A model generated the notes under the pieces. That model made no database searches. It was given only the letters and a program-made list of their open reading frames with translations, and was not told where the DNA came from. A stretch of DNA of 64,000 bases from Microcella indica. GTDB lineage: Bacteria; Actinomycetota; Actinomycetes; Actinomycetales; Microbacteriaceae. The stretch is taken from positions 434,001 through 498,000 of the forward strand of contig NZ_CP058670.1 of the NCBI RefSeq assembly GCF_013414345.1, given 5' to 3'. Below, piece by piece: positions 1 to 64,000 of this stretch (its first letter is position 1; every line of letters starts with the position of its first letter). Position numbers and translations under genes: made by a program.

Positions 1-1
1 G

Positions 2-586
2 TTCCCGACCGTCGAGACTGGGCGGACGGAACTTGGGGACGGTCGAGCGCAGCTTCACTGCACGCGTGCTCGTGAGTATCTCGGGATCGACAAGCTGCCA
101 GGCAATCCGTGGGAGGGCGGTTTCCTCGGGACTCAGCTGACCCGCCTGGACCGTAAGCAGACCTGGCTCGCGGACAACCGGGGGATCTTCACGTCATTGG
201 TCCACCCGCTGGCAAAGGCGTTGACGTACTTTCGTTCGCAGGCGAATAGGACCTCCTACGTCATGCACCGGCCAGGTCAGGAATGGGCAAGCATCGACTT
301 CTATTACCCCGTAGTCGTCACCTCTGCACCAGTATTCGCGGTTGACGTCATGAGCGAGAATGTTGAAGCCGTTGAGGTCCCATGGGCTGCCGTGACCCGC
401 GAGATCAAGTCGGCAAAGGTCGATGGACAGTTCAACATCGACGTCGTGTCTGCCGGGTCGCTCTCCACCTACCTGGCGGACCGTGTAAACAAGTTTGGCA
501 ACGCAGTCGCGGAGATCGCGAGCAACGACCCTCAGCGCTTTGTCAGCCATCAGGATCATGAGTACGCGCCTCGCCTCAACAGCTAA
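2..586 (+). CDS. Hypothetical protein, 3' part only (5' end outside window)
   Basis: The reading frame is open from base 2 to a TAA at 584-586, so about 194 C-terminal residues of a gene that begins before the window are present. A TTG at 197 is a possible internal start, but the frame upstream of it is continuous and looks coding. No signal peptide, membrane segment or catalytic motif could be recognised; the chain is mixed alpha/beta-like, with aromatic residues around WASIDFYYP. It sits at the left of a mobile-element-rich island, converges on a decayed resolvase tail, and has lower GC than the chromosomal genes further right. Function not recognised. Confidence 0.55.
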   Translation, partial: FPTVETGRTELGDGRAQLHCTRAREYLGIDKLPGNPWEGGFLGTQLTRLDRKQTWLADNRGIFTSLVHPLAKALTYFRSQANRTSYVMHRPGQEWASIDFYYPVVVTSAPVFAVDVMSENVEAVEVPWAAVTREIKSAKVDGQFNIDVVSAGSLSTYLADRVNKFGNAVAEIASNDPQRFVSHQDHEYAPRLNS

Positions 587-677
587 CAGCAGTCTTCGTC
601 CAGGCGGTGCCACGGTGAACGCCGAACTGCTCGTCAAAGTGGTGACGCTGATGCCGCACTTGCGGGACCGTACGTAC
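576..677 (-). pseudogene. Frameshifted C-terminal tail of a serine recombinase/resolvase
   Basis: On the minus strand one frame encodes RKCGISVTTL and the next frame, after loss of one base, encodes QFGVHRGTAWTKT before a TGA at 576-578. Joined, they read like the helix-turn-helix tail of resolvases (GISVxxLARxFGVHRGTVWxKT), and a near-identical intact tail occurs at 9103-9444. The fragment is cut off on its upstream side by the left end of IS256 copy 1, so the recombinase was probably broken by frameshift and insertion. The family match is by eye. Confidence 0.5.
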
Positions 678-685
678 GGCGGCCG

Positions 686-2095
686 GGTCAAGTCCCTGGA
701 AGTGGTGTAACGGCTGATCCTTCGCTTTATGCGCTGAGCGCGATGAAGGTGTCGGCGACCACCTCGCTTTCGGTGTCGGGCAGGACGCGCATGCGGGAGC
801 GGGCCAGAACGTCCAGCCCGAGGTAGCGGCGCCCCTCGGCCCACTCGTCGGTCTGCTCGGCCAGGACGCCGCCGACCAGGCGGATGATCGCATCGCGGTT
901 GGGGAAGATGCCGACGGAGTCGGTGCGGCGGCGGATCTCGCGGTTGAGGCGCTCGTTGGGATTGTTCGACCAGATTTGGGACCACACGTCTTTGGGGAAC
1001 TCGGTGAAGGCCAGGATGTCGGCCCTGGCGGTATCGAGGTGCTCGGCGACCGCGGGCAGCTTCTCGGTCACGTAATCCAGGGTGCGGTCGAACTGGGCGT
1101 GCACGTCGGAGGCGGTGGGCTGGTCATAAACGGAGTGCAGCATCGCCTTCACTGCCGGCCACATGCTCTTCGGGCTCACGCTCATCAGGTTCGCCGCGTA
1201 GTGGGTGCGGCAACGCTGCCAGGTCGCGCCGGGCAGGTTCGCGGCAATCGCGTCCTTCAAACCGGCATGCGCGTCACTGGTGACCAGCTGCACGCCGGTG
1301 AGGCCGCGGGCGACGAGGTCTGCGAAGAACGCATTCCACGCCGACCCGGTCTCAGCTGTCGCGGTTTGCAGGCCGAGCACTTCGCGGCGGCCGTCCCCGT
1401 TGACGCCAGTGGCGATCAGCACGACCGTGTTCACCACCCGGCCACCCTCACGAACCTTCATCGTCAGAGCGTCGGCGGCGACGAACGTGAACGGGCCCGC
1501 CTCAGCCAAAGAGCGGTGCCGGAACTGGTTCACGTGCTCGTCGAGCTCGGCAGCCATCCGGGACACCTGCGACTTCGACAGGGCGTGAATGCCGAGGGTC
1601 TTCACCAGCTTGTCCATCCGCCGCGTGCTGACGCCTGCGAGGTAGCAGTCGGCGATCACGGTGATCAAGGCCGCCTCGGAGCGCTTGCGACGCTCCAGAA
1701 GCCACTCCGGGAATTACGTGCCCGATCGCAGTTTCGGGATCGCGACATCGATCGTGCCAGCCCTGGTGTCGAGATCGCGGTGGCGGTAGCCGTTGCGGTG
1801 AGTGAGGCGGTCAGGGGACGGCTGTCCCCATTCGGCGCCGACCACGGCGTCGGCGTCGGCGGACAGGAGGGCGTTGATCATGGTTTGCAGCAGGTGTCGC
1901 ATCAAATCCGGGGAAGCGTCGGCAAGGGCTTCACCGAGCACCGTTGCAGGGTCGACAATGTGGGGAGCGGTCATCGTGTTGATGCCTTTCGAGAGGGTTG
2001 TAGGAGATTCCTCGAAGGATCACACGGTGACCGCGTTCACGTCAGCAACGACGTGCGCGACCACCGTGGGTTACACCACTATGCGGGACTCCACT
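686..2095 (-). mobile_element. IS256-family insertion sequence, copy 1
   Basis: About 1.41 kb, with imperfect terminal inverted repeats that share AAGTGGTGTAAC-like inner parts (left end 686-711; right end complement of 2070-2095). It carries one transposase frame on the minus strand. Sequence agreement with copy 2 begins near GGTCAAGTCCC and ends at ...GGGACTCCACT, which defines the boundaries. No flanking target duplication is visible for this copy alone, consistent with it being the outer arm of a composite unit or with a later rearrangement. Confidence 0.8.
727..1974 (-). pseudogene. IS256-family (Mutator-type) transposase with an internal TAA
   Basis: The frame starts with ATG at 1974 (MTAPHIVDP) and is in register to the stop at 727, about 415 codons, the usual IS256 transposase length. 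A single in-frame TAA at 1714-1716 interrupts it after codon 86, between KLRSGT and FPEWLLERR, where relatives usually carry Tyr (one-base change from TAC). The downstream part keeps the DDE residues: Asp in AADALT, Asp in TSDAHAG and Glu in NNPNERLNRE. Translation restarting at the ATG at 1668 would lack the N-terminal DNA-binding part. Copy 2 has the same stop, so the lesion predates the duplication. Confidence 0.8.
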
Positions 2096-2143
2096 TACGA
2101 GAACTCGAATAGATGCTGACGCATGGTCAGTTTCGCGGCACTT

Positions 2144-2210
2144 GATTCACCCGCAGCAGTTACACACGGTCGGTGAATCGGGTCTCGACTAGAATTGAGT
2201 CCAATGACTC
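2144..2210. promoter_or_regulatory. Dyad-rich control region upstream of the SHOCT/oxidase genes
   Basis: A perfect 8-bp inverted repeat GATTCACC (2144-2151) / GGTGAATC (2172-2179) is separated by 20 bp. Just downstream, TAGAAT at 2190-2195 resembles a -10 hexamer and is followed at once by GAGTC-CAAT-GACTC (2197-2210), placed where a repressor would block initiation. No good -35 was found at 17 bp. A metal-responsive operator (CsoR or MerR type) would fit the downstream copper oxidase, but no regulator gene is present, so this is inference. Confidence 0.35.
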
Positions 2211-2293
2211 GATGACTGTTGGAACAATTACTGTTTCGCCGAGATCATCTCAACAGTTGCCGCGCCGTCTTTGGATACAGCACCTCGGAGGTG

Positions 2294-2560
2294 ATGGAAA
2301 TGGGGTCGAATGGGGGCCACATGGGCTGGTGGGGTATGGGCTGGAGTTGGGTCTTCCTCGTCCTGCTCGTGGTGGGAATTGTCATACTGATCGTGGTTCT
2401 TGTTCGAGTCTTCGCCGCACGTGGGCCTCGACAGACACCTCATCGCATCGGGACCAGTGGGGCTCGTGAGTTGCTGGATGAGCGCTATGCCCGTGGAGAA
2501 ATTGACACCAGTGAGTACGACGAGCGACGTCAACGACTCGACGGAGCACCTGACGCATGA
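2294..2560 (+). CDS. Small SHOCT-domain membrane protein
   Basis: The ATG at 2294 is preferred because a GGAG ribosome-binding site (2287-2290) lies just ahead; a longer frame reaches back to 2219. The 88-residue product has a Met/Trp/Gly-rich N-terminus (GGHMGWWGMGW), one transmembrane helix of about 20 residues (VFLVLLVVGIVILIVVLV) and a C-terminal SHOCT motif (ELLDERYARGEIDTSEYDERR). Such proteins often sit beside copper-handling genes in actinobacteria, and the exposed Met/His/Trp residues could bind copper (inference). Its stop overlaps the start of the multicopper oxidase (ATGA), so the two are translationally coupled. Confidence 0.75.
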   Translation: MEMGSNGGHMGWWGMGWSWVFLVLLVVGIVILIVVLVRVFAARGPRQTPHRIGTSGARELLDERYARGEIDTSEYDERRQRLDGAPDA

Positions 2561-4014
2561 AACCGATCACCCGTCGACAGGCGCTCCAGCTCGGGGCTGT
2601 GGGAGGGCTCGGTGTCGTTATTGGAGGGATCGGTCTCTCTCAGACAGGTCTTCCCTGGGGTGGGCGCGTGGCTGATGGTGATCTGCTGGTTGAGCCAGAG
2701 GTGTTACGCAGCAGCGGTGGTTTGCTGCAGGTGGATCTTGTCGCCGCTCGTCGCGAGGTGACCATCGCCGGGCGACAGGTACAAGCCTTGACCTACGGGG
2801 GCACATTGCCGGGGAGAACCTGGTGGGTGCGACCGGGGGACACCATCGAGGTGCAGTTGCGTAACGAACTGGACACCCCAACCAACCTGCATACCCACGG
2901 GCTACAGGTTTCTCCCTCGGGGAATAGTGACAACCCCTTCCTCTCTATAGACCCTGGGCAGAGTTTTGGTTACCGGTTTACCTTGCCAGAGGATCACCCG
3001 TCTGGTGTGTGCTGGTATCACCCTCATCGGCATGGCTCAGTCGCTGACCAGCTATTCGGCGGCTTGTACGGTGCACTTATTGTCGAGGATGAAAAAATGC
3101 CGGTCAGTCGAGAGCGGGTGCTCGTCGTCTCCGACATTTCACTCACCGCTGGAGGACAGATCGCGACCGCCTCGGGCATGGACGTGATGATGGGCCGTGA
3201 AGGTGATCTCCTATTGGTCAACGGCCAGCACCGCCCACACATGTCGGCACGACCTGGGGAGCGGGAACGCTGGCGAGTGATCAATGCGTGCACTTCCCGT
3301 TACCTACGTTTGGCCTTGCCCGGGCAGCGCCTGGAGTTGCTGGGGATCGACGGGGGTCACGAACAGGCTCCCCGGGAAGTGCGGGACGTGCTCCTGGCTC
3401 CCGGTAATCGCGCCGACCTTCTCGTGAGCATGAGCGCCGGTAGTGGTGAGTTTCAGACACTGGGCTACGACCGTGGTGGAATGGGAATGGGAATGATGGG
3501 AGGTCGAAACCTCTCCGGAGCTGAGGCCATTGCCACGCTCACTGTCTCCGGGCAAGAGACTTCTACGCCAGATACGGTGCCAGTTCGCGCGCCGGTTCTT
3601 CGGGATCTACGCGAGCAGCCTGTTGCGCGGCGGCGGGAGATTGCCTTCACCATGGGAATGGGGTCGATGATGCGCGGTGGCGGGAGCATGATGGATCTCG
3701 GATTCGACGGTCGTACTTTCGACATCGACCGAGTTGACCAACGCGTTGCTGCGGGAGCCGTGGAAGAGTGGCTCATCACGAACCCCACACCCATGGATCA
3801 CCCCTTCCATTTACACGTATGGCCGATGCAGGTGATCGAGACGGACGGGCAACCGGTCAGCGAACAGGTTTGGCGTGACGTCGTCAATGTTCCTGCCCAA
3901 GGTCGAGTGCGGGTGCTCATCGACTTTGCTCGTCACCCGGGGCGCACCGTATACCACTGCCACATCCTTGATCATGAAGATGCTGGCATGATGGCCATCG
4001 TCGATGTCGGCTGA
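2557..4014 (+). CDS. Tat-exported multicopper oxidase, CueO-like
   Basis: The 485-residue product starts with a twin-arginine signal (RRQALQLGAVGGLGVVIGG). All four copper-binding blocks are visible: HTHGL near residue 112, WYHPHRHG near 154, HPFHLHVWP near 414 and HCHILDHEDAGMM near 466, so type 1 and trinuclear copper sites should be intact. A Met-rich stretch in the middle (MGMGMMGG and MGMGSMMRGGGSMM) resembles the cuprous-ion-binding insert of CueO. The family oxidises Cu(I) to the less toxic Cu(II) outside the cytoplasm with O2 as acceptor. It overlaps the SHOCT gene by 4 bp and lies between two IS256 copies, suggesting a mobile copper-tolerance module. Confidence 0.9.
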   Translation: MKPITRRQALQLGAVGGLGVVIGGIGLSQTGLPWGGRVADGDLLVEPEVLRSSGGLLQVDLVAARREVTIAGRQVQALTYGGTLPGRTWWVRPGDTIEVQLRNELDTPTNLHTHGLQVSPSGNSDNPFLSIDPGQSFGYRFTLPEDHPSGVCWYHPHRHGSVADQLFGGLYGALIVEDEKMPVSRERVLVVSDISLTAGGQIATASGMDVMMGREGDLLLVNGQHRPHMSARPGERERWRVINACTSRYLRLALPGQRLELLGIDGGHEQAPREVRDVLLAPGNRADLLVSMSAGSGEFQTLGYDRGGMGMGMMGGRNLSGAEAIATLTVSGQETSTPDTVPVRAPVLRDLREQPVARRREIAFTMGMGSMMRGGGSMMDLGFDGRTFDIDRVDQRVAAGAVEEWLITNPTPMDHPFHLHVWPMQVIETDGQPVSEQVWRDVVNVPAQGRVRVLIDFARHPGRTVYHCHILDHEDAGMMAIVDVG

Positions 4015-4079
4015 CCAGTTGCAGCGGCGTTGCGGCCGGGTCAAGTCCCTGGAAGTGGTGTAACGGCTGATCCTTCGCT

Positions 4080-5314
4080 TTATGCGCTGAGCGCGATGAA
4101 GGTGTCGGCGACCACCTCGCTTTCGGTGTCGGGCAGGACGCGCATGCGGGAGCGGGCCAGAACGTCCAGCCCGAGGTAGCGGCGCCCCTCGGCCCACTCG
4201 TCGGTCTGCTCGGCCAGGACGCCGCCGACCAGGCGGATGATCGCATCGCGGTTGGGGAAGATGCCGACGGAGTCGGTGCGGCGGCGGATCTCGCGGTTGA
4301 GGCGCTCGTTGGGATTGTTCGACCAGATTTGGGACCACACGTCTTTGGGGAACTCGGTGAAGGCCAGGATGTCGGCCCTGGCGGTATCGAGGTGCTCGGC
4401 GACCGCGGGCAGCTTCTCGGTCACGTAATCCAGGGTGCGGTCGAACTGGGCGTGCACGTCGGAGGCGGTGGGCTGGTCATAAACGGAGTGCAGCATCGCC
4501 TTCACTGCCGGCCACATGCTCTTCGGGCTCACGCTCATCAGGTTCGCCGCGTAGTGGGTGCGGCAACGCTGCCAGGTCGCGCCGGGCAGGTTCGCGGCAA
4601 TCGCGTCCTTCAAACCGGCATGCGCGTCACTGGTGACCAGCTGCACGCCGGTGAGGCCGCGGGCGACGAGGTCTGCGAAGAACGCATTCCACGCCGACCC
4701 GGTCTCAGCTGTCGCGGTTTGCAGGCCGAGCACTTCGCGGCGGCCGTCCCCGTTGACGCCAGTGGCGATCAGCACGACCGTGTTCACCACCCGGCCACCC
4801 TCACGAACCTTCATCGTCAGAGCGTCGGCGGCGACGAACGTGAACGGGCCCGCCTCAGCCAAAGAGCGGTGCCGGAACTGGTTCACGTGCTCGTCGAGCT
4901 CGGCAGCCATCCGGGACACCTGCGACTTCGACAGGGCGTGAATGCCGAGGGTCTTCACCAGCTTGTCCATCCGCCGCGTGCTGACGCCTGCGAGGTAGCA
5001 GTCGGCGATCACGGTGATCAAGGCCGCCTCGGAGCGCTTGCGACGCTCCAGAAGCCACTCCGGGAATTACGTGCCCGATCGCAGTTTCGGGATCGCGACA
5101 TCGATCGTGCCAGCCCTGGTGTCGAGATCGCGGTGGCGGTAGCCGTTGCGGTGAGTGAGGCGGTCAGGGGACGGCTGTCCCCATTCGGCGCCGACCACGG
5201 CGTCGGCGTCGGCGGACAGGAGGGCGTTGATCATGGTTTGCAGCAGGTGTCGCATCAAATCCGGGGAAGCGTCGGCAAGGGCTTCACCGAGCACCGTTGC
5301 AGGGTCGACAATGT
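4080..5314 (-). pseudogene. IS256-family transposase, broken twice
   Basis: This is the same frame as in copy 1, including the identical in-frame TAA at 5067-5069. In addition the first codons (start at 6760) are cut off by the ISL3 insertion within the HIVD codons. The intact downstream block 4080-5021 retains the DDE residues but lacks its N-terminal part. It cannot produce a normal transposase without both excision and stop-codon readthrough. Confidence 0.8.
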
Positions 5315-6739
5315 GGCTCTTCGCAGTTGAGGGGGTAGGTCGGTAGCGCGTCGGGGTCTGGAGACAGGGTCGAGGTCTTCCAGGATGGAAGTTCTTCAGG
5401 CTCACCATCCGAGAAAGACCTCGACGTGCTCAACGCTACCTTCGACCCCGCCGATCTGACTGTCTTCTGCCGTCTCGAGGAGCTCGGACTCGTGGTCGCC
5501 GGGCAGCGGATCGAGGCACATCGGGCGGTGTTGGAGTGCCGGATCGTGGAGCCGGACCAGTGGTGCCGGTGGTGCGGGGCGGAGGGTGTCTCGCGCGGCA
5601 CCGAGGCGAGACGGCTCGCGCATGTCCCGTTCGGCGAGCGGCCGACGACGTTGCTGGTGCGGGTGCGCCGCTACCGGTGCTCGGGATGCGGCAGGTCGTG
5701 GCGGCAGGACAGCACCGCGGCGGCTGAGCCGAGGTCGAAGCTGTCCCGTGGAGCGCTCACCTGGGCGCTCACCGCGCTCGTCGTGGACCATCTCACGATC
5801 AGCCGAGTCGCAGCTCGGCTCGGGGTGTCCTGGCACACGGCCAACAGTGCTGTTTTGGAGGAAGGCCGTCGGAGGCTGATCGGCGATCCGGCCCGCTTCG
5901 ATGGGGTCACCGTGATCGGTGTCGATGAACACGTCTGGCGGCACACGAGGTTCGGGGACCGCTACGTGACCGTGGTCATCGACCTGACCCCGGTGCGTGA
6001 CGGGACGGGTCCGGCGCGGCTGCTGGACATGGTCGAGGGCCGATCGAAGCCGGTGTTCAAGACCTGGCTCGAGCAGCAGTCCCCGGCGTTCCGGGCCGGG
6101 ATCGAGGTGGTCGCGATGGATGGGTTCACCGGCTTCAAGACCGCCGCCGCCGAAGCCCTCCCCGACGCGATCGAGGTGATGGACCCGTTCCACGTCGTCC
6201 AGCTCGCCGGCGACGCCCTCGACCGCACCCGGCAACGCGTCCAACAGCACACCCTCGGCCACCGCGGCCACGCCGGCGATCCGCTCTATGGTGTTCGCCG
6301 CGCCCTGCACACCGGGGAAGCGTTCCTCACCGACCGACAGCGCGCCCGCATCGAGGCGGTGTTCGCCATCGACGAGCATGTCGAGGTCGAGACCACCTGG
6401 GCCGTCTACCAGAGCATCGTCGCCGCCTACCGGCACCCCGACCGAGCCGCCGGGCGCCGAGCCCTGCAAGCGGTGATCGACTCGCTGCGTCACGGCGTTC
6501 CCGAAGTCCTCGTCGAGCTGGGCAAGCTCGGCCGCACCCTGCATCGCCGCGCCGGCGACGTGCTGGCCTATTTCGACCTGCCCGGCACCTCGAACGGTCC
6601 AACCGAGGCGATCAACGGCCGACTCGAACACCTCCGCGGCAGTGCGCTCGGCTTCCGCAACCTCAGCAACTACATCGCCCGCAGCCTGCTCGAAAGCGGC
6701 GGATTCAGACCCCACCTACCCGCTTGATTGCGAAGAGCC
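5315..6739 (+). mobile_element. ISL3-family insertion sequence with 8-bp target duplication
   Basis: 1425 bp with imperfect terminal inverted repeats: left GGCTCTTCGCAGTTGAGG, right (complement) GGCTCTTCGCAATCAAGC. A perfect 8-bp direct repeat GACAATGT flanks it at 5307-5314 and 6740-6747, the duplication length known for ISL3. It inserted into the start of the IS256 copy 2 transposase, so it is younger than that copy. The intact transposase and perfect duplication suggest it could still move. Confidence 0.92.
5426..6727 (+). CDS. ISL3-family transposase
   Basis: The GTG start at 5426 gives 433 residues, normal for the family. The N-terminus has zinc-finger-like cysteine pairs (CRWCG, then CSGCG near residues 50-90), followed by a helix-turn-helix (ISRVAARLGVSWHTAN). 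The DDE residues are visible in VIGVDEHVW, VVAMDGFTGF and PTEAINGRLEHLRG. The frame is complete with no internal stop. A long opposite-strand frame over the same bases is a GC-bias shadow. It is the only fully intact transposase in the left island. Confidence 0.9.
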   Translation: MLNATFDPADLTVFCRLEELGLVVAGQRIEAHRAVLECRIVEPDQWCRWCGAEGVSRGTEARRLAHVPFGERPTTLLVRVRRYRCSGCGRSWRQDSTAAAEPRSKLSRGALTWALTALVVDHLTISRVAARLGVSWHTANSAVLEEGRRRLIGDPARFDGVTVIGVDEHVWRHTRFGDRYVTVVIDLTPVRDGTGPARLLDMVEGRSKPVFKTWLEQQSPAFRAGIEVVAMDGFTGFKTAAAEALPDAIEVMDPFHVVQLAGDALDRTRQRVQQHTLGHRGHAGDPLYGVRRALHTGEAFLTDRQRARIEAVFAIDEHVEVETTWAVYQSIVAAYRHPDRAAGRRALQAVIDSLRHGVPEVLVELGKLGRTLHRRAGDVLAYFDLPGTSNGPTEAINGRLEHLRGSALGFRNLSNYIARSLLESGGFRPHLPA

Positions 6740-6954
6740 GACAATGTGGGGAGCGGTCATCGTGTTGATGCCTTTCGAGAGGGTTGTAGGAGATTCCTCG
6801 AAGGATCACACGGTGACCGCGTTCACGTCAGCAACGACGTGCGCGACCACCGTGGGTTACACCACTATGCGGGACTCCACTGGCGCCCGCTTCCTTGTCA
6901 GATCGAGCTGAGCTATTGAGTGAGCGTCTGTCGTTGCAAGAGTCAGTCACTCGC

Positions 6955-8976
6955 CTATGCGAGCGACCTGTTCGCGGCTGCGACGAGCGACGCCCAGGAC
7001 CTCTGCTCATCGCCGGTCAAAGCGTCAGCGCCATTGGTAGCGAGCCATCGGACGAAAGCGCGAGCAAGCTTCCACTTCGATACTCCGGTGTGTTCGTCGG
7101 CCAGAATCTCCATGATCGGCCGCTGCGATTGTGCTGCGATCGTAGCGACACTGTCCCATCCGCACTCGTCTCGCGCAACGAGGCCGAGGCTGACACGAAG
7201 CAGGTCCTCAATCTCGGCTCGCTGAACCCCGGTGATGTGATCGCCGGTTCGGAGGATGCGCTTGTTGGTAAGGAGCTGCCAGAGGGCTTCCTGTTCCGCG
7301 GCTTTGTCCCCGGCGGCGTCCGAGTCCAGCAACGCGGCAACTTTCAAATCTTGGCTGGTGAGAATCGTGCTGTAGTAGACGACCTTGCTGGCGCTACCCG
7401 CCGGCACGAGCGCTATTCCGTTGTCTAGCGTGGCACCGCCTTGCGCGGCGAATGCCGAGTTCAGGGCTTCGACGTAGAGCAGGTCTGTCACGCCTTCGAC
7501 CACCAGATTCTTCTGGTGTGTGAACATGCTCTGCGCGAGGTCGTAGCCCAAAGCTGCCTGGAGGGGGTAGATCGACTTCGGATCATCGACTGCGAGACGG
7601 GTGTGGACCTTCGTGCCCGTCTTCCGATCGGTCATTTCGACTATGCGAACTAGATCGAGTTCGTCCGAGCCGACCATAAAGGGCGAGTGGGTCGTGTAGA
7701 CAATCTGGTTTCCCTCGGCGAGCCGCGAGACCGTCTTGCGGAACTCCTGCTGCTTCAGGGCGTGGAGACTCAGGCCGGGCTCGTCCAGAAGGAGGATCGC
7801 GTCCTTCAGATCGTCCTTGGCCTGGGCATGGAAGACGACAAAGAACGAGACGAGCCAGCGAAAACCCTCGCTCCGCTGATCCAACTCGACGGGAATGCCG
7901 AGCTCGTCCTCGACCAAGGTCTGGAGGTACTGGCCATCTACATCCAAACGAATGGTCAGCCTATCGTCGTTCCAGACTCTCCGAATTTCCTCAGTGAGCC
8001 GCGCTCCCGCCGTCTGGAGCGCCCTCTTTCGCTCAGTGACGCGGCGTTCGTGGGCGGCCAACTCCTGCTTGTACTGATTCTGGACGTTGACATCATTGTC
8101 GTAGTTGTGCCCCTTCTCGGGCGCTTCGGATGCCATGTCGGAGAGTTCCTTGGCGGTGAATCCCAAGAACTTTAGCAGTTGCAGGTTCCCGAAGTCGTAG
8201 TCCAGGTCGATTTCTCCAGACGCTTCGCGCTCGGCCAACCGATTGAGGTGAATGCGCGGGCGGACCGCGAAGTACGAGGAGTAGTAGACGAAAGGAGGCA
8301 TGCGATCCGCTAGGTGCTTGCCGATCTTGTCGCGCGCAAGAGCACTCTTGAGCACTCCGCTCAGCGCATCCCAATGGGTCTCGGCGGCAGACCCCTCTGC
8401 GAACAACGGCAATGCTGCATCAAGGTGCGTCTTCAGTCCAGCGGCTACCTCGCCACTGATCGCGGCATCTGAGGCTTGTGCGTCTTTCCAATCCGATATC
8501 GCCTTGGCGACTTGCTTCGCATCTTCGTCGGACTGCTTGTTCATCGCGCCCGCGAGGCGGAGGATCGCCTTCTCGGCATCACCCATGGTTGGCGCCGAGG
8601 GAAGCCCTGTCACCGAATAGGTCCGCTTCTTGTTCATCCAGGCGGTCATGACGAGCCGGATGTCATCGGAGCCTTCTGGCAGGCTCAGACCGGCTAGGTC
8701 TTTCGGCTCCGGGCGCATCACGACGCGGGCCACAGCCAGCGTTGCCGGGTCAAGGTTCTTCCGGCGGATGTCGTCAACCATGGCCGCGGGCGCGTCGAAG
8801 AGCCAGTCGATCGAGGCGGTGTCATCGGTGGGGCTGGCGTGCTGTAACGCCTTCAGCAGAGCGGTCTTACCCGCCTCGTTGATGCCTACGAGGATTGTCT
8901 TGTCGGGCTCCACCTCGAACTGACTGCTGTCGATCACGCAACGAAAGTTGCTGACCGTGGCGGACTCAACGCGCAT
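6955..8976 (-). CDS. OLD-family ATPase/TOPRIM endonuclease, probable phage defence
   Basis: 673 residues with two parts. The N-terminal ABC-type ATPase has Walker A GINEAGKT at residues 31-38, a long insert, and Walker B ILLLDEPG near 393 followed by TTHSPF. The C-terminal TOPRIM nuclease shows Glu in VVEGVTD near 493 and the acidic motif LLDSDAAGD near 550. This layout is that of class 1 OLD nucleases and of GajA of the Gabija system. No GajB-like UvrD helicase is next to it, so it appears to be a solitary OLD nuclease. Location between IS elements and an island edge, and lower GC than the core genes, fit an acquired defence gene. The start ATG at 8976 follows a plausible purine-rich site. 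Confidence 0.85.
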   Translation of the reverse strand: MRVESATVSNFRCVIDSSQFEVEPDKTILVGINEAGKTALLKALQHASPTDDTASIDWLFDAPAAMVDDIRRKNLDPATLAVARVVMRPEPKDLAGLSLPEGSDDIRLVMTAWMNKKRTYSVTGLPSAPTMGDAEKAILRLAGAMNKQSDEDAKQVAKAISDWKDAQASDAAISGEVAAGLKTHLDAALPLFAEGSAAETHWDALSGVLKSALARDKIGKHLADRMPPFVYYSSYFAVRPRIHLNRLAEREASGEIDLDYDFGNLQLLKFLGFTAKELSDMASEAPEKGHNYDNDVNVQNQYKQELAAHERRVTERKRALQTAGARLTEEIRRVWNDDRLTIRLDVDGQYLQTLVEDELGIPVELDQRSEGFRWLVSFFVVFHAQAKDDLKDAILLLDEPGLSLHALKQQEFRKTVSRLAEGNQIVYTTHSPFMVGSDELDLVRIVEMTDRKTGTKVHTRLAVDDPKSIYPLQAALGYDLAQSMFTHQKNLVVEGVTDLLYVEALNSAFAAQGGATLDNGIALVPAGSASKVVYYSTILTSQDLKVAALLDSDAAGDKAAEQEALWQLLTNKRILRTGDHITGVQRAEIEDLLRVSLGLVARDECGWDSVATIAAQSQRPIMEILADEHTGVSKWKLARAFVRWLATNGADALTGDEQRSWASLVAAANRSLA

Positions 8977-9102
8977 CGTGACACCTCCCTTGTGCGCGGG
9001 CTCGGCATCGCCCTGGGAGTTTCAAGGGTATCGGTGAGGAGCGACACAGGCGGGGTGGCAGCGCGCGCGTCTATGAGATGAGTTCACGGGTTGCCTCCCT
9101 CG

Positions 9103-9444
9103 TCAGCCCTTGCGTGTCTTCGCCCACACCGTGCCCCGATGCACACCGAACCGGCGTGCGAGCACGATCACGCTGACGCCCTGCGCGCGGGCTGTTCGCA
9201 TAGCGTCCACTTCCTCGTCGGTGAGGCGTGTTCGAGGTCGTTTCTTTGGTTCGGCTGACGCGCCGATCAGAGGGTCGTCGGCCTCGCACTCGGACTCGGC
9301 ATCCTCGCGGATGCCTTGATTCCACGCGGAAACGAGCCTCTCGACCCGTGGTCGCCTGTTCCCGCAGCGCTCCGTTGCGTCCACCCTCCCACCGATTTGT
9401 TGCGCGACTCTAGCGCGACGCGTGACCGCATAACCTGCGGTCAC
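9103..9444 (-). CDS. Resolvase-like helix-turn-helix tail, small or remnant
   Basis: The last 50 or so residues (from RTRLTDEEVDAMRTARAQ to FGVHRGTVWAKTRKG) match the DNA-binding tail of serine recombinases. No catalytic resolvase domain precedes it. The frame can begin at GTG 9444 or, more credibly, GTG 9384 after GGGAGG, but the first 20 codons lie in a direct repeat (9379-9432), so the N-terminus may not be genuine. It is either a remnant of a recombinase that once moved the island or a small DNA-binding protein. A frameshifted relative is at 576-677. Confidence 0.45.
   Translation of the reverse strand: MTAGYAVTRRARVAQQIGGRVDATERCGNRRPRVERLVSAWNQGIREDAESECEADDPLIGASAEPKKRPRTRLTDEEVDAMRTARAQGVSVIVLARRFGVHRGTVWAKTRKG
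9379..9432. repeat. 54-bp direct repeat, copy A (att-like)
   Basis: Aligned without gaps, this segment matches 9464-9517 at 44 of 54 positions, including a shared start GTCCACC and a shared 3' block ACGCGTGACCGCATA. The two copies are 85 bp apart. They lie at the junction between the island and a core aldo-keto reductase gene. Confidence 0.7.
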
Positions 9445-9473
9445 AGGGTTCGACTCCCCTCAGGTCCACCATC
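9425..9473 (+). other. tRNA 3'-end-like fragment
   Basis: The stretch has an 8-bp hairpin (TGACCGCA-TAACC-TGCGGTCA), then GGTTCGACTCC, which looks like a T-loop, and ends in GGTCCACCA, like an acceptor stem plus CCA. The T-stem pairs imperfectly and no matching 5' acceptor half is found upstream, so it is not a whole tRNA. A fragment of this kind is typical of an attachment site left by integration at a tRNA gene (inference). Confidence 0.35.
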
Positions 9474-9517
9474 CCACCGCTCTGTCGCACGGCTCGTGCT
9501 CTACGCGTGACCGCATA
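9464..9517. repeat. 54-bp direct repeat, copy B (att-like), island right edge
   Basis: This is the second copy of the repeat at 9379-9432 (44/54 identity). It begins inside the tRNA-like 3' end and stops 14 bp before the stop codon of the first core gene. Together the copies suggest a stacked or duplicated attachment site. Confidence 0.7.
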
Positions 9518-9530
9518 TCGCGCGGAGCGC

Positions 9531-10355
9531 CTACATCTCCTCGTGGGTCTCCGGGTCACCGCCAAACAGGCGGCCGTCGGGGCGCCCCAGCGCGGTCATC
9601 GCGGCGACCTCGTCGTCGGTGAGCGTGAACCCGCCGAGGTCGAGGTTCTCGCGCTGACGGTCGGGATCGCCCGACTTCGGGATCGGCAGGGAGCCGATCT
9701 GCTGGTGCCAGCGCAGGATCACCTGCGCTGCCGTCACGCCGTGGGTCGCGGCAGCTCCCGCCACGGGAGCGGACTCCTTGACGGGTGCGGCTCTACCGAG
9801 CGGGCTCCAGGCCTCCGTCACGATGCCGTGCTGCGCGTGGAACGCGCGCAGCACGACCTGCGGGAAGAACGGATGAAGCTCGACCTGGTTGAGAGCGGGC
9901 ATGACCCCGGTCGCGTCGGCGACCCGGGTCAGGTACTCCGGCGTGAAGTTCGAGACGCCGATCGACCCGACACGGCCCTCCTCCTGCAGGCGAACCATGG
10001 CGCGCCAGGTGTCGACGTACTGGTCGACGCGCGGGTTCGGCCAGTGGATGAGGTACAGGTCGATGTGCTCGAGCCCGAGAGCGTCGGTGGATCGGTCGAA
10101 CGAGGCCAGCGTGCTGTCGAAGCCGTGGTCGCGGCCGGGGATCTTCGTCGCGACGATGATCTCGTCGCGGGGCACGTCGGTGCGCGCGATCGCGCGCCCG
10201 ACGGCATCCTCGTTCCGGTAGTTGACGGCGGAGTCGATGAGTCGGTAGCCGGCCTCCAAGGCACTGAGCACCGCGCTCGTGGCCTCCTCGTCACACAGCG
10301 GGTACGTGCCGAAGCCGATGTCGGGCAGACTCGTTCCGTCGGTGAGTGCAGGCAT
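9531..10355 (-). CDS. Aldo/keto reductase
   Basis: The ATG at 10355 (MPALTDGTSLPDIGFGTYP) gives 274 residues, the length of AKR5-like enzymes. Catalytic Asp and Tyr are in LIDSAVNYRNE, Lys in VATKIPG and His in LYLIHWP; the NADPH-binding end has SLPIPKSGDPDR. The family reduces aldehydes and ketones with NADPH in the cytosol; the substrate is unknown. The reading frame extends further upstream but with shadow-like, Ser/Arg-rich residues. It is divergent from the RraA-like gene and is the first core gene to the right of the island. Confidence 0.85.
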   Translation of the reverse strand: MPALTDGTSLPDIGFGTYPLCDEEATSAVLSALEAGYRLIDSAVNYRNEDAVGRAIARTDVPRDEIIVATKIPGRDHGFDSTLASFDRSTDALGLEHIDLYLIHWPNPRVDQYVDTWRAMVRLQEEGRVGSIGVSNFTPEYLTRVADATGVMPALNQVELHPFFPQVVLRAFHAQHGIVTEAWSPLGRAAPVKESAPVAGAAATHGVTAAQVILRWHQQIGSLPIPKSGDPDRQRENLDLGGFTLTDDEVAAMTALGRPDGRLFGGDPETHEEM

Positions 10356-10464
10356 GCACGGCACGGTACGGCATCCTCCGGAGAGCTGCGCCGCCGGTGC
10401 TGCGCAGGCCACGCGGTCCCGGGTGGCTCTCGCCCGGCACTGGCGTGCCTGCCAGGCTCGAGGC

Positions 10465-11160
10465 ATGAGTGACCGTGCGACCTTCGCCGCCCTGCCGACC
10501 GCCGCGATCGCCGACGCGGCGGTGCGGCTGCAGCTCGACGTGCCGAGCGCGCCCCCGACGATGAGGATGCTCGGGGCCGGGCATCCCGTCGCGGGGCTCG
10601 CACTGCCGGTCACGCACGAGGGCAGCGTCGACGCGTTCCTCGCCATCATCGATGATGCGCGCCCCGGGTCGGTGCTCGTCGTCGACAACGGTGGCCGCGA
10701 CGATGAGGCCTGCGTCGGCGACCTGATCGCCCTCGAGGCCCACCGTGCGGGGCTCGCTGCGATCGTCATCTGGGGGCGGCACCGCGACACGGAGCAGCTG
10801 CGGCAGATCGGGCTGCCGATCGTGAGCTGCGGCGCCCACCCGTACGGTCCGCGCCGTGCACCCGCGACGAGCGTCGTGCGCCGCAGCGCTCGCCTCGGCT
10901 ACGTGCCCGTCACCCCCGACGACCTCGTGGTGCTCGATGAGGACGGCGTGCTCGTCGTTCGCCCCGATCGCCGCGAGGAGCTGCTCGAGCTCGCGGCGAG
11001 CATCCGCGAGACGGAGGCCGCGCAGGCCGACCGCATGCGCCAAGGAGTGAACCTGCGGGCGCAGGTGCGGTACACCGAGTACCGGAAGCGCCAGCGCGAC
11101 GAGCCCTCGCTGACCCTGCGGGAGCACCTGCGCGACATCGGCGGCGCTGTCGAGACCTGA
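10465..11160 (+). CDS. RraA-family protein (possible 4-hydroxy-4-methyl-2-oxoglutarate aldolase)
   Basis: 231 residues from ATG 10465. The core matches the RraA/HMG-aldolase fold: VLVVDNGG near residue 75, then EACVGDLIALEAHRAGLAAIVIWGRHRD, with Arg and Asp of the GxxRD-like metal site (GRHRD). The family either binds RNase E in Gram-negatives or cleaves hydroxy-oxoacids. In an actinobacterium an aldolase-like or uncharacterised enzymatic role is more likely. It is transcribed divergently from the aldo/keto reductase over a 109-bp gap. Confidence 0.7.
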   Translation: MSDRATFAALPTAAIADAAVRLQLDVPSAPPTMRMLGAGHPVAGLALPVTHEGSVDAFLAIIDDARPGSVLVVDNGGRDDEACVGDLIALEAHRAGLAAIVIWGRHRDTEQLRQIGLPIVSCGAHPYGPRRAPATSVVRRSARLGYVPVTPDDLVVLDEDGVLVVRPDRREELLELAASIRETEAAQADRMRQGVNLRAQVRYTEYRKRQRDEPSLTLREHLRDIGGAVET

Positions 11161-11281
11161 TGTGTGTCGGTGCAGGCATGCGAGAGCGCCGCGGGTTCCC
11201 TGGGCGCACGGATGCTGGTAATGTCGGCGCGCACGAGGGTGACCAGCCCGAGTCGCCCCATCAACGACTCTGGAGTGGGCG

Positions 11282-13378
11282 ATGTCTGCCACTGCTGCCC
11301 GTGTAGGTCATGGAATCGCTTCGTTCCTCATCCAGGCGGTCTTCTTCGCGCTGGTGACGATTGCCACGCTCGTCTGGGGCTGGGTCGGCCTCGCCGTCGT
11401 AGCGGTGGTGTCCTTCGTTGTTCAGTTCTTCGTGCGGCGCGCATTCGCGGTCGCGCGTGCGAAGCAGTATCCGCCGAAGCGCGACCCGGGGTTACCCTTG
11501 CGCTGGACTCCGAGAGTCAGCGTCGGCGGCATCCTCTCCGGCCTTGCGCTCGGCATCGGCGGCGCCATGATCCTGCAGCAGTTCGGCCTTGCGGTCTTCG
11601 ACGTCGGTCGGCTCATCCAGGCGCTCGTGGCAGGCCTCCTCGTCGGCATCATCGTGCCCTCCCTGCTGTGGGCCGTGACCGTCGCCCGCTACAACGCACG
11701 GTTGCGCCGAACGTCGCCGGTCCGTGCGGCGGCGGGAATGAGCGTAGTGACGGTCCTGGCGTGGATCGTCGTCGGCGCCAGCGGGATGCTCGGCCTCGAC
11801 GCGGGCGCCGCATCGCCCGCGCGTGCCGACCTCAGCGGGTCGTGCGAGATGAGCGTCAACGGGCAGTCGCTCGCCGAGCTGACCGTCGCGAATCCGGTGA
11901 TCGTCGCCGACCGCGACGCGACGATCGCCTACAGCTTCACGAAGCCCTCGGGCATCACGAGCGGGTGGGGCGGTCTCACCTACATGGGTGCCAACATTCC
12001 GGTATTCAGTCAGGGCGACGACGATGTCGACCCAGACGGCGACGGTGCAGGTGTTGAAACGGGAGTGCTCCCCATCGGGCAGCTTCTCAACGCCGGCACC
12101 GGCCTCTACGAGGGGAGGCTGGAGTGGAGCTTCGCCGACGGCAGTTCGTGCTCCGGCTCGGTCGTCTTCGACCTTCTCGGAGACCCCCTGAGCACGCCAC
12201 TCGGGGCGGGAGCCGCTGCCCTCGTCGCCGGCGGATTGGTGGGACTGCTCGCGGGCGCGGGCGGCAGCGGCGCAGGCGCGCACACCGCACTGCGCCGCAC
12301 GACGGCGGTGACGGTTTCTGCTGGTGCGGCTGCGAGCGGGCCGGCGACGCCACCCGGCGTCGGCACGCGCACGGTAGTTCTCTCTGGCGCAGAAGCACGC
12401 GCGGCGCTCGAACGAATGCGCGCGAGCGGGCAGGGCGCGGTCATCGAGCTACCCGAGAGTGAGCGATGGGATTTCACGGCCGACACGGAGGGTCGAAGCC
12501 ACCGAGAGGGCTGGGTGGGAACGCACGGGGCCGTCATGCGCGTCGGCGCCGTCATCGAGGGGGACGACGGCGAGATCACGATCTCGCTCGACGTCACCCC
12601 GAGCACGAGTACGGGTGACCCTTCAGCGCACGCGGCTGAGCCACCAGAACCCTCCGAACCGGTCGACTCTCGAGGGCCCGATACGACCGCCCCCGAGCCA
12701 CGTCCTGCCGACGAGCGTCCTGAATCGGTGGACCCTCCCGACGCCGTCTCGTCGACGGCACCCGCCGAAGGCGACGTCGCCGATTCGCCCGCGCCGACCG
12801 GCACGCCGCCCACCACGCCGACCGATCCGGATGCGACCGCGTCGGAGGCCGAGAGCGCGACTACGGAGGCTCACGCGAGTGCTCCCGCGGCCCCGGGCGC
12901 TGCTGGGCCGCCCGGCTCAGCCGCGACGGAGCCGCCGCCGCCGCCAGCTCCTGACCCCAGTGCCGCGCCATCGGCGGAGGTGACCGCTGCGTTGGAGGAG
13001 CTTCGGGCGTCGGTTCCGCATTCGCTCCGCCCCGTCGTCGACTATCTCGAGCCGCTCATCACGTCGGGCGCCCGGGAGGCGACGATTCCGGCAAGCCTGC
13101 TCGACCTCCCCGGGGTGGACATTCGAGACGGATACTTCTCCTACGATCTCGGCTTTCTGGACGTGCGGATCGCACCGGCGGTCGGGCAGGACGGCGGGCT
13201 CAGCGCCGAGGCGAGCGCCGTGGTGTACGGCATCGAGGCGGAGGTGCCGTCCGAGGTTCTCGGTCTTTTGGACGACGGGCTCGCGGGAGTCAATGCCGTG
13301 CTGCGTGACGCTGGCGTGACGCTCACCGACGTGACCGTCGACTCCGCGGGGGTTCACATCACGGGCGCTTCGACGTAG
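11282..13378 (+). CDS. Large membrane protein with Pro/Thr/Ala-rich spacer and unknown C-terminal domain
   Basis: 698 residues. About four transmembrane helices lie in residues 10-175. An extracytoplasmic domain of roughly 120 residues (starting DLSGSCEMSVNGQ, with a second Cys in SSCSGSVVF) comes next, then a fifth Gly/Ala-rich helix near 305. A low-complexity Pro/Glu/Ser/Thr/Ala stretch of about 130 residues follows, and a compact acidic C-terminal domain (about 565-698, ending TVDSAGVHITGAST). The Cys pair could form a disulfide. No family was recognised. The spacer suggests a domain held at a distance from the membrane, in the cell wall. It stands alone with a GTGGGCG-rich leader. Confidence 0.7.
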   Translation: MSATAARVGHGIASFLIQAVFFALVTIATLVWGWVGLAVVAVVSFVVQFFVRRAFAVARAKQYPPKRDPGLPLRWTPRVSVGGILSGLALGIGGAMILQQFGLAVFDVGRLIQALVAGLLVGIIVPSLLWAVTVARYNARLRRTSPVRAAAGMSVVTVLAWIVVGASGMLGLDAGAASPARADLSGSCEMSVNGQSLAELTVANPVIVADRDATIAYSFTKPSGITSGWGGLTYMGANIPVFSQGDDDVDPDGDGAGVETGVLPIGQLLNAGTGLYEGRLEWSFADGSSCSGSVVFDLLGDPLSTPLGAGAAALVAGGLVGLLAGAGGSGAGAHTALRRTTAVTVSAGAAASGPATPPGVGTRTVVLSGAEARAALERMRASGQGAVIELPESERWDFTADTEGRSHREGWVGTHGAVMRVGAVIEGDDGEITISLDVTPSTSTGDPSAHAAEPPEPSEPVDSRGPDTTAPEPRPADERPESVDPPDAVSSTAPAEGDVADSPAPTGTPPTTPTDPDATASEAESATTEAHASAPAAPGAAGPPGSAATEPPPPPAPDPSAAPSAEVTAALEELRASVPHSLRPVVDYLEPLITSGAREATIPASLLDLPGVDIRDGYFSYDLGFLDVRIAPAVGQDGGLSAEASAVVYGIEAEVPSEVLGLLDDGLAGVNAVLRDAGVTLTDVTVDSAGVHITGAST

Positions 13379-13432
13379 ACACCGTGCTCGCCGGATGGTG
13401 CTCGCCCGCACGAAGACCGGGGCGACCGCGAC

Positions 13433-13732
13433 TCACACCGCGTAGTCGACCACCGCGCGATCGCTGACGACGGAGGCGATGAATGCCGCAGCCTCCTTGT
13501 GCAGGGGGTGCACCTGGTAGGCCTCGAGGGCAGCGTTGTCCTCGTGCTCGGAGACGAGCGCGAGGTCCCAGTGCCCGTCGACGAGCCCGAGGTCGCGGTC
13601 GACTCGAATGCTCTCGATGCCGGCGATCTGCGAGTGCAGGGCCTCGAGTCGGCTCGCGATCTCGGCCGCGTCCTCGCGGCGCTGGGTGTCGTCCTCGGCG
13701 GCGAGGCGGAACAGCACGATATGTCGGATCAT
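13433..13732 (-). CDS. Dabb-family (stress-responsive A/B barrel) protein
   Basis: 99 residues starting MIRHIVLFRL, with the typical Dabb N-terminus, a helix with LHSQIAGIESIRVDRDLG, then DLALVSEHEDNAALEAYQVHPLHKEAAAFI. Members are small dimeric ferredoxin-like barrels; some are cyclases or stress-induced, and most have no assigned reaction. The length is normal for the family. It lies convergent to the preceding large membrane protein with a 54-bp gap. Confidence 0.8.
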   Translation of the reverse strand: MIRHIVLFRLAAEDDTQRREDAAEIASRLEALHSQIAGIESIRVDRDLGLVDGHWDLALVSEHEDNAALEAYQVHPLHKEAAAFIASVVSDRAVVDYAV

Positions 13733-13803
13733 GCGCTCAGCCTAGAGCCACGCCCGCTCGGGCTGCCCTCGCGCCGGGGGCCGTCGCGGGTAAGGTGCGA
13801 GAC

Positions 13804-14499
13804 ATGAGGCCGCCGAGCTGCGAGGTGTGCGGGGTCGACCTCGACGACACGGCCGATCGGCTCGTGACGTTCGTGCTCGCGCGCGGCTCAGGCCGCTCGA
13901 CTGCGGCGAGGGCCGAGCGCGCGGTGGGGCATCCCGAGAATCAGGGCTGGTTCTGCGATGTGCACGTCGCGGCGGCGCGCGCTCTGTCTGCGACCTCCAC
14001 ACTCGCTGACGCGGTGCGCGCTGCGCGCTCCGGTGATGCGAGCGGGATGCCCGAGCCGAGCCCGCCGCCCGCCGACCCTGCCGAGCCCTCGTGGGAGACC
14101 GTCGCGCAGAGCCTGCGCTCGACCCTCCCGGCGCTCGCCGCGGCGATCGGTCTCGACGACGTGCGGCCGGTCACGGAGTCGACGCGCGAGTGGACGCCCA
14201 TGGACGGAGCCGGGCCGCCGTGGTGCCCCTACATCGACCGGGTGACGACGGTCATCGAGCACGACGGCGCACGCGTGAGCCTGGCCATCGAGCGAGCCCA
14301 CTGGAACGACGACGAGCTCGCCCGCGCGGACGTGCGCCTCGCGGTCGACGCGCCGGGGGTCGCCGCGAGCGTGAGCGTCGCCCGCGGGCCCGGTGGCGAT
14401 TCGGTCGGAGAGGTGCGCGGGGTCGACGCGCTGCCGGAGGGCGCTCGCTCCCTCGTGCGCGAGGCGCTGTCGGCCCAGCAACCCCCGCTGGAAGACTAG
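13804..14499 (+). CDS. Hypothetical protein with N-terminal CxxC
   Basis: 231 residues from ATG 13804. The N-terminus has CEVCGVDLDD, and GWFCDVHVAAA about 50 residues later, a possible zinc-binding pattern of Cys and His. A Pro-rich hinge (PEPSPPPADPAEP) separates it from a C-terminal alpha/beta part with WCPYIDRVTTVIEHDGARVSLAIERAHWN. No family was recognised. It is followed after 5 bp by the racemase gene, so the two probably share a transcript. Confidence 0.6.
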   Translation: MRPPSCEVCGVDLDDTADRLVTFVLARGSGRSTAARAERAVGHPENQGWFCDVHVAAARALSATSTLADAVRAARSGDASGMPEPSPPPADPAEPSWETVAQSLRSTLPALAAAIGLDDVRPVTESTREWTPMDGAGPPWCPYIDRVTTVIEHDGARVSLAIERAHWNDDELARADVRLAVDAPGVAASVSVARGPGGDSVGEVRGVDALPEGARSLVREALSAQQPPLED

Positions 14500-14504
14500 G
14501 GAGC

Positions 14505-15197
14505 ATGCGACGACTCGGACTGCTCGGCGGCATGAGCTGGCAGAGCTCTGCCCTCTACTACTCGCTCATCAACGAGCTGGTTGCGCAGCGGCTCGGCGGC
14601 GTGCACTCGGCCGACCTCGTCATGGTGTCGGTCGACTTCGCCGAGGTCGAGCGACTGCAGGCGGCCGGGGACTGGGAGCGCGCGGGCGAGCTGCTCGCGC
14701 GGGAGGCGCAGGGTCTCGAGGCGGCCGGCGCCGAGGCGATCCTGCTCTGCACCAACACCATGCACCTCGTCGCGCCGGCGATCGAGGCCGCGGTGAGCAT
14801 CCCGCTGCTGCATCTGGCGGACGTGACCGCGCGCGCCGTCTCCGCAGCCGGCCTCGACAGGGTCGGGATGCTCGGCACGCGCTTCACGATGCAGCAGCCG
14901 TTCCTGCGAGACCGCATCGCCTCGCACGGGCTCGACGTGCTCGTGCCCGAGCCCGACGACCAGGAGGTCGTGCACCGCGTCATCTACGAGGAGCTCGTGC
15001 GCGGCGTGGTCTCCGAGCAGTCGCGCGCCGAGTACCTGCGCATCATCGACCGGCTCGTCGCCCAAGGCGCGCAGGGCATCGTGCTCGGGTGCACCGAGAT
15101 CGAGCTGCTCATCGAGCAGCACCATGTCGCCGTGCCGCTCTTCCCGACGACGCGCCTGCACGCCGAGGCCGCCGTCGAGTGGGCTCTCGCGCCGTAG
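14505..15197 (+). CDS. Aspartate/glutamate racemase family protein
   Basis: 230 residues from ATG 14505 (MRRLGLLGGMSWQSS). The two catalytic cysteine motifs of the PLP-independent racemases are present: CTNTMH near residue 82 and GCTEIE near 195. The second Cys sits in the usual GCTE context. The family interconverts L- and D-Asp (or Glu); close relatives such as YgeA act on other amino acids, so the substrate is open. It follows the CxxC protein by 5 bp and precedes sufS by 22 bp, suggesting a shared operon. Confidence 0.85.
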   Translation: MRRLGLLGGMSWQSSALYYSLINELVAQRLGGVHSADLVMVSVDFAEVERLQAAGDWERAGELLAREAQGLEAAGAEAILLCTNTMHLVAPAIEAAVSIPLLHLADVTARAVSAAGLDRVGMLGTRFTMQQPFLRDRIASHGLDVLVPEPDDQEVVHRVIYEELVRGVVSEQSRAEYLRIIDRLVAQGAQGIVLGCTEIELLIEQHHVAVPLFPTTRLHAEAAVEWALAP

Positions 15198-15219
15198 GCG
15201 CACGCTCTACCCTGGAAGC

Positions 15220-16542
15220 GTGACTGTTGCGACGCCCACGAGCACCCCGACCGCCGAGCCGTTCACGGGCGGCGAGCTCGAGGCGATCCGCGCGCAGTTC
15301 CCGATCCTGCAGCGCGAGGTGCAGGGCCACCCGCTCGTCTACCTCGACTCGGCGGCGACCGCGCAGAAACCGCAGCGCGTCATGGACGCGGAGAGCAGCT
15401 TCTACGCGATCGCGAACGCGGCCGTGCACCGCGGCGCGCACACCCTCGCGGGCGAGGCGACCGAGCTGTACGAGGATGCCCGGCTCACCATCGCCCGCTT
15501 CCTGCAGGTCGACGACAACGAGGTCGTGTTCACGAGCCACGCGACCGAGGCGCTCAACCTCATCGCCTACGCGCTCGGCAACGCGAGCCTCGGCATGGGT
15601 GGCGCTGCCGCCGCACCCTACGCGCTGACGCCCGGCGACGAGATCGTCACGACCGAGCTCGAGCACCACGCGAACCTCATTCCGTGGCAGGAGCTCGCCG
15701 CCCGCACCGGTGCGACCCTGCGGCACATCCCCGTGCGCGACGACGGCGCCCTCGACGTCGAGGTCGCTCGCAGCGTCATCGGCGAGCGCACGCGCGTGCT
15801 CGCGCTCAGCCACGTCTCCAACGTCACCGGACAGGTGAGCCCGCTCGCCCAGCTCGTGCCCCTCGCCCGCGCGGTCGGCGCCCTCGTCGTGCTCGACTCC
15901 TGCCAGGCCGCGCCGCACGTGCCCCTCCACCCTCGCGAGCTCGACGTCGACCTCGCCGTCTTCAGCGGGCACAAGCTCTACGGCCCCACCGGCATCGGGG
16001 TGCTCTACGGCCGCGCCGAGGTGCTCGACGCCCTGCCGCCGTTCCTCTACGGCGGCTCGATGATCACTACCGTGACCCTCGAGAAGGCCGAGTACCTGCC
16101 GAGCCCGCAGCGCTTCGAACCGGGCACGCCGCGCATCGCTCAGGCCGTCGGGCTCGCCGAAGCCGTCCGCTTCGTCGACGGGCTCGGCCTCGACCGCATC
16201 GCTGCGAGCGAGCACGCCCTCGGGCAGCGACTGCGCGACGGCCTCGCCGCCATACCCGGCGTGCGACTGCTCGGCACCGACCCCGCCGCACCGACGGTCG
16301 CGCTCGCGAGCGTCGTCGTCGACGGAGTGCACGCGCACGACGCAGGGCAGTTCCTCGACGACCGCGGCATCGCCGCCCGCGTCGGCCACCATTGCGCCCA
16401 ACCCCTGCATCGGCGGCTCGGCGCCACCGCGAGTCTGCGGCTCAGCGCGGCGGTGCACACGACGCCCGAGGAGGTCGAGCTCGCGCTCGACGCGGTCGCG
16501 GGCATCCGGTCGTTCTTCGGAGCGGAAGGGAGCACCCCGTGA
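15220..16542 (+). CDS. sufS: Cysteine desulfurase SufS
   Basis: The GTG at 15220 gives 440 residues; the longer open frame overlaps the racemase gene and is not likely. PLP-binding Lys lies in SGHKLYGPTG near residue 250, and the active-site Cys in GHHCAQPLHRRLG near 391, the group II (SufS) pattern. The enzyme removes sulfur from cysteine and hands it to a scaffold/transfer protein for Fe-S cluster assembly in the cytosol. Its stop overlaps the GTG of sufU (GTGA), a tight coupling that matches the known SufS-SufU partnership of Gram-positive bacteria. Confidence 0.93.
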   Translation: MTVATPTSTPTAEPFTGGELEAIRAQFPILQREVQGHPLVYLDSAATAQKPQRVMDAESSFYAIANAAVHRGAHTLAGEATELYEDARLTIARFLQVDDNEVVFTSHATEALNLIAYALGNASLGMGGAAAAPYALTPGDEIVTTELEHHANLIPWQELAARTGATLRHIPVRDDGALDVEVARSVIGERTRVLALSHVSNVTGQVSPLAQLVPLARAVGALVVLDSCQAAPHVPLHPRELDVDLAVFSGHKLYGPTGIGVLYGRAEVLDALPPFLYGGSMITTVTLEKAEYLPSPQRFEPGTPRIAQAVGLAEAVRFVDGLGLDRIAASEHALGQRLRDGLAAIPGVRLLGTDPAAPTVALASVVVDGVHAHDAGQFLDDRGIAARVGHHCAQPLHRRLGATASLRLSAAVHTTPEEVELALDAVAGIRSFFGAEGSTP

Positions 16543-16997
16543 GCGCACTCGAACAGCTCTACCAGCAGATCATCCTCGACCACTCGAAGCACCCGCACGG
16601 CGTCGGCCTCGAGGTCGGCGAGGAGACCAGTCACCAGCGCAACCCCGTGTGCGGCGACGAGATCACGCTCGCCCTGCGCTGGAACGCGGCGGGCGACCGC
16701 ATCGAGGCGATCGCGTGGGAGGGTGCCGGATGCTCGATCTCGCAGTCGAGCGCGTCCCTGCTCGCGACCCTCGCCGAAGAGTCCGCCGACGAGGGTTCGC
16801 CCTGGACGACGGAGGAGTTCGCCGCGCTCATCGAGGAGTTCCGCGAGGCACTGCGCTCGCGTGGCGCCATCCCCCTCGACGAGGAGCGCTTCGGTGACGC
16901 GGCCGCTCTGAGCGGAGTGTCGAAGTACGTCGCGCGCGTCAAGTGCGCGATGCTCGCCTGGGTGGCGGCGGAAGACCTCCTCACTCGTCGCGCGTAG
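16539..16997 (+). CDS. sufU: SufU, zinc-dependent sulfur-transfer partner of SufS
   Basis: 152 residues from GTG 16539, overlapping the sufS stop. The three Cys motifs of SufU are visible: NPVCGD near residue 38, GAGCSIS near 65 and RVKCAML near 134; the Asp after the first Cys is the fourth zinc ligand. The 18- to 20-residue insert that separates SufU from IscU is present around SADEGSPWTTEEF. It accepts persulfide from SufS by ligand swapping at zinc. The rest of the suf operon is not adjacent. Confidence 0.92.
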   Translation: MSALEQLYQQIILDHSKHPHGVGLEVGEETSHQRNPVCGDEITLALRWNAAGDRIEAIAWEGAGCSISQSSASLLATLAEESADEGSPWTTEEFAALIEEFREALRSRGAIPLDEERFGDAAALSGVSKYVARVKCAMLAWVAAEDLLTRRA

Positions 16998-17022
16998 CCC
17001 GCGCCGCGCCGCGCCGCGTAGC

Positions 17023-17100
17023 GCCGCATCGCGCCAGATCTGGCGCGAAAGGGCGCTTGGCTCTGCGCGTTCGCACCGTTTGCGGCGAATCTGGGCCGCG
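17023..17100. repeat. 78-bp palindrome-bearing repeat, copy A
   Basis: It contains a perfect 20-bp palindrome TCGCGCCAGATCTGGCGCGA (17029-17048), followed by GGCGCTTGG, a variable middle and GAATCTGGGCCGCG. It matches 17149-17226 at about 69 of 78 positions without gaps. The pair sits in a 270-bp gene-free stretch between sufU and the convergent nitroreductase gene; either a bidirectional terminator pair or an intergenic repeat family is possible. Confidence 0.8.
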
Positions 17101-17148
17101 CGGGCCGTGGGGTGCGGGCCGCGGGGTGGGTGCGGGGTGCGCGCGAGG

Positions 17149-17226
17149 GCCGCATCGCGCCAGATCTGGCGCGAAAAGGCGCTTGGGTCTGGGCGTACCG
17201 CCCGTATGCGGCAAATCTGGGCCGCG
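17149..17226. repeat. 78-bp palindrome-bearing repeat, copy B
   Basis: This is the second copy, offset 126 bp from copy A, with the same 20-bp palindrome at 17155-17174. Differences are concentrated in the middle while the palindrome and both ends are conserved, which suggests selection on those parts. The following 40 bp (GTGGCGCG-type runs) are low complexity. Confidence 0.8.
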
Positions 17227-17267
17227 GGGCGTGGCGCGTGGCGCGCGGCGCGTGGCGCGCGCGTGCG

Positions 17268-17702
17268 CTACGCGCGCTCGAGCACCCAGACGGGGATCTG
17301 CCGGTCGGTCTTCGTCTGGTAGGTCGCGTAGTCGGGCCAGGCCGCGCACGCGCGCTCCCACCACGCGGCGCGCTCGTCGCCCTCGACGAGTCGCGCCCGG
17401 TAGTCGTGCTTCTCGGCCATGTCCTGCAGCTCGCATAGCGGGTGCGCGGCGAGGTTGTGGTGCCAGACGGGGTGCTCGGGAGCGCCACCCTTGGACGCGA
17501 TCACGGCATAGTCGCCCTCGTGCTCGACGCGCATGAGCGCCGTCTTGCGCAGCATGTCGGTCTTGGCGCCGAGGGTCGTGAGCACGATGATCCTGCGCCC
17601 GCGCAGGTCGTTGCCCTCCTGGCCGTTCGTGCGCTCGTAGAGCTCCGCCTGCTCGCGGGCCCACTCGGATGTGCTGGGTGCGTACTCTCCGGTCAGCGGC
17701 AT
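17268..17702 (-). CDS. F420-dependent (Ddn-like) nitroreductase family protein
   Basis: 144 residues from ATG 17702. The sequence matches the deazaflavin-dependent nitroreductase family: [23 protein letters not shown] with the GAKTxxxRKTPLM core, then [20 protein letters not shown], a highly typical block. The family uses cofactor F420 to reduce quinones and nitro compounds at or near the membrane. This member lacks the N-terminal membrane anchor of Ddn. An IS481 element starts 14 bp upstream and may have separated it from its promoter. Confidence 0.9.
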
Positions 17703-17715
17703 GCCACGAGGCTAG

Positions 17716-18817
17716 TTGTACTCGGCAGGGACCTTGGTGACAGTTCGGGTCTTGTGAAACAGGAGAACCTCCGGGCTTAGTGGAGATGTCTAACGTCTTC
17801 ACGATCACACGGAGGTTCTCGTGTCCCAGGGTAGGTCTGTTCGTCCGCGTTTGAACGAGTTCGGGCGGATGCTGATCATTCAGCGCGTGCTTCACGACGG
17901 TCGACCGGTCGCTCACGTCGCCAAAGAGCTCGGAGTGTCCCGGCAGTGCGCGCATCGGTGGGTCGCGCGTTATCGCCGGGAAGGTGCCGTCGGCCTGCGG
18001 GATCGCTCTTGCAGGCCGCACCGATCACCAACCAGGGTCCCGATCGAGGTTGAGGAACGGGTTCTTCAGCTGCGCCGTGAGCAGCGGCGCGGGCAGGACT
18101 GGATCGGGCCGGAGTTGGGAATCCCAACACGAACAGTCGGCGCGATCCTGAAACGTCGTGGGGTGCCGCGACTATCGGACTGCGATCCGTTGACTGGAGA
18201 AGTGATCCGAGCCAGCAAGGCCACCGCGCATCGTTATGAGCGGCAACGACCCGGTGAACTGGTTCACATGGACGTCAAGAAACTCGGCCGGATCCCCGAC
18301 GGCGGCGGTTGGAGAGCCAACGGTCGCGAGCACGGGCAAACCTCAGCGCAGAAGCGCGCCCGGATCGGTTTCGACTTCGTGCATTCCCTGGTCGATGATC
18401 ACTCCCGGCTGGCGTATTCCGAGATCCTGACGGACGAGAAGGGCGGCACCTGCGCGGCGTTCCTGCAACGGGCCGCCGAGTTCTTTGCCGATCACGGAAT
18501 CGACCGCATTGAACGGGTGATGACCGATAACGCGTTCGGCTATCGCCTCTCCAACGACGTCGCGGCGGTGCTGGACCAGCTCGGTGCTCGTCACGTTCTG
18601 ATCCGCCCCCACTGCCCCTGGCAGAACGGGAAGGTCGAACGCTTCAACCGCACCCTGCAAACCGAGTGGGCCTATCGGCAGGTGTTCTCCTCGAATCTCG
18701 AGCGTCAGCAAGCACTTGCGCCATGGCTGAACTACTACAACACTCAACGACGCCACTCAGCCCTCGATGGGCTCCCGCCGATCAGCCGAGTGTCACCAAC
18801 GTCCTAGCCGGATAGAT
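17716..18817 (+). mobile_element. IS481-family insertion sequence
   Basis: About 1102 bp. The terminal inverted repeats share GGAC-TTGGTGACA with weaker extension outward (CGGC). CTAG at 17712-17715 and 18818-18821 is a candidate 4-bp target duplication. The right copy of CTAG holds the stop codon of the neighbouring DUF4349 gene, so the element inserted exactly at that stop. Confidence 0.85.
17821..18807 (+). CDS. IS481-family transposase
   Basis: 328 residues from GTG 17821. An N-terminal helix-turn-helix (VAHVAKELGVSRQCAHRWVARYRREG) is followed by an RNase H-fold core. The DDE residues are Asp in ELVHMDVKKLG, Asp in RVMTDNAFGY and Glu in PWQNGKVERFNRTLQ, followed by the typical WLNYYNTQRRHSAL end. 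The frame is complete, so the element may be active. Confidence 0.92.
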   Translation: MSQGRSVRPRLNEFGRMLIIQRVLHDGRPVAHVAKELGVSRQCAHRWVARYRREGAVGLRDRSCRPHRSPTRVPIEVEERVLQLRREQRRGQDWIGPELGIPTRTVGAILKRRGVPRLSDCDPLTGEVIRASKATAHRYERQRPGELVHMDVKKLGRIPDGGGWRANGREHGQTSAQKRARIGFDFVHSLVDDHSRLAYSEILTDEKGGTCAAFLQRAAEFFADHGIDRIERVMTDNAFGYRLSNDVAAVLDQLGARHVLIRPHCPWQNGKVERFNRTLQTEWAYRQVFSSNLERQQALAPWLNYYNTQRRHSALDGLPPISRVSPTS

Positions 18818-19711
18818 CTAGGGAGTCGGCTCGGCGGCGCGACCCCGGCGGCGTCGAGCGCCGCGCACGACGAGCAGCGTCACGAGGGCGAGCACCCCGA
18901 GCACGGCGAGCCAGGGCAGCAGCACACCGGCGATGACGAGCAGGCCCGAGCCGACGGCCACGAGCGACTCCCAGCCGGCGAGGAGGCCGGTCAGGAACGT
19001 GTCGGGCTCGTCGACGGGCGCGGTCGCGTCCGAGCCGAGCGTCAGGCGGAGAGTCGAGAGGTCGACCTGGTCGGCGAGGTAGCGCTGCTGCGCCTCGAGG
19101 CTCTCCAGCCGACCCTGACGGTCGCTGATCGCCGTCTCGAGGTCGATGAGGTCGTCGACCGTCGCCGCGGCGTCCTGCAGGGCGAGCAGTCGCTCGACGG
19201 AGGACCGCAGCGCCGTGATGCGCGCGTCGAGATCCTGCACCTCGCGCGTCACGTCGTCGGTCTGCAGGGTGAGCTCCTCCACCTCGCCGAGCGCCCGCAG
19301 CTCCTCGAGCGTCTCCGTGAGCGTCGCGGAGGGGAGGCGCAGCAGCAGTTCGGCGGCGGCGTAGCGACCCTGGTCGGGCGAGTACTCCGTGCGACCGTCG
19401 ACCCGCCCGCCCGCGCGCTCGGTGATGCGCGCGGCCTCCTCCGCGGCGTCGAGCGGCGCGTCGACGGTGAGATAGAGGTGCCCTGTGGTGATGACGGAGC
19501 GCCCGTCGGAGATCTCGCCATCCTGAGCCGCCTCCTCGGCGGCCGGCGCGTCGCCGAACTCGCCACCGAGCTCGCCTCCCGAGTCACCGCCGAAGGCCGG
19601 CCCGCCCGAGTCGGTCGCCGAGTCGAAGGCTCCGGCGGAGCATCCGCCGAGCGCGAGAGCGGCGAGCAGGGTGAGCGAGGCGGCGGTCGCGAGGCGCAGT
19701 CGTCGAGTCAT
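18818..19711 (-). CDS. DUF4349 lipoprotein
   Basis: The ATG at 19711 gives 297 residues with a lipoprotein signal (LTLLAALALGGC, Cys near residue 22); the longer open frame adds a non-signal N-terminus and is rejected. A low-complexity Gly/Asp/Ala linker comes next, then ITTGHLYLTVDAPLDAAEEA and a long coiled-coil region (roughly residues 150-230), the DUF4349 pattern. Near the C-terminus a hydrophobic helix (VAVGSGLLVIAGVLLPWLAVLGVLA) and an Arg-rich tail place it in the membrane with the main domain outside. The function of the family is unknown. Its stop codon is part of the putative IS481 target duplication. Confidence 0.85.
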   Translation of the reverse strand: MTRRLRLATAASLTLLAALALGGCSAGAFDSATDSGGPAFGGDSGGELGGEFGDAPAAEEAAQDGEISDGRSVITTGHLYLTVDAPLDAAEEAARITERAGGRVDGRTEYSPDQGRYAAAELLLRLPSATLTETLEELRALGEVEELTLQTDDVTREVQDLDARITALRSSVERLLALQDAAATVDDLIDLETAISDRQGRLESLEAQQRYLADQVDLSTLRLTLGSDATAPVDEPDTFLTGLLAGWESLVAVGSGLLVIAGVLLPWLAVLGVLALVTLLVVRGARRRRGRAAEPTP

Positions 19712-19895
19712 GGCGCTCACGCTAGACCTGCCTTCGGGCGTGCCACCACCCAACGTTTTGCGCAGTAACGCAACTGTGACCTGACCCCCGGCCTTGAGCA
19801 TCCTGAGGGACTGATGACAACGGGCCCTCGACGGCCCGCCGGTGGCTACGGTGGCTATCGTATGGACCTGCGCGACTAGGGGTGGACGCGAAGGA

Positions 19896-19923
19896 GAGGG
19901 GGCTGGCGATCGCCGGCCCCCTC
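19896..19923. terminator. Strong symmetric hairpin in a divergent intergenic region
   Basis: GAGGGGGC and GCCCCCTC flank the inner palindrome GGCGATCGCC, giving a stem of about 12 bp with a T-G pair, followed by ACTCTTT. It lies 62 bp before the alpha/beta hydrolase start, downstream of a stretch free of genes since 19712. It may terminate a short leader or small RNA read rightward; no clear promoter was identified. Confidence 0.4.
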
Positions 19924-19985
19924 ACTCTTTCCGCCCCGGTGTCACGGTCGACGCACCCTCGCGGACGATGCGAGAGACTCGAAGC

Positions 19986-20792
19986 ATGGGATTCCTCGAT
20001 CGACTGCTGCGGCGACCGCCCCCGTTGCATGTCGCCCACGACTCGGGCACAGGGGCCGGCGACGACCGCCCCGTGGTCGTGCTCGTGCATGGCATCGCGT
20101 CCTCCTCCGTGACGTTCGACAACCTCGTGCCGCTCCTCGAGCCCGACTACCGCTGCATCGCGATCGACCTGCTCGGGTTCGGGCACTCCCCGATTCCCGA
20201 GCACGCGCGCTACACGCTCGACGAGCACACGGCGGCGTTGCGCCGCACGATCAGGTCGTTGCGCCTGCGCCGGCCGTTCACGCTCGTCGGGCACTCTCTG
20301 GGCAGCCTCATCTCGGCCCGGTACGCGGCACGCCGTCGAGACGAGGTCAGCCATCTCGTGATGGTCGGCCCGCCGGTCTACCTGCCGCCCGCCGCGATGG
20401 GCGACCCCGCCGACCGCGCGAGCATGGGGCTGTACTTCGCCGCGTATCAGTTCTTGCGCAGCAACCGAGATTTCACGACGAGGGCCGCGTCCGCGCTCGC
20501 ATCGATCGCGCCTATCGAAGACGTTCTGGAGGTCTCGGAGCGCAACTGGACCCCGTTCGTGCTCTCCCTCGAGAACGCGATCGAGTCGCAGACCTCGCTC
20601 GCCGACCTCGCTGACGTCACCGCCCCGGTCGACATCGTGCACGGCACACTCGACCCTTTCATCGCGCCGGGAGGGCTCAAGATCGTGTCTCAGCTGCGCA
20701 AGGTGACGATGACGCGCGTGACCGGCATGGATCACCTGATCCGCCCGAAGCTCGCGCGCGAGGTCGAGCGGGTCATCCGCGAGCACGGCTGA
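19986..20792 (+). CDS. Alpha/beta-fold hydrolase
   Basis: 268 residues from ATG 19986. The catalytic triad is visible: Ser in VGHSLGS near residue 103, Asp in HGTLDPF near 223, His in GMDHLI near 249. The oxyanion-hole region is VLVHGIASSS. A GFGHSP segment resembles the DGxGxS loop of carboxyl esterases and epoxide hydrolases. The substrate cannot be read from sequence. It lacks a signal peptide, so it acts in the cytosol. Transcription continues in the same direction to an aldo/keto reductase 34 bp downstream. Confidence 0.85.
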   Translation: MGFLDRLLRRPPPLHVAHDSGTGAGDDRPVVVLVHGIASSSVTFDNLVPLLEPDYRCIAIDLLGFGHSPIPEHARYTLDEHTAALRRTIRSLRLRRPFTLVGHSLGSLISARYAARRRDEVSHLVMVGPPVYLPPAAMGDPADRASMGLYFAAYQFLRSNRDFTTRAASALASIAPIEDVLEVSERNWTPFVLSLENAIESQTSLADLADVTAPVDIVHGTLDPFIAPGGLKIVSQLRKVTMTRVTGMDHLIRPKLAREVERVIREHG

Positions 20793-20826
20793 GAGTCGCG
20801 TCCCGAAAGGCGCATACGCTGGAGGG

Positions 20827-21813
20827 ATGCGAACCTCCATTCTCGGCCGCACGGGTGCGGCAGTGTCCTCCCTCGGTCTCGGCACCTGGCAGCTCGGCGC
20901 AGACTGGGGTGACGTCTCCGAATCGGATGCCCGTGCCGTCCTCGACGCTGCCCTCGAGTCGGGCGTCACGCTGTTCGACACTGCAGACGTCTACGGCGAT
21001 GGGCGCAGCGAGCAGCTCATCGGCCGCTACCTCGCCGATCGCCCGGAGGCCGATGTCTTCGTCGCCACGAAGATGGGCCGCCGCCTTCCGCAGGAGCCGG
21101 AGAACTACTCGACCGAGAACTTCCGTGCCTGGAACGACCGCAGCCGCGCCAACCTGGGCGTGGACACTCTCGACCTCGTGCAGCTGCACTGCCCGCCGAC
21201 CGCGGTCTACTCGATCGACCGAGTGTTCGACGACCTCGACCAGATGGTCGACGAGGGGCGTATCCGCCACTACGGCGTGAGCGTGGAGCGGGTCGACGAG
21301 GCGCTCGCCGCCATGGAGCGCCCGAATCTGGCGACCGTGCAGATCATCATCAATGCGTTCCGCCTCAAGCCGCTCGAGACCGTGCTGCCCGTCGCCGTCG
21401 ATCGCGGCATCGGCATCATCGCGCGCGTGCCGCTCGCCTCGGGCTTGCTGAGCGGCAAGTACACGCGCGAGACGACCTTCGCGGAGAACGACCACCGCCA
21501 CTACAACCGCGACGGCGCGGCCTTCGACGTGGGGGAAACCTTCTCGGGCGTCGACTACGAGTCGGGTGTCGCCGCAGCCGTGGAGTTCTCGGCGCTCGCC
21601 GAGCAGCACGGCCTCGCACCGGCGACCGCCGCACTCGCGTGGCTCGCGCAGCTGCCGGGAGTGAGCACCGTGATCCCCGGCGCGCGCTCGCCTCAGCAGG
21701 CGCGCGCCAACGCCGCCGCGGGCGAGGTCGACGACCTGCCTCCAGCCTTCCACGAGAGCGTTGTCGAGCTGTACGACCGGTACTTCCGCGCCGCCATCCA
21801 CGAGCGCTGGTAG
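20827..21813 (+). CDS. Aldo/keto reductase (Tas/YghZ-like)
   Basis: 328 residues starting MRTSILGRTGAAVSSLGLGTWQLG, the length and start typical of the AKR11-14 branch. Catalytic Asp and Tyr are in LFDTADVYGDGRSE, Lys in VATKMGRR and His in VQLHCPPT; the cofactor site is in STVIPGARSPQQ. It is a soluble NAD(P)H-dependent oxidoreductase with unknown substrate. It forms a same-strand run with the hydrolase upstream and the siderophore-interacting protein 14 bp downstream. Confidence 0.88.
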   Translation: MRTSILGRTGAAVSSLGLGTWQLGADWGDVSESDARAVLDAALESGVTLFDTADVYGDGRSEQLIGRYLADRPEADVFVATKMGRRLPQEPENYSTENFRAWNDRSRANLGVDTLDLVQLHCPPTAVYSIDRVFDDLDQMVDEGRIRHYGVSVERVDEALAAMERPNLATVQIIINAFRLKPLETVLPVAVDRGIGIIARVPLASGLLSGKYTRETTFAENDHRHYNRDGAAFDVGETFSGVDYESGVAAAVEFSALAEQHGLAPATAALAWLAQLPGVSTVIPGARSPQQARANAAAGEVDDLPPAFHESVVELYDRYFRAAIHERW

Positions 21814-21827
21814 CGGGCGGGCGACCG

Positions 21828-22607
21828 ATGCCCTACACGCTCACGCGCCACCCGTTCCCGCCCGCCGTGCGTGAGCTGCGCCTCGGCGCGCGCACGGTCC
21901 TCGCGCGTGAGGGGGTAGAGCACTACGTGCGGCTGCGACTCGTCGCGTCGCGACCCGGCGAACTCTCGGGCTTCATCGCGCCCGGGGGCGGTGACCACGT
22001 GCGCATCGTCGTGGGGAGCCCCGAGGGCGGCCCGGTCGAGCTCGACGACGAAGAGCACCCTCGCGGCGAGTCCCGTACCGAGACGATCGTCGCGCACGAT
22101 GCCGACGAGGGCTGGATCGACGTGGACGTGCTCGTGCACGGCGAGGCGGGCGCCGAGGCCGGCGTGATCGGCGCGTGGGCGGCGCGCGCGTCACTCGGCT
22201 CGCCCGCCGTCATGATGGGGCCCAAAGGGTCAGTGGTGCTCGACGGCAGCCCCGGTGAGGTCGTCATCGCCGGCGACGACAGCGCCCTCCCGGCCGTGCG
22301 CCGCTACCTCGGGATGCTCGGCTCGAGCATCACCGGGCACCTGCTGCTCGAGACCCGGTTCGACCTCGCGTCGCTCGGCATCGAGCCGCCCGCGGGGCTG
22401 CAGTTGAGCATCCTGAACCCCGATGCCGCGCGCCCCAGCGCCGCCCTCGTGAGCGCTCTGCAGGCGCTGCCGGCGCCCGCCGACGCTGCCGAGCGCTTCG
22501 TCTTCGCGTGCGGCGAGCAGTCGATCGTCGCGCCCGTGCGCCAGGTGCTCGCCGCGTGGGGCATCGACGTCGAGCGCGCCGTCGTGAAGGGCTACTGGAA
22601 GCGGTGA
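21828..22607 (+). CDS. Siderophore-interacting protein family (ViuB/SIP-like)
   Basis: 259 residues from ATG 21828. The protein has an N-terminal FAD-binding barrel and a C-terminal SIP domain with AVMMGPKGSVVLDGSPGEVVIAGDDSALPAVRRYL, the conserved D-x-(S/T)A(L/I)PA motif, and ends in KGYWKR, the usual SIP C-terminus. Family members reduce ferric siderophores in the cytosol. The canonical N-terminal RxYT flavin motif is not obvious here: VEHYVRLRLV is found instead, so FAD binding is less certain. No siderophore genes are nearby. Confidence 0.75.
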   Translation: MPYTLTRHPFPPAVRELRLGARTVLAREGVEHYVRLRLVASRPGELSGFIAPGGGDHVRIVVGSPEGGPVELDDEEHPRGESRTETIVAHDADEGWIDVDVLVHGEAGAEAGVIGAWAARASLGSPAVMMGPKGSVVLDGSPGEVVIAGDDSALPAVRRYLGMLGSSITGHLLLETRFDLASLGIEPPAGLQLSILNPDAARPSAALVSALQALPAPADAAERFVFACGEQSIVAPVRQVLAAWGIDVERAVVKGYWKR

Positions 22608-22675
22608 CCCTCCCGGGTGCCGGGGATTCCCCTGAGTGGGGGAATGTCGTCGAGCAGGGCGCCGTTGTGCGCATC

Positions 22676-23233
22676 ATGACTCGAATCATGATCATCGTCG
22701 GTAGCGTTCGCCCCGGCCGCATCGGCCTCCCCATCGCGCAGTGGGTGCGTGAGCGCGTGGAGGCGGCCGGTCACGAGGTCGACTTCGCCGACCTCGCCGA
22801 GATCGCGCTACCATTCCTCGACGAGCCTGCGCATCCCGCGAAGAAGCAGTACACGCAGCCGCACACGGTCGCGTGGAGCGAGCGCGTCGACGCCGCGGAG
22901 GCGGTCATTCTCGTGACGCCCGAGTACAACCACAGCTACAGCCCGGCGCTCAAGAACGCGCTCGACTTCCTCTTCCGCGAGTGGAGCCGCAAGCCCGTCG
23001 CGTTCGTGAGCTACGGCGGAGTCTCCGGCGGCCTGCGGGGCGTCACGGCGCTCGAACCCGTGCTGCTCGCGCTCGGCATGGTGCGCTCGACGGCCGACGT
23101 CATCATTCCCGGTGCGAGCCGCCAGATCGAGGAAGGCACGCTCGCGCACGACGACTCGCGCGAGCGTGCGATGGAGGCCGTCATCGACGAGCTCGCGTCG
23201 CTCGCCGCACCGCTCGCCGCGCTGCGCACATAG
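22676..23233 (+). CDS. NADPH-dependent FMN reductase family protein
   Basis: 185 residues from ATG 22676. The flavodoxin-like fold shows the FMN phosphate loop GSVRPGRIG near the N-terminus and the signature PEYNHSYSPALKNALDF near residue 82, with FVSYGGVSGGLRG after it. These enzymes reduce FMN or quinones with NADPH in the cytosol. A second ATG (22688, in frame) is possible, but the first follows a usable spacing. It trails the SIP gene by 68 bp. Confidence 0.88.
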   Translation: MTRIMIIVGSVRPGRIGLPIAQWVRERVEAAGHEVDFADLAEIALPFLDEPAHPAKKQYTQPHTVAWSERVDAAEAVILVTPEYNHSYSPALKNALDFLFREWSRKPVAFVSYGGVSGGLRGVTALEPVLLALGMVRSTADVIIPGASRQIEEGTLAHDDSRERAMEAVIDELASLAAPLAALRT

Positions 23234-23251
23234 CGCGGGGCGCGGGCACGC

Positions 23252-24457
23252 TCAGCTGATCTGCTGCACGGGCTCCGTGTCGGCCAGGGGGCTCGCATCG
23301 CGGCCACGCAGGTCGGGGTGCCAGCCATGGAAGGCGCTCGCGACGATGACGCCGAGGAGGGCGAAGCCGATCGCCGTGTAGAACCCTCCGAGCGGCCCGA
23401 TCTCGTCGATGAGGAAGCCCGCGACGGCGGAACCGAAGGCCGCGCCGATGAGCTGGCCGGTGCCGAGCCACCCGTAGGCCTCCGCTGTCTCGCTGAACTT
23501 CACGCTCGCCGAGACGATCGCGAACATGACGGCGAGGGCGGGTGCGATGCCGATGCCGGCGATGACGAGAGCGAAGGCGAGCCACCAGAATTCCAGGGCG
23601 AACGGCGCGGCCGCCATGCCGACGAACAGGATGCCCATGCGGCGCGCGAGCGCCCACGGCCCGATCGGCAGGTGGCCCATCGACAGGCCTCCGACGAGCG
23701 AGGCGATCGCCCAGATGCCGAAGAGGATGCCCGCCTCGGCGCCCTCCTCACCGAACACCGCGACGACGCCGACCTCGATCGACGCGGCCGAGCCGATGAG
23801 CAGGAAGCCCGTGATGGTCGACAGCAGCATGGCGCGGTTGCGCAGGACGACGCCCATGCGGCGCCGACTGCGCGGGATGCGCACTTTGCCGACCTCGGGG
23901 CACGCGATGAACCACGTGCCGCCGCCGATGAGGAACACGGCGGCGACGGCTATGGCGATGACGCTCGAGACCTGCGTGGCGAGGAAGACCGTCATGACCG
24001 GCCCCATGATCCAGATGATCTCCTGCGCCGAGGCGTCGAGCGAGAACAGCGGCGTCAGCTGGCGCGATGTCACCATCTTGGGGTAGATCGTGCGCACGGC
24101 GGGCTGAATCGGCGGGGTCGACAGCCCGGTGACGAGACCGACGATCATGTAGAGCCAGATGGGCATGGGTGCGAAGGCGATGAGCAGGATGCCCGTGGCG
24201 CACACGATGAGCGTGACGACGAGCACGGGGCGCATCCCGAGGGCTCCCATCCATCGGCTCGTGAGGGGGCCGGCGACCGCCTGGCCCACGCTCGTCGCCG
24301 CGAGCACGAGGCCCGCGGCCGCGTAGGAGTCGAAGATGCCCTCGATGTGGATGAGGAAGGCGAGCGAGAGCATGCCGGAGGGCAGCCGGGCGGTGAGCTG
24401 CGCAGAGATGATGCGCGCCACGCCGGGAGTTCTCAACAGGTCGCCATATCCACTCAC
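23252..24457 (-). CDS. MFS transporter
   Basis: 401 residues from GTG 24457 with about 12 hydrophobic segments. It starts YGDLLRTPGVARIISAQLTARLPSGM, the pattern common in actinobacterial MFS proteins near YfcJ/YhhS. The loop between helices 2 and 3 is SRWMGALGMRPVLV. A charged central loop (CPEVGKVRIPRSRRRMG) separates the two halves. The cargo is unknown; drug or metabolite export is likely. It converges on the FMN reductase gene and is divergent from the ribonucleotide reductase operon. Confidence 0.85.
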   Translation of the reverse strand: MSGYGDLLRTPGVARIISAQLTARLPSGMLSLAFLIHIEGIFDSYAAAGLVLAATSVGQAVAGPLTSRWMGALGMRPVLVVTLIVCATGILLIAFAPMPIWLYMIVGLVTGLSTPPIQPAVRTIYPKMVTSRQLTPLFSLDASAQEIIWIMGPVMTVFLATQVSSVIAIAVAAVFLIGGGTWFIACPEVGKVRIPRSRRRMGVVLRNRAMLLSTITGFLLIGSAASIEVGVVAVFGEEGAEAGILFGIWAIASLVGGLSMGHLPIGPWALARRMGILFVGMAAAPFALEFWWLAFALVIAGIGIAPALAVMFAIVSASVKFSETAEAYGWLGTGQLIGAAFGSAVAGFLIDEIGPLGGFYTAIGFALLGVIVASAFHGWHPDLRGRDASPLADTEPVQQIS

Positions 24458-24555
24458 AAGGGCACCAGCCTAGAGCCTGTTGGCCAGGTGGACACATTCT
24501 CGGATTTCCGGGCGTTCGGAGGCCTTCCGCGCCGTGTCGGAGGTCGGTGGAAACA

Positions 24556-24583
24556 TGTGCATAACCAGGCGAACTTATGCACA
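24556..24583. promoter_or_regulatory. Inverted pair of DnaA-box-like sites
   Basis: TGTGCATAA (24556-24564) and TTATGCACA (24575-24583) form a perfect 9-bp inverted repeat with a 10-bp spacer. Each differs from the classical DnaA box TTATCCACA at one position. DnaA is known to control nrdAB in E. coli, so the placement upstream of the nrd operon is meaningful, but another dyad-binding regulator is possible. Confidence 0.5.
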
Positions 24584-24599
24584 GGTGTGGACGACACGC

Positions 24600-24647
24600 C
24601 CACAAGATGTTGGGTGCCGATCCGACGCGGCACCCGATATATAGTGA
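24600..24647. promoter_or_regulatory. Tandem NrdR boxes with overlapping promoter
   Basis: Box 1 CCACAAGATGTTGGGT (24600-24615) and box 2 ACCCGATATATAGTGA (24632-24647) match the NrdR consensus ACACWATATATWGTGT at about 12 and 13 of 16 positions. Their starts are 32 bp apart, close to three helical turns, the spacing known for NrdR pairs. TATAGT at 24640-24645 inside box 2 can serve as -10, so NrdR-ATP/dATP binding would block initiation of the nrd operon. Confidence 0.8.
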
Positions 24648-24677
24648 TCACACCGTGCGCCGGGGGAAGGCGTGCAG

Positions 24678-24699
24678 AGCCCGGATTTCGGGGCTTTTT
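24678..24699 (+). terminator. Terminator-like hairpin in the nrd leader
   Basis: AGCCCG-GATTT-CGGGGCT with one bulged G is followed by five T. It sits between the putative nrd promoter and the nrdA start at 24767. It could attenuate leader transcription; the short stem makes this tentative. The leader is too short for a B12 riboswitch. Confidence 0.35.
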
Positions 24700-24766
24700 C
24701 CGACCGTGGACGCCGTTTCGCACGACAGCGAGGCGGCGGCACCGGCGAAACACTGAGGGAGCAGAC

Positions 24767-27253
24767 GTGAGCATCACCGTTGTCAAGCGCGATGGAAGCC
24801 GAGAGGCGTACGACGCCAACAAGATCAACCTCGCCATCGAGCACGCCGCCCAGGGCCTCGACGACAACATCACGTGGGTGACGCAGATCGCGAGCGAGCT
24901 CGAGCTCACCCTCTTCGACGGCATCACGACGCAGCAGCTCGACGAGGCCGTCATCCAGGTCGCTCTGCAGAACGTGAAGGACGACCCGGCGTTCGACACC
25001 GTCGCCGCGCGCCTCCTGCTCAAGACGATCTACAAGCGCGTGCTCGGCGACTACGAGAATGCGGCCGAGCTGCGCGACCTGCACCGCGAGCACTTCGCCG
25101 CGTACATTCAGCGCGGCGTGAGCGAGAACCTGCTCGACTCCCGCTTCCCCGACGCCTTCGACCTCGAGGCGCTCGCTGCTGCGCTCGACCCTTCGCACGA
25201 CGACCTGCTCAAGTACATCGGCGTCGTGACCCTCAACAACCGCTACGGCATCAAGGCGCGCAACGGTCAGCCCCTCGAGACCCCGCAGTACTTCTGGATG
25301 CGCGTGGCCATGGGCCTCTCGCTCAACGAGGCCGACCCCACGAGCCACGCCATCGCCTTCTACAAGAAGATGTCGGCGCTCGAGTACCTCGCCGCGGGCT
25401 CCACGCTCGTCAACGCCGGCACGAGCTACCCGCAGCTCTCGAACTGCTTCGTCATGGAGATGCAGGACGACATCGAGCACATCGCCAAGAGCGTGCGCGA
25501 CGTCATGTGGCTCACGAAGGGCACCGGCGGCATCGGCCTCTCCGTGACCAAGCTTCGTGCGCAGGGCTCGCCCATCCGCTCCAACAACACGACCTCCACC
25601 GGGCCGATCCCGTTCATGCACACGATCGACTCGGTGCTGCGCGCGGTCAGCCGCGGCGGCAAGAAGTTCGGCGCCCTCTGCTTCTACATGGAGAACTGGC
25701 ACATGGACTTCCCGGAGTTCCTCGACCTGCGCCAGAACTCCGGCGACCCCTACCGCCGCACCCGCACCGCCAACACGGCCGTCTGGATCAGCGACGAGTT
25801 CATGAAGCGCGTGCAGAACGACGAGGACTGGTACCTCTTCGACCCGCTCGAGGTGAGCGACCTCAACGAGCTCTACGGCAAGGCCTTCTCCGCCCGCTAC
25901 GCCGAGTACGTGGCGATGGCCGAGCGTGGCGAGCTGAACATGTTCAAGAAGATCGGCGCGCGCGAGCAGTTCAAGCAGATCCTCATCTCGCTGCAGTCCT
26001 CCAGCCACCCGTGGCTCACGTGGAAGGACACGATCAACAACCGCGCGATCAACAACAACACGGGCACGATCCACCTCTCGAACCTGTGCACCGAGATCTG
26101 CCTGCCGCAGGACCGCGACAACATCTCGGTCTGCAACCTCGCCTCGATCAACCTCAGCCGCCACCTCGTGGATGGCCGGCTCGACTTCGCGAAGATCGCC
26201 GAGAGCGCGCGGCTCGCGGTGCGCCAGCTCGACAACCTCATCGACATCACCGTGTCGAGCGTCGACGAGGCCGACCACGCCAACACGACCAACCGCGCGA
26301 TCGGTCTGGGCGTCATGGGCTTCACCGATGTCGTCGAGAAGCTCGGCTACTCCTACGACTCGGAGGAGTCCTTCGACCTCATCGACGAGATCATGGAGCA
26401 CGTCTCTTACGCGGCGATCGACGAGTCGGCCGAGCTCGCGAAGGAGCGCGGCTCCTACGACAACTTCGCCGGCTCGCGCTGGTCGCAGGGCATCGTGCCG
26501 ATCGACACGATCGACCTCACCGAGGCCGATCGCGGCCTCGAGATGCAGGTCAACCGCACGACGCGACTCGACTGGGACGCGCTGCGCGAGAAGGTCAAGG
26601 GCGGCATGCGCAATGCGACCCTCATGGCCATCGCCCCGACCGCATCCATCGGCCTCGTCGCCGGCACGACGCCGGGACTCGACCCGCAGTTCTCGCAGAT
26701 CTTCAGCCGCTCCACGAGCTCGGGCAAGTTCCTCGAGGTCAACCGCAACCTCGTCGAGGCGCTGCGCGAGCGCGGGCTGTGGGAGTCGGTGCGCGAGTCG
26801 ATCCTGCGCAGCCAGGGCGACATCCAGGGCATCAGCGCGATCCCCGACGACGTCAAGGCCACCTACAAGACGAGCTTCCAGCTCTCGCCGTACGCCTTCC
26901 TCGAGGTCGCGGCGCGCGCCCAGAAGTGGATCGACCAGGCCATCAGCCGCAACATGTACCTCGAGACGCGCGACGTCGACGAGATGGTCGACATCTACAC
27001 GGCCGCCTGGAAGAGGGGCGTCAAGACGACCTACTACCTGCACATGAAGCCGCGCCACACGGCCGAGCAGTCGACCGTCAAGGTCAACAAGTCTGAGACC
27101 GTCGGCGGCGACGGCTCGAGCACGCGGCGCAAGGGCTTCGGCGCGGCGTCCTCCGGCTCCGCCGCCCCGGCGAGCACCGAGGCGGAGACCGTCGGTGCGT
27201 CCGCACCGAAGCGGGGCTTCGGCTTCGGCGGCGCCAGCAAGGCGGCAGAGTGA
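24767..27253 (+). CDS. nrdA: Ribonucleoside-diphosphate reductase alpha subunit, lacking its redox tail
   Basis: GTG 24767 after GAGGGAG gives 828 residues. An N-terminal ATP-cone (residues 1-90, SITVVKRDGSREAYD) for allosteric control is followed by the barrel, with active-site Cys in LSNCFV near 226 and VCNLAS near 455 and the radical Cys in NLCTEICLP near 440, with Glu two residues on. The C-terminus ends GFGFGGASKAAE and has no C-x-x-C pair, which the family needs to re-reduce the active site. The missing motif appears in the next, overlapping ORF. The protein makes deoxynucleotides with NrdB. It is controlled by NrdR boxes upstream. Confidence 0.93.
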   Translation: MSITVVKRDGSREAYDANKINLAIEHAAQGLDDNITWVTQIASELELTLFDGITTQQLDEAVIQVALQNVKDDPAFDTVAARLLLKTIYKRVLGDYENAAELRDLHREHFAAYIQRGVSENLLDSRFPDAFDLEALAAALDPSHDDLLKYIGVVTLNNRYGIKARNGQPLETPQYFWMRVAMGLSLNEADPTSHAIAFYKKMSALEYLAAGSTLVNAGTSYPQLSNCFVMEMQDDIEHIAKSVRDVMWLTKGTGGIGLSVTKLRAQGSPIRSNNTTSTGPIPFMHTIDSVLRAVSRGGKKFGALCFYMENWHMDFPEFLDLRQNSGDPYRRTRTANTAVWISDEFMKRVQNDEDWYLFDPLEVSDLNELYGKAFSARYAEYVAMAERGELNMFKKIGAREQFKQILISLQSSSHPWLTWKDTINNRAINNNTGTIHLSNLCTEICLPQDRDNISVCNLASINLSRHLVDGRLDFAKIAESARLAVRQLDNLIDITVSSVDEADHANTTNRAIGLGVMGFTDVVEKLGYSYDSEESFDLIDEIMEHVSYAAIDESAELAKERGSYDNFAGSRWSQGIVPIDTIDLTEADRGLEMQVNRTTRLDWDALREKVKGGMRNATLMAIAPTASIGLVAGTTPGLDPQFSQIFSRSTSSGKFLEVNRNLVEALRERGLWESVRESILRSQGDIQGISAIPDDVKATYKTSFQLSPYAFLEVAARAQKWIDQAISRNMYLETRDVDEMVDIYTAAWKRGVKTTYYLHMKPRHTAEQSTVKVNKSETVGGDGSSTRRKGFGAASSGSAAPASTEAETVGASAPKRGFGFGGASKAAE

Positions 27254-27354
27254 TGCGCCGCGACCCCCAGGCTTCCGGAGGGACGACGGGCGAGGTGGAC
27301 TACCTCGTGCCGGTCGACCCGATGGACGAGTTGCACTGCGAGAGCTGCCAGTAG
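27253..27354 (+). CDS. 33-residue ORF carrying the RNR redox tail (CESCQ)
   Basis: ATG 27253 overlaps the nrdA stop (TGATG) in the -1 frame and encodes 33 residues ending VDPMDELHCESCQ, with Cys 29 and Cys 32. A C-terminal CxxC of this kind is the swinging thioredoxin-reducible arm of class I alpha subunits. Three explanations remain: a separately made peptide by termination-reinitiation, a -1 frameshift extending NrdA, or an indel in the sequence. Split RNR alpha chains are known (NrdJa/NrdJb), though with a much longer second part. Confidence 0.65.
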   Translation: MRRDPQASGGTTGEVDYLVPVDPMDELHCESCQ

Positions 27355-27450
27355 GCGCAGCGCTCGGCACGAGCATCCACCCCTGTTTGCTCCCTATTCA
27401 CCCGCACCGGCCACCGGTGCACTGACGACCAGAAAGACGAGTCACCGACC

Positions 27451-28434
27451 ATGGGCATTCTCGGCACCGGCATTCAGGAGGGCTTGCTGCTCAAGCCCGT
27501 CACCTACAAGTGGGCGATGGAGCTGTACGACCAGGCGGTCGCCAACACGTGGTTCCCCAACGAGGTTCAGCTCGGCGAAGACATCGCCGACTTCAAGAAG
27601 ATGACCGATGAGGAGCGCCACGCGATCACGTTCCTCATGAGCTACTTCAACCCGAACGAGCTGCTCGTCAACAAGGCGCTCGCGTTCGGCGTCTACCCCT
27701 ACATCAACGCTCCCGAGGCGCACCTCTACCTCGCGAAGCAGATGTGGGAAGAAGCGAACCACTGCATGAGCTTCGAGTACGTGCTCGAGACCTTCCCGAT
27801 CGACCGCGCGGCCGCCTACGACTCGCACGTGAGCGTGCCGTCGATGGCGCGCAAGGAAGAGTTCGAGGTCAAGTTCATCCGCCGCATGACGGAAGACACG
27901 CTCGACATCACGACGACCGAGGGCAAGCAGGACTTCATCCGCAACCTGGTCGCCTACAACGTGATCCTCGAGGGCATCTGGTTCTACAGCGGCTTCATGG
28001 TCGCCCTGTCGTTCCGCCAGCGCAATCTGCTGCGCAACTTCGGGTCGCTCGTCGACTGGATCGTGCGCGACGAGAGCCTGCACCTCAAGTTCGGCATCAA
28101 CCTCATCCTCACCGTGCTCGAAGAGAATGAAGACCTGCAGACGGAGGAGTTCGCGAACGAGATCCGTCAGATGATCCTCGACGCTGTCGAGATGGAGGAG
28201 CAGTACAACCACGACCTCCTCCCGGGCGGCATCCTCGGCCTCAACGCGAACTACATCAACCAGTACGTGAAGTACTTGGCCGACCGTCGCCTCGAGGAGC
28301 TCGGCTTCGAGACCGAGTACAACGTCACCAACCCGGCGAAGTGGATGGCGACGGCGAACGACACGCTGCAGCTCGTCAACTTCTTCGAGTCGACGAACAC
28401 GTCGTACGAAGTCAACGCGAAGACCTCGGCATAG
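27451..28434 (+). CDS. nrdB: Ribonucleotide reductase beta subunit, class Ic-like (Tyr radical site is Phe)
   Basis: 327 residues. Metal ligands read from the sequence are Glu70 (NPNELLV), Glu101 and His104 (WEEANH), Glu174 (ILEGIW), Glu208 and His211 (DESLH). The residue four after His104, where the tyrosyl radical sits in classic R2, is Phe108 (HCMSF). This, together with Glu rather than Asp as the first ligand, is the pattern of class Ic enzymes such as that of Chlamydia trachomatis, which use a Mn/Fe centre in place of a Tyr radical. It lies 96 bp after the CESCQ ORF, in the same operon as nrdA. Confidence 0.93.
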   Translation: MGILGTGIQEGLLLKPVTYKWAMELYDQAVANTWFPNEVQLGEDIADFKKMTDEERHAITFLMSYFNPNELLVNKALAFGVYPYINAPEAHLYLAKQMWEEANHCMSFEYVLETFPIDRAAAYDSHVSVPSMARKEEFEVKFIRRMTEDTLDITTTEGKQDFIRNLVAYNVILEGIWFYSGFMVALSFRQRNLLRNFGSLVDWIVRDESLHLKFGINLILTVLEENEDLQTEEFANEIRQMILDAVEMEEQYNHDLLPGGILGLNANYINQYVKYLADRRLEELGFETEYNVTNPAKWMATANDTLQLVNFFESTNTSYEVNAKTSA

Positions 28435-28466
28435 CCGAGCCCTTCGCCGACAACCCCCCACGGCCC

Positions 28467-30224
28467 GTGCCTCACGCTGACCTCCTCTTCCTGGGAGGGG
28501 TCGTCCCTCGAGGCGCGGGCCGTGGCGGTTCCGCACGCCCCGAGCCGCTGCAGGTCGCCGTCGTCGACGGGCGCATCGCCGCGATCGACGCCGACCTGAG
28601 CGCGTGGCGCGGGCCCGGCACCGAGGTCGTCGATCTCGCGGGCGGGATGCTGCACGCCGGGTTCGTCGACGCCCACATCCACCCCATCCAGGGCGGGTTG
28701 GAGCGACTCGGCTGCGACCTCACCTCGGCGTCGACCGCAGCCGAGTACCTCGAGGTCGTCGCGCGGCATGCGCGGGAGCATCCGGCCCGCAGTGACGTGT
28801 CGGGCAGCGAGTGGATCACGGGCGGCGGCTGGAGCATGAGCTCATTCCCCGGCGGCACGCCCACCGCGGAGGCGCTCGACGCCGTCGTGCCCGACCGGCC
28901 CGTGCTGCTGTTCAACCGCGACCACCACGGTGCGTGGGCGAACACGGCGGCGCTGCGCGTGGCGGGAGTCGACGCGTCGACGCCCGACCCGCCCGACGGC
29001 CGCATCGAGCGCGACGCCGACGGCCGTCCGACCGGCACGCTGCACGAGGGCGCCACGCGACTCGTCTCCGCCTTCGCCCCGCCGACGACGGCCGAGGACG
29101 AGCATGCGGCGCTGCTCGAGGCGCAGCGCTACCTGCACTCGGTCGGCGTGACCGGCTGGCAGGACGCCATCGTCGGCTCCTACTTCGGCGCCTCCGACAC
29201 GGCGCTCGTGTACGCAGCCGCGCTCGAGAGCGGCGAGCTCACCGCCGACGTCGTCGGGGCCATGTGGTGGGATCGCGATCGCGGCATCGAGCAGGTGCGC
29301 GAGCTCGTCGCCCGCCGCGACGCTCTCGCTGCCCGCCTCGGGCCCGCTGCGCGCTTCCGTCTGACCGCCGTGAAGATCATGGCCGACGGCGTCATCGAGA
29401 ACGGCACGGCCTCCCTGCTCGAGCCCTACCTCGGCCCCTTCGGCGAGGGCGAGAACCCGCGCGGGCTCGCCTTCGTCGGCGGGCAGGCGCTCACCGACGC
29501 GATCGTCGCCCTCGACGCGGCGGGGCTCTTCGTGCACGTGCACACGATCGGCGACCGGGCGGTGCGCGAGGCGCTGGACGGCTTCGCGGCGGCGCGCGCG
29601 GCCAACGGATGGGCAGACCGCGAGGCGACGGATGCGCGGCGCCACCACCTCGCGCACCTGCAGTTCGTGCATCCCGACGATGCGGCACGGTTCGCCGAGC
29701 TCGGCGTGACTGCGAACGCGCAGGCCGTGTGGGCCTGCCACGAGCCGCAGATGCGCGAGCTCACCCTGCCCGTCGTAGGCGCCGAGCGCGGCGCGCAGCA
29801 GTACCCGTTCGCGAGCATCCTTCATGCGGGTGGCGTAACGGAGCGGCGGGATGCTCGGCCGGTGCTGTGCGCGGGCAGCGACTGGCCCGTCTCGACGCCC
29901 GACCCGTGGCAGGCGATCCACGTCGCCGTCAACCGGCGCCTGCCCGTCGACGACCCCGAGTTCGACCCCGAGCCGCTGCTCCCGCACGAAGTGCTGACCC
30001 TGGCCGAGGCGCTCGACGCCTACACGGCCGGGTCATCGTGGATCAACGGGCGCGGGCGGGGCGACGCCGAGGTCACCGGAGTTATCGAGGTGGGTGCTGT
30101 GGCCGACCTGGCCGCGACCGACCGCGACCCCTTCGCGGGACCCGTCGAGGGCATCCACGAGACGCGCTGCGTCGGCACCTGGGTCGCCGGCCGCCGCGTC
30201 TACGAGAGAGGGAGCGCTTCGTAG
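28467..30224 (+). CDS. YtcJ-like amidohydrolase family protein
   Basis: GTG 28467 gives 585 residues. The metal-dependent amidohydrolase_3 pattern is visible: HAGFVDAHIHP near residue 70, VKIMADGVIENGTASLLEPY in the middle, HVHTIGDRAVREALD near 365, HHLAHLQFVHPDD, and GSDWPVSTPDPW near the C-terminus. The family hydrolyses N-acyl or formyl groups; the substrate is unknown. There is no signal peptide, so it is cytosolic. It follows nrdB by 32 bp but is probably unrelated in function. Its 3' end overlaps a convergent gene by 25 bp. Confidence 0.88.
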   Translation: MPHADLLFLGGVVPRGAGRGGSARPEPLQVAVVDGRIAAIDADLSAWRGPGTEVVDLAGGMLHAGFVDAHIHPIQGGLERLGCDLTSASTAAEYLEVVARHAREHPARSDVSGSEWITGGGWSMSSFPGGTPTAEALDAVVPDRPVLLFNRDHHGAWANTAALRVAGVDASTPDPPDGRIERDADGRPTGTLHEGATRLVSAFAPPTTAEDEHAALLEAQRYLHSVGVTGWQDAIVGSYFGASDTALVYAAALESGELTADVVGAMWWDRDRGIEQVRELVARRDALAARLGPAARFRLTAVKIMADGVIENGTASLLEPYLGPFGEGENPRGLAFVGGQALTDAIVALDAAGLFVHVHTIGDRAVREALDGFAAARAANGWADREATDARRHHLAHLQFVHPDDAARFAELGVTANAQAVWACHEPQMRELTLPVVGAERGAQQYPFASILHAGGVTERRDARPVLCAGSDWPVSTPDPWQAIHVAVNRRLPVDDPEFDPEPLLPHEVLTLAEALDAYTAGSSWINGRGRGDAEVTGVIEVGAVADLAATDRDPFAGPVEGIHETRCVGTWVAGRRVYERGSAS

Positions 30225-31171
30225 CTTCCGCCGTGCGGCGCGGCCATGCCCATCGGAACTCCGTCGAGCGCGAGTACGAAGCGCGGGTCGTCGAGCACCC
30301 CGCTCGGCAACCGCGGGAGAACGCTTGTCATGACGGAAGCCCCTTCGAGACTCACGTGGCGCGCGCCGGTGCGGTCGATCAGGGTCTGAGCCAGCTGTCG
30401 TTGCTGCTCGTCCAGGTAGGCGAACACGGCACTGTGCATGATCACCAGAGTCGCTTCGCTCGGAGCTTCGGCAGCGATGCTCGGCAGGTACTCGAGGAGG
30501 TCGCCCTGGACCACCCGAGGAGGGCTTTCAGCGAGAAGACGGAGGGAGTCTCGCAGGCGGACCCGGCGCTCGTCGTGCTCTGGCCAGACTAGGGACTCGA
30601 ACCAGAGCAGCTCCTCGGCGTCCTGCAGATCGACCGACGACCTATCGATTCCCGCACGCCAGACGATGTGGGGGAGCGAAGTCGGCGACGAAACCGCCAT
30701 CAGTGAGCACTCGAGCGTGACCCCGCGGGACTCGTTCCGGGGGCGAAGCTCGTGAACGCCGGCGTCGGACAAGAATCGGTATCTATATCGATCGGGGATG
30801 AGACACAACCCTGCAGATGCACCCAGCTCCAGCAAAGCGATGGGGCCGGGAATCTGGCTCAGAGCCATCAGGAGAGAAGCGCATCGAGCTGGTTCGTTCG
30901 TCTGGTTGATGCGAGTCAGGACCGTGGTGCAGACCGCATCCCAGTTCTGTCCCAACCAGTGCGGGAAGTCCGCGGTGTCAGCGGACGCGCCATGAACTCG
31001 AGCGGCAGCGAAGAGGAGATTGGGCTGCCGTTTCTCGCGAGGTAGGGCACTGATTCGCTCACACAGCTCTCCGTCTGCTGCTACGGCGAGGGCCCATGCC
31101 TCGTACTGAGCGCTCGAACCGTGAGCCTCCAACGCTGCCCAGCGTCGGTACCCATCGGCTACCGCGTTCAT
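30200..31171 (-). CDS. DUF2332 family protein
   Basis: ATG 31171 (MNAVADGYRRWAALEAHGSS) gives 323 residues; the longer frame starts with an atypical segment. It matches DUF2332: early SxxYExWALAVA, LPREKRQPNLLFAAARV, then ELGASAGLCLIPDRYRYRF, resembling the glycine-rich SAM loop of a methyltransferase, and VIMHSAVFAYLDEQQR. The family is uncharacterised. Base composition looks lower in GC than flanking genes, hinting at transfer. It overlaps the amidohydrolase gene by 25 bp tail to tail. Confidence 0.8.
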   Translation of the reverse strand: MNAVADGYRRWAALEAHGSSAQYEAWALAVAADGELCERISALPREKRQPNLLFAAARVHGASADTADFPHWLGQNWDAVCTTVLTRINQTNEPARCASLLMALSQIPGPIALLELGASAGLCLIPDRYRYRFLSDAGVHELRPRNESRGVTLECSLMAVSSPTSLPHIVWRAGIDRSSVDLQDAEELLWFESLVWPEHDERRVRLRDSLRLLAESPPRVVQGDLLEYLPSIAAEAPSEATLVIMHSAVFAYLDEQQRQLAQTLIDRTGARHVSLEGASVMTSVLPRLPSGVLDDPRFVLALDGVPMGMAAPHGGSYEALPLS

Positions 31172-31208
31172 GAGCCGAACGTAGCAGGGCACCGCGAGGC
31201 CCAGGACG

Positions 31209-31940
31209 TCAGCGGTGGATCGGCGCGCCTTCGAACGCGCGCACCAGCGCGGCATCGCCGGTGACGCGGAAGCGGTCGGGCTCGTCGAGCGCGCTCGCCC
31301 GCTCCCACAGGAGGAGCAGGAGCGCAGCCGCGGACCCCTCGATCGTCGCCGTCGGGTCGGTCTCGTCGTCGAGCGACCAGTCGGGCGTGAGGGTCCACGT
31401 ACGGTCGGCGTCGGTCGCGGTCAGGCGTACGGCTCCCGGCAGGGGCTCGAGCGACGCGCGGCTGCGAGCGAGGAACACCCCGAGGAACTCGTCGACGCCG
31501 TCGGCGGCGAGCTCGGCGTCGAGCTCGGAGGGCACGGCGAATCGGGAGCCGGGCGCAGTGCGCACGTCGAGCAGGTGCTTGAGCGACTCGAGCACCATGC
31601 GCCGCCGCCAGAAGGCGGTCGTGCCGGTGGCGCCGCCGATCACCCAGCACTCGCGATCGTCGCGCTCGAGCTCGGCGAGCAGCTCGGTGCGAGCATCCCG
31701 CAGCACCGTCGTCTTGGTGTCGTCGTCGAGAGGCGACTCTGCGCGATCGGCGGGCGAGCCGGTGCGCAGGATCGTCGTGACCCAGCGGTAGACGGCAGTC
31801 ACGTGGCCGGCGACCGCGCCGACCGTCGGCCACAGGGCAGAGTGCACGGCGTCGTCGGCGCGACGCACGCCGACTTCCTCAAGGAGCGCGGTGGACAGCA
31901 TCGTGAAGCGCCCGATCGGATCGGAGTGGACGGCGACCAT
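31209..31940 (-). CDS. Maleylpyruvate-isomerase-like (MDMPI/DinB-fold) protein
   Basis: 243 residues. The N-terminal four-helix domain has [20 protein letters not shown], with His in the position of the metal-binding GHVA motif of mycothiol-dependent enzymes, and the C-terminal MDMPI-C domain shows [10 protein letters not shown] and [15 protein letters not shown]. Such proteins are abundant in actinobacteria and use or are presumed to use mycothiol; most lack a defined substrate. The gene ends 37 bp downstream of the DUF2332 start, so both may be co-transcribed leftward. Confidence 0.8.
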
Positions 31941-32033
31941 GCGGCGAGCATAACCGCCGCCTCCCCGTGGCCCTCGCGCAGGGGCGTGACGAGGGTTAGA
32001 GTCGGCCGCACACGAGTAGACGAGGAGACAGCG

Positions 32034-32405
32034 ATGGATCTGGGTGCATTTTCTGTGAGTCTGGCCGTGAAGGATCTGGCGGCGTCACGCGAGTTCTACT
32101 CCGCCCTGGGCTTCGAGGTCGTCGGCGGGCAGGCCGAGGAGGGGTGGCTGATCCTGCGCAACGGGACGACGAACCTGGGCCTGTTCCAGGGGATGTTCGA
32201 GGGCAACATCCTCACCTTCAATCCGGGGTGGTCCGCCGAGGCGCAGAACGTCGACCCCTTCACCGACGTGCGGCAAATCGAGACGTCGCTGCTCGATCGG
32301 GGCATCGAGCTCGACGAGAAGGTTGCCGCCGACGGCGAGGGCCCCGCCCACATCACCCTGCGCGACCCTGACGGCAATGCGATCCTCATCGACCAGCATC
32401 GCTGA
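32034..32405 (+). CDS. VOC (glyoxalase/bleomycin-resistance) family protein
   Basis: 123 residues from ATG 32034 after GAGGAGACAGCG. The two beta-alpha-beta-beta-beta halves are visible: [27 protein letters not shown] at the start, and [18 protein letters not shown] at the end. The usual first metal ligand (His in many glyoxalases) is Ser or Val here, so it may not be a metal enzyme. Role unknown. It is followed directly by a decayed hrpA end. Confidence 0.88.
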
Positions 32406-32433
32406 GAGCGCGGGGGCCGGGCCCTCGATTCGG

Positions 32434-32592
32434 CTAGCCGGCGAGGTGCTTCTGGATGCGCTGCACCGAGATCGGGCCGCGGGCTCCGAGCTGCTGCACT
32501 GAGCGGGAGATCAGCAACTCCTAGCGCATCCAGCGGGCCTTCACTACCAACCTCGGTGAGTCGGAGACTAGACGCAACGTTCCGCCCGCTCG
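32434..32592 (-). pseudogene. Decayed duplicate of the hrpA 3' end
   Basis: Read on the minus strand it encodes RAGGTLRLVSDSPR, then VKARWMR, a TAG, and QQLGARGPISVQRIQKH before a final TAG at 32434-32436. This lines up with the end of intact HrpA (RAGGTLPLASDSP, VEARWML, QQLGARGPISAQRIRKA), encoded at 35999-36160. Similarity stops just upstream of RAGG. The two copies are in direct orientation and bracket the 3.4-kb segment 32593-35998, indicating an insertion at the hrpA 3' end or an old tandem duplication. Confidence 0.85.
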
Positions 32593-32611
32593 AGCGCATC
32601 GCGAGTTCCTT

Positions 32612-33970
32612 CTAGTTGAGTGCTCCTGCTGTGTCCAGGCGAGACCCACGCGACATCCACAGCGCGAGCAGTAGCCCAGTGATGGGTGCGAGGAAGGCTA
32701 CGGCGAAAGTGACAATGAAGCCCACGGTGACTGAGTACCCTGCACCGATTGCTACCGCCACCCCCGAGCGCATGCCGCGTGAGCCGCGAATGCGCCAGTA
32801 GGCGACTGTGGCCAAGAAGACTGCGCCGCAGAGGACCGTGGCGAGCACGCCGGCCCATCGAATCGGGGATGCCGCGTCGAACAGCGGCAAGGATGTCACG
32901 GCTGCGATCACGAGACCGAGGAGGCTGATACCCACCAAGAGGGAAATGCGCGCACGGAGCTCGCGATAGCGCACCACGGCCAGGCCCGCGAGGGCTAGGA
33001 CAACCATGAGTGCACTGAGGAATCCGCCGGCGATGCCCCATTGCATCGACTGCGTCCCATCCAAGGCGACCCCGGGCCAATGGGAGCCCGTCAGCGCGAA
33101 CGCGACCGACATGGTCCCGATGGCAAAGCCTAGCCAGGCGAGAGACGCTGCGGCAGCGCGGCCCAAACCGGACACCGGCTCCGCCGCGACGATCGGCGGT
33201 AGCGATCGCGCGCCTCGCTGCTCACGGTGGCCACGGTGGTTCAGCAATAGACTCAGGATCACGATCCCGCTCAGTACGCCCAGGGTCGGTGACAGTAGAG
33301 ACAACGCGAGTACGGGTGCGGCCAAGACGGCGACGAGGCCAGCCCACGCCCAGCGGTCGACGCGGCTGAAGCCAAGGCATACCAGCGCAGACTGCAGTCC
33401 GGTGGCGATGGCCGCGGCCCCCGTCGCCCAGCCGACGGCAATGGAGATCAGCAGTCCGGCCTTGTAGTCGGCCGTCGCGGCGGTTCCCGCTTCTGCAGCA
33501 GCGAACGCCGACTCCCACAGCGCGGCCACGGCAAGTGCGGACGCGAACCCAGCCAATGCCAGCACGGCAACGGCTAGCGACGCAAGCGCTCCAAGGGTGC
33601 CGCTCTCTCGAAGCAGCGCGGCCAGCGCGGTAGCGATGAGAGCTGGGGCGAGGAACACCTGCAGCACCAGCATGCTGGTACCCAGCCACGGCGCCCCGAA
33701 GTACGGAATCACAAGGAGCTGCAAGAGCCCGGCCAGGATTGCAGCGGCTAGGCCCAGGGCAGACAGGAAGATGCCGCTTCGCACGTTGAGTCGTCCGCCA
33801 AGACCGTGGCCGACCAGCGAGAGCGTCTCGCGCATCGTCGGTCTTTGCCGACCCTCAGACTCAGCGGCCTCCATCAATGTTCCTAGGATGACATCGGCGT
33901 GTTGCTCGCGCCATCGCGACGGATACCATCCGAGAAGTCGACGGTACTGGTCTTCGAGCGCAGCGGTCAC
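32612..33970 (-). CDS. Multi-pass membrane protein linked to a PadR regulator
   Basis: 452 residues. The N-terminal cytosolic part (LEDQYRRLLGWYPSRWREQHADVILGTLMEAAESEGR) is the start often seen in actinobacterial membrane proteins encoded next to PadR regulators. About ten hydrophobic helices follow. No transporter motif was found. It overlaps the PadR gene by 4 bp (ATGA), so the two are translationally coupled; such pairs often respond to cell-envelope stress. It belongs to the segment inserted at the hrpA end and has lower GC than its surroundings. Confidence 0.75.
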   Translation of the reverse strand: MTAALEDQYRRLLGWYPSRWREQHADVILGTLMEAAESEGRQRPTMRETLSLVGHGLGGRLNVRSGIFLSALGLAAAILAGLLQLLVIPYFGAPWLGTSMLVLQVFLAPALIATALAALLRESGTLGALASLAVAVLALAGFASALAVAALWESAFAAAEAGTAATADYKAGLLISIAVGWATGAAAIATGLQSALVCLGFSRVDRWAWAGLVAVLAAPVLALSLLSPTLGVLSGIVILSLLLNHRGHREQRGARSLPPIVAAEPVSGLGRAAAASLAWLGFAIGTMSVAFALTGSHWPGVALDGTQSMQWGIAGGFLSALMVVLALAGLAVVRYRELRARISLLVGISLLGLVIAAVTSLPLFDAASPIRWAGVLATVLCGAVFLATVAYWRIRGSRGMRSGVAVAIGAGYSVTVGFIVTFAVAFLAPITGLLLALWMSRGSRLDTAGALN

Positions 33971-34311
33971 GATGGTCCCCCAGCCAGCGCTGTTCGGGAC
34001 TGGAGTCGTACGCGTGCAGCGCTCGCCCGATCTTCCAGGCGCCGAATCTCAGCAGTCAGCCGGTCGAGGCCCGCCTCGGTCAGACGGTAGTAGCGCCTCA
34101 CCCGCCCGTCGACTACCTCCTCGCCGTCGGCGACGAGGCAACCGACCCGCTCCAGGCGCTCCAGGGCAGCATAGAGGGTCGCCACTTTGAGCACCACCTC
34201 ACCTCCGGAGGTTCGCTCGACTTCTCGAATGATTGCATAGCCATGCCGACGCTTGTCGGCGAGGGTGGCCAGAATCCAGAAGGCGGACTCGCCTAGTGAC
34301 ACGTGAGTCAT
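33967..34311 (-). CDS. PadR-family transcriptional regulator
   Basis: ATG 34311 (MTHVSLGESAFWILATLADKRRHGYAII) gives 114 residues; a start six codons further upstream is possible. It has the winged helix typical of PadR: SGGEVVLKVATLYAALERLERVGCLVADGEEVVDGRVRRYYRLTEAGLDRL. The C-terminal helix for dimerisation is short, placing it in the small PadR-s2 group. It probably represses its own operon with the membrane protein; dyads lie upstream at 34343-34390. Confidence 0.88.
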   Translation of the reverse strand: MTHVSLGESAFWILATLADKRRHGYAIIREVERTSGGEVVLKVATLYAALERLERVGCLVADGEEVVDGRVRRYYRLTEAGLDRLTAEIRRLEDRASAARVRLQSRTALAGGPS

Positions 34312-34342
34312 GACTCCATGATACGCCACATGCCGCTATATG

Positions 34343-34390
34343 AAGGGAAGCGAAATATTCCCTTGTGCGGAGTATGTAAAGTGCATACTC
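34343..34390. promoter_or_regulatory. Two perfect dyads between PadR and the secreted protein gene
   Basis: AAGGGAA-N8-TTCCCTT (34343-34364) and GAGTATG-TAAAGTG-CATACTC (34370-34390) are both perfect 7-bp inverted repeats in an AT-rich stretch. They lie 32-80 bp upstream of padR on one side and 117 bp before the secreted protein on the other, as expected for a PadR operator/divergent promoter region. Confidence 0.45.
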
Positions 34391-34506
34391 TATTGCTCAG
34401 AAAGCGAGTGATCTGAGTTGCCCTCGTAGCGGAGGCCATTCTCGCGCGTAGGGCTCCTGCTTACGCGACTCGCTAGGTCACGACCTCAACGAGACGGGAG
34501 GTCCAC

Positions 34507-35484
34507 ATGCAGAAGCGAGTAGTCGCCGCGGTAGTGTCCGCGGCAGCCCTTGCGATCGGTAGTGTCCAGGCGGCGAACGCGACCGTTGATGATTCGTCAC
34601 TCGGCGAGCGGGAGCTACTGATCGCGCTCGACGCTGTACCCGACGAGTTCTTGACGATTCCAGATTTGGCCATTCGTCCGAACGAGGACGCTCTCACCGT
34701 TCGTCTACCCGTATCCGCGGACGACGATGCGGTGATCTACGGGCCCAACGGCACCCTTTCCATCGGACTGCCATTCGAAACCGGCACGCGGGCCGAACTT
34801 AGAGACGGCCTTGCGGGTTTCGACCACGGGAACGGCTCCTGGAGTGTCCCGATCGCCCAGCCGGACGGTTCGGTGCAGATCGCGGCCGTGATCGAGAGTG
34901 CAGCCGCGCCAACCGAGTACCGCTACTCACTCAGCCTTCCTGCCGGGGCGGAAGTGCGCGATATCGATGGCCTCGTAACGTTCTGGAACGCTGCGGGCAC
35001 CTTCCTCGGGGGTGTCGCGCCAGCTTGGGCATTGGACGCCAAGGGCGAGGTCGTGCCGACTTCGTTCCGCGTTGAGGGCAACACGCTGGTGCAGCACGTC
35101 GATCACGGGAAGGCGTCGGCTTACCCGGTCGTCGCGGATCCGTGGCTCGGCATCAACCTGTTCCAGGGCCTTTCGACTTCCACTCAGAGCGGGGACATCA
35201 GGTACAACTTCTCGCGCACATCATGGGGTGTGTCCATGCACACCGGACTCGCTCAGGGTGGCGGTGCTGGTGGGCTGGCCGCGGGCATCGCGATTATGCA
35301 GAGTGCCGGGTGGGATGAACTCAGGACTCCCTGGCCGGCGATTACCAACAAGGCAACCCTCCGGCAGCAGTACGACTGCCACGTGGTCGGAGGCTACTTT
35401 GAGGGCCAGTGGAACCTCGAACGGTTCCGCGCAAACTTCTCCAATTGGCTCCCGACCTCCCTGAGCCATCAGTGCAACTGGTAA
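34507..35484 (+). CDS. Secreted protein with a DUF2599-like C-terminus
   Basis: 325 residues. A Sec signal (VVAAVVSAAALAIGSVQAANA) is followed by an acidic N-terminal region, a beta-rich middle (GNGSWSVPIAQPDGSVQIAAVIESAAAPTEYRY), and YPVVADPWLG near residue 210, a motif seen in many actinobacterial secreted proteins. The C-terminal 60 residues (WDELRTPWP, LRQQYDCHVVGGYFEGQWNLERFR, HQCNW) resemble DUF2599, with two Cys that could pair. No catalytic motif was seen. It lies in the segment inserted at the hrpA end. Confidence 0.7.
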   Translation: MQKRVVAAVVSAAALAIGSVQAANATVDDSSLGERELLIALDAVPDEFLTIPDLAIRPNEDALTVRLPVSADDDAVIYGPNGTLSIGLPFETGTRAELRDGLAGFDHGNGSWSVPIAQPDGSVQIAAVIESAAAPTEYRYSLSLPAGAEVRDIDGLVTFWNAAGTFLGGVAPAWALDAKGEVVPTSFRVEGNTLVQHVDHGKASAYPVVADPWLGINLFQGLSTSTQSGDIRYNFSRTSWGVSMHTGLAQGGGAGGLAAGIAIMQSAGWDELRTPWPAITNKATLRQQYDCHVVGGYFEGQWNLERFRANFSNWLPTSLSHQCNW

Positions 35485-35492
35485 CCGACCGA

Positions 35493-35529
35493 GGTTCCCG
35501 CGGTCGAGCAATTTTCGGCCGTGGGAACC
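35493..35529 (+). terminator. 15-bp-stem hairpin between the secreted protein and lipoprotein genes
   Basis: GGTTCCCGCGGTCGA pairs with TCGGCCGTGGGAACC through a 7-base loop GCAATTT, with only two G-U pairs. There is no T-run after it, so it may be a processing or attenuation structure rather than a classical terminator. It starts 8 bp past the secreted protein stop. Confidence 0.5.
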
Positions 35530-35555
35530 CGTGCAAGCGAACGAGAGGAACTCTG

Positions 35556-35933
35556 GTGCGAACCCATGCCCGTCTCCTCGTGCCCGTTGTCGTCGCTGCG
35601 GTGGTCTTGTCGGGTTGCAGTGATCCGCGCTCCACCATCGACGCGGGGCATGTCATCGACACCTACGCGCAAGCGAACATCCCAGTATCTGGAATCCGCG
35701 ACGATTCCGCGTCACTATGCGCCAATCCGGCTCCCTGTGTTCAGGTCGTTCGTACCGACCAGCTCACTGTCTGGCGCTTCGCCACCCGAGAAGACGCCGC
35801 GACGTATGCCACTGAAGCGGACGACGCGCATGTGTCCGACTTCATCGTGCTCGAATTCGCGTCAAGTGGGCTCACACCGGCCCAACGACGCGACGCAGCG
35901 AGCATGGTTGATTCGATGCACACGAGCGATTGA
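35556..35933 (+). CDS. Small lipoprotein
   Basis: GTG 35556 after GAGAGGAAC gives 125 residues. The signal VRTHARLLVPVVVAAVVLSGC contains a lipobox (VLSGC), so the mature protein is attached to the outer face of the membrane. The rest is a small alpha/beta domain with two cysteines (SLCANPAPCVQV) and FATREDAATYATEADDAHVSDFIVLEF. No family recognised. It follows the secreted DUF2599-like protein and probably acts with it (inference from position only). Confidence 0.65.
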   Translation: MRTHARLLVPVVVAAVVLSGCSDPRSTIDAGHVIDTYAQANIPVSGIRDDSASLCANPAPCVQVVRTDQLTVWRFATREDAATYATEADDAHVSDFIVLEFASSGLTPAQRRDAASMVDSMHTSD

Positions 35934-35998
35934 CCTCGACGGAAGGTTGATTGAGATATGACGGGATGGCGCGGGTCTCGCGTGATCTCCAGTGCTAA

Positions 35999-38900
35999 TC
36001 ATCCGGAAGCGACAAGCGCCTTCCGGATGCGCTGCGCCGAGATTGGTCCGCGGGCTCCGAGCTGCTGCGCGAAGAGTGACAGCCGCAGCTCCTCGAGCAT
36101 CCACCGAGCTTCCACGATCTGAGCCGGCGAGTCGGAGGCGAGGGGCAGAGTCCCGCCCGCGCGGAGGTAGAGCTCGGCAGCCTCGGCGACCTCGAGCATC
36201 CACGCGCGATCGCGGCCGAGGTTCTCGGCGAGGCGCTCGACACGGTAGCTGATGCCCCGCACGTAGACGGCGAGGCGCGGGAGGCGCTCGAGCCCGGTGC
36301 GCCCGACGAAGCCGTCGAAGACAAGCGCGTTGAGCTGCTCGCGCGCGTCGGCGAGCGGCGCCATGAGCGCGAGCGAGGAGGCGCGACTGATCGCCCCGTC
36401 GGCCTCGCGGGCCGCCGCGAGCACTCCGGCCACCGTTGAGACGACGCCGAAGAGACGGTCGGGCAGGCCCGCATTGACGCGATCGCGCACGGACTCGAAC
36501 GCTGCGGCGTCACGAGGGATGTCGGCAGCGGCATCCAGCTCGGCATCGATGACGGCGCGCAGCGCGTCGTCGATCAGCGCGGCCGTCGAGCGGTACGGCG
36601 AGGCGCCGAGGCTCAGCTTCTCGGCGCTCGTGAGGTGCTCCTGGATGTAGGAGAGGGGCGAGTGCACGCCGAGCTGCACGAGGCGGCGCACGCCGGCGCG
36701 GTGGGCGCGCTCCTGCTCCTCGGGCGTCGCGAGCACGCGCACGGCGACGCTCGCCCCCTCGTCGACGAGGGCGGGGTAAGCGCGGATCGTCGTCTCACCG
36801 CGGCGCGTATCGAGCTGCTGAGGCAGCCGCCCGCCGTCGCCGATAGAGGCATCCCACGTCGTGATGCCGCCGCGCTCGATCGGGTTCGGGGCCGCCGCGG
36901 TCGCGACGCGGGCCACCGAGTCGCGCGTGCGCTCGCGCAGCTTCGCCTGCAGGGCCCGCAGGTCGGTGCCGCGCGCGAGCCGCCGCCCGCGGTCGTCGAC
37001 GACCGCATACCCCATGCGCAGGTGGGCGGGCAGGCGGTCTAGCTCGAAGTCGTCGGGGTCGACGGGCGTGTAGGTCTGCCGCCGGATCTCCTGCGCGAGA
37101 AACTCGGTGAGCGGCAGCTCGCGCAGGTCGGCACCCTGCGGCACCGCGTCGAGCAGCTTGCGGGCCCAGTCCGCGGCGGGCACGACGTTGCGGCGGATCG
37201 CCTTCGGCAGCGTCTTGAGCAGCGCCGTCACGAGCTCGTGCCGCAGGCCCGGCACGAGCCAGTCGAAGCCGCTCTCGTCGAGCCGGGGCAGCAGCGGCAG
37301 CGGCACGGTGACGGTGACGCCGTCGTCGGCGGCACCGGGCTCGAAGCGATAGCCCACACTGAGCGTCTGGTCGCCGAGCGTGAGCCGGGTCGGGTAGGCG
37401 TCGGCGTCGTGCTCCGGCTCCTCCTCGACCTCCACGAGGTCGGCGCGGCGCAGCGTGAGCAGATCGGGATGCTCGGCGCGAGCATCCCGCCACCACCGCT
37501 CGAAGCGGCGCACGTCGGTGACGTCCGCCGGAATGCGCTCCTCGAAGAACTCGACGATGCGCTCGTCGTCGAGCAGGATGTCGCGGCGCCGGCTGCGCTC
37601 CTCGAGCTGCTCGAGCTCGCGGCGCAGGGCGGCGTTGTCGCGCAGGAAAGCGGCGACGCGCTTGTCGAGCCGGGAGGTATCCCAGTCGCCCTCGACGAGC
37701 GCGTGGCGGATGAAGAGCTCGCGCGCGAGCGGCACATCGAAGCGCGCGAGCTGGGCGCGGCGCCGCGGCACGATCGGCACGCCGAAGAGCGTGATCTTCT
37801 CCGTGACGACCGCGGAGCCTTGGCGCTTCTCCCACCGCGGCTCGCTGTACTGCTTCTTGGCGAGGTCGCCCGCGAGCGGCTCGGCCCACGCGGGATCGAT
37901 GACGGCGACGGTGCGGGCGAAGAGTCTGCTCGTCTCCACGAGTTCGGCGGCCATCACGGCGTCGGGCTGCTTCTTCGCGAGCCCGGATCCGGGGAAGAGC
38001 ATGAAGCGGCGCTGGCGCGCGCCCAGGTAGTCGCGCTTCGCGGGGTCCTTGAGGCCGATGTGCGACAGGAGACCGGAGAGGATGGCCTTGTGGATGGCGG
38101 TGGCATCGGCTCCCGTCTCGCCATCGGCGGGCTTCTTCCCGGCTGCCTTTACCTGACGGCGAACCTGACGCTCGACATCAGCCCACTCGCGAATGCGCAG
38201 GTAGTTGAGAAATTCGCTGCGCACCTCCTTGCGGAACTGGTTGCCGCTGAGCTCCCGCTGCCGCTTCTGCAGGTGGTTCCAGAGGTTCAAGAGGCTGATG
38301 AAGTCGCTCGTCGGGTCGCGGAACCGGTTGTGCAGCTGGTCGGCGCGCTCCCGCTTCTCGACCGGCCGCTCACGCGGGTCCTGGATGCTCAGCCCCGCGA
38401 CGATCGCGATGACCTCCCGCGCAACCCCGAGCCTGGAGGCCTCGACGACCATGCGCGCGTAGCGCGGGTCGAGCGGCAGCTGGGCGATCTCGCGGCCGAC
38501 CTTCGTGACGCGCGGCTCGCCGTCCTTGGTGGTGATGGCCTGCAACTCGGTGAGCAGGTCGAGGCCGTCCTTGATGCCGCGCTTGTCTGGTGGCTGCAGG
38601 AAGGGGAATTGCGCGATGTCGCCGAGGTCGAGGGAGATCATCTGCAGGATGACGGCGGCGAGGTTGGTGCGCAGAATCTCGGGGTCGGTGTACTCGGGCC
38701 GCCGCTCGTAGTCGGCCTCCGAGTAGAGGCGGATCGCGATGCCCGGGCTCGTGCGCCCCGAGCGGCCGGAGCGCTGATTGGCGCTCGCCTGCGAGATCGG
38801 CTCGATGGGCAGCCGCTGCACCTTCGCGCGCACCGAGTAGCGGCTGATGCGCGCCGTCCCGGTGTCGACGACGTAACGGATGCCCGGCACCGTGAGGCTC

Positions 38901-39871
38901 GTCTCCGCGACGTTGGTGGCGAGGATGATGCGGCGCCGGATGCCCGGCGCGGGCCGCTCGAACACCCGATGCTGCTCGGCCGCGCTCAGGCGGCCGTACA
39001 GCGGCAGCACCTCGGTGGCGGCGCCGCGCGGGCCGGCGTTCGCGAGGTGCCCGCGCAGGGCATCCGCGGCGTCGCGAATCTCGTTCTCGCCGCTGAAGAA
39101 GCACAGCACGTCGCCGTCGCCCTCGCGGCCGAGCTCGTCGACCGCGGCGATGAGGCCGTCGAGCATGTCGATGGCCTCACCGGGGGTGCTGGGGCCGTCG
39201 CTCTCGTCGTCGTCGGGATCGGTGAGGTTCTCGACGTCGGCGCCGTCGGGGACGAGCGGCCGGTAGCGCACCTCGACGGGAAAGGTGCGCCCGCTCACCT
39301 CGATGATCGGGGCGGGCTGGCCCTGCGCGTCGGCGAAGTGCGCGGCGAAGCTCTCGGGGTCGATCGTCGCGGAGGTGATGATGACCTTGAGCTCGGGGCG
39401 GCGGGGGAGGAGCTGCTTGAGGTAGCCGAGCAGGAAGTCGATCGTGAGGCTGCGCTCGTGCGCCTCGTCGATGATGATCGCGTCGTAGTTCTTCAGCTCG
39501 CGGTCGCCGCGGAGGGCGGCGAGCAGGATGCCGTCGGTCATGAGGGTGACCCGTGTATCGCGGCCCACCTGGTCGGTGAAGCGCACCTTGTAGCCGACGA
39601 GGCCGCCGAGCTCGGTACCGAGCTCTTCGGCGATGCGCTCGGCGACGGTGCGCGCGGCGATGCGGCGCGGCTGGGTGTGGGCGATGCGCTCTCGGCCCAG
39701 CTCGAGCAGGATCTTGGGCAGCTGCGTCGTCTTGCCCGAGCCGGTCTCGCCCGCGACGATGACGACCTGGTGGTCGCGAATGGCGGTGGCGATGTCGTCG
39801 CGCCGCTGCGACACCGGCAGGTCAGCCGGGTAGTGGATGCGCGGCACGGGGCCGCTCGCGGGCGCAGTCAT
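35999..39871 (-). CDS. hrpA: ATP-dependent RNA helicase HrpA
   Basis: 1290 residues, close to the 1300 of E. coli HrpA. DEAH-box motifs are clear: GETGSGKTTQ near residue 42, DEAHERS near 136, SATID near 168 and QRSGRSGRTSPG near 362. The HA2, OB-fold and long DUF3418 C-terminal regions follow, ending LGARGPISAQRIRKALVASG. HrpA unwinds RNA and helps rescue collided ribosomes in E. coli. The C-terminal coding end is duplicated in decayed form at 32434-32592. Confidence 0.95.
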   Translation of the reverse strand: MTAPASGPVPRIHYPADLPVSQRRDDIATAIRDHQVVIVAGETGSGKTTQLPKILLELGRERIAHTQPRRIAARTVAERIAEELGTELGGLVGYKVRFTDQVGRDTRVTLMTDGILLAALRGDRELKNYDAIIIDEAHERSLTIDFLLGYLKQLLPRRPELKVIITSATIDPESFAAHFADAQGQPAPIIEVSGRTFPVEVRYRPLVPDGADVENLTDPDDDESDGPSTPGEAIDMLDGLIAAVDELGREGDGDVLCFFSGENEIRDAADALRGHLANAGPRGAATEVLPLYGRLSAAEQHRVFERPAPGIRRRIILATNVAETSLTVPGIRYVVDTGTARISRYSVRAKVQRLPIEPISQASANQRSGRSGRTSPGIAIRLYSEADYERRPEYTDPEILRTNLAAVILQMISLDLGDIAQFPFLQPPDKRGIKDGLDLLTELQAITTKDGEPRVTKVGREIAQLPLDPRYARMVVEASRLGVAREVIAIVAGLSIQDPRERPVEKRERADQLHNRFRDPTSDFISLLNLWNHLQKRQRELSGNQFRKEVRSEFLNYLRIREWADVERQVRRQVKAAGKKPADGETGADATAIHKAILSGLLSHIGLKDPAKRDYLGARQRRFMLFPGSGLAKKQPDAVMAAELVETSRLFARTVAVIDPAWAEPLAGDLAKKQYSEPRWEKRQGSAVVTEKITLFGVPIVPRRRAQLARFDVPLARELFIRHALVEGDWDTSRLDKRVAAFLRDNAALRRELEQLEERSRRRDILLDDERIVEFFEERIPADVTDVRRFERWWRDARAEHPDLLTLRRADLVEVEEEPEHDADAYPTRLTLGDQTLSVGYRFEPGAADDGVTVTVPLPLLPRLDESGFDWLVPGLRHELVTALLKTLPKAIRRNVVPAADWARKLLDAVPQGADLRELPLTEFLAQEIRRQTYTPVDPDDFELDRLPAHLRMGYAVVDDRGRRLARGTDLRALQAKLRERTRDSVARVATAAAPNPIERGGITTWDASIGDGGRLPQQLDTRRGETTIRAYPALVDEGASVAVRVLATPEEQERAHRAGVRRLVQLGVHSPLSYIQEHLTSAEKLSLGASPYRSTAALIDDALRAVIDAELDAAADIPRDAAAFESVRDRVNAGLPDRLFGVVSTVAGVLAAAREADGAISRASSLALMAPLADAREQLNALVFDGFVGRTGLERLPRLAVYVRGISYRVERLAENLGRDRAWMLEVAEAAELYLRAGGTLPLASDSPAQIVEARWMLEELRLSLFAQQLGARGPISAQRIRKALVASG

Positions 39872-39919
39872 GAGCCCTTCAGTCTACGGTTGCGCCGCTC
39901 CACCCCACCCGCCCGGTAG

Positions 39920-39954
39920 TTGACGGGCAAAGTAGTTTGCAGTACAAAGTAGTC
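39920..39954 (+). promoter_or_regulatory. Promoter with CAAAGTAGT direct repeat, leaderless start
   Basis: TTGACG (39920-39925), 17 bp, TACAAA (39943-39948) form a good sigma-70-type promoter. The expected start of transcription falls on or next to the ATG at 39955, so the mRNA is probably leaderless. CAAAGTAGT occurs twice (39928-39936 and 39945-39953), 17 bp apart, and TTTG-CAGTA-CAAA forms a dyad between them, likely the operator for the winged-helix regulator encoded downstream. Confidence 0.65.
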
Positions 39955-40611
39955 ATGACGACGAACTCCACCCCTCCTGTCGACGACGAGCCCCTGCAGA
40001 GCCCCGATGAGGCGCTCGCCCTGCTGCGCGTGCAGCAGTCCGCTCTCGAGCGCGACCAGTTGAGCGGCATCCCCTGGATCCTCGCGGTCTGGGGCGTCGC
40101 ATGGGGTGTCGGGTTCCTCGCCCTGTGGTCGGGGTACGAGGGCGGCAACCCTTGGTTCCAGATCCCGCTCGCTGTCGCCGCGGTCATCTTCGGCGCGCTG
40201 CTGATCGGCTCGATCGCCATTTCCGCAGTGATCGGCATGCGCCTCAATCGCGGGGTGCGCGGCCCCTCGAACTTCTCGGGAGCGGTGTACGGCATCGCGT
40301 GGCCGGTCGTCTCGCTCGGCGCGTACCTCATCGGTGTCGCGTTGGCGCTGGGCGGCATGGATTCGACGCTGCAGAGCCTCTACTTTCCGGCGATCTACGC
40401 TCTCGTGGCGGGCGCGATGTACCTCATGGGCGCTGCGCTCTGGCGCTCGATCGACCAGCTCGTTCTCGGTGCGGTCATCATCGTCGCCGGCACAGTCGCA
40501 CCGTTCTTCGGCGCGCCGACCAACAACCTCGTCATGGCGGTGCTCGGCGGCGGCGCGTTCCTTGTCGCGGCGATCGTCATGCGCGCGTCGCTGAGCAGGC
40601 GAGCACGATGA
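39955..40611 (+). CDS. Membrane protein of a regulator/ABC transporter operon
   Basis: 218 residues from ATG 39955. A soluble N-terminus (SPDEALALLRVQQSALERDQL) is followed by six or so hydrophobic helices. The pattern of a helix-loop soluble start and paired helices is common to proteins encoded before small winged-helix regulators in actinobacteria; no function is established. Its stop overlaps the next ATG (ATGA), so membrane protein, regulator, ATPase and permease form a tightly coupled operon. Confidence 0.75.
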   Translation: MTTNSTPPVDDEPLQSPDEALALLRVQQSALERDQLSGIPWILAVWGVAWGVGFLALWSGYEGGNPWFQIPLAVAAVIFGALLIGSIAISAVIGMRLNRGVRGPSNFSGAVYGIAWPVVSLGAYLIGVALALGGMDSTLQSLYFPAIYALVAGAMYLMGAALWRSIDQLVLGAVIIVAGTVAPFFGAPTNNLVMAVLGGGAFLVAAIVMRASLSRRAR

Positions 40612-40904
40612 CCGATCTCGACCCGGTCATCCATGCTGCTGCGCGATTGCGCATCACGGCGACGCTCGCCTCGCTCGAGCCGGGGGACCGCATCACGTTC
40701 CCGCGGCTGCAGGAGCTGCTCGACATGACCGCCGGAAACCTGTCGACGCACCTGCGCAAGCTCGAGGAGGCCGAGTACGTGGCCGTCGAGAAGAGCCATC
40801 AGGGCCGCACGCCGGTCACGTTTGTCACCCTCACCCGGCGCGGCCGTCGCGCCTTCGAGGACTACACCGATGCACTGCGCGCAGTGCTGGGAGGAGAAGA
40901 ATGA
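40608..40904 (+). CDS. Winged-helix transcriptional regulator (MarR/ArsR-like, HTH_27 type)
   Basis: 98 residues. It begins DLDPVIHAAARLRITATLASLEPGDRITFPRLQELLDMTAGNLSTHLRKLEEAEYVAVEKSHQGRTPVTFVTLT, the typical single winged-helix protein of this family. There is no ligand-binding domain, so its signal may come from the membrane partner (inference). It overlaps both neighbours by 4 bp and is the likely binder of the CAAAGTAGT repeats at the operon promoter. Confidence 0.85.
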   Translation: MTDLDPVIHAAARLRITATLASLEPGDRITFPRLQELLDMTAGNLSTHLRKLEEAEYVAVEKSHQGRTPVTFVTLTRRGRRAFEDYTDALRAVLGGEE

Positions 40905-41818
40905 CCGCCCTCGCCCGCCTCGACTCCGTCACGCGACGGTTCGGGTCGACGACCGCGCTCGACGCGGTGAGTCTCGAGATCCGCTCCGGCGAGATCCTCG
41001 GCCTGCTCGGCCCGAACGGCGCCGGCAAGTCGACGATGCTCACGCTCCTGCAGGGCCGCCGTCGCCCCACATCGGGCACCGTCGAACTGTTCGGCGGAGA
41101 CCCGAGCCTTGCACGCTTCCGGTCCGAGCTGGGCAGCACACCGCAGGAGACGGCGTTGCCCGACACCTTGCGCGTGAGCGAGGTCATCGACCTCGTCGCC
41201 GCGCACTTCCCCGACCGCGTGCCGACAGCTCAACTGGCCGAGGAGTTCGGCTTCGCCGACCTGCTGCGCCGCCAGTGCGGCGCCCTGTCGGGCGGCCAGA
41301 AGCGCCGCATCGCGGTGGCGCTCGCCTTCGCGGGCCGCCCCCGCCTGGTGCTGCTGGACGAGCCGACGACGGGCCTCGACGTGGATGCCCGCCACGGGCT
41401 GTGGGCGGCCATCCGACGCCACCGTGCCGATGGCGCCACGGTCGTCGTCACGAGCCACTACCTGGAGGAGATCGAGGCGCTCGCGGAGCGCGTCGTCGTG
41501 ATCGACCAGGGCCGGGTGCTCGCCGATGACTCGCTCGACACTGTGCGTGCGCGGGTGGAGTCGTCCATCGTGTCGCTGCGCTCGCCGAGCGCGGAGCGCA
41601 TCGCTGAGCTCGCGGGCGTCGTGCGCGCCGAGCGTGGTGACGGCGATCATGCTGATCGCCTCGACCTCACGGTGTCGGATTCCGATGCCTTCGTGCGCAC
41701 TCTCGTGGCGAGCGCACTGCCGTTCGAACGGCTGACGGTGCGCGGCGCGAGCCTCGAGGAGGCGTTCCTCACCTTGACCATGTCTGACACCGCTCCATCC
41801 GAGAGGATCCCCGCATGA
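40901..41818 (+). CDS. ABC transporter ATP-binding protein
   Basis: 305 residues. Walker A GPNGAGKST, Q-loop in STPQETALP, signature LSGGQKRR and Walker B VLLDEPTTGLD are all present, followed by the H-loop His in TSHYLEE. The order and the C-terminal regulatory extension fit DrrA/CcmA-type exporters paired with ABC-2 permeases. It overlaps the permease gene by 4 bp (ATGA). Cargo may be an antibiotic-like or lipid compound; not determined. Confidence 0.92.
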   Translation: MTALARLDSVTRRFGSTTALDAVSLEIRSGEILGLLGPNGAGKSTMLTLLQGRRRPTSGTVELFGGDPSLARFRSELGSTPQETALPDTLRVSEVIDLVAAHFPDRVPTAQLAEEFGFADLLRRQCGALSGGQKRRIAVALAFAGRPRLVLLDEPTTGLDVDARHGLWAAIRRHRADGATVVVTSHYLEEIEALAERVVVIDQGRVLADDSLDTVRARVESSIVSLRSPSAERIAELAGVVRAERGDGDHADRLDLTVSDSDAFVRTLVASALPFERLTVRGASLEEAFLTLTMSDTAPSERIPA

Positions 41819-42606
41819 CCACCGTCGCTTCCGAGCCCCGCGCTGCGGGCCGCGTCTCGATGCTCCGCCTCTACGGCATGCACGTGCGCGCCCTCCTGCT
41901 GGAGACCCTGCGAGTGCCGATCGCGATCATCGGCTCGATGGTGTTCCCCGCGATGTCGCTCCTGTTCTTCGTCGTGCCGAACCGGGCGGTGGCGGACGAC
42001 CCCGTGCTGGCGACGCAGGCGGTCATTTCCCTGTCGGTGTTCGCGGTCATGGTGAGCGCGCTGTTCAACCTGGGCCTGACGATCGCGGAGAATCGCGAGA
42101 AGCCGTGGGATCCGTACCTGCGCAGCCTCCCGCTGCCGCCGGCCGTGCGCATCAGTGCGCAGCTCACGGCGACGAGCGCGCTGAGCTTCGCGTCGATGAT
42201 CCCCGTACTGCTGGTGGGGGCGCTCGCGACGGCGGCGACGGTGTCGGTGAGCGGCCTGCTGCTGGGGCTCGTGGTGCTCGCGCTCACGAGCATCCCGTTC
42301 CTGCTCCTGGGGGCGGCGATCGGGTACGCATTCCCGTCGAAGGCGGCGATCGCCGTGATCCAAGTGGGCATGTTCGGCTTCGCGTTCGCGGGCGGGCTGT
42401 TCTTCCCTCCCCAGTTCTTCCCCGACTGGCTCGACGCGCTCTCGCGGTTCATTCCGGCCCGCCACGCGCGCGAGCTCGTCATCAGCGCGGTCGACGGCAC
42501 GGCGCCGGATCTCTGGATGCTCGCGGGCGCGCTCGCGTGGACCCTCGCCGCCGCCGCCCTCGTGCTGTGGCTCTACCGCCGCGACGAGGGGCGCCGCTAC
42601 CGCTGA
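41815..42606 (+). CDS. ABC-2 type transporter permease
   Basis: 263 residues with six hydrophobic segments. The start RLYGMHVRALLLETLRVPIAIIGSMVFPAMSLLFFV is typical of ABC-2 permeases (first helix preceded by an amphipathic segment), and the C-terminal FPDWLDALSRFIPARHARELV with its Pro-Ala turn is the conserved end. It forms the membrane half of the exporter with the preceding ATPase and closes the four-gene operon. Confidence 0.9.
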   Translation: MTTVASEPRAAGRVSMLRLYGMHVRALLLETLRVPIAIIGSMVFPAMSLLFFVVPNRAVADDPVLATQAVISLSVFAVMVSALFNLGLTIAENREKPWDPYLRSLPLPPAVRISAQLTATSALSFASMIPVLLVGALATAATVSVSGLLLGLVVLALTSIPFLLLGAAIGYAFPSKAAIAVIQVGMFGFAFAGGLFFPPQFFPDWLDALSRFIPARHARELVISAVDGTAPDLWMLAGALAWTLAAAALVLWLYRRDEGRRYR

Positions 42607-42720
42607 CGCCGCGGGTGGGTGGGCGCCCGCGGCCGGGCGCCCACCTGGCGGACGCGAGTGCTCCTCCGCCTCCGCCTCCTCCTCCTAAGTCGGCGCTTGC
42701 CGCGCGGTATCCCCGTTTCG

Positions 42721-42762
42721 CGAGTGTGCCTCTCACGGCACATGCCTCAGCAGGCACACTCG
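42721..42762. promoter_or_regulatory. Nested palindromic operator before the ArsR-type gene
   Basis: CGAGTGTGCC (42721-42730) and GGCACACTCG (42753-42762) are a perfect 10-bp inverted repeat. Within it TGTGCC-TCTCAC-GGCACA (42725-42742) forms a second dyad, and GGCAC recurs as a direct repeat. It ends 4 bp before the regulator ATG, so a bound dimer would cover the start, which fits autoregulation. Confidence 0.6.
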
Positions 42763-42766
42763 CCGA

Positions 42767-43204
42767 ATGCACACACTCTTCCTCCTGGCTCAGCCCGTGC
42801 GATGGCGCATTATCGAGATTCTCGCGAGTGGCGAGCACGCGTCGGGCGAGATCGCCAACGCTGTGCAGACTGAGCGCGGAGTCGGGCGTGAAGCGATCTC
42901 GAAGCACCTGTCGCTGCTCGCTCGGGCAGGGCTCGTCATTAGCCGACCCGCGGAGAACGTGCGTGTCTATCGGCTGAGCCCGCGTGTCATCGGCGCCCTC
43001 TCCGCCCTCATCGAGCGCATCCTCGAGCTGCGCGAAGGCGCCCAGTACGACGATCTCGACCTCGACGGCCACGAGTACGACATCGGCCACGAGCCGGCAC
43101 CGAGCTGGAAGGACGACGACCCCGAGTTGTGCTGGTGCATCAGGAGGTCGGACGCTCTCGAGCGGTCTCACCGCGCTCCGCGGCCGGCAATGTATACGAA
43201 ATAG
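42767..43204 (+). CDS. ArsR-family transcriptional regulator
   Basis: 145 residues from ATG 42767. The N-terminal winged helix has FLLAQPVRWRIIEILASGEHASGEIANAVQ and AISKHLSLLARAGLVISRPAENVRVYRLSP, typical of ArsR proteins that act on other targets than metals; the metal motif ELCVCD is absent. The C-terminus has DPELCWCIRRSDA, a CxC pair that might bind a metal. The gene ends 54 bp before the GntR regulator. Its targets are unknown. Confidence 0.85.
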   Translation: MHTLFLLAQPVRWRIIEILASGEHASGEIANAVQTERGVGREAISKHLSLLARAGLVISRPAENVRVYRLSPRVIGALSALIERILELREGAQYDDLDLDGHEYDIGHEPAPSWKDDDPELCWCIRRSDALERSHRAPRPAMYTK

Positions 43205-43250
43205 ACCCTGAATCTGCGTTGGCTCGACTTGAGAGTCAGCAATGTATACA
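43187..43250. promoter_or_regulatory. GCAATGTATAC direct repeats, GntR operator candidates
   Basis: GCAATGTATAC occurs at 43187-43197 and 43239-43249, 52 bp apart. The right copy extends to the palindrome TGTATACA (43243-43250), matching the kind of site used by FadR-subfamily GntR proteins. The left copy lies at the end of the ArsR-type gene. The right copy is 8 bp from the GntR start. Confidence 0.55.
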
Positions 43251-43258
43251 GTGAGGGG

Positions 43259-44002
43259 ATGGTCGACACGAGCGAGCGATTGCAGCGCGCAACGCCGGGC
43301 GCGGGCCCGCGTGCACGCGCCAGCCGCTCCGCGGCCGATCGGGTCCTCGCGACATTGCGCGCCGAGATCGTCGACGGCACCCTGACGCCCGGCACGCCCC
43401 TCACGGAGGCGCAGCAGGCCGAGCGCCTCGGCGTCAGTCGCACGCCCGTGCGCGAAGCTCTTGCACGCCTCGTCGCCGATGGACTCGTGGAGGAGCGCGG
43501 TCCCCGCACTCTCCTCGTCAGCAGCATCGACCCCGACGACGTCGTCGCGCTCTTCGAGCTGCGCACGACGCTCGACGAGCAGGCGGCGCGCCTGGCCGCG
43601 CGCCGTGCGACCCACGACGACCGCGCCGAATTCCGCACGCTCGCCGAGCGCTTCGGGACCGTCACCGTCGAATCCCTTCGCGACGACGACGCCAGCCGCC
43701 ACGGCTACTACGCTCTCGTCGCCGCCTTCGACGCCGCCATCGACGCCGCGCTCGGCGGCCGCAGCACCTACCTCGCCACCGCGATCGCGAGCGTGCGCCT
43801 GCACCTCGCGCGCGTGCGCCGCCTCGCGCGCGACGACGACGGGCGACTGCTCGCCGCCGCCGCCGAGCATCGCGCGATCGCCGACGCGATCGCCGACGGC
43901 GACCCCGAACGCGCGGTCGCCGCCACCCGGCTGCACCTGCATAACGCGCTCACGAGCATCCAGAGCCACCTCACCTCCCACGACCGTCAGGAGACCCCGT
44001 GA
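43259..44002 (+). CDS. GntR-family regulator of the methylcitrate cluster (FCD domain)
   Basis: 247 residues. The winged helix is in [61 protein letters not shown], an unmistakable FadR-type pattern; the FCD ligand domain (helical, with metal-binding Asp/His in [13 protein letters not shown] and [10 protein letters not shown]) follows. It overlaps prpD by 4 bp (GTGA), so it is the local regulator of prpD-prpB-prpC and probably senses a propionate-derived metabolite such as methylcitrate (inference). Confidence 0.88.
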
Positions 44003-45507
44003 AGACCTACGAGATCCGCACCCGCAAGAGCAGCGAGCACCTGCCGCCGAGCGAGCAGCTCGCCGGCCGGCTCGCCGACCTCGCCGCCGAGACGACGCGA
44101 CCCCTCGACGAGGCGGCCGTCGACATGGTCATCAACCGCGTCATCGACAACGCCGCCGTCGCTGTCGCGAGCCTCGGCCGCGCGCCCGTCGTCGCCGCGC
44201 GTGGTCAGGCAGAAGCCCACCCCTACGGCCTCGGCGCCACCGTCTTCGGTCTGCCGGCCGACAGGAAGGTCAGCCCCGAGTGGGCCGCGTGGGCCAACGG
44301 CGTCGCGGTGCGCGAGCTCGACTACCACGACACCTTCCTCGCCGCCGACTACTCGCACCCCGGCGACAACATCCCCCCGATCCTCGCCGTCGCCCAGCAC
44401 ACGGGTGCCGACGGCGCCGCGCTCCTGCGCGGCATCCTCACCGGCTACGAGATCCAGATCGACCTCGTGCGCGCCATCTGCCTGCACGAGCACAAGATCG
44501 ACCACGTCGCCCACCTCGGCCCGAGCGCTGCCGCCGGCATCGGCACGCTCCTCGGCCTCGACAGCGCGACGATCTTCCAGGCCATCGGCCAGGCGCTCCA
44601 CACGACCACGGCGACGCGCCAGTCGCGCAAGGGCGAGATCTCCACATGGAAGGCGCATGCCCCCGCCTTCGCCGGCAAGATGGCCGTCGAGGCCGTCGAT
44701 CGGGCACTGCGCGGCCAGACAAGCCCGAGCCCCATCTACGAGGGCGAGGACGGCGTCATCGCGTGGCTCCTGGGCGGGCCGGATGCTCGCTACGACGTGC
44801 CCCTGCCCGAGAAGGGCGAACCGCTCATGAGCATCCTCGACAGCTACACGAAAGAGCACTCCGCCGAGTACCAGGCGCAGGCCTGGATCGACCTCGCGCG
44901 CCGTCTCGGCGCCGAGCGGCCCGAGCTGCGTGGCCCCGCGAACGTGACGCGGATCGTCCTCCATACGAGCCACCACACCCACTACGTCATCGGCTCGGGA
45001 GCCAACGACCCGCAGAAGTACGACCCGACGGCGAGCCGCGAGACGCTCGACCACTCGATCCCCTACATCGTCGCGGTCGCCCTGCAGGACGGCGGCTGGC
45101 ACCACGTCGACTCCTACGCGCCCGAGCGTGCCGCCCGCGCCGACACCGTCGACCTGTGGCAGAAGATCACTACGGTCGAAGACAAGGAGTGGACGCGCCG
45201 CTACCATTCGCTCGACCTGAGCGAGAAGGCCTTCGGCGGCCGCATCGAGATCGAGCTGACGAACGGCGAGCGGGTGGTCGACGAGATCGCCGTCGCCGAC
45301 GCGCACCCGCAGGGCGCGCGGCCCTTCGGCCGCGCCGAGTACGTGGCCAAGTTCCGGATGCTCGCGCAGGGCATCCTCGACGAGACCGAGATCGACCGCT
45401 TCCTCGATGTCGCCGAACGGCTGCCGCAGCTGACCGCCGACGAGCTCACCGGCCTCACCGTGACGCCCAGAGTCCCCGTGCCCGCCGCGCCGAAGGGACT
45501 CTTCTGA
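43999..45507 (+). CDS. prpD: 2-methylcitrate dehydratase PrpD (MmgE/PrpD family)
   Basis: 502 residues from GTG 43999. The family pattern is plain: [15 protein letters not shown] near the start, [47 protein letters not shown], and [29 protein letters not shown]. PrpD dehydrates 2-methylcitrate to 2-methylaconitate in the cytosol for propionate breakdown. It is translationally coupled to the GntR gene upstream and to prpB downstream (TGATG). Confidence 0.92.
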
Positions 45508-46403
45508 TGCTCTCCACCACCACGACGCCGAACGCGCGCCGCCGTGCCTTTCGCGCAGGGCTCGCGAGCGGCGAGCTGCAGGTCATGCCTGGCGCGTTCA
45601 CGCCGCTGAGCGTGCGCCTCATCCAGGAGAAGGGCTTCCACGGCGCCTACATCTCCGGCGCCGTCATGGCCGCCGAGCTCGGCCTGCCCGACATCGGCCT
45701 CACGACGCTCACCGAGGTCGCCCAGCGCGCGCACCAGATCAGCCGCATGAGCGACCTGCCGACGCTCGTCGACGCCGACACGGGCTTCGGCGAGCCCATG
45801 AACGTGGCCCGCACGGTCCACGAGTTGGAGGACGCAGGCATCGCGGGCCTCCACCTCGAGGACCAGGTCAACCCCAAGCGCTGCGGGCACCTCGACGGCA
45901 AGGCCGTCGTCGACGCCGACACTGCCATCAAGCGCATCCGCGCCGCCGTCGACGCGCGCCGCGACGGAGACCTCGTCATCATGGCCCGCACCGACCTTCG
46001 CGGAGTGGAGGGTCTCAACGCCGCGATCGACCGCGCCAAGGCCCTCCAGGATGCCGGGGCCGACGCGATCTTCCCCGAGGCGATGGCGAGCCTCGACGAG
46101 TTCGCCGCCATGCGCGCCGCCGTCGACGTGCCGATCTTGGCCAACATGACCGAGTTCGGCAAGAGCGAGCTCTTCACGCACCAGCAGCTGCACGACGTCG
46201 GCGTGAACCTCGTCATCCACCCCGTCTCCCTCCTGCGCATCGCCTTCGGGGCGATCGAGCGCGGGCTCGACACCCTGCTCGCCGACGGCACCCTCGACGC
46301 GGAGGTGCCGAGCATGCAGACTCGGGGGAGGCTCTACGAGCTGCTCGACTACGAGGCGTACAACGCCTTCGACGCGAGCATCTACACCTACAACGGCCGC
46401 TAG
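45507..46403 (+). CDS. prpB: Methylisocitrate lyase PrpB
   Basis: 298 residues from ATG 45507, overlapping the prpD stop by one base. The PEP-mutase/isocitrate-lyase barrel shows GAFTPLSVRLIQEKGFHGAYISG, DADTGFGEP for metal binding, HLEDQVNPKRCGHLDGK with the catalytic Cys of KRCGH, and MARTDLRGVEG. It cleaves 2-methylisocitrate to pyruvate and succinate. The 15-bp gap to prpC includes AAGGAG, so the three enzymes form one operon. Confidence 0.95.
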   Translation: MLSTTTTPNARRRAFRAGLASGELQVMPGAFTPLSVRLIQEKGFHGAYISGAVMAAELGLPDIGLTTLTEVAQRAHQISRMSDLPTLVDADTGFGEPMNVARTVHELEDAGIAGLHLEDQVNPKRCGHLDGKAVVDADTAIKRIRAAVDARRDGDLVIMARTDLRGVEGLNAAIDRAKALQDAGADAIFPEAMASLDEFAAMRAAVDVPILANMTEFGKSELFTHQQLHDVGVNLVIHPVSLLRIAFGAIERGLDTLLADGTLDAEVPSMQTRGRLYELLDYEAYNAFDASIYTYNGR

Positions 46404-46418
46404 ACCCAAGGAGACCCC

Positions 46419-47549
46419 ATGACTGAGACCGAGATCAAGAAGGGGCTCGCGGGCGTCGTCGTCGACGAGACCGCCGTCTCCAAGGTGAACCCCGAGACCA
46501 ACTCCCTGCTGTACCGCGGGTACCCCGTGCACGAGCTCGCCGAGCGCTGCACGGCCGAGGAGGTCGCCTACCTGCTGTGGCACGGCGAACTGCCCGACGA
46601 GCGGCAGCTCGCCGAGTTCGAGACGCTCGAGCGCTCGATGCGGCACCTCGACCCGACCGTGAAGGACGCGATCGACGCGCTGCCGCTCAGCGCCCACCCC
46701 ATGGATGTCGTGCGCACGGCCGTGAGCGTGCTCGGCGCGCTCGATGAGACCTTGACGACCGACGCCACGTGGATCGATGTTGACCTCACGCTCGAGCGGA
46801 GCATCCGGATGTGGGCGCAGCTGCCCGCGATCGTCGCCTACGCCCAGCGCCGCCTGCGAGATGAGGACCTCGTCGAGCCGCGCGACGACCTCGGCTACTC
46901 GGCGAACTTCCTGCACATGACCTTCGGCGAGGTGCCCGAGCTCGTCGTGGTCGAGGCCTTCGACGTGTCGATGATCCTGTACGCGGAGCACTCCTTCAAC
47001 GCCTCCACCTTCACGGCGCGCGTCATCACGTCGACTCTCAGCGACGTGTACTCGGCGGTCACGGGAGCGATTGGCGCCCTCAAGGGCCCCCTGCACGGCG
47101 GCGCGAACGAGGCCGTGCAGAACGTCTTCGAGGAGATCGGGTCGGCCGACGGCGCGCAAGCATGGCTGGATGCCGCGCTCGCCGAGAAGCGCAAGATCAT
47201 GGGCTTCGGCCACCGCGTCTACAAGAACGGCGACTCGCGCGTGCCGACGATGCGTGCGGCCCTCGCGACGCTCGTCGAGCACTACGAGCGGCCCGAGGTG
47301 CTCGACCTGTACGACGCGCTCGAGACCGCGATGGGGGAGGCGAAGAACATCAAGCCGAACCTCGACTACCCCTCGGGCCCCGCATACAACCTCATGGGCT
47401 TCGACACGGCGCTCTTCACGCCCTTGTTCATCGCCGCGCGCGTCACCGGGTGGACGGCGCACGTGCGCGAGCAGCTCGCCGCGAACGCGCTCATCCGCCC
47501 GCTGAGCCTGTACACCGGGCCCGACGAGCGGCACGTTCCCGCATCCTGA
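46419..47549 (+). CDS. prpC: 2-methylcitrate synthase PrpC (citrate synthase family)
   Basis: 376 residues, the usual short citrate synthase length. Catalytic His is in GALKGPLHGGANEAVQ, His in MGFGHRVYKNGDSR and Asp near FDTALFTPL. The N-terminus KGLAGVVVDETAVSKVNPETNSLLYRGYPVHEL is typical of PrpC/CitZ in Gram-positives. It condenses propionyl-CoA with oxaloacetate. Residual citrate synthase activity is common in the family. It closes the prp operon. Confidence 0.92.
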   Translation: MTETEIKKGLAGVVVDETAVSKVNPETNSLLYRGYPVHELAERCTAEEVAYLLWHGELPDERQLAEFETLERSMRHLDPTVKDAIDALPLSAHPMDVVRTAVSVLGALDETLTTDATWIDVDLTLERSIRMWAQLPAIVAYAQRRLRDEDLVEPRDDLGYSANFLHMTFGEVPELVVVEAFDVSMILYAEHSFNASTFTARVITSTLSDVYSAVTGAIGALKGPLHGGANEAVQNVFEEIGSADGAQAWLDAALAEKRKIMGFGHRVYKNGDSRVPTMRAALATLVEHYERPEVLDLYDALETAMGEAKNIKPNLDYPSGPAYNLMGFDTALFTPLFIAARVTGWTAHVREQLAANALIRPLSLYTGPDERHVPAS

Positions 47550-47583
47550 GTGCCGGCCACGGGCGGTGCGAGAGGATGGGGGG

Positions 47584-48426
47584 ATGACTGACGCCATCCC
47601 CACCCCGAACGTGACCCTCTCCGACGGCACGACGATCCCGCAGCTCGGGTTCGGCGTGTTCCTCGTCGATCCCGACGAGGCTGAGCGCGTGGTGAGCGAG
47701 GCTCTCGAGGTCGGCTACCGCCACATCGACACCGCTCGCGTCTACAAGAACGAGGAGGGCGTGGGTCGGGCGATCGCGAAGAGCGGCATCCCGCGCGAGG
47801 AGCTGTTCATCACGACGAAGCTGTGGAACAGCGACCAGGGCACCGACACGACGCCCGCCGCGCTCGACGCGAGCCTCGAGCGGCTCGGCCTCGACTACGT
47901 CGACCTGTACCTGATCCACTGGCCGGCGCCGAAGTACGGCAAGCACGTGGAGACGTGGCAGTCCATGGTGGAGCTGCGCGAGACGGGCAAGGCCCGCTCG
48001 GTCGGCGTCTCGAACTTCCTCGAGGAGCACCTCGACGACATTGCCGCCGTCTCCGACGTGTCGCCCGTCGTCAACCAGATCGAGCTGCACCCCGCGTTCC
48101 AGCAGCGCGCTCTGCGGGCGCACCAGGCCCAGTGGGGCATCCACACCGAGTCGTGGGGCCCTCTCGGGCAGGGCAAGTACGAGCTCGCCGAACTGCCCGG
48201 TCTCGCCGACATCGCGGCGGCCCACGGCAAGAGCGTGCAGCAGGTCGCGATCCGCTGGCACCTGCAGGAGGGCCTCATCGTCTTCCCCAAGACGACGAAG
48301 CGCGAGCGCATGATCGAGAACGCCGACGTGTTCGACTTCGAGCTGAGCTCCGACGAGATGACGACGATCGCCGCGGCGGACAAGGGCCAGCGCGTCGGAG
48401 CCCACCCCGACAACACCGACTTCTAG
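47584..48426 (+). CDS. Aldo/keto reductase (2,5-diketo-D-gluconate reductase-like)
   Basis: 280 residues from ATG 47584. AKR5-type motifs: Asp and Tyr in [20 protein letters not shown], Lys in [11 protein letters not shown], His in [12 protein letters not shown], and [13 protein letters not shown] for NADPH binding. Likely a soluble, broad-range carbonyl reductase. It begins 34 bp after prpC and may be transcribed with it, but no functional link to propionate use is evident. One of three aldo/keto reductases in the window. Confidence 0.9.
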
Positions 48427-48460
48427 GGGGCGCGGAGGCGGCGCTCGTAGGGTGGCGGGC

Positions 48461-50338
48461 ATGGCTCGCCGACTCGAGAACGCTGTCAGCCCGTACCTGC
48501 GGTCGCACGCCGACAACCCCGTCGACTGGTGGCCGTGGGGCGCCGGCGCCTTCGCGGAAGCCCGCCGCCGCGGCGTGCCCGTCATGATCTCGATCGGCTA
48601 CGCCACGTGCCACTGGTGCCACGTGATGGCCCGCGAGACGTTCAGCGACCCGACCGTCGCCGAGTGGCTCAACGATCGAGTCGTCAGCATCAAGGTCGAT
48701 CGGGAGGAGCATCCCCAGGTCGATGCCGCCTACCTCGCGGCCGCGGGCGCGTTCAGCGAGCAGCTCGGCTGGCCGCTCACCGTCTTCGCGACGCCCGAGG
48801 GCCGCACGTTCTATGCGGCGACCTATCTGCCTCCCGAGCCCGTGCAGGGCATCCCCTCGTTCCGTCAGGTGGCAGAAGCGGTCCTCGAGGCGTGGACGGA
48901 GCGTCGCGACGAGGTGCTGCAGAGCGCGGAAGGGCTGCAGGATGCTCTGCGCGAGGCCACCCGCCGCGACGCAGGAAGCCTGCCGACGGTGGAGCAGCTC
49001 GGCGACGCCGTGACCGAACTCATCGGGTACGAGGACCGAGAGTTCGGCGGGTTCGGGGGAGCACCCAAGTTCCCGGTCGCTCCCGTCCTGCTCTTCCTGC
49101 AGGCGCAGGGCTCCACCGGCGACCGCGACGCGGCAGGGCTGGCAAAGCGCACCCTCGAGCGACTCGAGGTGAGCCCCCTGCGGGATCCCGTGGAGGGCGG
49201 GTTCTTCCGCTACGCGACCCGGCGCGACTGGAGCGAGCCGCACTACGAGCGCATGCTCTACGACAACGCTCTGCTGCTCGAGGCGTATGCTCGCGCGGGG
49301 CTGGAGGAGCCCGCAGCCGGCATCATCGACTTCTTCGGTTCGGTGCTGCGCGTGCCCGGCGGGCTCGCCTCGGGCCAGGACAGCGAGAGCGTGCTCGGCG
49401 GGGAGCGCAGCGAGGGCGGCTACTACGCTCTGACGGCGGCCCAGCGCGCGGGGGTCGACCCTCCTGCGCTCGACGACAAGGTGCTCACGGCCTGGACCGG
49501 GCTCGCGATCGGCGGCCTCTCCGTCGCCGGGCGACGTCTCGCGGATGCCCGTTCGGCCGCGCGGGCCCGTGCCCTCGCCGTCGAGCTCGCCGGCGGGCTG
49601 CTCGCCGCCCACCGGCTGCCCGATGACGAGCACGGGCGTGCCCGGTTGGCACGTGCGAGCCGCGACGGTCGACTCTCGGACGCCGCGGCAACGCTCGAGG
49701 ACTACGGCGACCTCGCGGTCGGCCTGCTCGAGCTCGCGATCACGACGGGGGAAGCCCGCTGGGCATCCGTCGCGCGGGACCTCGTCGACGCGTGTGTCGT
49801 CACTCCGCAGGACGGGCAGGGGTCGCTCGTGCGCCCGCCCGGAGGCGACGACGCGACGCTCGTCGCCCACGGCCTCGCCTCGGTCGACGACCCTCAGGAG
49901 GGCGCAGCGCCGAGCGGCACGGCGGCGCTCGCGCGCGCGGCTCTCGTGATGCACCAGCTCACCGCCGAGCCGCGCTACCGCTCGCTCGCCGAGAGTCTCG
50001 TGGCACCCCTCGCGACGCTCGCGGTGTCCCGTCCGATCGGTTTCGGCGCGACACTGGGCGTCGCCGCCGCGCTCGCCCAGCCCTCCCGTCAACTCGTCGT
50101 CGTGAGCAGTCCCGGGGACGACGCCCATGAGCTCGTCGCGCACGCGAGGGGCCTCGACACGTCGGGCACGCTCGCGCTCGCTGTCAGGGCCACGCAGGCG
50201 ACCGAGTGGGCGAGCGCGGGATTCGCCCTCCTCGACGACCGCACGACGCTCGGCGCTCGGACGACCGCGTACCTGTGCACCGACTTCGTGTGCCGCGTGC
50301 CGGTGACGTCGCTCGCCGAGCTGACGGCTCAGGAGTGA
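48461..50338 (+). CDS. YyaL-type thioredoxin-domain protein (DUF255)
   Basis: ATG 48461 gives 625 residues; a GTG nine bases earlier is possible. The N-terminal DUF255 thioredoxin-like domain is clear: [21 protein letters not shown], then [18 protein letters not shown] with its CHWC motif near residue 53, and [10 protein letters not shown]. The rest is an alpha/alpha barrel of the six-hairpin type ([25 protein letters not shown]). YyaL proteins are widely conserved with an unproven role, perhaps in redox or glycan metabolism. Cytosolic, no signal peptide. Confidence 0.9.
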
Positions 50339-50347
50339 GTGCGCCCT

Positions 50348-51544
50348 TCAACCGCCGAGCAGCTCGCGCAGCGCCGTGCCCGAGGGCGCTCGCGGGGCGA
50401 AGTCGGGGCCGTCGACGAGCGCGAAGCGGGCATCCGGCGACGTCTCGTCGGTGATGTCCCACCAGGCCCACGCGAGCGCGCCGACCGCGTGGTCCTCCGC
50501 CCACGCGTATGCGTCGCGCAGGAACGCGTCGCCGCCGTCGCTCTGCCCGAACTCGGCGACGAGCACGGGCACGCGGTCGGCGAGCGGTTCGAGCTCGCGC
50601 GCCCAGCAGGCGCGGTCGGCGCAGCGCTGATCGGGGTAGAGGTGCACGCTCGCGATGAGCTGGTTGTCGTCGGGCGCCGCCGCGGCCCAGCCGCGCAGGT
50701 CGTTCGCGTAGTCGACTCCGCTCAGCACGAGCGGCTGAGTCGCACCGGCGGAGCGCACGGCGTCGACGAGAGCGATCATGCCGACCGCGGTGTAGGTCTC
50801 GCCGCTGCGGGTCTGAGCGCGGTCGTTCTCGACGGGCACGGCGCACCCGCCGTGGGCCCAGCACCTCCAGTCGAGCTCGAACGCCCACGCGCCCGCCGTG
50901 GCGTCGAAGCGGGAGTGCGGCTCGTTGAAGACATCGAAGATCACACCGCGGTGCTTGCGGTACTCGCTCGCGACCGAGCCCCAGAATTCGACCGAGCGCG
51001 CATCGGGCATCGGCCGCAGGCCGTCGGCGGGCACGCCGTCTGGGGCGCTCCAGTGCAGGTCGAGCACGACCACGAGGCCCGCCTGCGTGAGGCGCCCCAC
51101 CCACTCGCGCACGCTCGCCCGGTACTCGACGCCCGAGGCGTAGGCGATCGCTGGACGGTCGTCGAACCAGCAGTCCTGATTGAGCGGGATGCGCACCGCG
51201 GTCATGCCCCACTCGGTCATGGCGGCGACGGCCGCATCGACGTCTCCGCCGTCGTTGTGGCCTCGACCCTGGATGCACGCGTACTCGAAGCCCGGCCAGT
51301 TCGCACCCAGGAGCGCGAGGGTGTCACCGGTGCGGCGGTCGATGAGCTCGGCGCCGCGCACCGCGACCACGGGTGCCGCGGGTGTCGCGCTCGCGAGGGC
51401 GTGGCCGGCCTGCCGCTCAGGCTTGTCGAACCAGCCGGCCGCGAGTGCAAGAGTGCCGACCGCCGCGACGCCGAGAACGAGCACGCCGACGGTCGAGAGC
51501 GCGATCGAGCGCCGCAGTCGAGTTCGGCGAGTGCGCTCGGTCAT
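50348..51544 (-). CDS. Membrane-anchored or secreted glycoside hydrolase, GH5-like
   Basis: 398 residues. The start RLRRSIALSTVGVLVLGVAAVGTLALAAG is an uncleaved anchor or signal. The catalytic domain has VRIPLNQDCWFDD, VVLDLHWSAPDG, the acid/base Glu in FDVFNEPH and the nucleophile Glu in VLVAEFGQ, the two-glutamate layout of GH5 (cellulase clan A). It probably cuts beta-1,4-glucan or mannan outside the cell. It converges on the YyaL-type gene with a 9-bp gap and may share a terminator with it. Confidence 0.85.
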   Translation of the reverse strand: MTERTRRTRLRRSIALSTVGVLVLGVAAVGTLALAAGWFDKPERQAGHALASATPAAPVVAVRGAELIDRRTGDTLALLGANWPGFEYACIQGRGHNDGGDVDAAVAAMTEWGMTAVRIPLNQDCWFDDRPAIAYASGVEYRASVREWVGRLTQAGLVVVLDLHWSAPDGVPADGLRPMPDARSVEFWGSVASEYRKHRGVIFDVFNEPHSRFDATAGAWAFELDWRCWAHGGCAVPVENDRAQTRSGETYTAVGMIALVDAVRSAGATQPLVLSGVDYANDLRGWAAAAPDDNQLIASVHLYPDQRCADRACWARELEPLADRVPVLVAEFGQSDGGDAFLRDAYAWAEDHAVGALAWAWWDITDETSPDARFALVDGPDFAPRAPSGTALRELLGG

Positions 51545-51590
51545 GCGACCAGTCTGACCCCTGGGCGGCTGGGTGAGTGGGAAGGAGGGG

Positions 51591-52181
51591 TCAGCGCACC
51601 TGGCGGCGCGAGCTGATCACCCCGGTGTCGAAGCCCATGAGGTGCAGGCCGCCGTGGAAGCGCGCGTGCTCGACCTTGATGCAGCGGTCCATGACGACCG
51701 TGAGGCCCTGTTCTTCTCCGTAGACGGCGGCTTCCTCGTTCCAGATGCCGAGTTGCACCCAGACGGTGGAGGCGCCGACGGCGAGCACGTCGTCGATGAC
51801 GGCGGGAATGTCGCTGGCCTTGCGGAAGACGTCGACGATGTCGGGCACCTCGGGCAGCGAGGCCAGGTCAGGGTAGGCGGGCTGGCCCAAGATCTCGCTC
51901 GCGTTGGGGTTGACGAAGTACACGCGGTAGTCGCTCGACTGCTGCAGGTAGGTGCCCACGAAGTACGAGGAGCGCGCGGGGTTGGGCGAGGCGCCGACGA
52001 TCGCGATGCTCTTCGCTTTCCGCAGGATGCCCAGCCGCTCCTTCGCGCCGGGCCCCACCCAGGTGCGCTGAGACTTGAGCAGCTTCGCGAGCGGCGAGCT
52101 CGCGGGAATCGCGCAGGTGAGCCCGTTGGCGAGCGTGACCGTCTCGGTGCCGGACGTTTCAGAGGCAGCGGTGTCAGACAT
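51591..52181 (-). CDS. CoA-binding domain protein (YccU-like)
   Basis: ATG 52181, seven bases after GGAG, gives 196 residues; the alternative ATG at 52187 lies too close to that site. The Rossmann-type CoA-binding fold shows SIAIVGASPNPARSSYFVGTYLQ, VYFVNPNASEILGQPAYPDLASLPEVPDIVDVFRK and VWVQLGIWNEEAA, with the conserved end MDRCIKVEHARF. It follows metY by 2 bp, an arrangement frequent in actinobacteria, and may act on acetylated or succinylated sulfur intermediates (inference). Confidence 0.88.
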   Translation of the reverse strand: MSDTAASETSGTETVTLANGLTCAIPASSPLAKLLKSQRTWVGPGAKERLGILRKAKSIAIVGASPNPARSSYFVGTYLQQSSDYRVYFVNPNASEILGQPAYPDLASLPEVPDIVDVFRKASDIPAVIDDVLAVGASTVWVQLGIWNEEAAVYGEEQGLTVVMDRCIKVEHARFHGGLHLMGFDTGVISSRRQVR

Positions 52182-52183
52182 CC

Positions 52184-53476
52184 TCATGCTCCTTTCGCCG
52201 CGTCGAGCGCCTGGTCGAGGTCGTCGATGATGTCGGCGACATCCTCGATACCCACACTCAACCGCACGAGGCCCGGCCCGATTCCCGCCTCGACGAGCTG
52301 CTGCTCGGTGAGCTGCGCGTGCGTCGTCGAGCCGGGGTGGATGATGAGCGTCTTCGCGTCGCCGATGTTGGCGAGGTGGCTCGCGAGCTGCACGTTCTCG
52401 ATGACCTTCTGGCCGGCCGCGCGGCCCCCTGCGACGTCGAAGCTGAAGACGGCGCCAGGCCCGATCGGCAGGTACTGCTCGGCGCGCTCGTGATGGCGGT
52501 GCGAGGGTAGACCTGCCCAGTGCACGGCCTCGACACGGTCGTCGGCGTCGAGCCACTCGGCGACGGCGCGCGCGTTGTCGACGTGCGCCTGCATGCGGTA
52601 CGGCAGCGTCTCGACGCCCTGCGCGAGCAGGAAGGCCGAGTGCGGCGCGAGGGCCGGCCCGATGTCGCGCAGCTGCTCGGCTCGGAGTCGGGTGAGGAAC
52701 GCGTACTCGCCGAAGTTGCCGTGCCAGGTGAGGCCGCCGTAGTGCGGCACGGTCTCCTCGAAGAGGGGGAAGGTGTGGTTCGACCAGTCGAAGCGACCCG
52801 ACTCGACGACGACGCCGCCGAGGGTCGTCCCGTGGCCGCCGAGAAACTTGGTGGCCGAGTGCACGACGATGTCGGCGCCCCAGTCGATGGGCCGGCACAG
52901 GTAGGGCGTGGCGATGGTCGAGTCGATCACGAGGGGGATGTCGGCCGCGTGGGCGACGTCGGCGAGTCCGGCGATGTCGGCGATGTCGCCGCTCGGGTTG
53001 GCGACGGTCTCGGCGAAGAGGAGCTTGGTGCGGCCGGGGATGATGGCGGCCGCATAGTCGGCCGGGTCGTCGCTCGCGACGAAGGTCGTGTCGATTCCGA
53101 AGCGGCGCAGGGTGACGTCGAGCTGGGTGATCGAGCCACCGTAGAGGGTCGACGACGCGACGATGTGGTCGCCCGCGCCGGCGAGGGAGGCGAACGTGAC
53201 GAATTGCGCGCTCAGCCCGCTCGCGGTCGCGACGGCGCCGAGGCCGCCCTCGAGGCTCGCGATGCGCTCTTCGAAGCTCGCGACGGTCGGGTTCGCGAGG
53301 CGGGAGTAGATGTTGCCGTACTTCTGCAGGGCGAAGCGCGCGGCGGCGTCCTCGGTCGAGTCGAAGACGAACGCGCTCGACTGGTAGATCGGCATGGCGC
53401 GGGCGCCTGTTGCCGAGTCGGGCACGTTGCCCGCGTGGATCGCGCGGGTCCTGAATCCGTATTCGCGGTCGGCCAT
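52184..53476 (-). CDS. metY: O-acetylhomoserine/O-succinylhomoserine sulfhydrylase
   Basis: 430 residues starting [29 protein letters not shown], typical of MetY. The PLP Lys is in [13 protein letters not shown] near residue 212; [36 protein letters not shown] at the start is the family signature. The enzyme makes homocysteine from O-acetylhomoserine and sulfide for methionine synthesis. The upstream gap of 67 bp to the next gene holds no riboswitch that could be recognised. It is coupled with the CoA-binding protein gene. Confidence 0.93.
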
Positions 53477-53543
53477 CCCTTCAGGCTAGGCGAGCGGATG
53501 CTCAGGGCCGAGCCGCCGCGTTACGCAACGTAACCTTCGCCTC

Positions 53544-55349
<1,806 letters not shown>

Positions 55350-55535
55350 GCTCAAGGTCGCGACTTTCGGGTAGGCGAGGCCATGGAGTGCAGGTGTCGT
55401 GAGCATATTCCGTGCAGGCGACCGTGCGCCAGGGGGATTTCTCGCCCCGTGAGCACAGCGTCCCGCGGGAGGCGGGCGCACTATCCACCATCCGGGGGAG
55501 GCGGCATCGCGCGGTGCTCTCCTAGTGTCGAAGGC

Positions 55536-56813
55536 ATGAGCGAGTCGACAGCGCCCCCGACCCCTGCCCCCGCGACGCGCCCGACCTCTCGTCGCGACCG
55601 TGCCCTCGCCCCCGACGTCGCGCGCGGCCTCGTGCTGCTCGGCATCGCCGTGGCGAACGTTCCGTTCCTGCTGTGGGGTCGCGAGGTCGGCCTCATGTTC
55701 AAGCCGGTGACGGATGCTCCCGCCGACCCCTGGGTCAACGCCGCGGTCGCACTGCTCGCCGACAACCGCAGCTACCCGCTCTTCGCGCTGCTCTTCGGCT
55801 ACGGCCTCACGCAGATCCTCTTGCGCGAGCACGCGCGCGGCACCGAGTGGCGGGGAGTGCGGCGCCTCCTGGTCAGCCGCAACCTGTGGCTCATCGCCTT
55901 CGGCGCCGCGCACGGAGTGCTGCTCTTCTTCGGCGACATCCTCGGCGCATACGGTCTGCTCGGCCTCGCCCTCGTGCTGCTCATCCGGGTGTCGGGCAAG
56001 GTGCTCGCGATCGTGGGGTGGATCTCGTTCGGCGTGCTCGCGATCACGGGCTTCGCCGAGGGTCTCACCGGCGTGCTGAACAAGTTCGGCGGCGCCGAGG
56101 CGGGCCTCACAGTCTTCACCTCTCCCGGTGCGGATTCCTACCTCCTCGCGACGCTGCAGCGCGCTCTCGAGTGGTCCCTGGGCCTTCTCGCGATCCCGTT
56201 CGGCGGTTTCGGCCTACTGGCGCCGATGATCCTGGGTATGTGGGCGGCGCGGCGGCGCATGCTCGAGGAGCCGGCGCGTCACCGGCGCGCGCTCGGTCTC
56301 ATGGCCGGCATCGGAGTGCCGGTGTCGCTGCTGGGCGCTCTGCCGATGTCGCTCGCGCTGCTGGGTGTCTGGGAACCGGGCATCTTGGGGGAGCCCTTCG
56401 TGAGCATGCTGCACGTGGTGACGGGCGCGATCGGCGGTGCCGGATACGTCGCCCTCATCGCCCTCATCGTCGGGGGCGCCGGCACGGGCGGCCCGATCTC
56501 GCGCCTCTTCGCGGCGCTCGGACAGCGCTCGCTCAGCGGCTACCTGACCCAGTCGGTGGTGTTCCTCATCCTGTTCGCGCCGTACACGCTCGGCCTCGGC
56601 GGCGTCGTCTCGGTGGCCGAGGCGACACAGATCGCCGTGCTCACGTGGCTCGGCACGCTCATCATCGCGGGGGTTCTAGGCGCGGTCGACAAGCCCGGGC
56701 CGACCGAGTGGCTCTACCGCCGCATCGTCTACCGACGTCGGCCCGCGCTCCCCGCTCCCGCTACTGCGCCTGCGGCACCCGGGGCGCCCGAGGCGCCTGG
56801 CTCGAGGCCCTGA
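55536..56813 (+). CDS. DUF418 family membrane protein
   Basis: 425 residues from ATG 55536. An N-terminal Pro/Thr-rich cytosolic stretch precedes ten or so helices. DUF418 marks: [23 protein letters not shown], the loop with [29 protein letters not shown]-like [18 protein letters not shown], and [19 protein letters not shown] near the C-terminus, followed by [15 protein letters not shown]. Related to acyltransferase-like and YeiB proteins; the reaction is unknown. It is divergent from the stalked membrane protein. Confidence 0.88.
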
Positions 56814-57118
56814 CCGGCGTCACCCGCCAGTGGCGAACAGCTGCTCCATCCCCTTCCAGAACTTCGGAAAAAAGTGAGCGGGTGTCAGTCCACTCCGAAG
56901 TGGTGGAAGAGCACGAGCTCCGCAACCGTGCCTCGAGCGGCGCCCGCACCTCGAGTCGAACCCGCGCCCGGGCCTCGGCGCTCCACAGCGCTGCACGACT
57001 GTGCCCGTCGGTGGCATCCGTGCCCGCGCGAGCGCACCCACACGCCACTGAGGAGCACAGTCGGGGCGATTCGTGCGGTGTGGGTCTCGGCGAAGCCGGG
57101 CGTGACGCGGCGACCGCG
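56814..57118. other. 305-bp gap without a recognised gene
   Basis: Between the convergent DUF418 and pmt genes no convincing ORF, RNA gene or terminator was found. A minus-strand frame ending AHFFPKFWKGMEQLFATGG at 56820 looks somewhat protein-like at its end, and GGTTCGACTCGAGG occurs on the same strand, resembling a tRNA T-loop, but neither has supporting context. Confidence 0.4.
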
Positions 57119-58720
57119 CTAGATCCAGCTGGGCAGCCAGTAGTGCATGCGCAGGAACTCGATCGGAATCGGCGTGCCCGTCCACAGGGGCAGGAAGAAC
57201 ATGCTCAGGAGCACGAGCACGGTCACGATGGTCACGACGAGGGCCGTCCCGAGGCGGCGGCGCTCCGGAGTATCGGAGGGCCGGCCGCGCACAGCGCCGA
57301 GCACGCTCACGAGCGCGAGCACGAGGAACGGCGTGATCACGATCGTGTAGAAGAAGAACGTCGTGCGCTCGGGGTAGAGCATCCACGGCAGGTAGCCGGC
57401 AGCGACGCCCGTGAGAACGACCGCGATCGCCCAGGGCGAGCCGACGAACGGCAGAGGTGCGTCGGCAGCACCGGTCGGGGTCGCACCGGGGTGCGGTGCC
57501 TCGGGCTCCACGGCCGCTCTCCACTGCGCGGGCCGACGGCGCCACGCCGCGATACCGCACCCCACGAGGATCACGACCACCGCGGCGACCGACCCCCACC
57601 ACAGCAGCGGGTTCGGAATGCCCGTGAGCGCCTCGGCCGTGCCGTCGCCCCGGTCGAGGTAGTGCATGTACGTGGGGCGCAGCAGCAGCGGCCAACCGGC
57701 CGCCGGCGCCTCGTAGGGGTGCGGCGACGACTCCCCGACGTGGTAGCCGTAGACACTCTGCTGGTACGCCCACCAGTTCTGCAGAGCATCCGGAGCAGCG
57801 CCCAGGATGCCCGGCCATCGCTCGGCCGCGTCGATCGTGCGCGACCGCCCGTAGCCGCCGCTCGTCGCGAACCAGCCCCACCACGTGACGAGATGCGCGG
57901 CCGCGGCGGCGGGGATCGTGAGCAGCACGCTCAGCGGTGCCTGACGCAGCAGCGTGCCGCTCGCCCACAGCGCGACACCTGCGCGGCGCCGGTCGAGAGC
58001 ATCCGCGACGACGGTGAGCACGGCGAACGCCGCGAAGAGGTAGAGCGCGCTCCACTTCACCGACACCGCGAGGCCGAAGAGCACTCCCGCCGCGAGCAGC
58101 CACGGGCGTGCGAGCATCGCCGGGCCCCAGTCGGTCGACCGGCCCCCGGCACGACGCGCGGCCAACCACCGGGCTAGCTTTGCGCGCGACGACCGCCGAT
58201 CGAGCACGACCGCGATGACGGCGAGCACGACGACGAGCGCGAGCACGCCGTCGAGCAGGGCGACCCGGCTCATGACGATCGCGTTGCCGTCGATCGCGAG
58301 CAGCCCGCCGGCGAGGGTCGTGAGCGCGACCTGGCGCCACAGCAGGTGGGCGAGCAGCATGAGGGCGGCGACGAGGAGCACGCCCGAGACCGCGACGCCG
58401 AGCCGCCAGCCGTAGGGGGATGCGGGGCCGAGGGCGAGCATCCCGAGCGCGATGACCCACTTGCCGAGCGGCGGATGCGCGACGAACGCCGCGTTCTCGC
58501 CCACCGTCGGCGGGGTGCCTGCGGCGAAGAGCTCGTTGGCGCCCTCCGGCCAGCGGCCCTCGTAGCCGAGCTCGAGCAGCGACGCTGCGTCTTTCACGTA
58601 GTACGTCTCGTCGAAGACGAGCACGCCGGGCTGGTCGAGCGCGATGAGCCGGGTGGCGGCGGCGGCGCCGAGCACCGCGGCGGGCATCCCGAATCGCAGG
58701 AGGCGCTCTCGGGTGACCAC
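57119..58720 (-). CDS. pmt: Dolichyl-phosphate-mannose--protein mannosyltransferase (Pmt)
   Basis: 533 residues with about 11 helices. The GT39 catalytic region is near the N-terminus: FDETYYVKDAASLLELGYEGRW with its Asp-Glu pair, and FVAHPPLGKWVIALGM. Further family marks are GLAVSVKWSALYLFAAFAVL and ESSPHPYEAPAAGWPLLLRP, then YPERTTFFFYTIVITPFL. It transfers mannose from a polyprenyl phosphate to secreted proteins in the membrane, as known for mycobacterial Pmt. It is divergent from rsmI, which starts 37 bp away, an arrangement common in actinobacteria. Confidence 0.93.
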   Translation of the reverse strand: MVTRERLLRFGMPAAVLGAAAATRLIALDQPGVLVFDETYYVKDAASLLELGYEGRWPEGANELFAAGTPPTVGENAAFVAHPPLGKWVIALGMLALGPASPYGWRLGVAVSGVLLVAALMLLAHLLWRQVALTTLAGGLLAIDGNAIVMSRVALLDGVLALVVVLAVIAVVLDRRSSRAKLARWLAARRAGGRSTDWGPAMLARPWLLAAGVLFGLAVSVKWSALYLFAAFAVLTVVADALDRRRAGVALWASGTLLRQAPLSVLLTIPAAAAAHLVTWWGWFATSGGYGRSRTIDAAERWPGILGAAPDALQNWWAYQQSVYGYHVGESSPHPYEAPAAGWPLLLRPTYMHYLDRGDGTAEALTGIPNPLLWWGSVAAVVVILVGCGIAAWRRRPAQWRAAVEPEAPHPGATPTGAADAPLPFVGSPWAIAVVLTGVAAGYLPWMLYPERTTFFFYTIVITPFLVLALVSVLGAVRGRPSDTPERRRLGTALVVTIVTVLVLLSMFFLPLWTGTPIPIEFLRMHYWLPSWI

Positions 58721-58756
58721 GCGCCCATGCTACGGGCGGGGTGGGAGGATGGCCGG

Positions 58757-59572
58757 ATGATCGTGCTCGCGGCGACGCCCATCGGCAACCTCGGCGACGC
58801 GAGCCGACGCCTCGTCGAGGCGCTCGAGTCGGCCGAGCTCGTCGTCGCGGAGGACACCCGCACGGCCGCGCACCTGCTGCGCGCGCTCGGCATCGACAAC
58901 CGGCCGCGGCTGGAGGCCCTGCACGAGCACAACGAGCGGGAGCGGTCGGCCAACCTGGTGGAGCGGGCGCGCGAGAGCGACATCCTCGTGCTGACCGACG
59001 CGGGGATGCCCGGCATCAGCGACCCCGGCTACATCCTCGTCGAGGCGGCCATCGCGGCCGACGTGCGCGTCACGGCGCTGCCCGGCCCGAGCGCGATGCT
59101 CACGGCCCTCGTGCTGAGCGGCCTGCCGACCGACCGCTTCGCCTTCGAGGGGTTCCTGCCGCGCAAGGGCCGCGCCGGCGCGCTGCGCGCCCTCGCCGCG
59201 GAGCCGCGCACCCTCGTGTTCTTCGAGGCCCCCCACCGCATCGCCGCGGCGCTCGCCGACGCTCGGGACGCCTTCGGCGCCGAGCGCCGCGGCGCCGTCT
59301 GCCGCGAGCTCACGAAGCGCTACGAGGAGGTCGCCCGCGGGTCGCTGGCCGAGCTCGCCGAGCGGTTCGCCGAGGGCGCCCGCGGCGAGATCGTGCTCGT
59401 CGTCGAGGGAGCGCGCGAGAGCGATGCCGATCTGCCCACCGCGGTCGAGGAGGTGCTCGCGCGCGCCGTCGCGGGGGAGCGGCTCAAGGACGCCGCCGCC
59501 GCGGTCTCCGACGCCACGGGGCTCGGCAAGCGCGAGCTCTACGAGGCGGCGCTCGCCGCTCGCCGCACCTGA
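58757..59572 (+). CDS. rsmI: 16S rRNA (cytidine(1402)-2'-O)-methyltransferase RsmI
   Basis: 271 residues from ATG 58757 (MIVLAATPIGNLGDAS). Tetrapyrrole-methylase-type SAM enzyme with ATPIGN, VVAEDTRTAAHLL, LVLTDAGMPGISDPGY, TALPGPSAMLTAL and the ending GLGKRELYEAAL. It methylates the ribose of C1402 in 16S rRNA. It heads the same-strand block rsmI-metG-tatD-rsmA. The longer frame that reaches back to 58346 overlaps pmt and is not used. Confidence 0.95.
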   Translation: MIVLAATPIGNLGDASRRLVEALESAELVVAEDTRTAAHLLRALGIDNRPRLEALHEHNERERSANLVERARESDILVLTDAGMPGISDPGYILVEAAIAADVRVTALPGPSAMLTALVLSGLPTDRFAFEGFLPRKGRAGALRALAAEPRTLVFFEAPHRIAAALADARDAFGAERRGAVCRELTKRYEEVARGSLAELAERFAEGARGEIVLVVEGARESDADLPTAVEEVLARAVAGERLKDAAAAVSDATGLGKRELYEAALAARRT

Positions 59573-59660
59573 CGCGGTCCCTCCCGCCGCTCGGCCGTCG
59601 CCCAGGCGCTGTCCAGCCCCGCCGTCACAGTCAGGAGCCCGCCCATAGACTGGGGGCATC

Positions 59661-61250
<1,590 letters not shown>

Positions 61251-61288
61251 CGACGCCGCACCGGCGACGGGGAGAGAAGGAGCAAGGC

Positions 61289-62314
61289 ATGACCGATCCA
61301 GTCGACTCGCACGTGCGCACGCGCGCCGCGATGGAGGATTCCAGCCGCGACCTGAGCTACCCGCCGAGCCCCGAGGCGCTCGTCGTGCCCGTCTACGACA
61401 ACCACACGCACCTGGAGATCGCCGACGGCGAGAACCCGTTGCACTACCGCGAGCACCTCGATCGAGCATCCGCCGTTGGCGTGCGCGGCGTCGTGCAGGT
61501 GGGCACCGACGTCGTCACGAGCCGCTGGTCTGCCGCGGTCGCCGCGCGCGAGCCGCGCGTTCTCGCTGCCGTCGCGCTGCACCCCAACGAGGCACCTGCT
61601 CTCGTCGACGCGGGCGAGCTGGATGCCGCACTCGCGCAGATCGACCAGCTGGCCGCGCAGCCCCGCGTCGTCGCGATCGGTGAGACGGGTCTCGACTACT
61701 TCCGCACCGACTCCGAGAGTGGACGCGCCGCCCAGATCCGCTCCTTCGAAGCGCACATCGAGCTCGCCAAGAAGCACGACCTGGCGCTGCAGATCCACGA
61801 CCGCGACGCGCACGACGATGTCGTGCGGACGCTTCTGCGCGTCGGTGCCCCCGAGCGCGTGGTGTTCCACTGCTTCAGCGGCGACATCGAGTTGGCAAGC
61901 ATCCTCGCCGAGCGCGGGTGGTACGCGTCGTTCGCCGGCACGGTGACGTTCAAGAACGCCCGCAACCTGCGCGACTCGCTCGAGATTCTGCCTCGAGCGC
62001 TGCTGCTCGTGGAGACGGACGCGCCGTTCCTCACGCCGCACCCGCACCGCGGCCGGCCGAACGGTCCGTACCTGCTGCCGTGGACGGTGCGCGCGATCGC
62101 CGACCACCTCGGCACCGACCCTTCGATGCTCGCGGCTCAGCTGAGCTCGAACACCGAGCTCGTCTACGGCCACTGGGACGCCGAGCCGGTGACCTCTCCC
62201 GGCGATCCGTGGGCGGACCGCATCGACGAGATCCCCGGCCACCCGGCCGATCTGACGGACGGGCCCGATCACTCGGGTTCCAGCACGTCGGGCTCCGACT
62301 CCTCGGGCTCGTGA
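61289..62314 (+). CDS. tatD: TatD-family metal-dependent DNase
   Basis: 341 residues from ATG 61289. The metal-site motifs of TatD are DNHTHLE near residue 41, AIGETGLDYF, LQIHDRDAHDD, VVFHCFSGD and LVETDAPFLTPHPHRGRPN. Compared with E. coli TatD it has an N-terminal extension of about 35 residues and a C-terminal Ser/Gly/Asp-rich tail. TatD proteins are 3'-5' nucleases linked to DNA repair; the gene pair tatD-rsmA with metG is conserved in actinobacteria. Confidence 0.92.
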   Translation: MTDPVDSHVRTRAAMEDSSRDLSYPPSPEALVVPVYDNHTHLEIADGENPLHYREHLDRASAVGVRGVVQVGTDVVTSRWSAAVAAREPRVLAAVALHPNEAPALVDAGELDAALAQIDQLAAQPRVVAIGETGLDYFRTDSESGRAAQIRSFEAHIELAKKHDLALQIHDRDAHDDVVRTLLRVGAPERVVFHCFSGDIELASILAERGWYASFAGTVTFKNARNLRDSLEILPRALLLVETDAPFLTPHPHRGRPNGPYLLPWTVRAIADHLGTDPSMLAAQLSSNTELVYGHWDAEPVTSPGDPWADRIDEIPGHPADLTDGPDHSGSSTSGSDSSGS

Positions 62315-62338
62315 CCTCGAGCTCATGACGACCCACCC

Positions 62339-63205
62339 GTGAGCGCACTGCTCGGCCCTGCGGAGGTGCGCGACCTCGCCGACCAGCTCGGCGTGCAGCC
62401 CACCAAGCGGCTCGGCCAGAACTTCGTGCACGACGCCAATACCGTGCGGCGCATCGTCGCCGCCGCCGGGCTGCCCGCGGGCGCGACGGTGCTCGAGGTG
62501 GGCCCCGGGCTCGGCTCGCTGACCCTCGGGCTGCTCGAGGCCGGGCATCCGGTCATCGCCGTCGAGATCGACGCGCGCCTCGCCGCCCAGCTGCCGCGCA
62601 CGGTGGAGCAGATGCAGCCGGATGCTCCGCTCACGGTCGTCACCGCCGACGCCATGCGAGTCGACTCGGCGGCCTTGCGCGTGACCGAGCTGGCCGGCTC
62701 GCTGGCGCCGCCGACGGCTCTGGTCGCGAACCTGCCGTACAACATCTCGGTACCCGTGCTGCTGCATCTGCTCGCTACCGTGCCGACCCTCGACCGCACT
62801 CTCGTCATGGTGCAGGCCGAGGTCGGCCACCGCATCGCGGCGCCCCCCGGGTCGAAGGTGTACGGCAGCCCGAGCGTCAAGGCGCGCTGGTACGGGCCGT
62901 GGCGCGTCGAGGGCACCATCAGCCGGCAGGTGTTCTGGCCGGTGCCGAACGTCGACAGCGTGCTCGTCGGCATGACGCGCACGCCGCCGCCCGGATCGGA
63001 GGCCGACCGCATTCGTCTGGGGAAGATCGTGGACGCCGCGTTCGGGCAGCGCCGCAAGATGCTGCGGCAGGCGCTCGCCGAGCTCTACGGTTCGTCGGCC
63101 GCAGCGACCTCTGCACTGGAGGCGGCGGGGCTGGACCCGACGGCGCGCGGTGAGCAGCTCGGCTTCGACGACTACCTGCGGCTCGCGCAGGCGTCGCCGT
63201 CGTGA
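62339..63205 (+). CDS. rsmA: 16S rRNA dimethyladenosine transferase RsmA (KsgA)
   Basis: 288 residues from GTG 62339. SAM-binding motif [19 protein letters not shown] near residue 54, EIDARLA, and the catalytic NLPYNIS near 131, all typical of RsmA/KsgA. It dimethylates A1518 and A1519 of 16S rRNA late in 30S assembly. The N-terminal [11 protein letters not shown] is the conserved start. Its stop overlaps the start of the next gene. Confidence 0.96.
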
Positions 63206-64000
63206 CGACCGCGCGGCCGGAGGGGGTCGGCCCCGTCCTGGGTTGGCCGGGCGAGTACCCCGTGCCGGTCATCCTCGCCGGTGTCGGCGCCGGCTTCCTC
63301 GCCGGCGTGCTCGTGCCCGGCCTCGCGGAGGTTCCGGATGCCGTGGTCGCCACCGTCGTCGCCGTCGCGATCGCGATCACGCTGCTGCCGGTGCCGCTCG
63401 CCTCGCTCGGCCGCGCTGTCGTGGACCGTCGCTTCCTGCTCGCCGTGATCGGGCTCAACGTCGTCGTCTCGCCTGTGCTCGCGCTCATCCTCAGCCGCAT
63501 CGTGTTCCGCGACCCCGACCTGCAACTGGGGCTGCTGCTCGTGCTGCTCGCACCCGGCGTGGGCATCGTCGCCATCTTCGTGCGTCGCGCGGGCGGGGCG
63601 GTCGAGTCGCTGCTGGCCACGGCGCCGCTCATGCTCGTCATCCAGGCGGTGAGCCTCCCGGCTCTCATGGTGCTCTTCACGGCGGGCGACGGCTTCTTGA
63701 GCCTCGACCTCTCCCGTCTCCCTCTCGCTGTGCTGCTGGGCATCGTCGCTCCTGCGGCGGTCGTCACGCTGCTGCAGCTTCTCGCGGCTCGCGCGCCGCG
63801 ACTGCAGCGCGCGAGCCGGCAGGGGGCGGCGCTCGCAGTGCCGGCAACCGCCATCGCGGCGGGGCTCGTCGTAGCGGTCTGGCTGCCGCGCACGGCGGAG
63901 CGCAGCGAGCTGCTGGTCGCCGTCGCGCCGCTGTTCGGCGTCTACCTCATCCTCATGACGCCGGTCGGCATCCTCGTCGGCACGGCCGCGGGCCTCACCC
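63202..64000 (+). CDS. BASS/ACR3-like membrane transporter, truncated by the window end
   Basis: GTG 63202 overlaps the rsmA stop (GTGA); the frame stays open to the last base, giving 266 residues. Eight or so hydrophobic segments are visible, with [50 protein letters not shown] and [15 protein letters not shown]. The layout resembles bile acid:sodium symporter or arsenite-exporter (ACR3) superfamily proteins, but the diagnostic Cys motif of ACR3 was not seen in the part present. Cargo unknown. Confidence 0.7.

Follow-up and report, generated by a model that had tools for sequence, protein, structure and literature searches.

A short separate gene in Microcella indica and its relatives probably encodes the missing redox arm of ribonucleotide reductase

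In the window analysed here, a stretch of 64,000 nucleotides from Microcella indica (contig NZ_CP058670.1), the catalytic subunit of ribonucleotide reductase (RNR), NrdA, lacks the cysteine pair at its C-terminus and is followed by a mini-ORF that terminates in CESCQ. The reading we prefer, to which we assign a probability of roughly 0.85, is that gene fission freed the redox arm of the RNR as a peptide which would act in trans to reduce NrdA, and that phages and plasmids carry extra copies. It is built on direct observations of the genomic anatomy, the conservation, the homology to fused tails, the purifying selection, the promoter motif, the genomes with unlinked copies only, and the phage and plasmid copies.

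NrdA, NrdB and the overlapping mini-ORF

The genome consists of a single contig of 2.585 Mb with an estimated completeness of 100%. The RNR locus comprises the following features:

24767 (GTG) to 27253 (TGA at 27251-27253), forward strand: nrdA, 828 aa, catalytic subunit of a class I RNR
27209-27232, forward strand: KRGFGFGG motif at the C-terminus of NrdA
27253-27354, forward strand: mini-ORF for the putative redox-tail peptide, 33 aa, ending in CESCQ, in the -1 frame relative to nrdA
27451-28434, forward strand: nrdB, radical-generating subunit of class Ic type, downstream of the mini-ORF

NrdA scored 1638 bits against the RNR alpha model NF005101 (NCBIfam) and carries the ATP cone, the all-alpha domain and the barrel domain (PF03477, PF00317 and PF02867) above their cut-offs. 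It is the sole PF02867 match in the genome, i.e. there is one RNR large chain, and a search of the same genome for NrdD gave no match. The only cysteines of NrdA are at positions 227, 305, 441, 445 and 456. C227, C441 and C456, which we take to be the three active-site cysteines and the counterparts of E. coli C225, C439 and C462, are invariant in our alignments A2 and A3. No cysteine follows position 456, and, as the first-pass annotation had pointed out, the protein, whose C-terminal end reads PKRGFGFGGASKAAE, lacks the redox pair that a canonical NrdA carries on the same chain. For the 24 NrdAs of A2 we found no cysteine after that of VCNL in any sequence, and the same holds for 34 of the 36 NrdAs of A3; the remaining two have a single later cysteine at position 523. 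The KRGFGFGG motif is conserved in A2 and can be guessed to be a docking segment. Motifs of the RGFG type before the tail are present also in fused relatives and predate the split.

The best PDB matches of NrdB were the Chlamydia subunits 1syy and 4d8f, both presumably class Ic NrdB proteins, and a Phe of NrdB aligned to their Phe at the position of the radical Tyr, which we assume corresponds to F127 of class Ic beta. Judged by this residue, the RNR of the window is a class I enzyme of Ic type.

The ATG of the mini-ORF (27253-27255) overlaps the stop codon of NrdA by one base (TGATG) and opens a frame with the translation MRRDPQASGGTTGEVDYLVPVDPMDELHCESCQ, exactly the overlapping -1 frame of 33 residues up to CESCQ that had been described before. 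We obtained no matches for the peptide in NCBIfam, Pfam or PHROGs. A thioredoxin fold is far larger than 33 aa, and at only 33 aa the peptide does not qualify as a thioredoxin or NrdH-type redoxin. Its best named match was a peptide of Microcella pacifica with 90% over 31 residues, records of the own genome possibly having been excluded from that comparison.

Conservation, frame and origin of the split

To compare the relatives we fetched the 30 best loci of an NrdA search across 199 genomes of the family, three of which (L005, L007 and L013) were read separately. They represent 17 genera and include the locus of the window. In all 30 loci NrdA has no C-terminal Cys pair and is followed by a short ORF ending in C-x-S-CQ, and in none of them does a continuous frame run from nrdA through CxxCQ. 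For a single genome the simplest prior explanation of such a split is an indel introduced by sequencing or assembly, the real gene being one frame, as the first-pass annotation had remarked. However, the split recurs in 30 of 30 loci with varied stop codons and in all three frames, and 42 of the 85 sampled genera of the family have a peptide match; an indel is thus excluded, and the probability we leave to it is negligible. The alignment of 29 peptides shows the invariant residues Y-x-VP-x-DPMD-x-L-x-C-x-SCQ.

We extended the collection to 86 non-redundant linked copies drawn from the best loci, later family loci and named genome loci. They were collected with the motif P-x-D-[PS]-M-[DE]-x-L-x-C-x-x-CQ-stop, and because this motif demands most of the conserved residues, the agreement among the 86 copies is partly there by construction. 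The peptides are 21-57 aa long, with 25-33 aa in 58 cases, and start with ATG (74/86) or GTG (12/86). In 41 copies the start codon shares 1 nt with the stop codon of NrdA, in 19 copies 4 nt. Relative to NrdA, 74 copies lie in the -1 frame, 8 in frame 0 and 4 in the +1 frame.

These frames bear on the suggestion that programmed -1 frameshifting fuses the CESCQ tail onto some of the NrdA chains, in which case the mini-ORF would be the shifted end of NrdA. The predominance of the -1 frame agrees with it, as does the -1 frame of the window, which stays open over the 154 nt before the stop of NrdA. Yet a start/stop overlap of 1 or 4 nt, observed in 60 of the 86 copies, yields the -1 frame by itself, and the copies in frame 0, downstream of the stop of NrdA, and in +1 show that no constant frame relation holds. 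Furthermore, the -1 frame is closed by a stop at most 12 nt from the NrdA stop in 15 of the 74 copies that use it, and there are stand-alone copies, one of them in the genome of the window, as well as four genomes in which the one copy found is unlinked. As a general rule frameshifting is thus excluded, and we consider it very improbable overall. The stop codon of NrdA also differs between loci. What stays constant is that a start codon lies close to the NrdA stop, not the frame, which indicates a separate gene that is probably translationally coupled. The free redox peptide, one of three options considered at first, is accordingly the one that conservation, varied frames and unlinked copies back.

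Across the last 16 codons we computed a pN/pS of 0.235 for the linked copies (81 distinct sequences) and of 0.140 for the stand-alone copies (22 distinct sequences). Reading the same linked DNA in the shifted frames gave 2.9 and 3.6. The peptide motif is under purifying selection.

We then compared the peptide with NrdAs from outside the family. Its profile matched 24 of 297 genomes of the order: that of the window, G141 with a relic, and 22 from other families. In every one of these 22 the match is the C-terminal part of a long NrdA frame (869-1108 aa), with NrdA core motifs at most 1.2 kb upstream (22/22) and in many cases a long linker; the fused tails read ..CPVDPMERLQCESCQ and ..VDGVACPVDPMERLQCESCQ or similar. 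An NrdA profile run against 296 genomes of the phylum gave 32 matches at 1e-100, and of the 31 other than that of the window 29 were readable (L057-L085), all 29 with a fused C-terminal Cys pair. The mini-ORF product is, by homology, a separate polypeptide version of the fused NrdA arm, which strongly supports the earlier proposal that it is the missing thioredoxin-reducible arm.

In a tree of the NrdA core with 38 rows, all split, unlinked-only and phage-split NrdAs formed a single clade (100/100), outside which lie the four nearest fused NrdAs and, further out, the more distant fused ones. Of the 23 fused loci meant for the tree 4 were used, and of the 10 distant fused ones 9, the others having too little core sequence, and long branches were flagged (L203, L306 and others), with their exact placement being unsure. 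A single split clade among fused NrdAs fits one gene fission.

Unlinked copies in bacteria, phages and plasmids

We found a match to the peptide in 94 of the 199 family genomes and in 42 of the 85 sampled genera. A strong NrdA match (>600 bits) defined the genomes with this NrdA, 91 of the 199. The peptide occurs in all 91 of them, compared to only 3 of the 108 genomes without this NrdA; two of these three (G113 and G172) are fragmented assemblies and the third (G141) holds a relic of 16 aa. At least two matches per genome were present in 82 of the 94 genomes, with a maximum of six, and a single one in 12. Among the latter, four have a linked copy only, judged by position (G012, G104, G156 and G162), in two the contig breaks off within nrdA (G101 and G183), in G172 NrdA is absent from the assembly, and G141 is the genome with the relic.

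In four further single-match genomes (G053, G138, G177 and G015) nrdA runs into nrdB, no ORF with CxxC was found between the two genes, and the sole peptide match lies elsewhere; their NrdA also has no Cys pair. G015 is one contig of 0.93 Mb with the peptide gene ∼33 kb from nrdA, and G138 is likewise one contig with the peptide far from nrdA. In G053 (100% complete, 20 contigs) and in G177 peptide and nrdA are on different contigs; a missed copy is possible in G177 because its assembly is 88% complete. We detected one PF02867 protein each in G053, G177 and G015 and two in G138. If no other, undetected donor takes the place of the arm, the RNRs of G015 and G053 can work only with a peptide supplied by a distant gene.

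The genome of the window also holds a stand-alone copy, whose promoter resembles that of nrdA:

C1, 2298004-2298087, reverse strand: unlinked peptide gene (L055), 27 aa, MDNDNDTVGGYDVPVDPMDMLQCDSCQ
24600-24615 of the window, forward strand: NrdR-like box 1 of the nrdA promoter, CCACAAGATGTTGGGT, its limits set from the NrdR box consensus
24632-24647 of the window, forward strand: NrdR-like box 2 of the nrdA promoter, with ..TATATAGTG.., separated from box 1 by a 16-bp spacer

The unlinked gene is preceded by the Shine-Dalgarno sequence AGAGGAGG and followed by a hairpin (z -4.7). Upstream of it lie two boxes of the NrdR type, 17 bp apart, and nrdA shows the same promoter layout with 16 bp. The boxes were delimited by the NrdR box consensus. 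The pattern CACNANATNTNG-N22-28-TATATAGTG occurs at exactly two sites in the 2.585 Mb of the genome, which are those of nrdA and of the unlinked gene, and the reversed control gave none. NrdR itself is encoded in the genome, above cut-off. According to PMC12051234 the published spacers between NrdR boxes are 14-17 or 24-27 bp. Having NrdR and two 16-bp boxes whose spacer falls into the range of 14-17 bp, the system looks like part of an NrdR regulon. A site of the box 2 type is present upstream of nrdA in 27 of the 29 readable loci, the own one included; L005 and L023 have no such site and L013 was not readable.

Over the bacterial matches we counted 140 deduplicated places of the peptide, including 22 fused ones and the linked copy of the window, and 38 of the 140 are away from NrdA. 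The box TATATAGT lies upstream of 26 of these 38 copies in a closely similar promoter, and 12 are without it. Stand-alone copies have an N-terminal pattern of their own, e.g. MDNENDTVGGY, and this distinct pattern would suit a division of labour in which the linked copy serves the RNR and the stand-alone or mobile copies were recruited to another thiol enzyme. Their motif is nevertheless the same, their promoter layout in the genome of the window is like that of nrdA, and in the four genomes described above, where NrdA also lacks the Cys pair, a stand-alone copy is the only one. We thus regard recruitment as improbable.

Of ten proteins encoded near box-less unlinked copies, five had no match in PHROGs. 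The other five gave unknown-function, sigma, weak terminase/FtsK and tape-measure/endolysin-like results (to 6e-22). For ten proteins, largely those just described, compared with Pfam, SSB, DprA and a sigma domain were over the cut-off, one match was weak and six proteins had none. The box-less bacterial copies possibly lie in mobile elements.

Copies on viral sequences are numerous. In IMG/VR 370 stretches matched our patterns and 230 of them encode relatives of the peptide, while the reversed-peptide control gave 9 pattern matches and no confirmed one. Among the best 80 of the 230 relatives, 79 have a stop codon directly after CxxCQ, which was not demanded by the search. Of 83 viral loci, each covering at most about 14 kb, one (L203) was found to encode NrdA. 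We scanned 20 phage neighbours and observed terminase, portal, major head protein, endolysin, HNH endonuclease and exonuclease genes, some neighbours having no match; this mixture indicates that the peptide gene sits in several different phage contexts. Named examples are Clavibacter phage CMP1 (MGDGEYTVPQDPMDEFQCDSCQ), Clavibacter phage CN1A (MNNDNEYTVPIDPMDELICEGCQ) and Pontimonas phage phiPsal1 (MSDPFDAIDRVDGIDVPIDPMDLLQCTSCQ). In these three phages the gene lies within or just behind the lysis region and is unannotated (five records); as the E-values are weak (0.1 to 4), the case is based on motif, start and stop. Pseudanabaena phage Pan2 carries MDDFDTIDGFACPNDPADLVSCESCQ, where the annotated CDS uses another frame. 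A match in Gordonia phage Santhid (two records) was rejected as chance, being located inside a tail-protein gene with E about 10.

For plasmids, PLSDB gave 19 records at E up to 1: 15 from Clavibacter, counted from the match listing alone, 3 from Leifsonia and 1 from Gryllotalpicola. One of the Leifsonia plasmid copies, of 33 aa, is annotated as RNR subunit beta.

Phage copies without NrdA on the examined loci, together with plasmid copies, could serve a takeover, and the small size and the NrdR-like control would also suit a peptide with a regulatory or decoy role, such as inhibiting NrdA at its active site, another donor then reducing NrdA directly. Against this, both cysteines are retained, the sequence is homologous to the fused redox tail, and none of the 91 genomes has this NrdA without the peptide. 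A regulator or decoy is in our judgement unlikely, though a shade less so than recruitment to another enzyme.

Proposed mechanism and comparison with known systems

The C-terminal Cys pair of NrdA has an established redox role, and the arm that bears it is a textbook part of the catalytic chain. From this role, and by analogy with NrdJab of Pseudomonas aeruginosa, we infer the following mechanism for the freed arm. Gene fission would have split the C-terminal redox arm of an Ic-type RNR off as a separate peptide, leaving the catalytic C227, C441 and C456 in NrdA. Once expressed, the peptide would bind NrdA via its conserved Y-x-VP-x-DPM-D/E-x-L-Q/H segment, and after each turnover its CxxC would reduce the active-site disulfide of NrdA by thiol exchange, before thioredoxin or a comparable donor re-reduces the peptide in turn. 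Start-stop coupling behind nrdA would yield the linked copy, and the second, stand-alone copy under NrdR-like control would add supply in trans. Mobile elements would spread the peptide, their phage and plasmid copies being extra ones that may help dNTP supply and thereby benefit the phage. At 27-33 aa the peptide is probably unstructured. No binding site of the peptide on NrdA was identified; an AlphaFold model of NrdA and tail as one chain (L236, stop read as Q, alignment A3 with 41 rows), meant to reveal docking, was of low quality, the mean pLDDT being 46.7.

A wider reading, that the peptide is a diffusible and genetically mobile redox micro-protein, seems to us somewhat better than an even bet. 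It would be a peptide electron carrier dedicated to one essential enzyme, perhaps the smallest such carrier, that shuttles between thioredoxin and RNR, with a stand-alone gene dosed by NrdR and with copies in many unrelated phages and plasmids that, as short auxiliary genes, raise dNTP supply on the NrdA of the host.

The canonical class I NrdA, represented by the actinobacterial L050, L052, L053 and L057, has a homologous core and a homologous tail (..CPVDPMERLQCESCQ). There the tail is covalent, whereas in the window it is a chain of its own, and the 29 aligned peptides have V instead of the Cys that precedes P-x-DPM. The class Ic RNR of Chlamydia trachomatis (1syy) is alike in its NrdB with Phe replacing the radical Tyr; a split redox tail is not known to us from this RNR. 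Our search, which covered open-access literature, found no report of a split of the kind seen in the window.

The closest parallel is the RNR of P. aeruginosa, where according to PMC4520616 the redox-active C-terminal Cys are on a second polypeptide, NrdJb, which is required for full activity, and both NrdJa and NrdJb are essential in vivo under the conditions tested there. The two systems share redox Cys on a separate chain next to an otherwise complete catalytic chain. However, NrdJab is class II and cobalamin-dependent, whereas the system of the window is a class I NrdA with NrdB; and NrdJb is a protein subunit, whereas the second chain here is little beyond the tail motif (21-57 aa in the 86 linked copies) and has extra unlinked copies, a promoter pattern like that of nrdA, and phage and plasmid copies. 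Being a class I enzyme, the RNR of the window may work like NrdJab, yet it is no member of that class II system.

Split RNR genes of phages, e.g. nrdA-a/nrdA-b of Aeh1, are in PMC3653736 mostly credited to inteins, introns or homing endonucleases. These splits resemble ours in having NrdA in two coding pieces, but here the cut removes just the redox tail, is conserved across the family and, in the window, leaves ORFs that overlap by one base. What sets the present system apart from the known ones is thus an RNR with a stand-alone micro-gene for the redox arm plus extra regulated and mobile copies. If true, a clade with a free-peptide arm would be a natural separation of catalysis from re-reduction, in which the arm could be titrated, mutated or supplied in trans while the enzyme is left untouched, and the peptide genes hint at a whole group of cargo genes on phages and plasmids that routine annotation misses for their shortness.

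C-terminal end of NrdA

The NrdA of the window lacks the C-terminal Cys pair and ends in the following segment:

27120-27232, Ala/Pro-rich linker between the KGFG and RGFGFGG motifs at the NrdA C-terminus

The alignment shows that this KGFG-linker-RGFGFGG end is conserved despite the loss of the Cys pair, and the segment is a possible docking site.

Peptide copies in family genomes and on a plasmid

A relic and a plasmid copy of the free redox tail peptide were located as follows:

L054 (genome G141), about 1498-1548, minus strand, 16-aa relic SCPVDSMDELNCDSCQ
L334 (plasmid NZ_CP065038.1), 3983-4084, 33-aa peptide copy

G141 is a family genome without this type of NrdA. A further family genome, G041, carries four copies not adjoining nrdA over two contigs (L309 and L310), arranged as converging pairs that flank large genes. 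Among the large proteins between these copies that were scanned against PHROGs and Pfam, three had no match and one matched PHROGs of unknown function. The plasmid copy (WP_223361114.1) is annotated as "ribonucleotide-diphosphate reductase subunit beta", which looks like a misnomer.

Peptide copies in viruses

L203 (viral contig), 6055-9550, free peptide and phage-borne NrdA
L331 (Pseudanabaena phage Pan2, ON968453.1), 3501-3578, free tail peptide, ACPxDP form

In L203 the peptide gene lies directly 5' of the phage-borne NrdA, which likewise ends without the Cys pair and consists of two NrdA-like parts separated by an intein-sized insert. The recorded host of Pan2 is a cyanobacterium; this assignment may be in question, or the free peptide may have spread wider. 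The Pan2 peptide has the older ACPxDP form of the tail.
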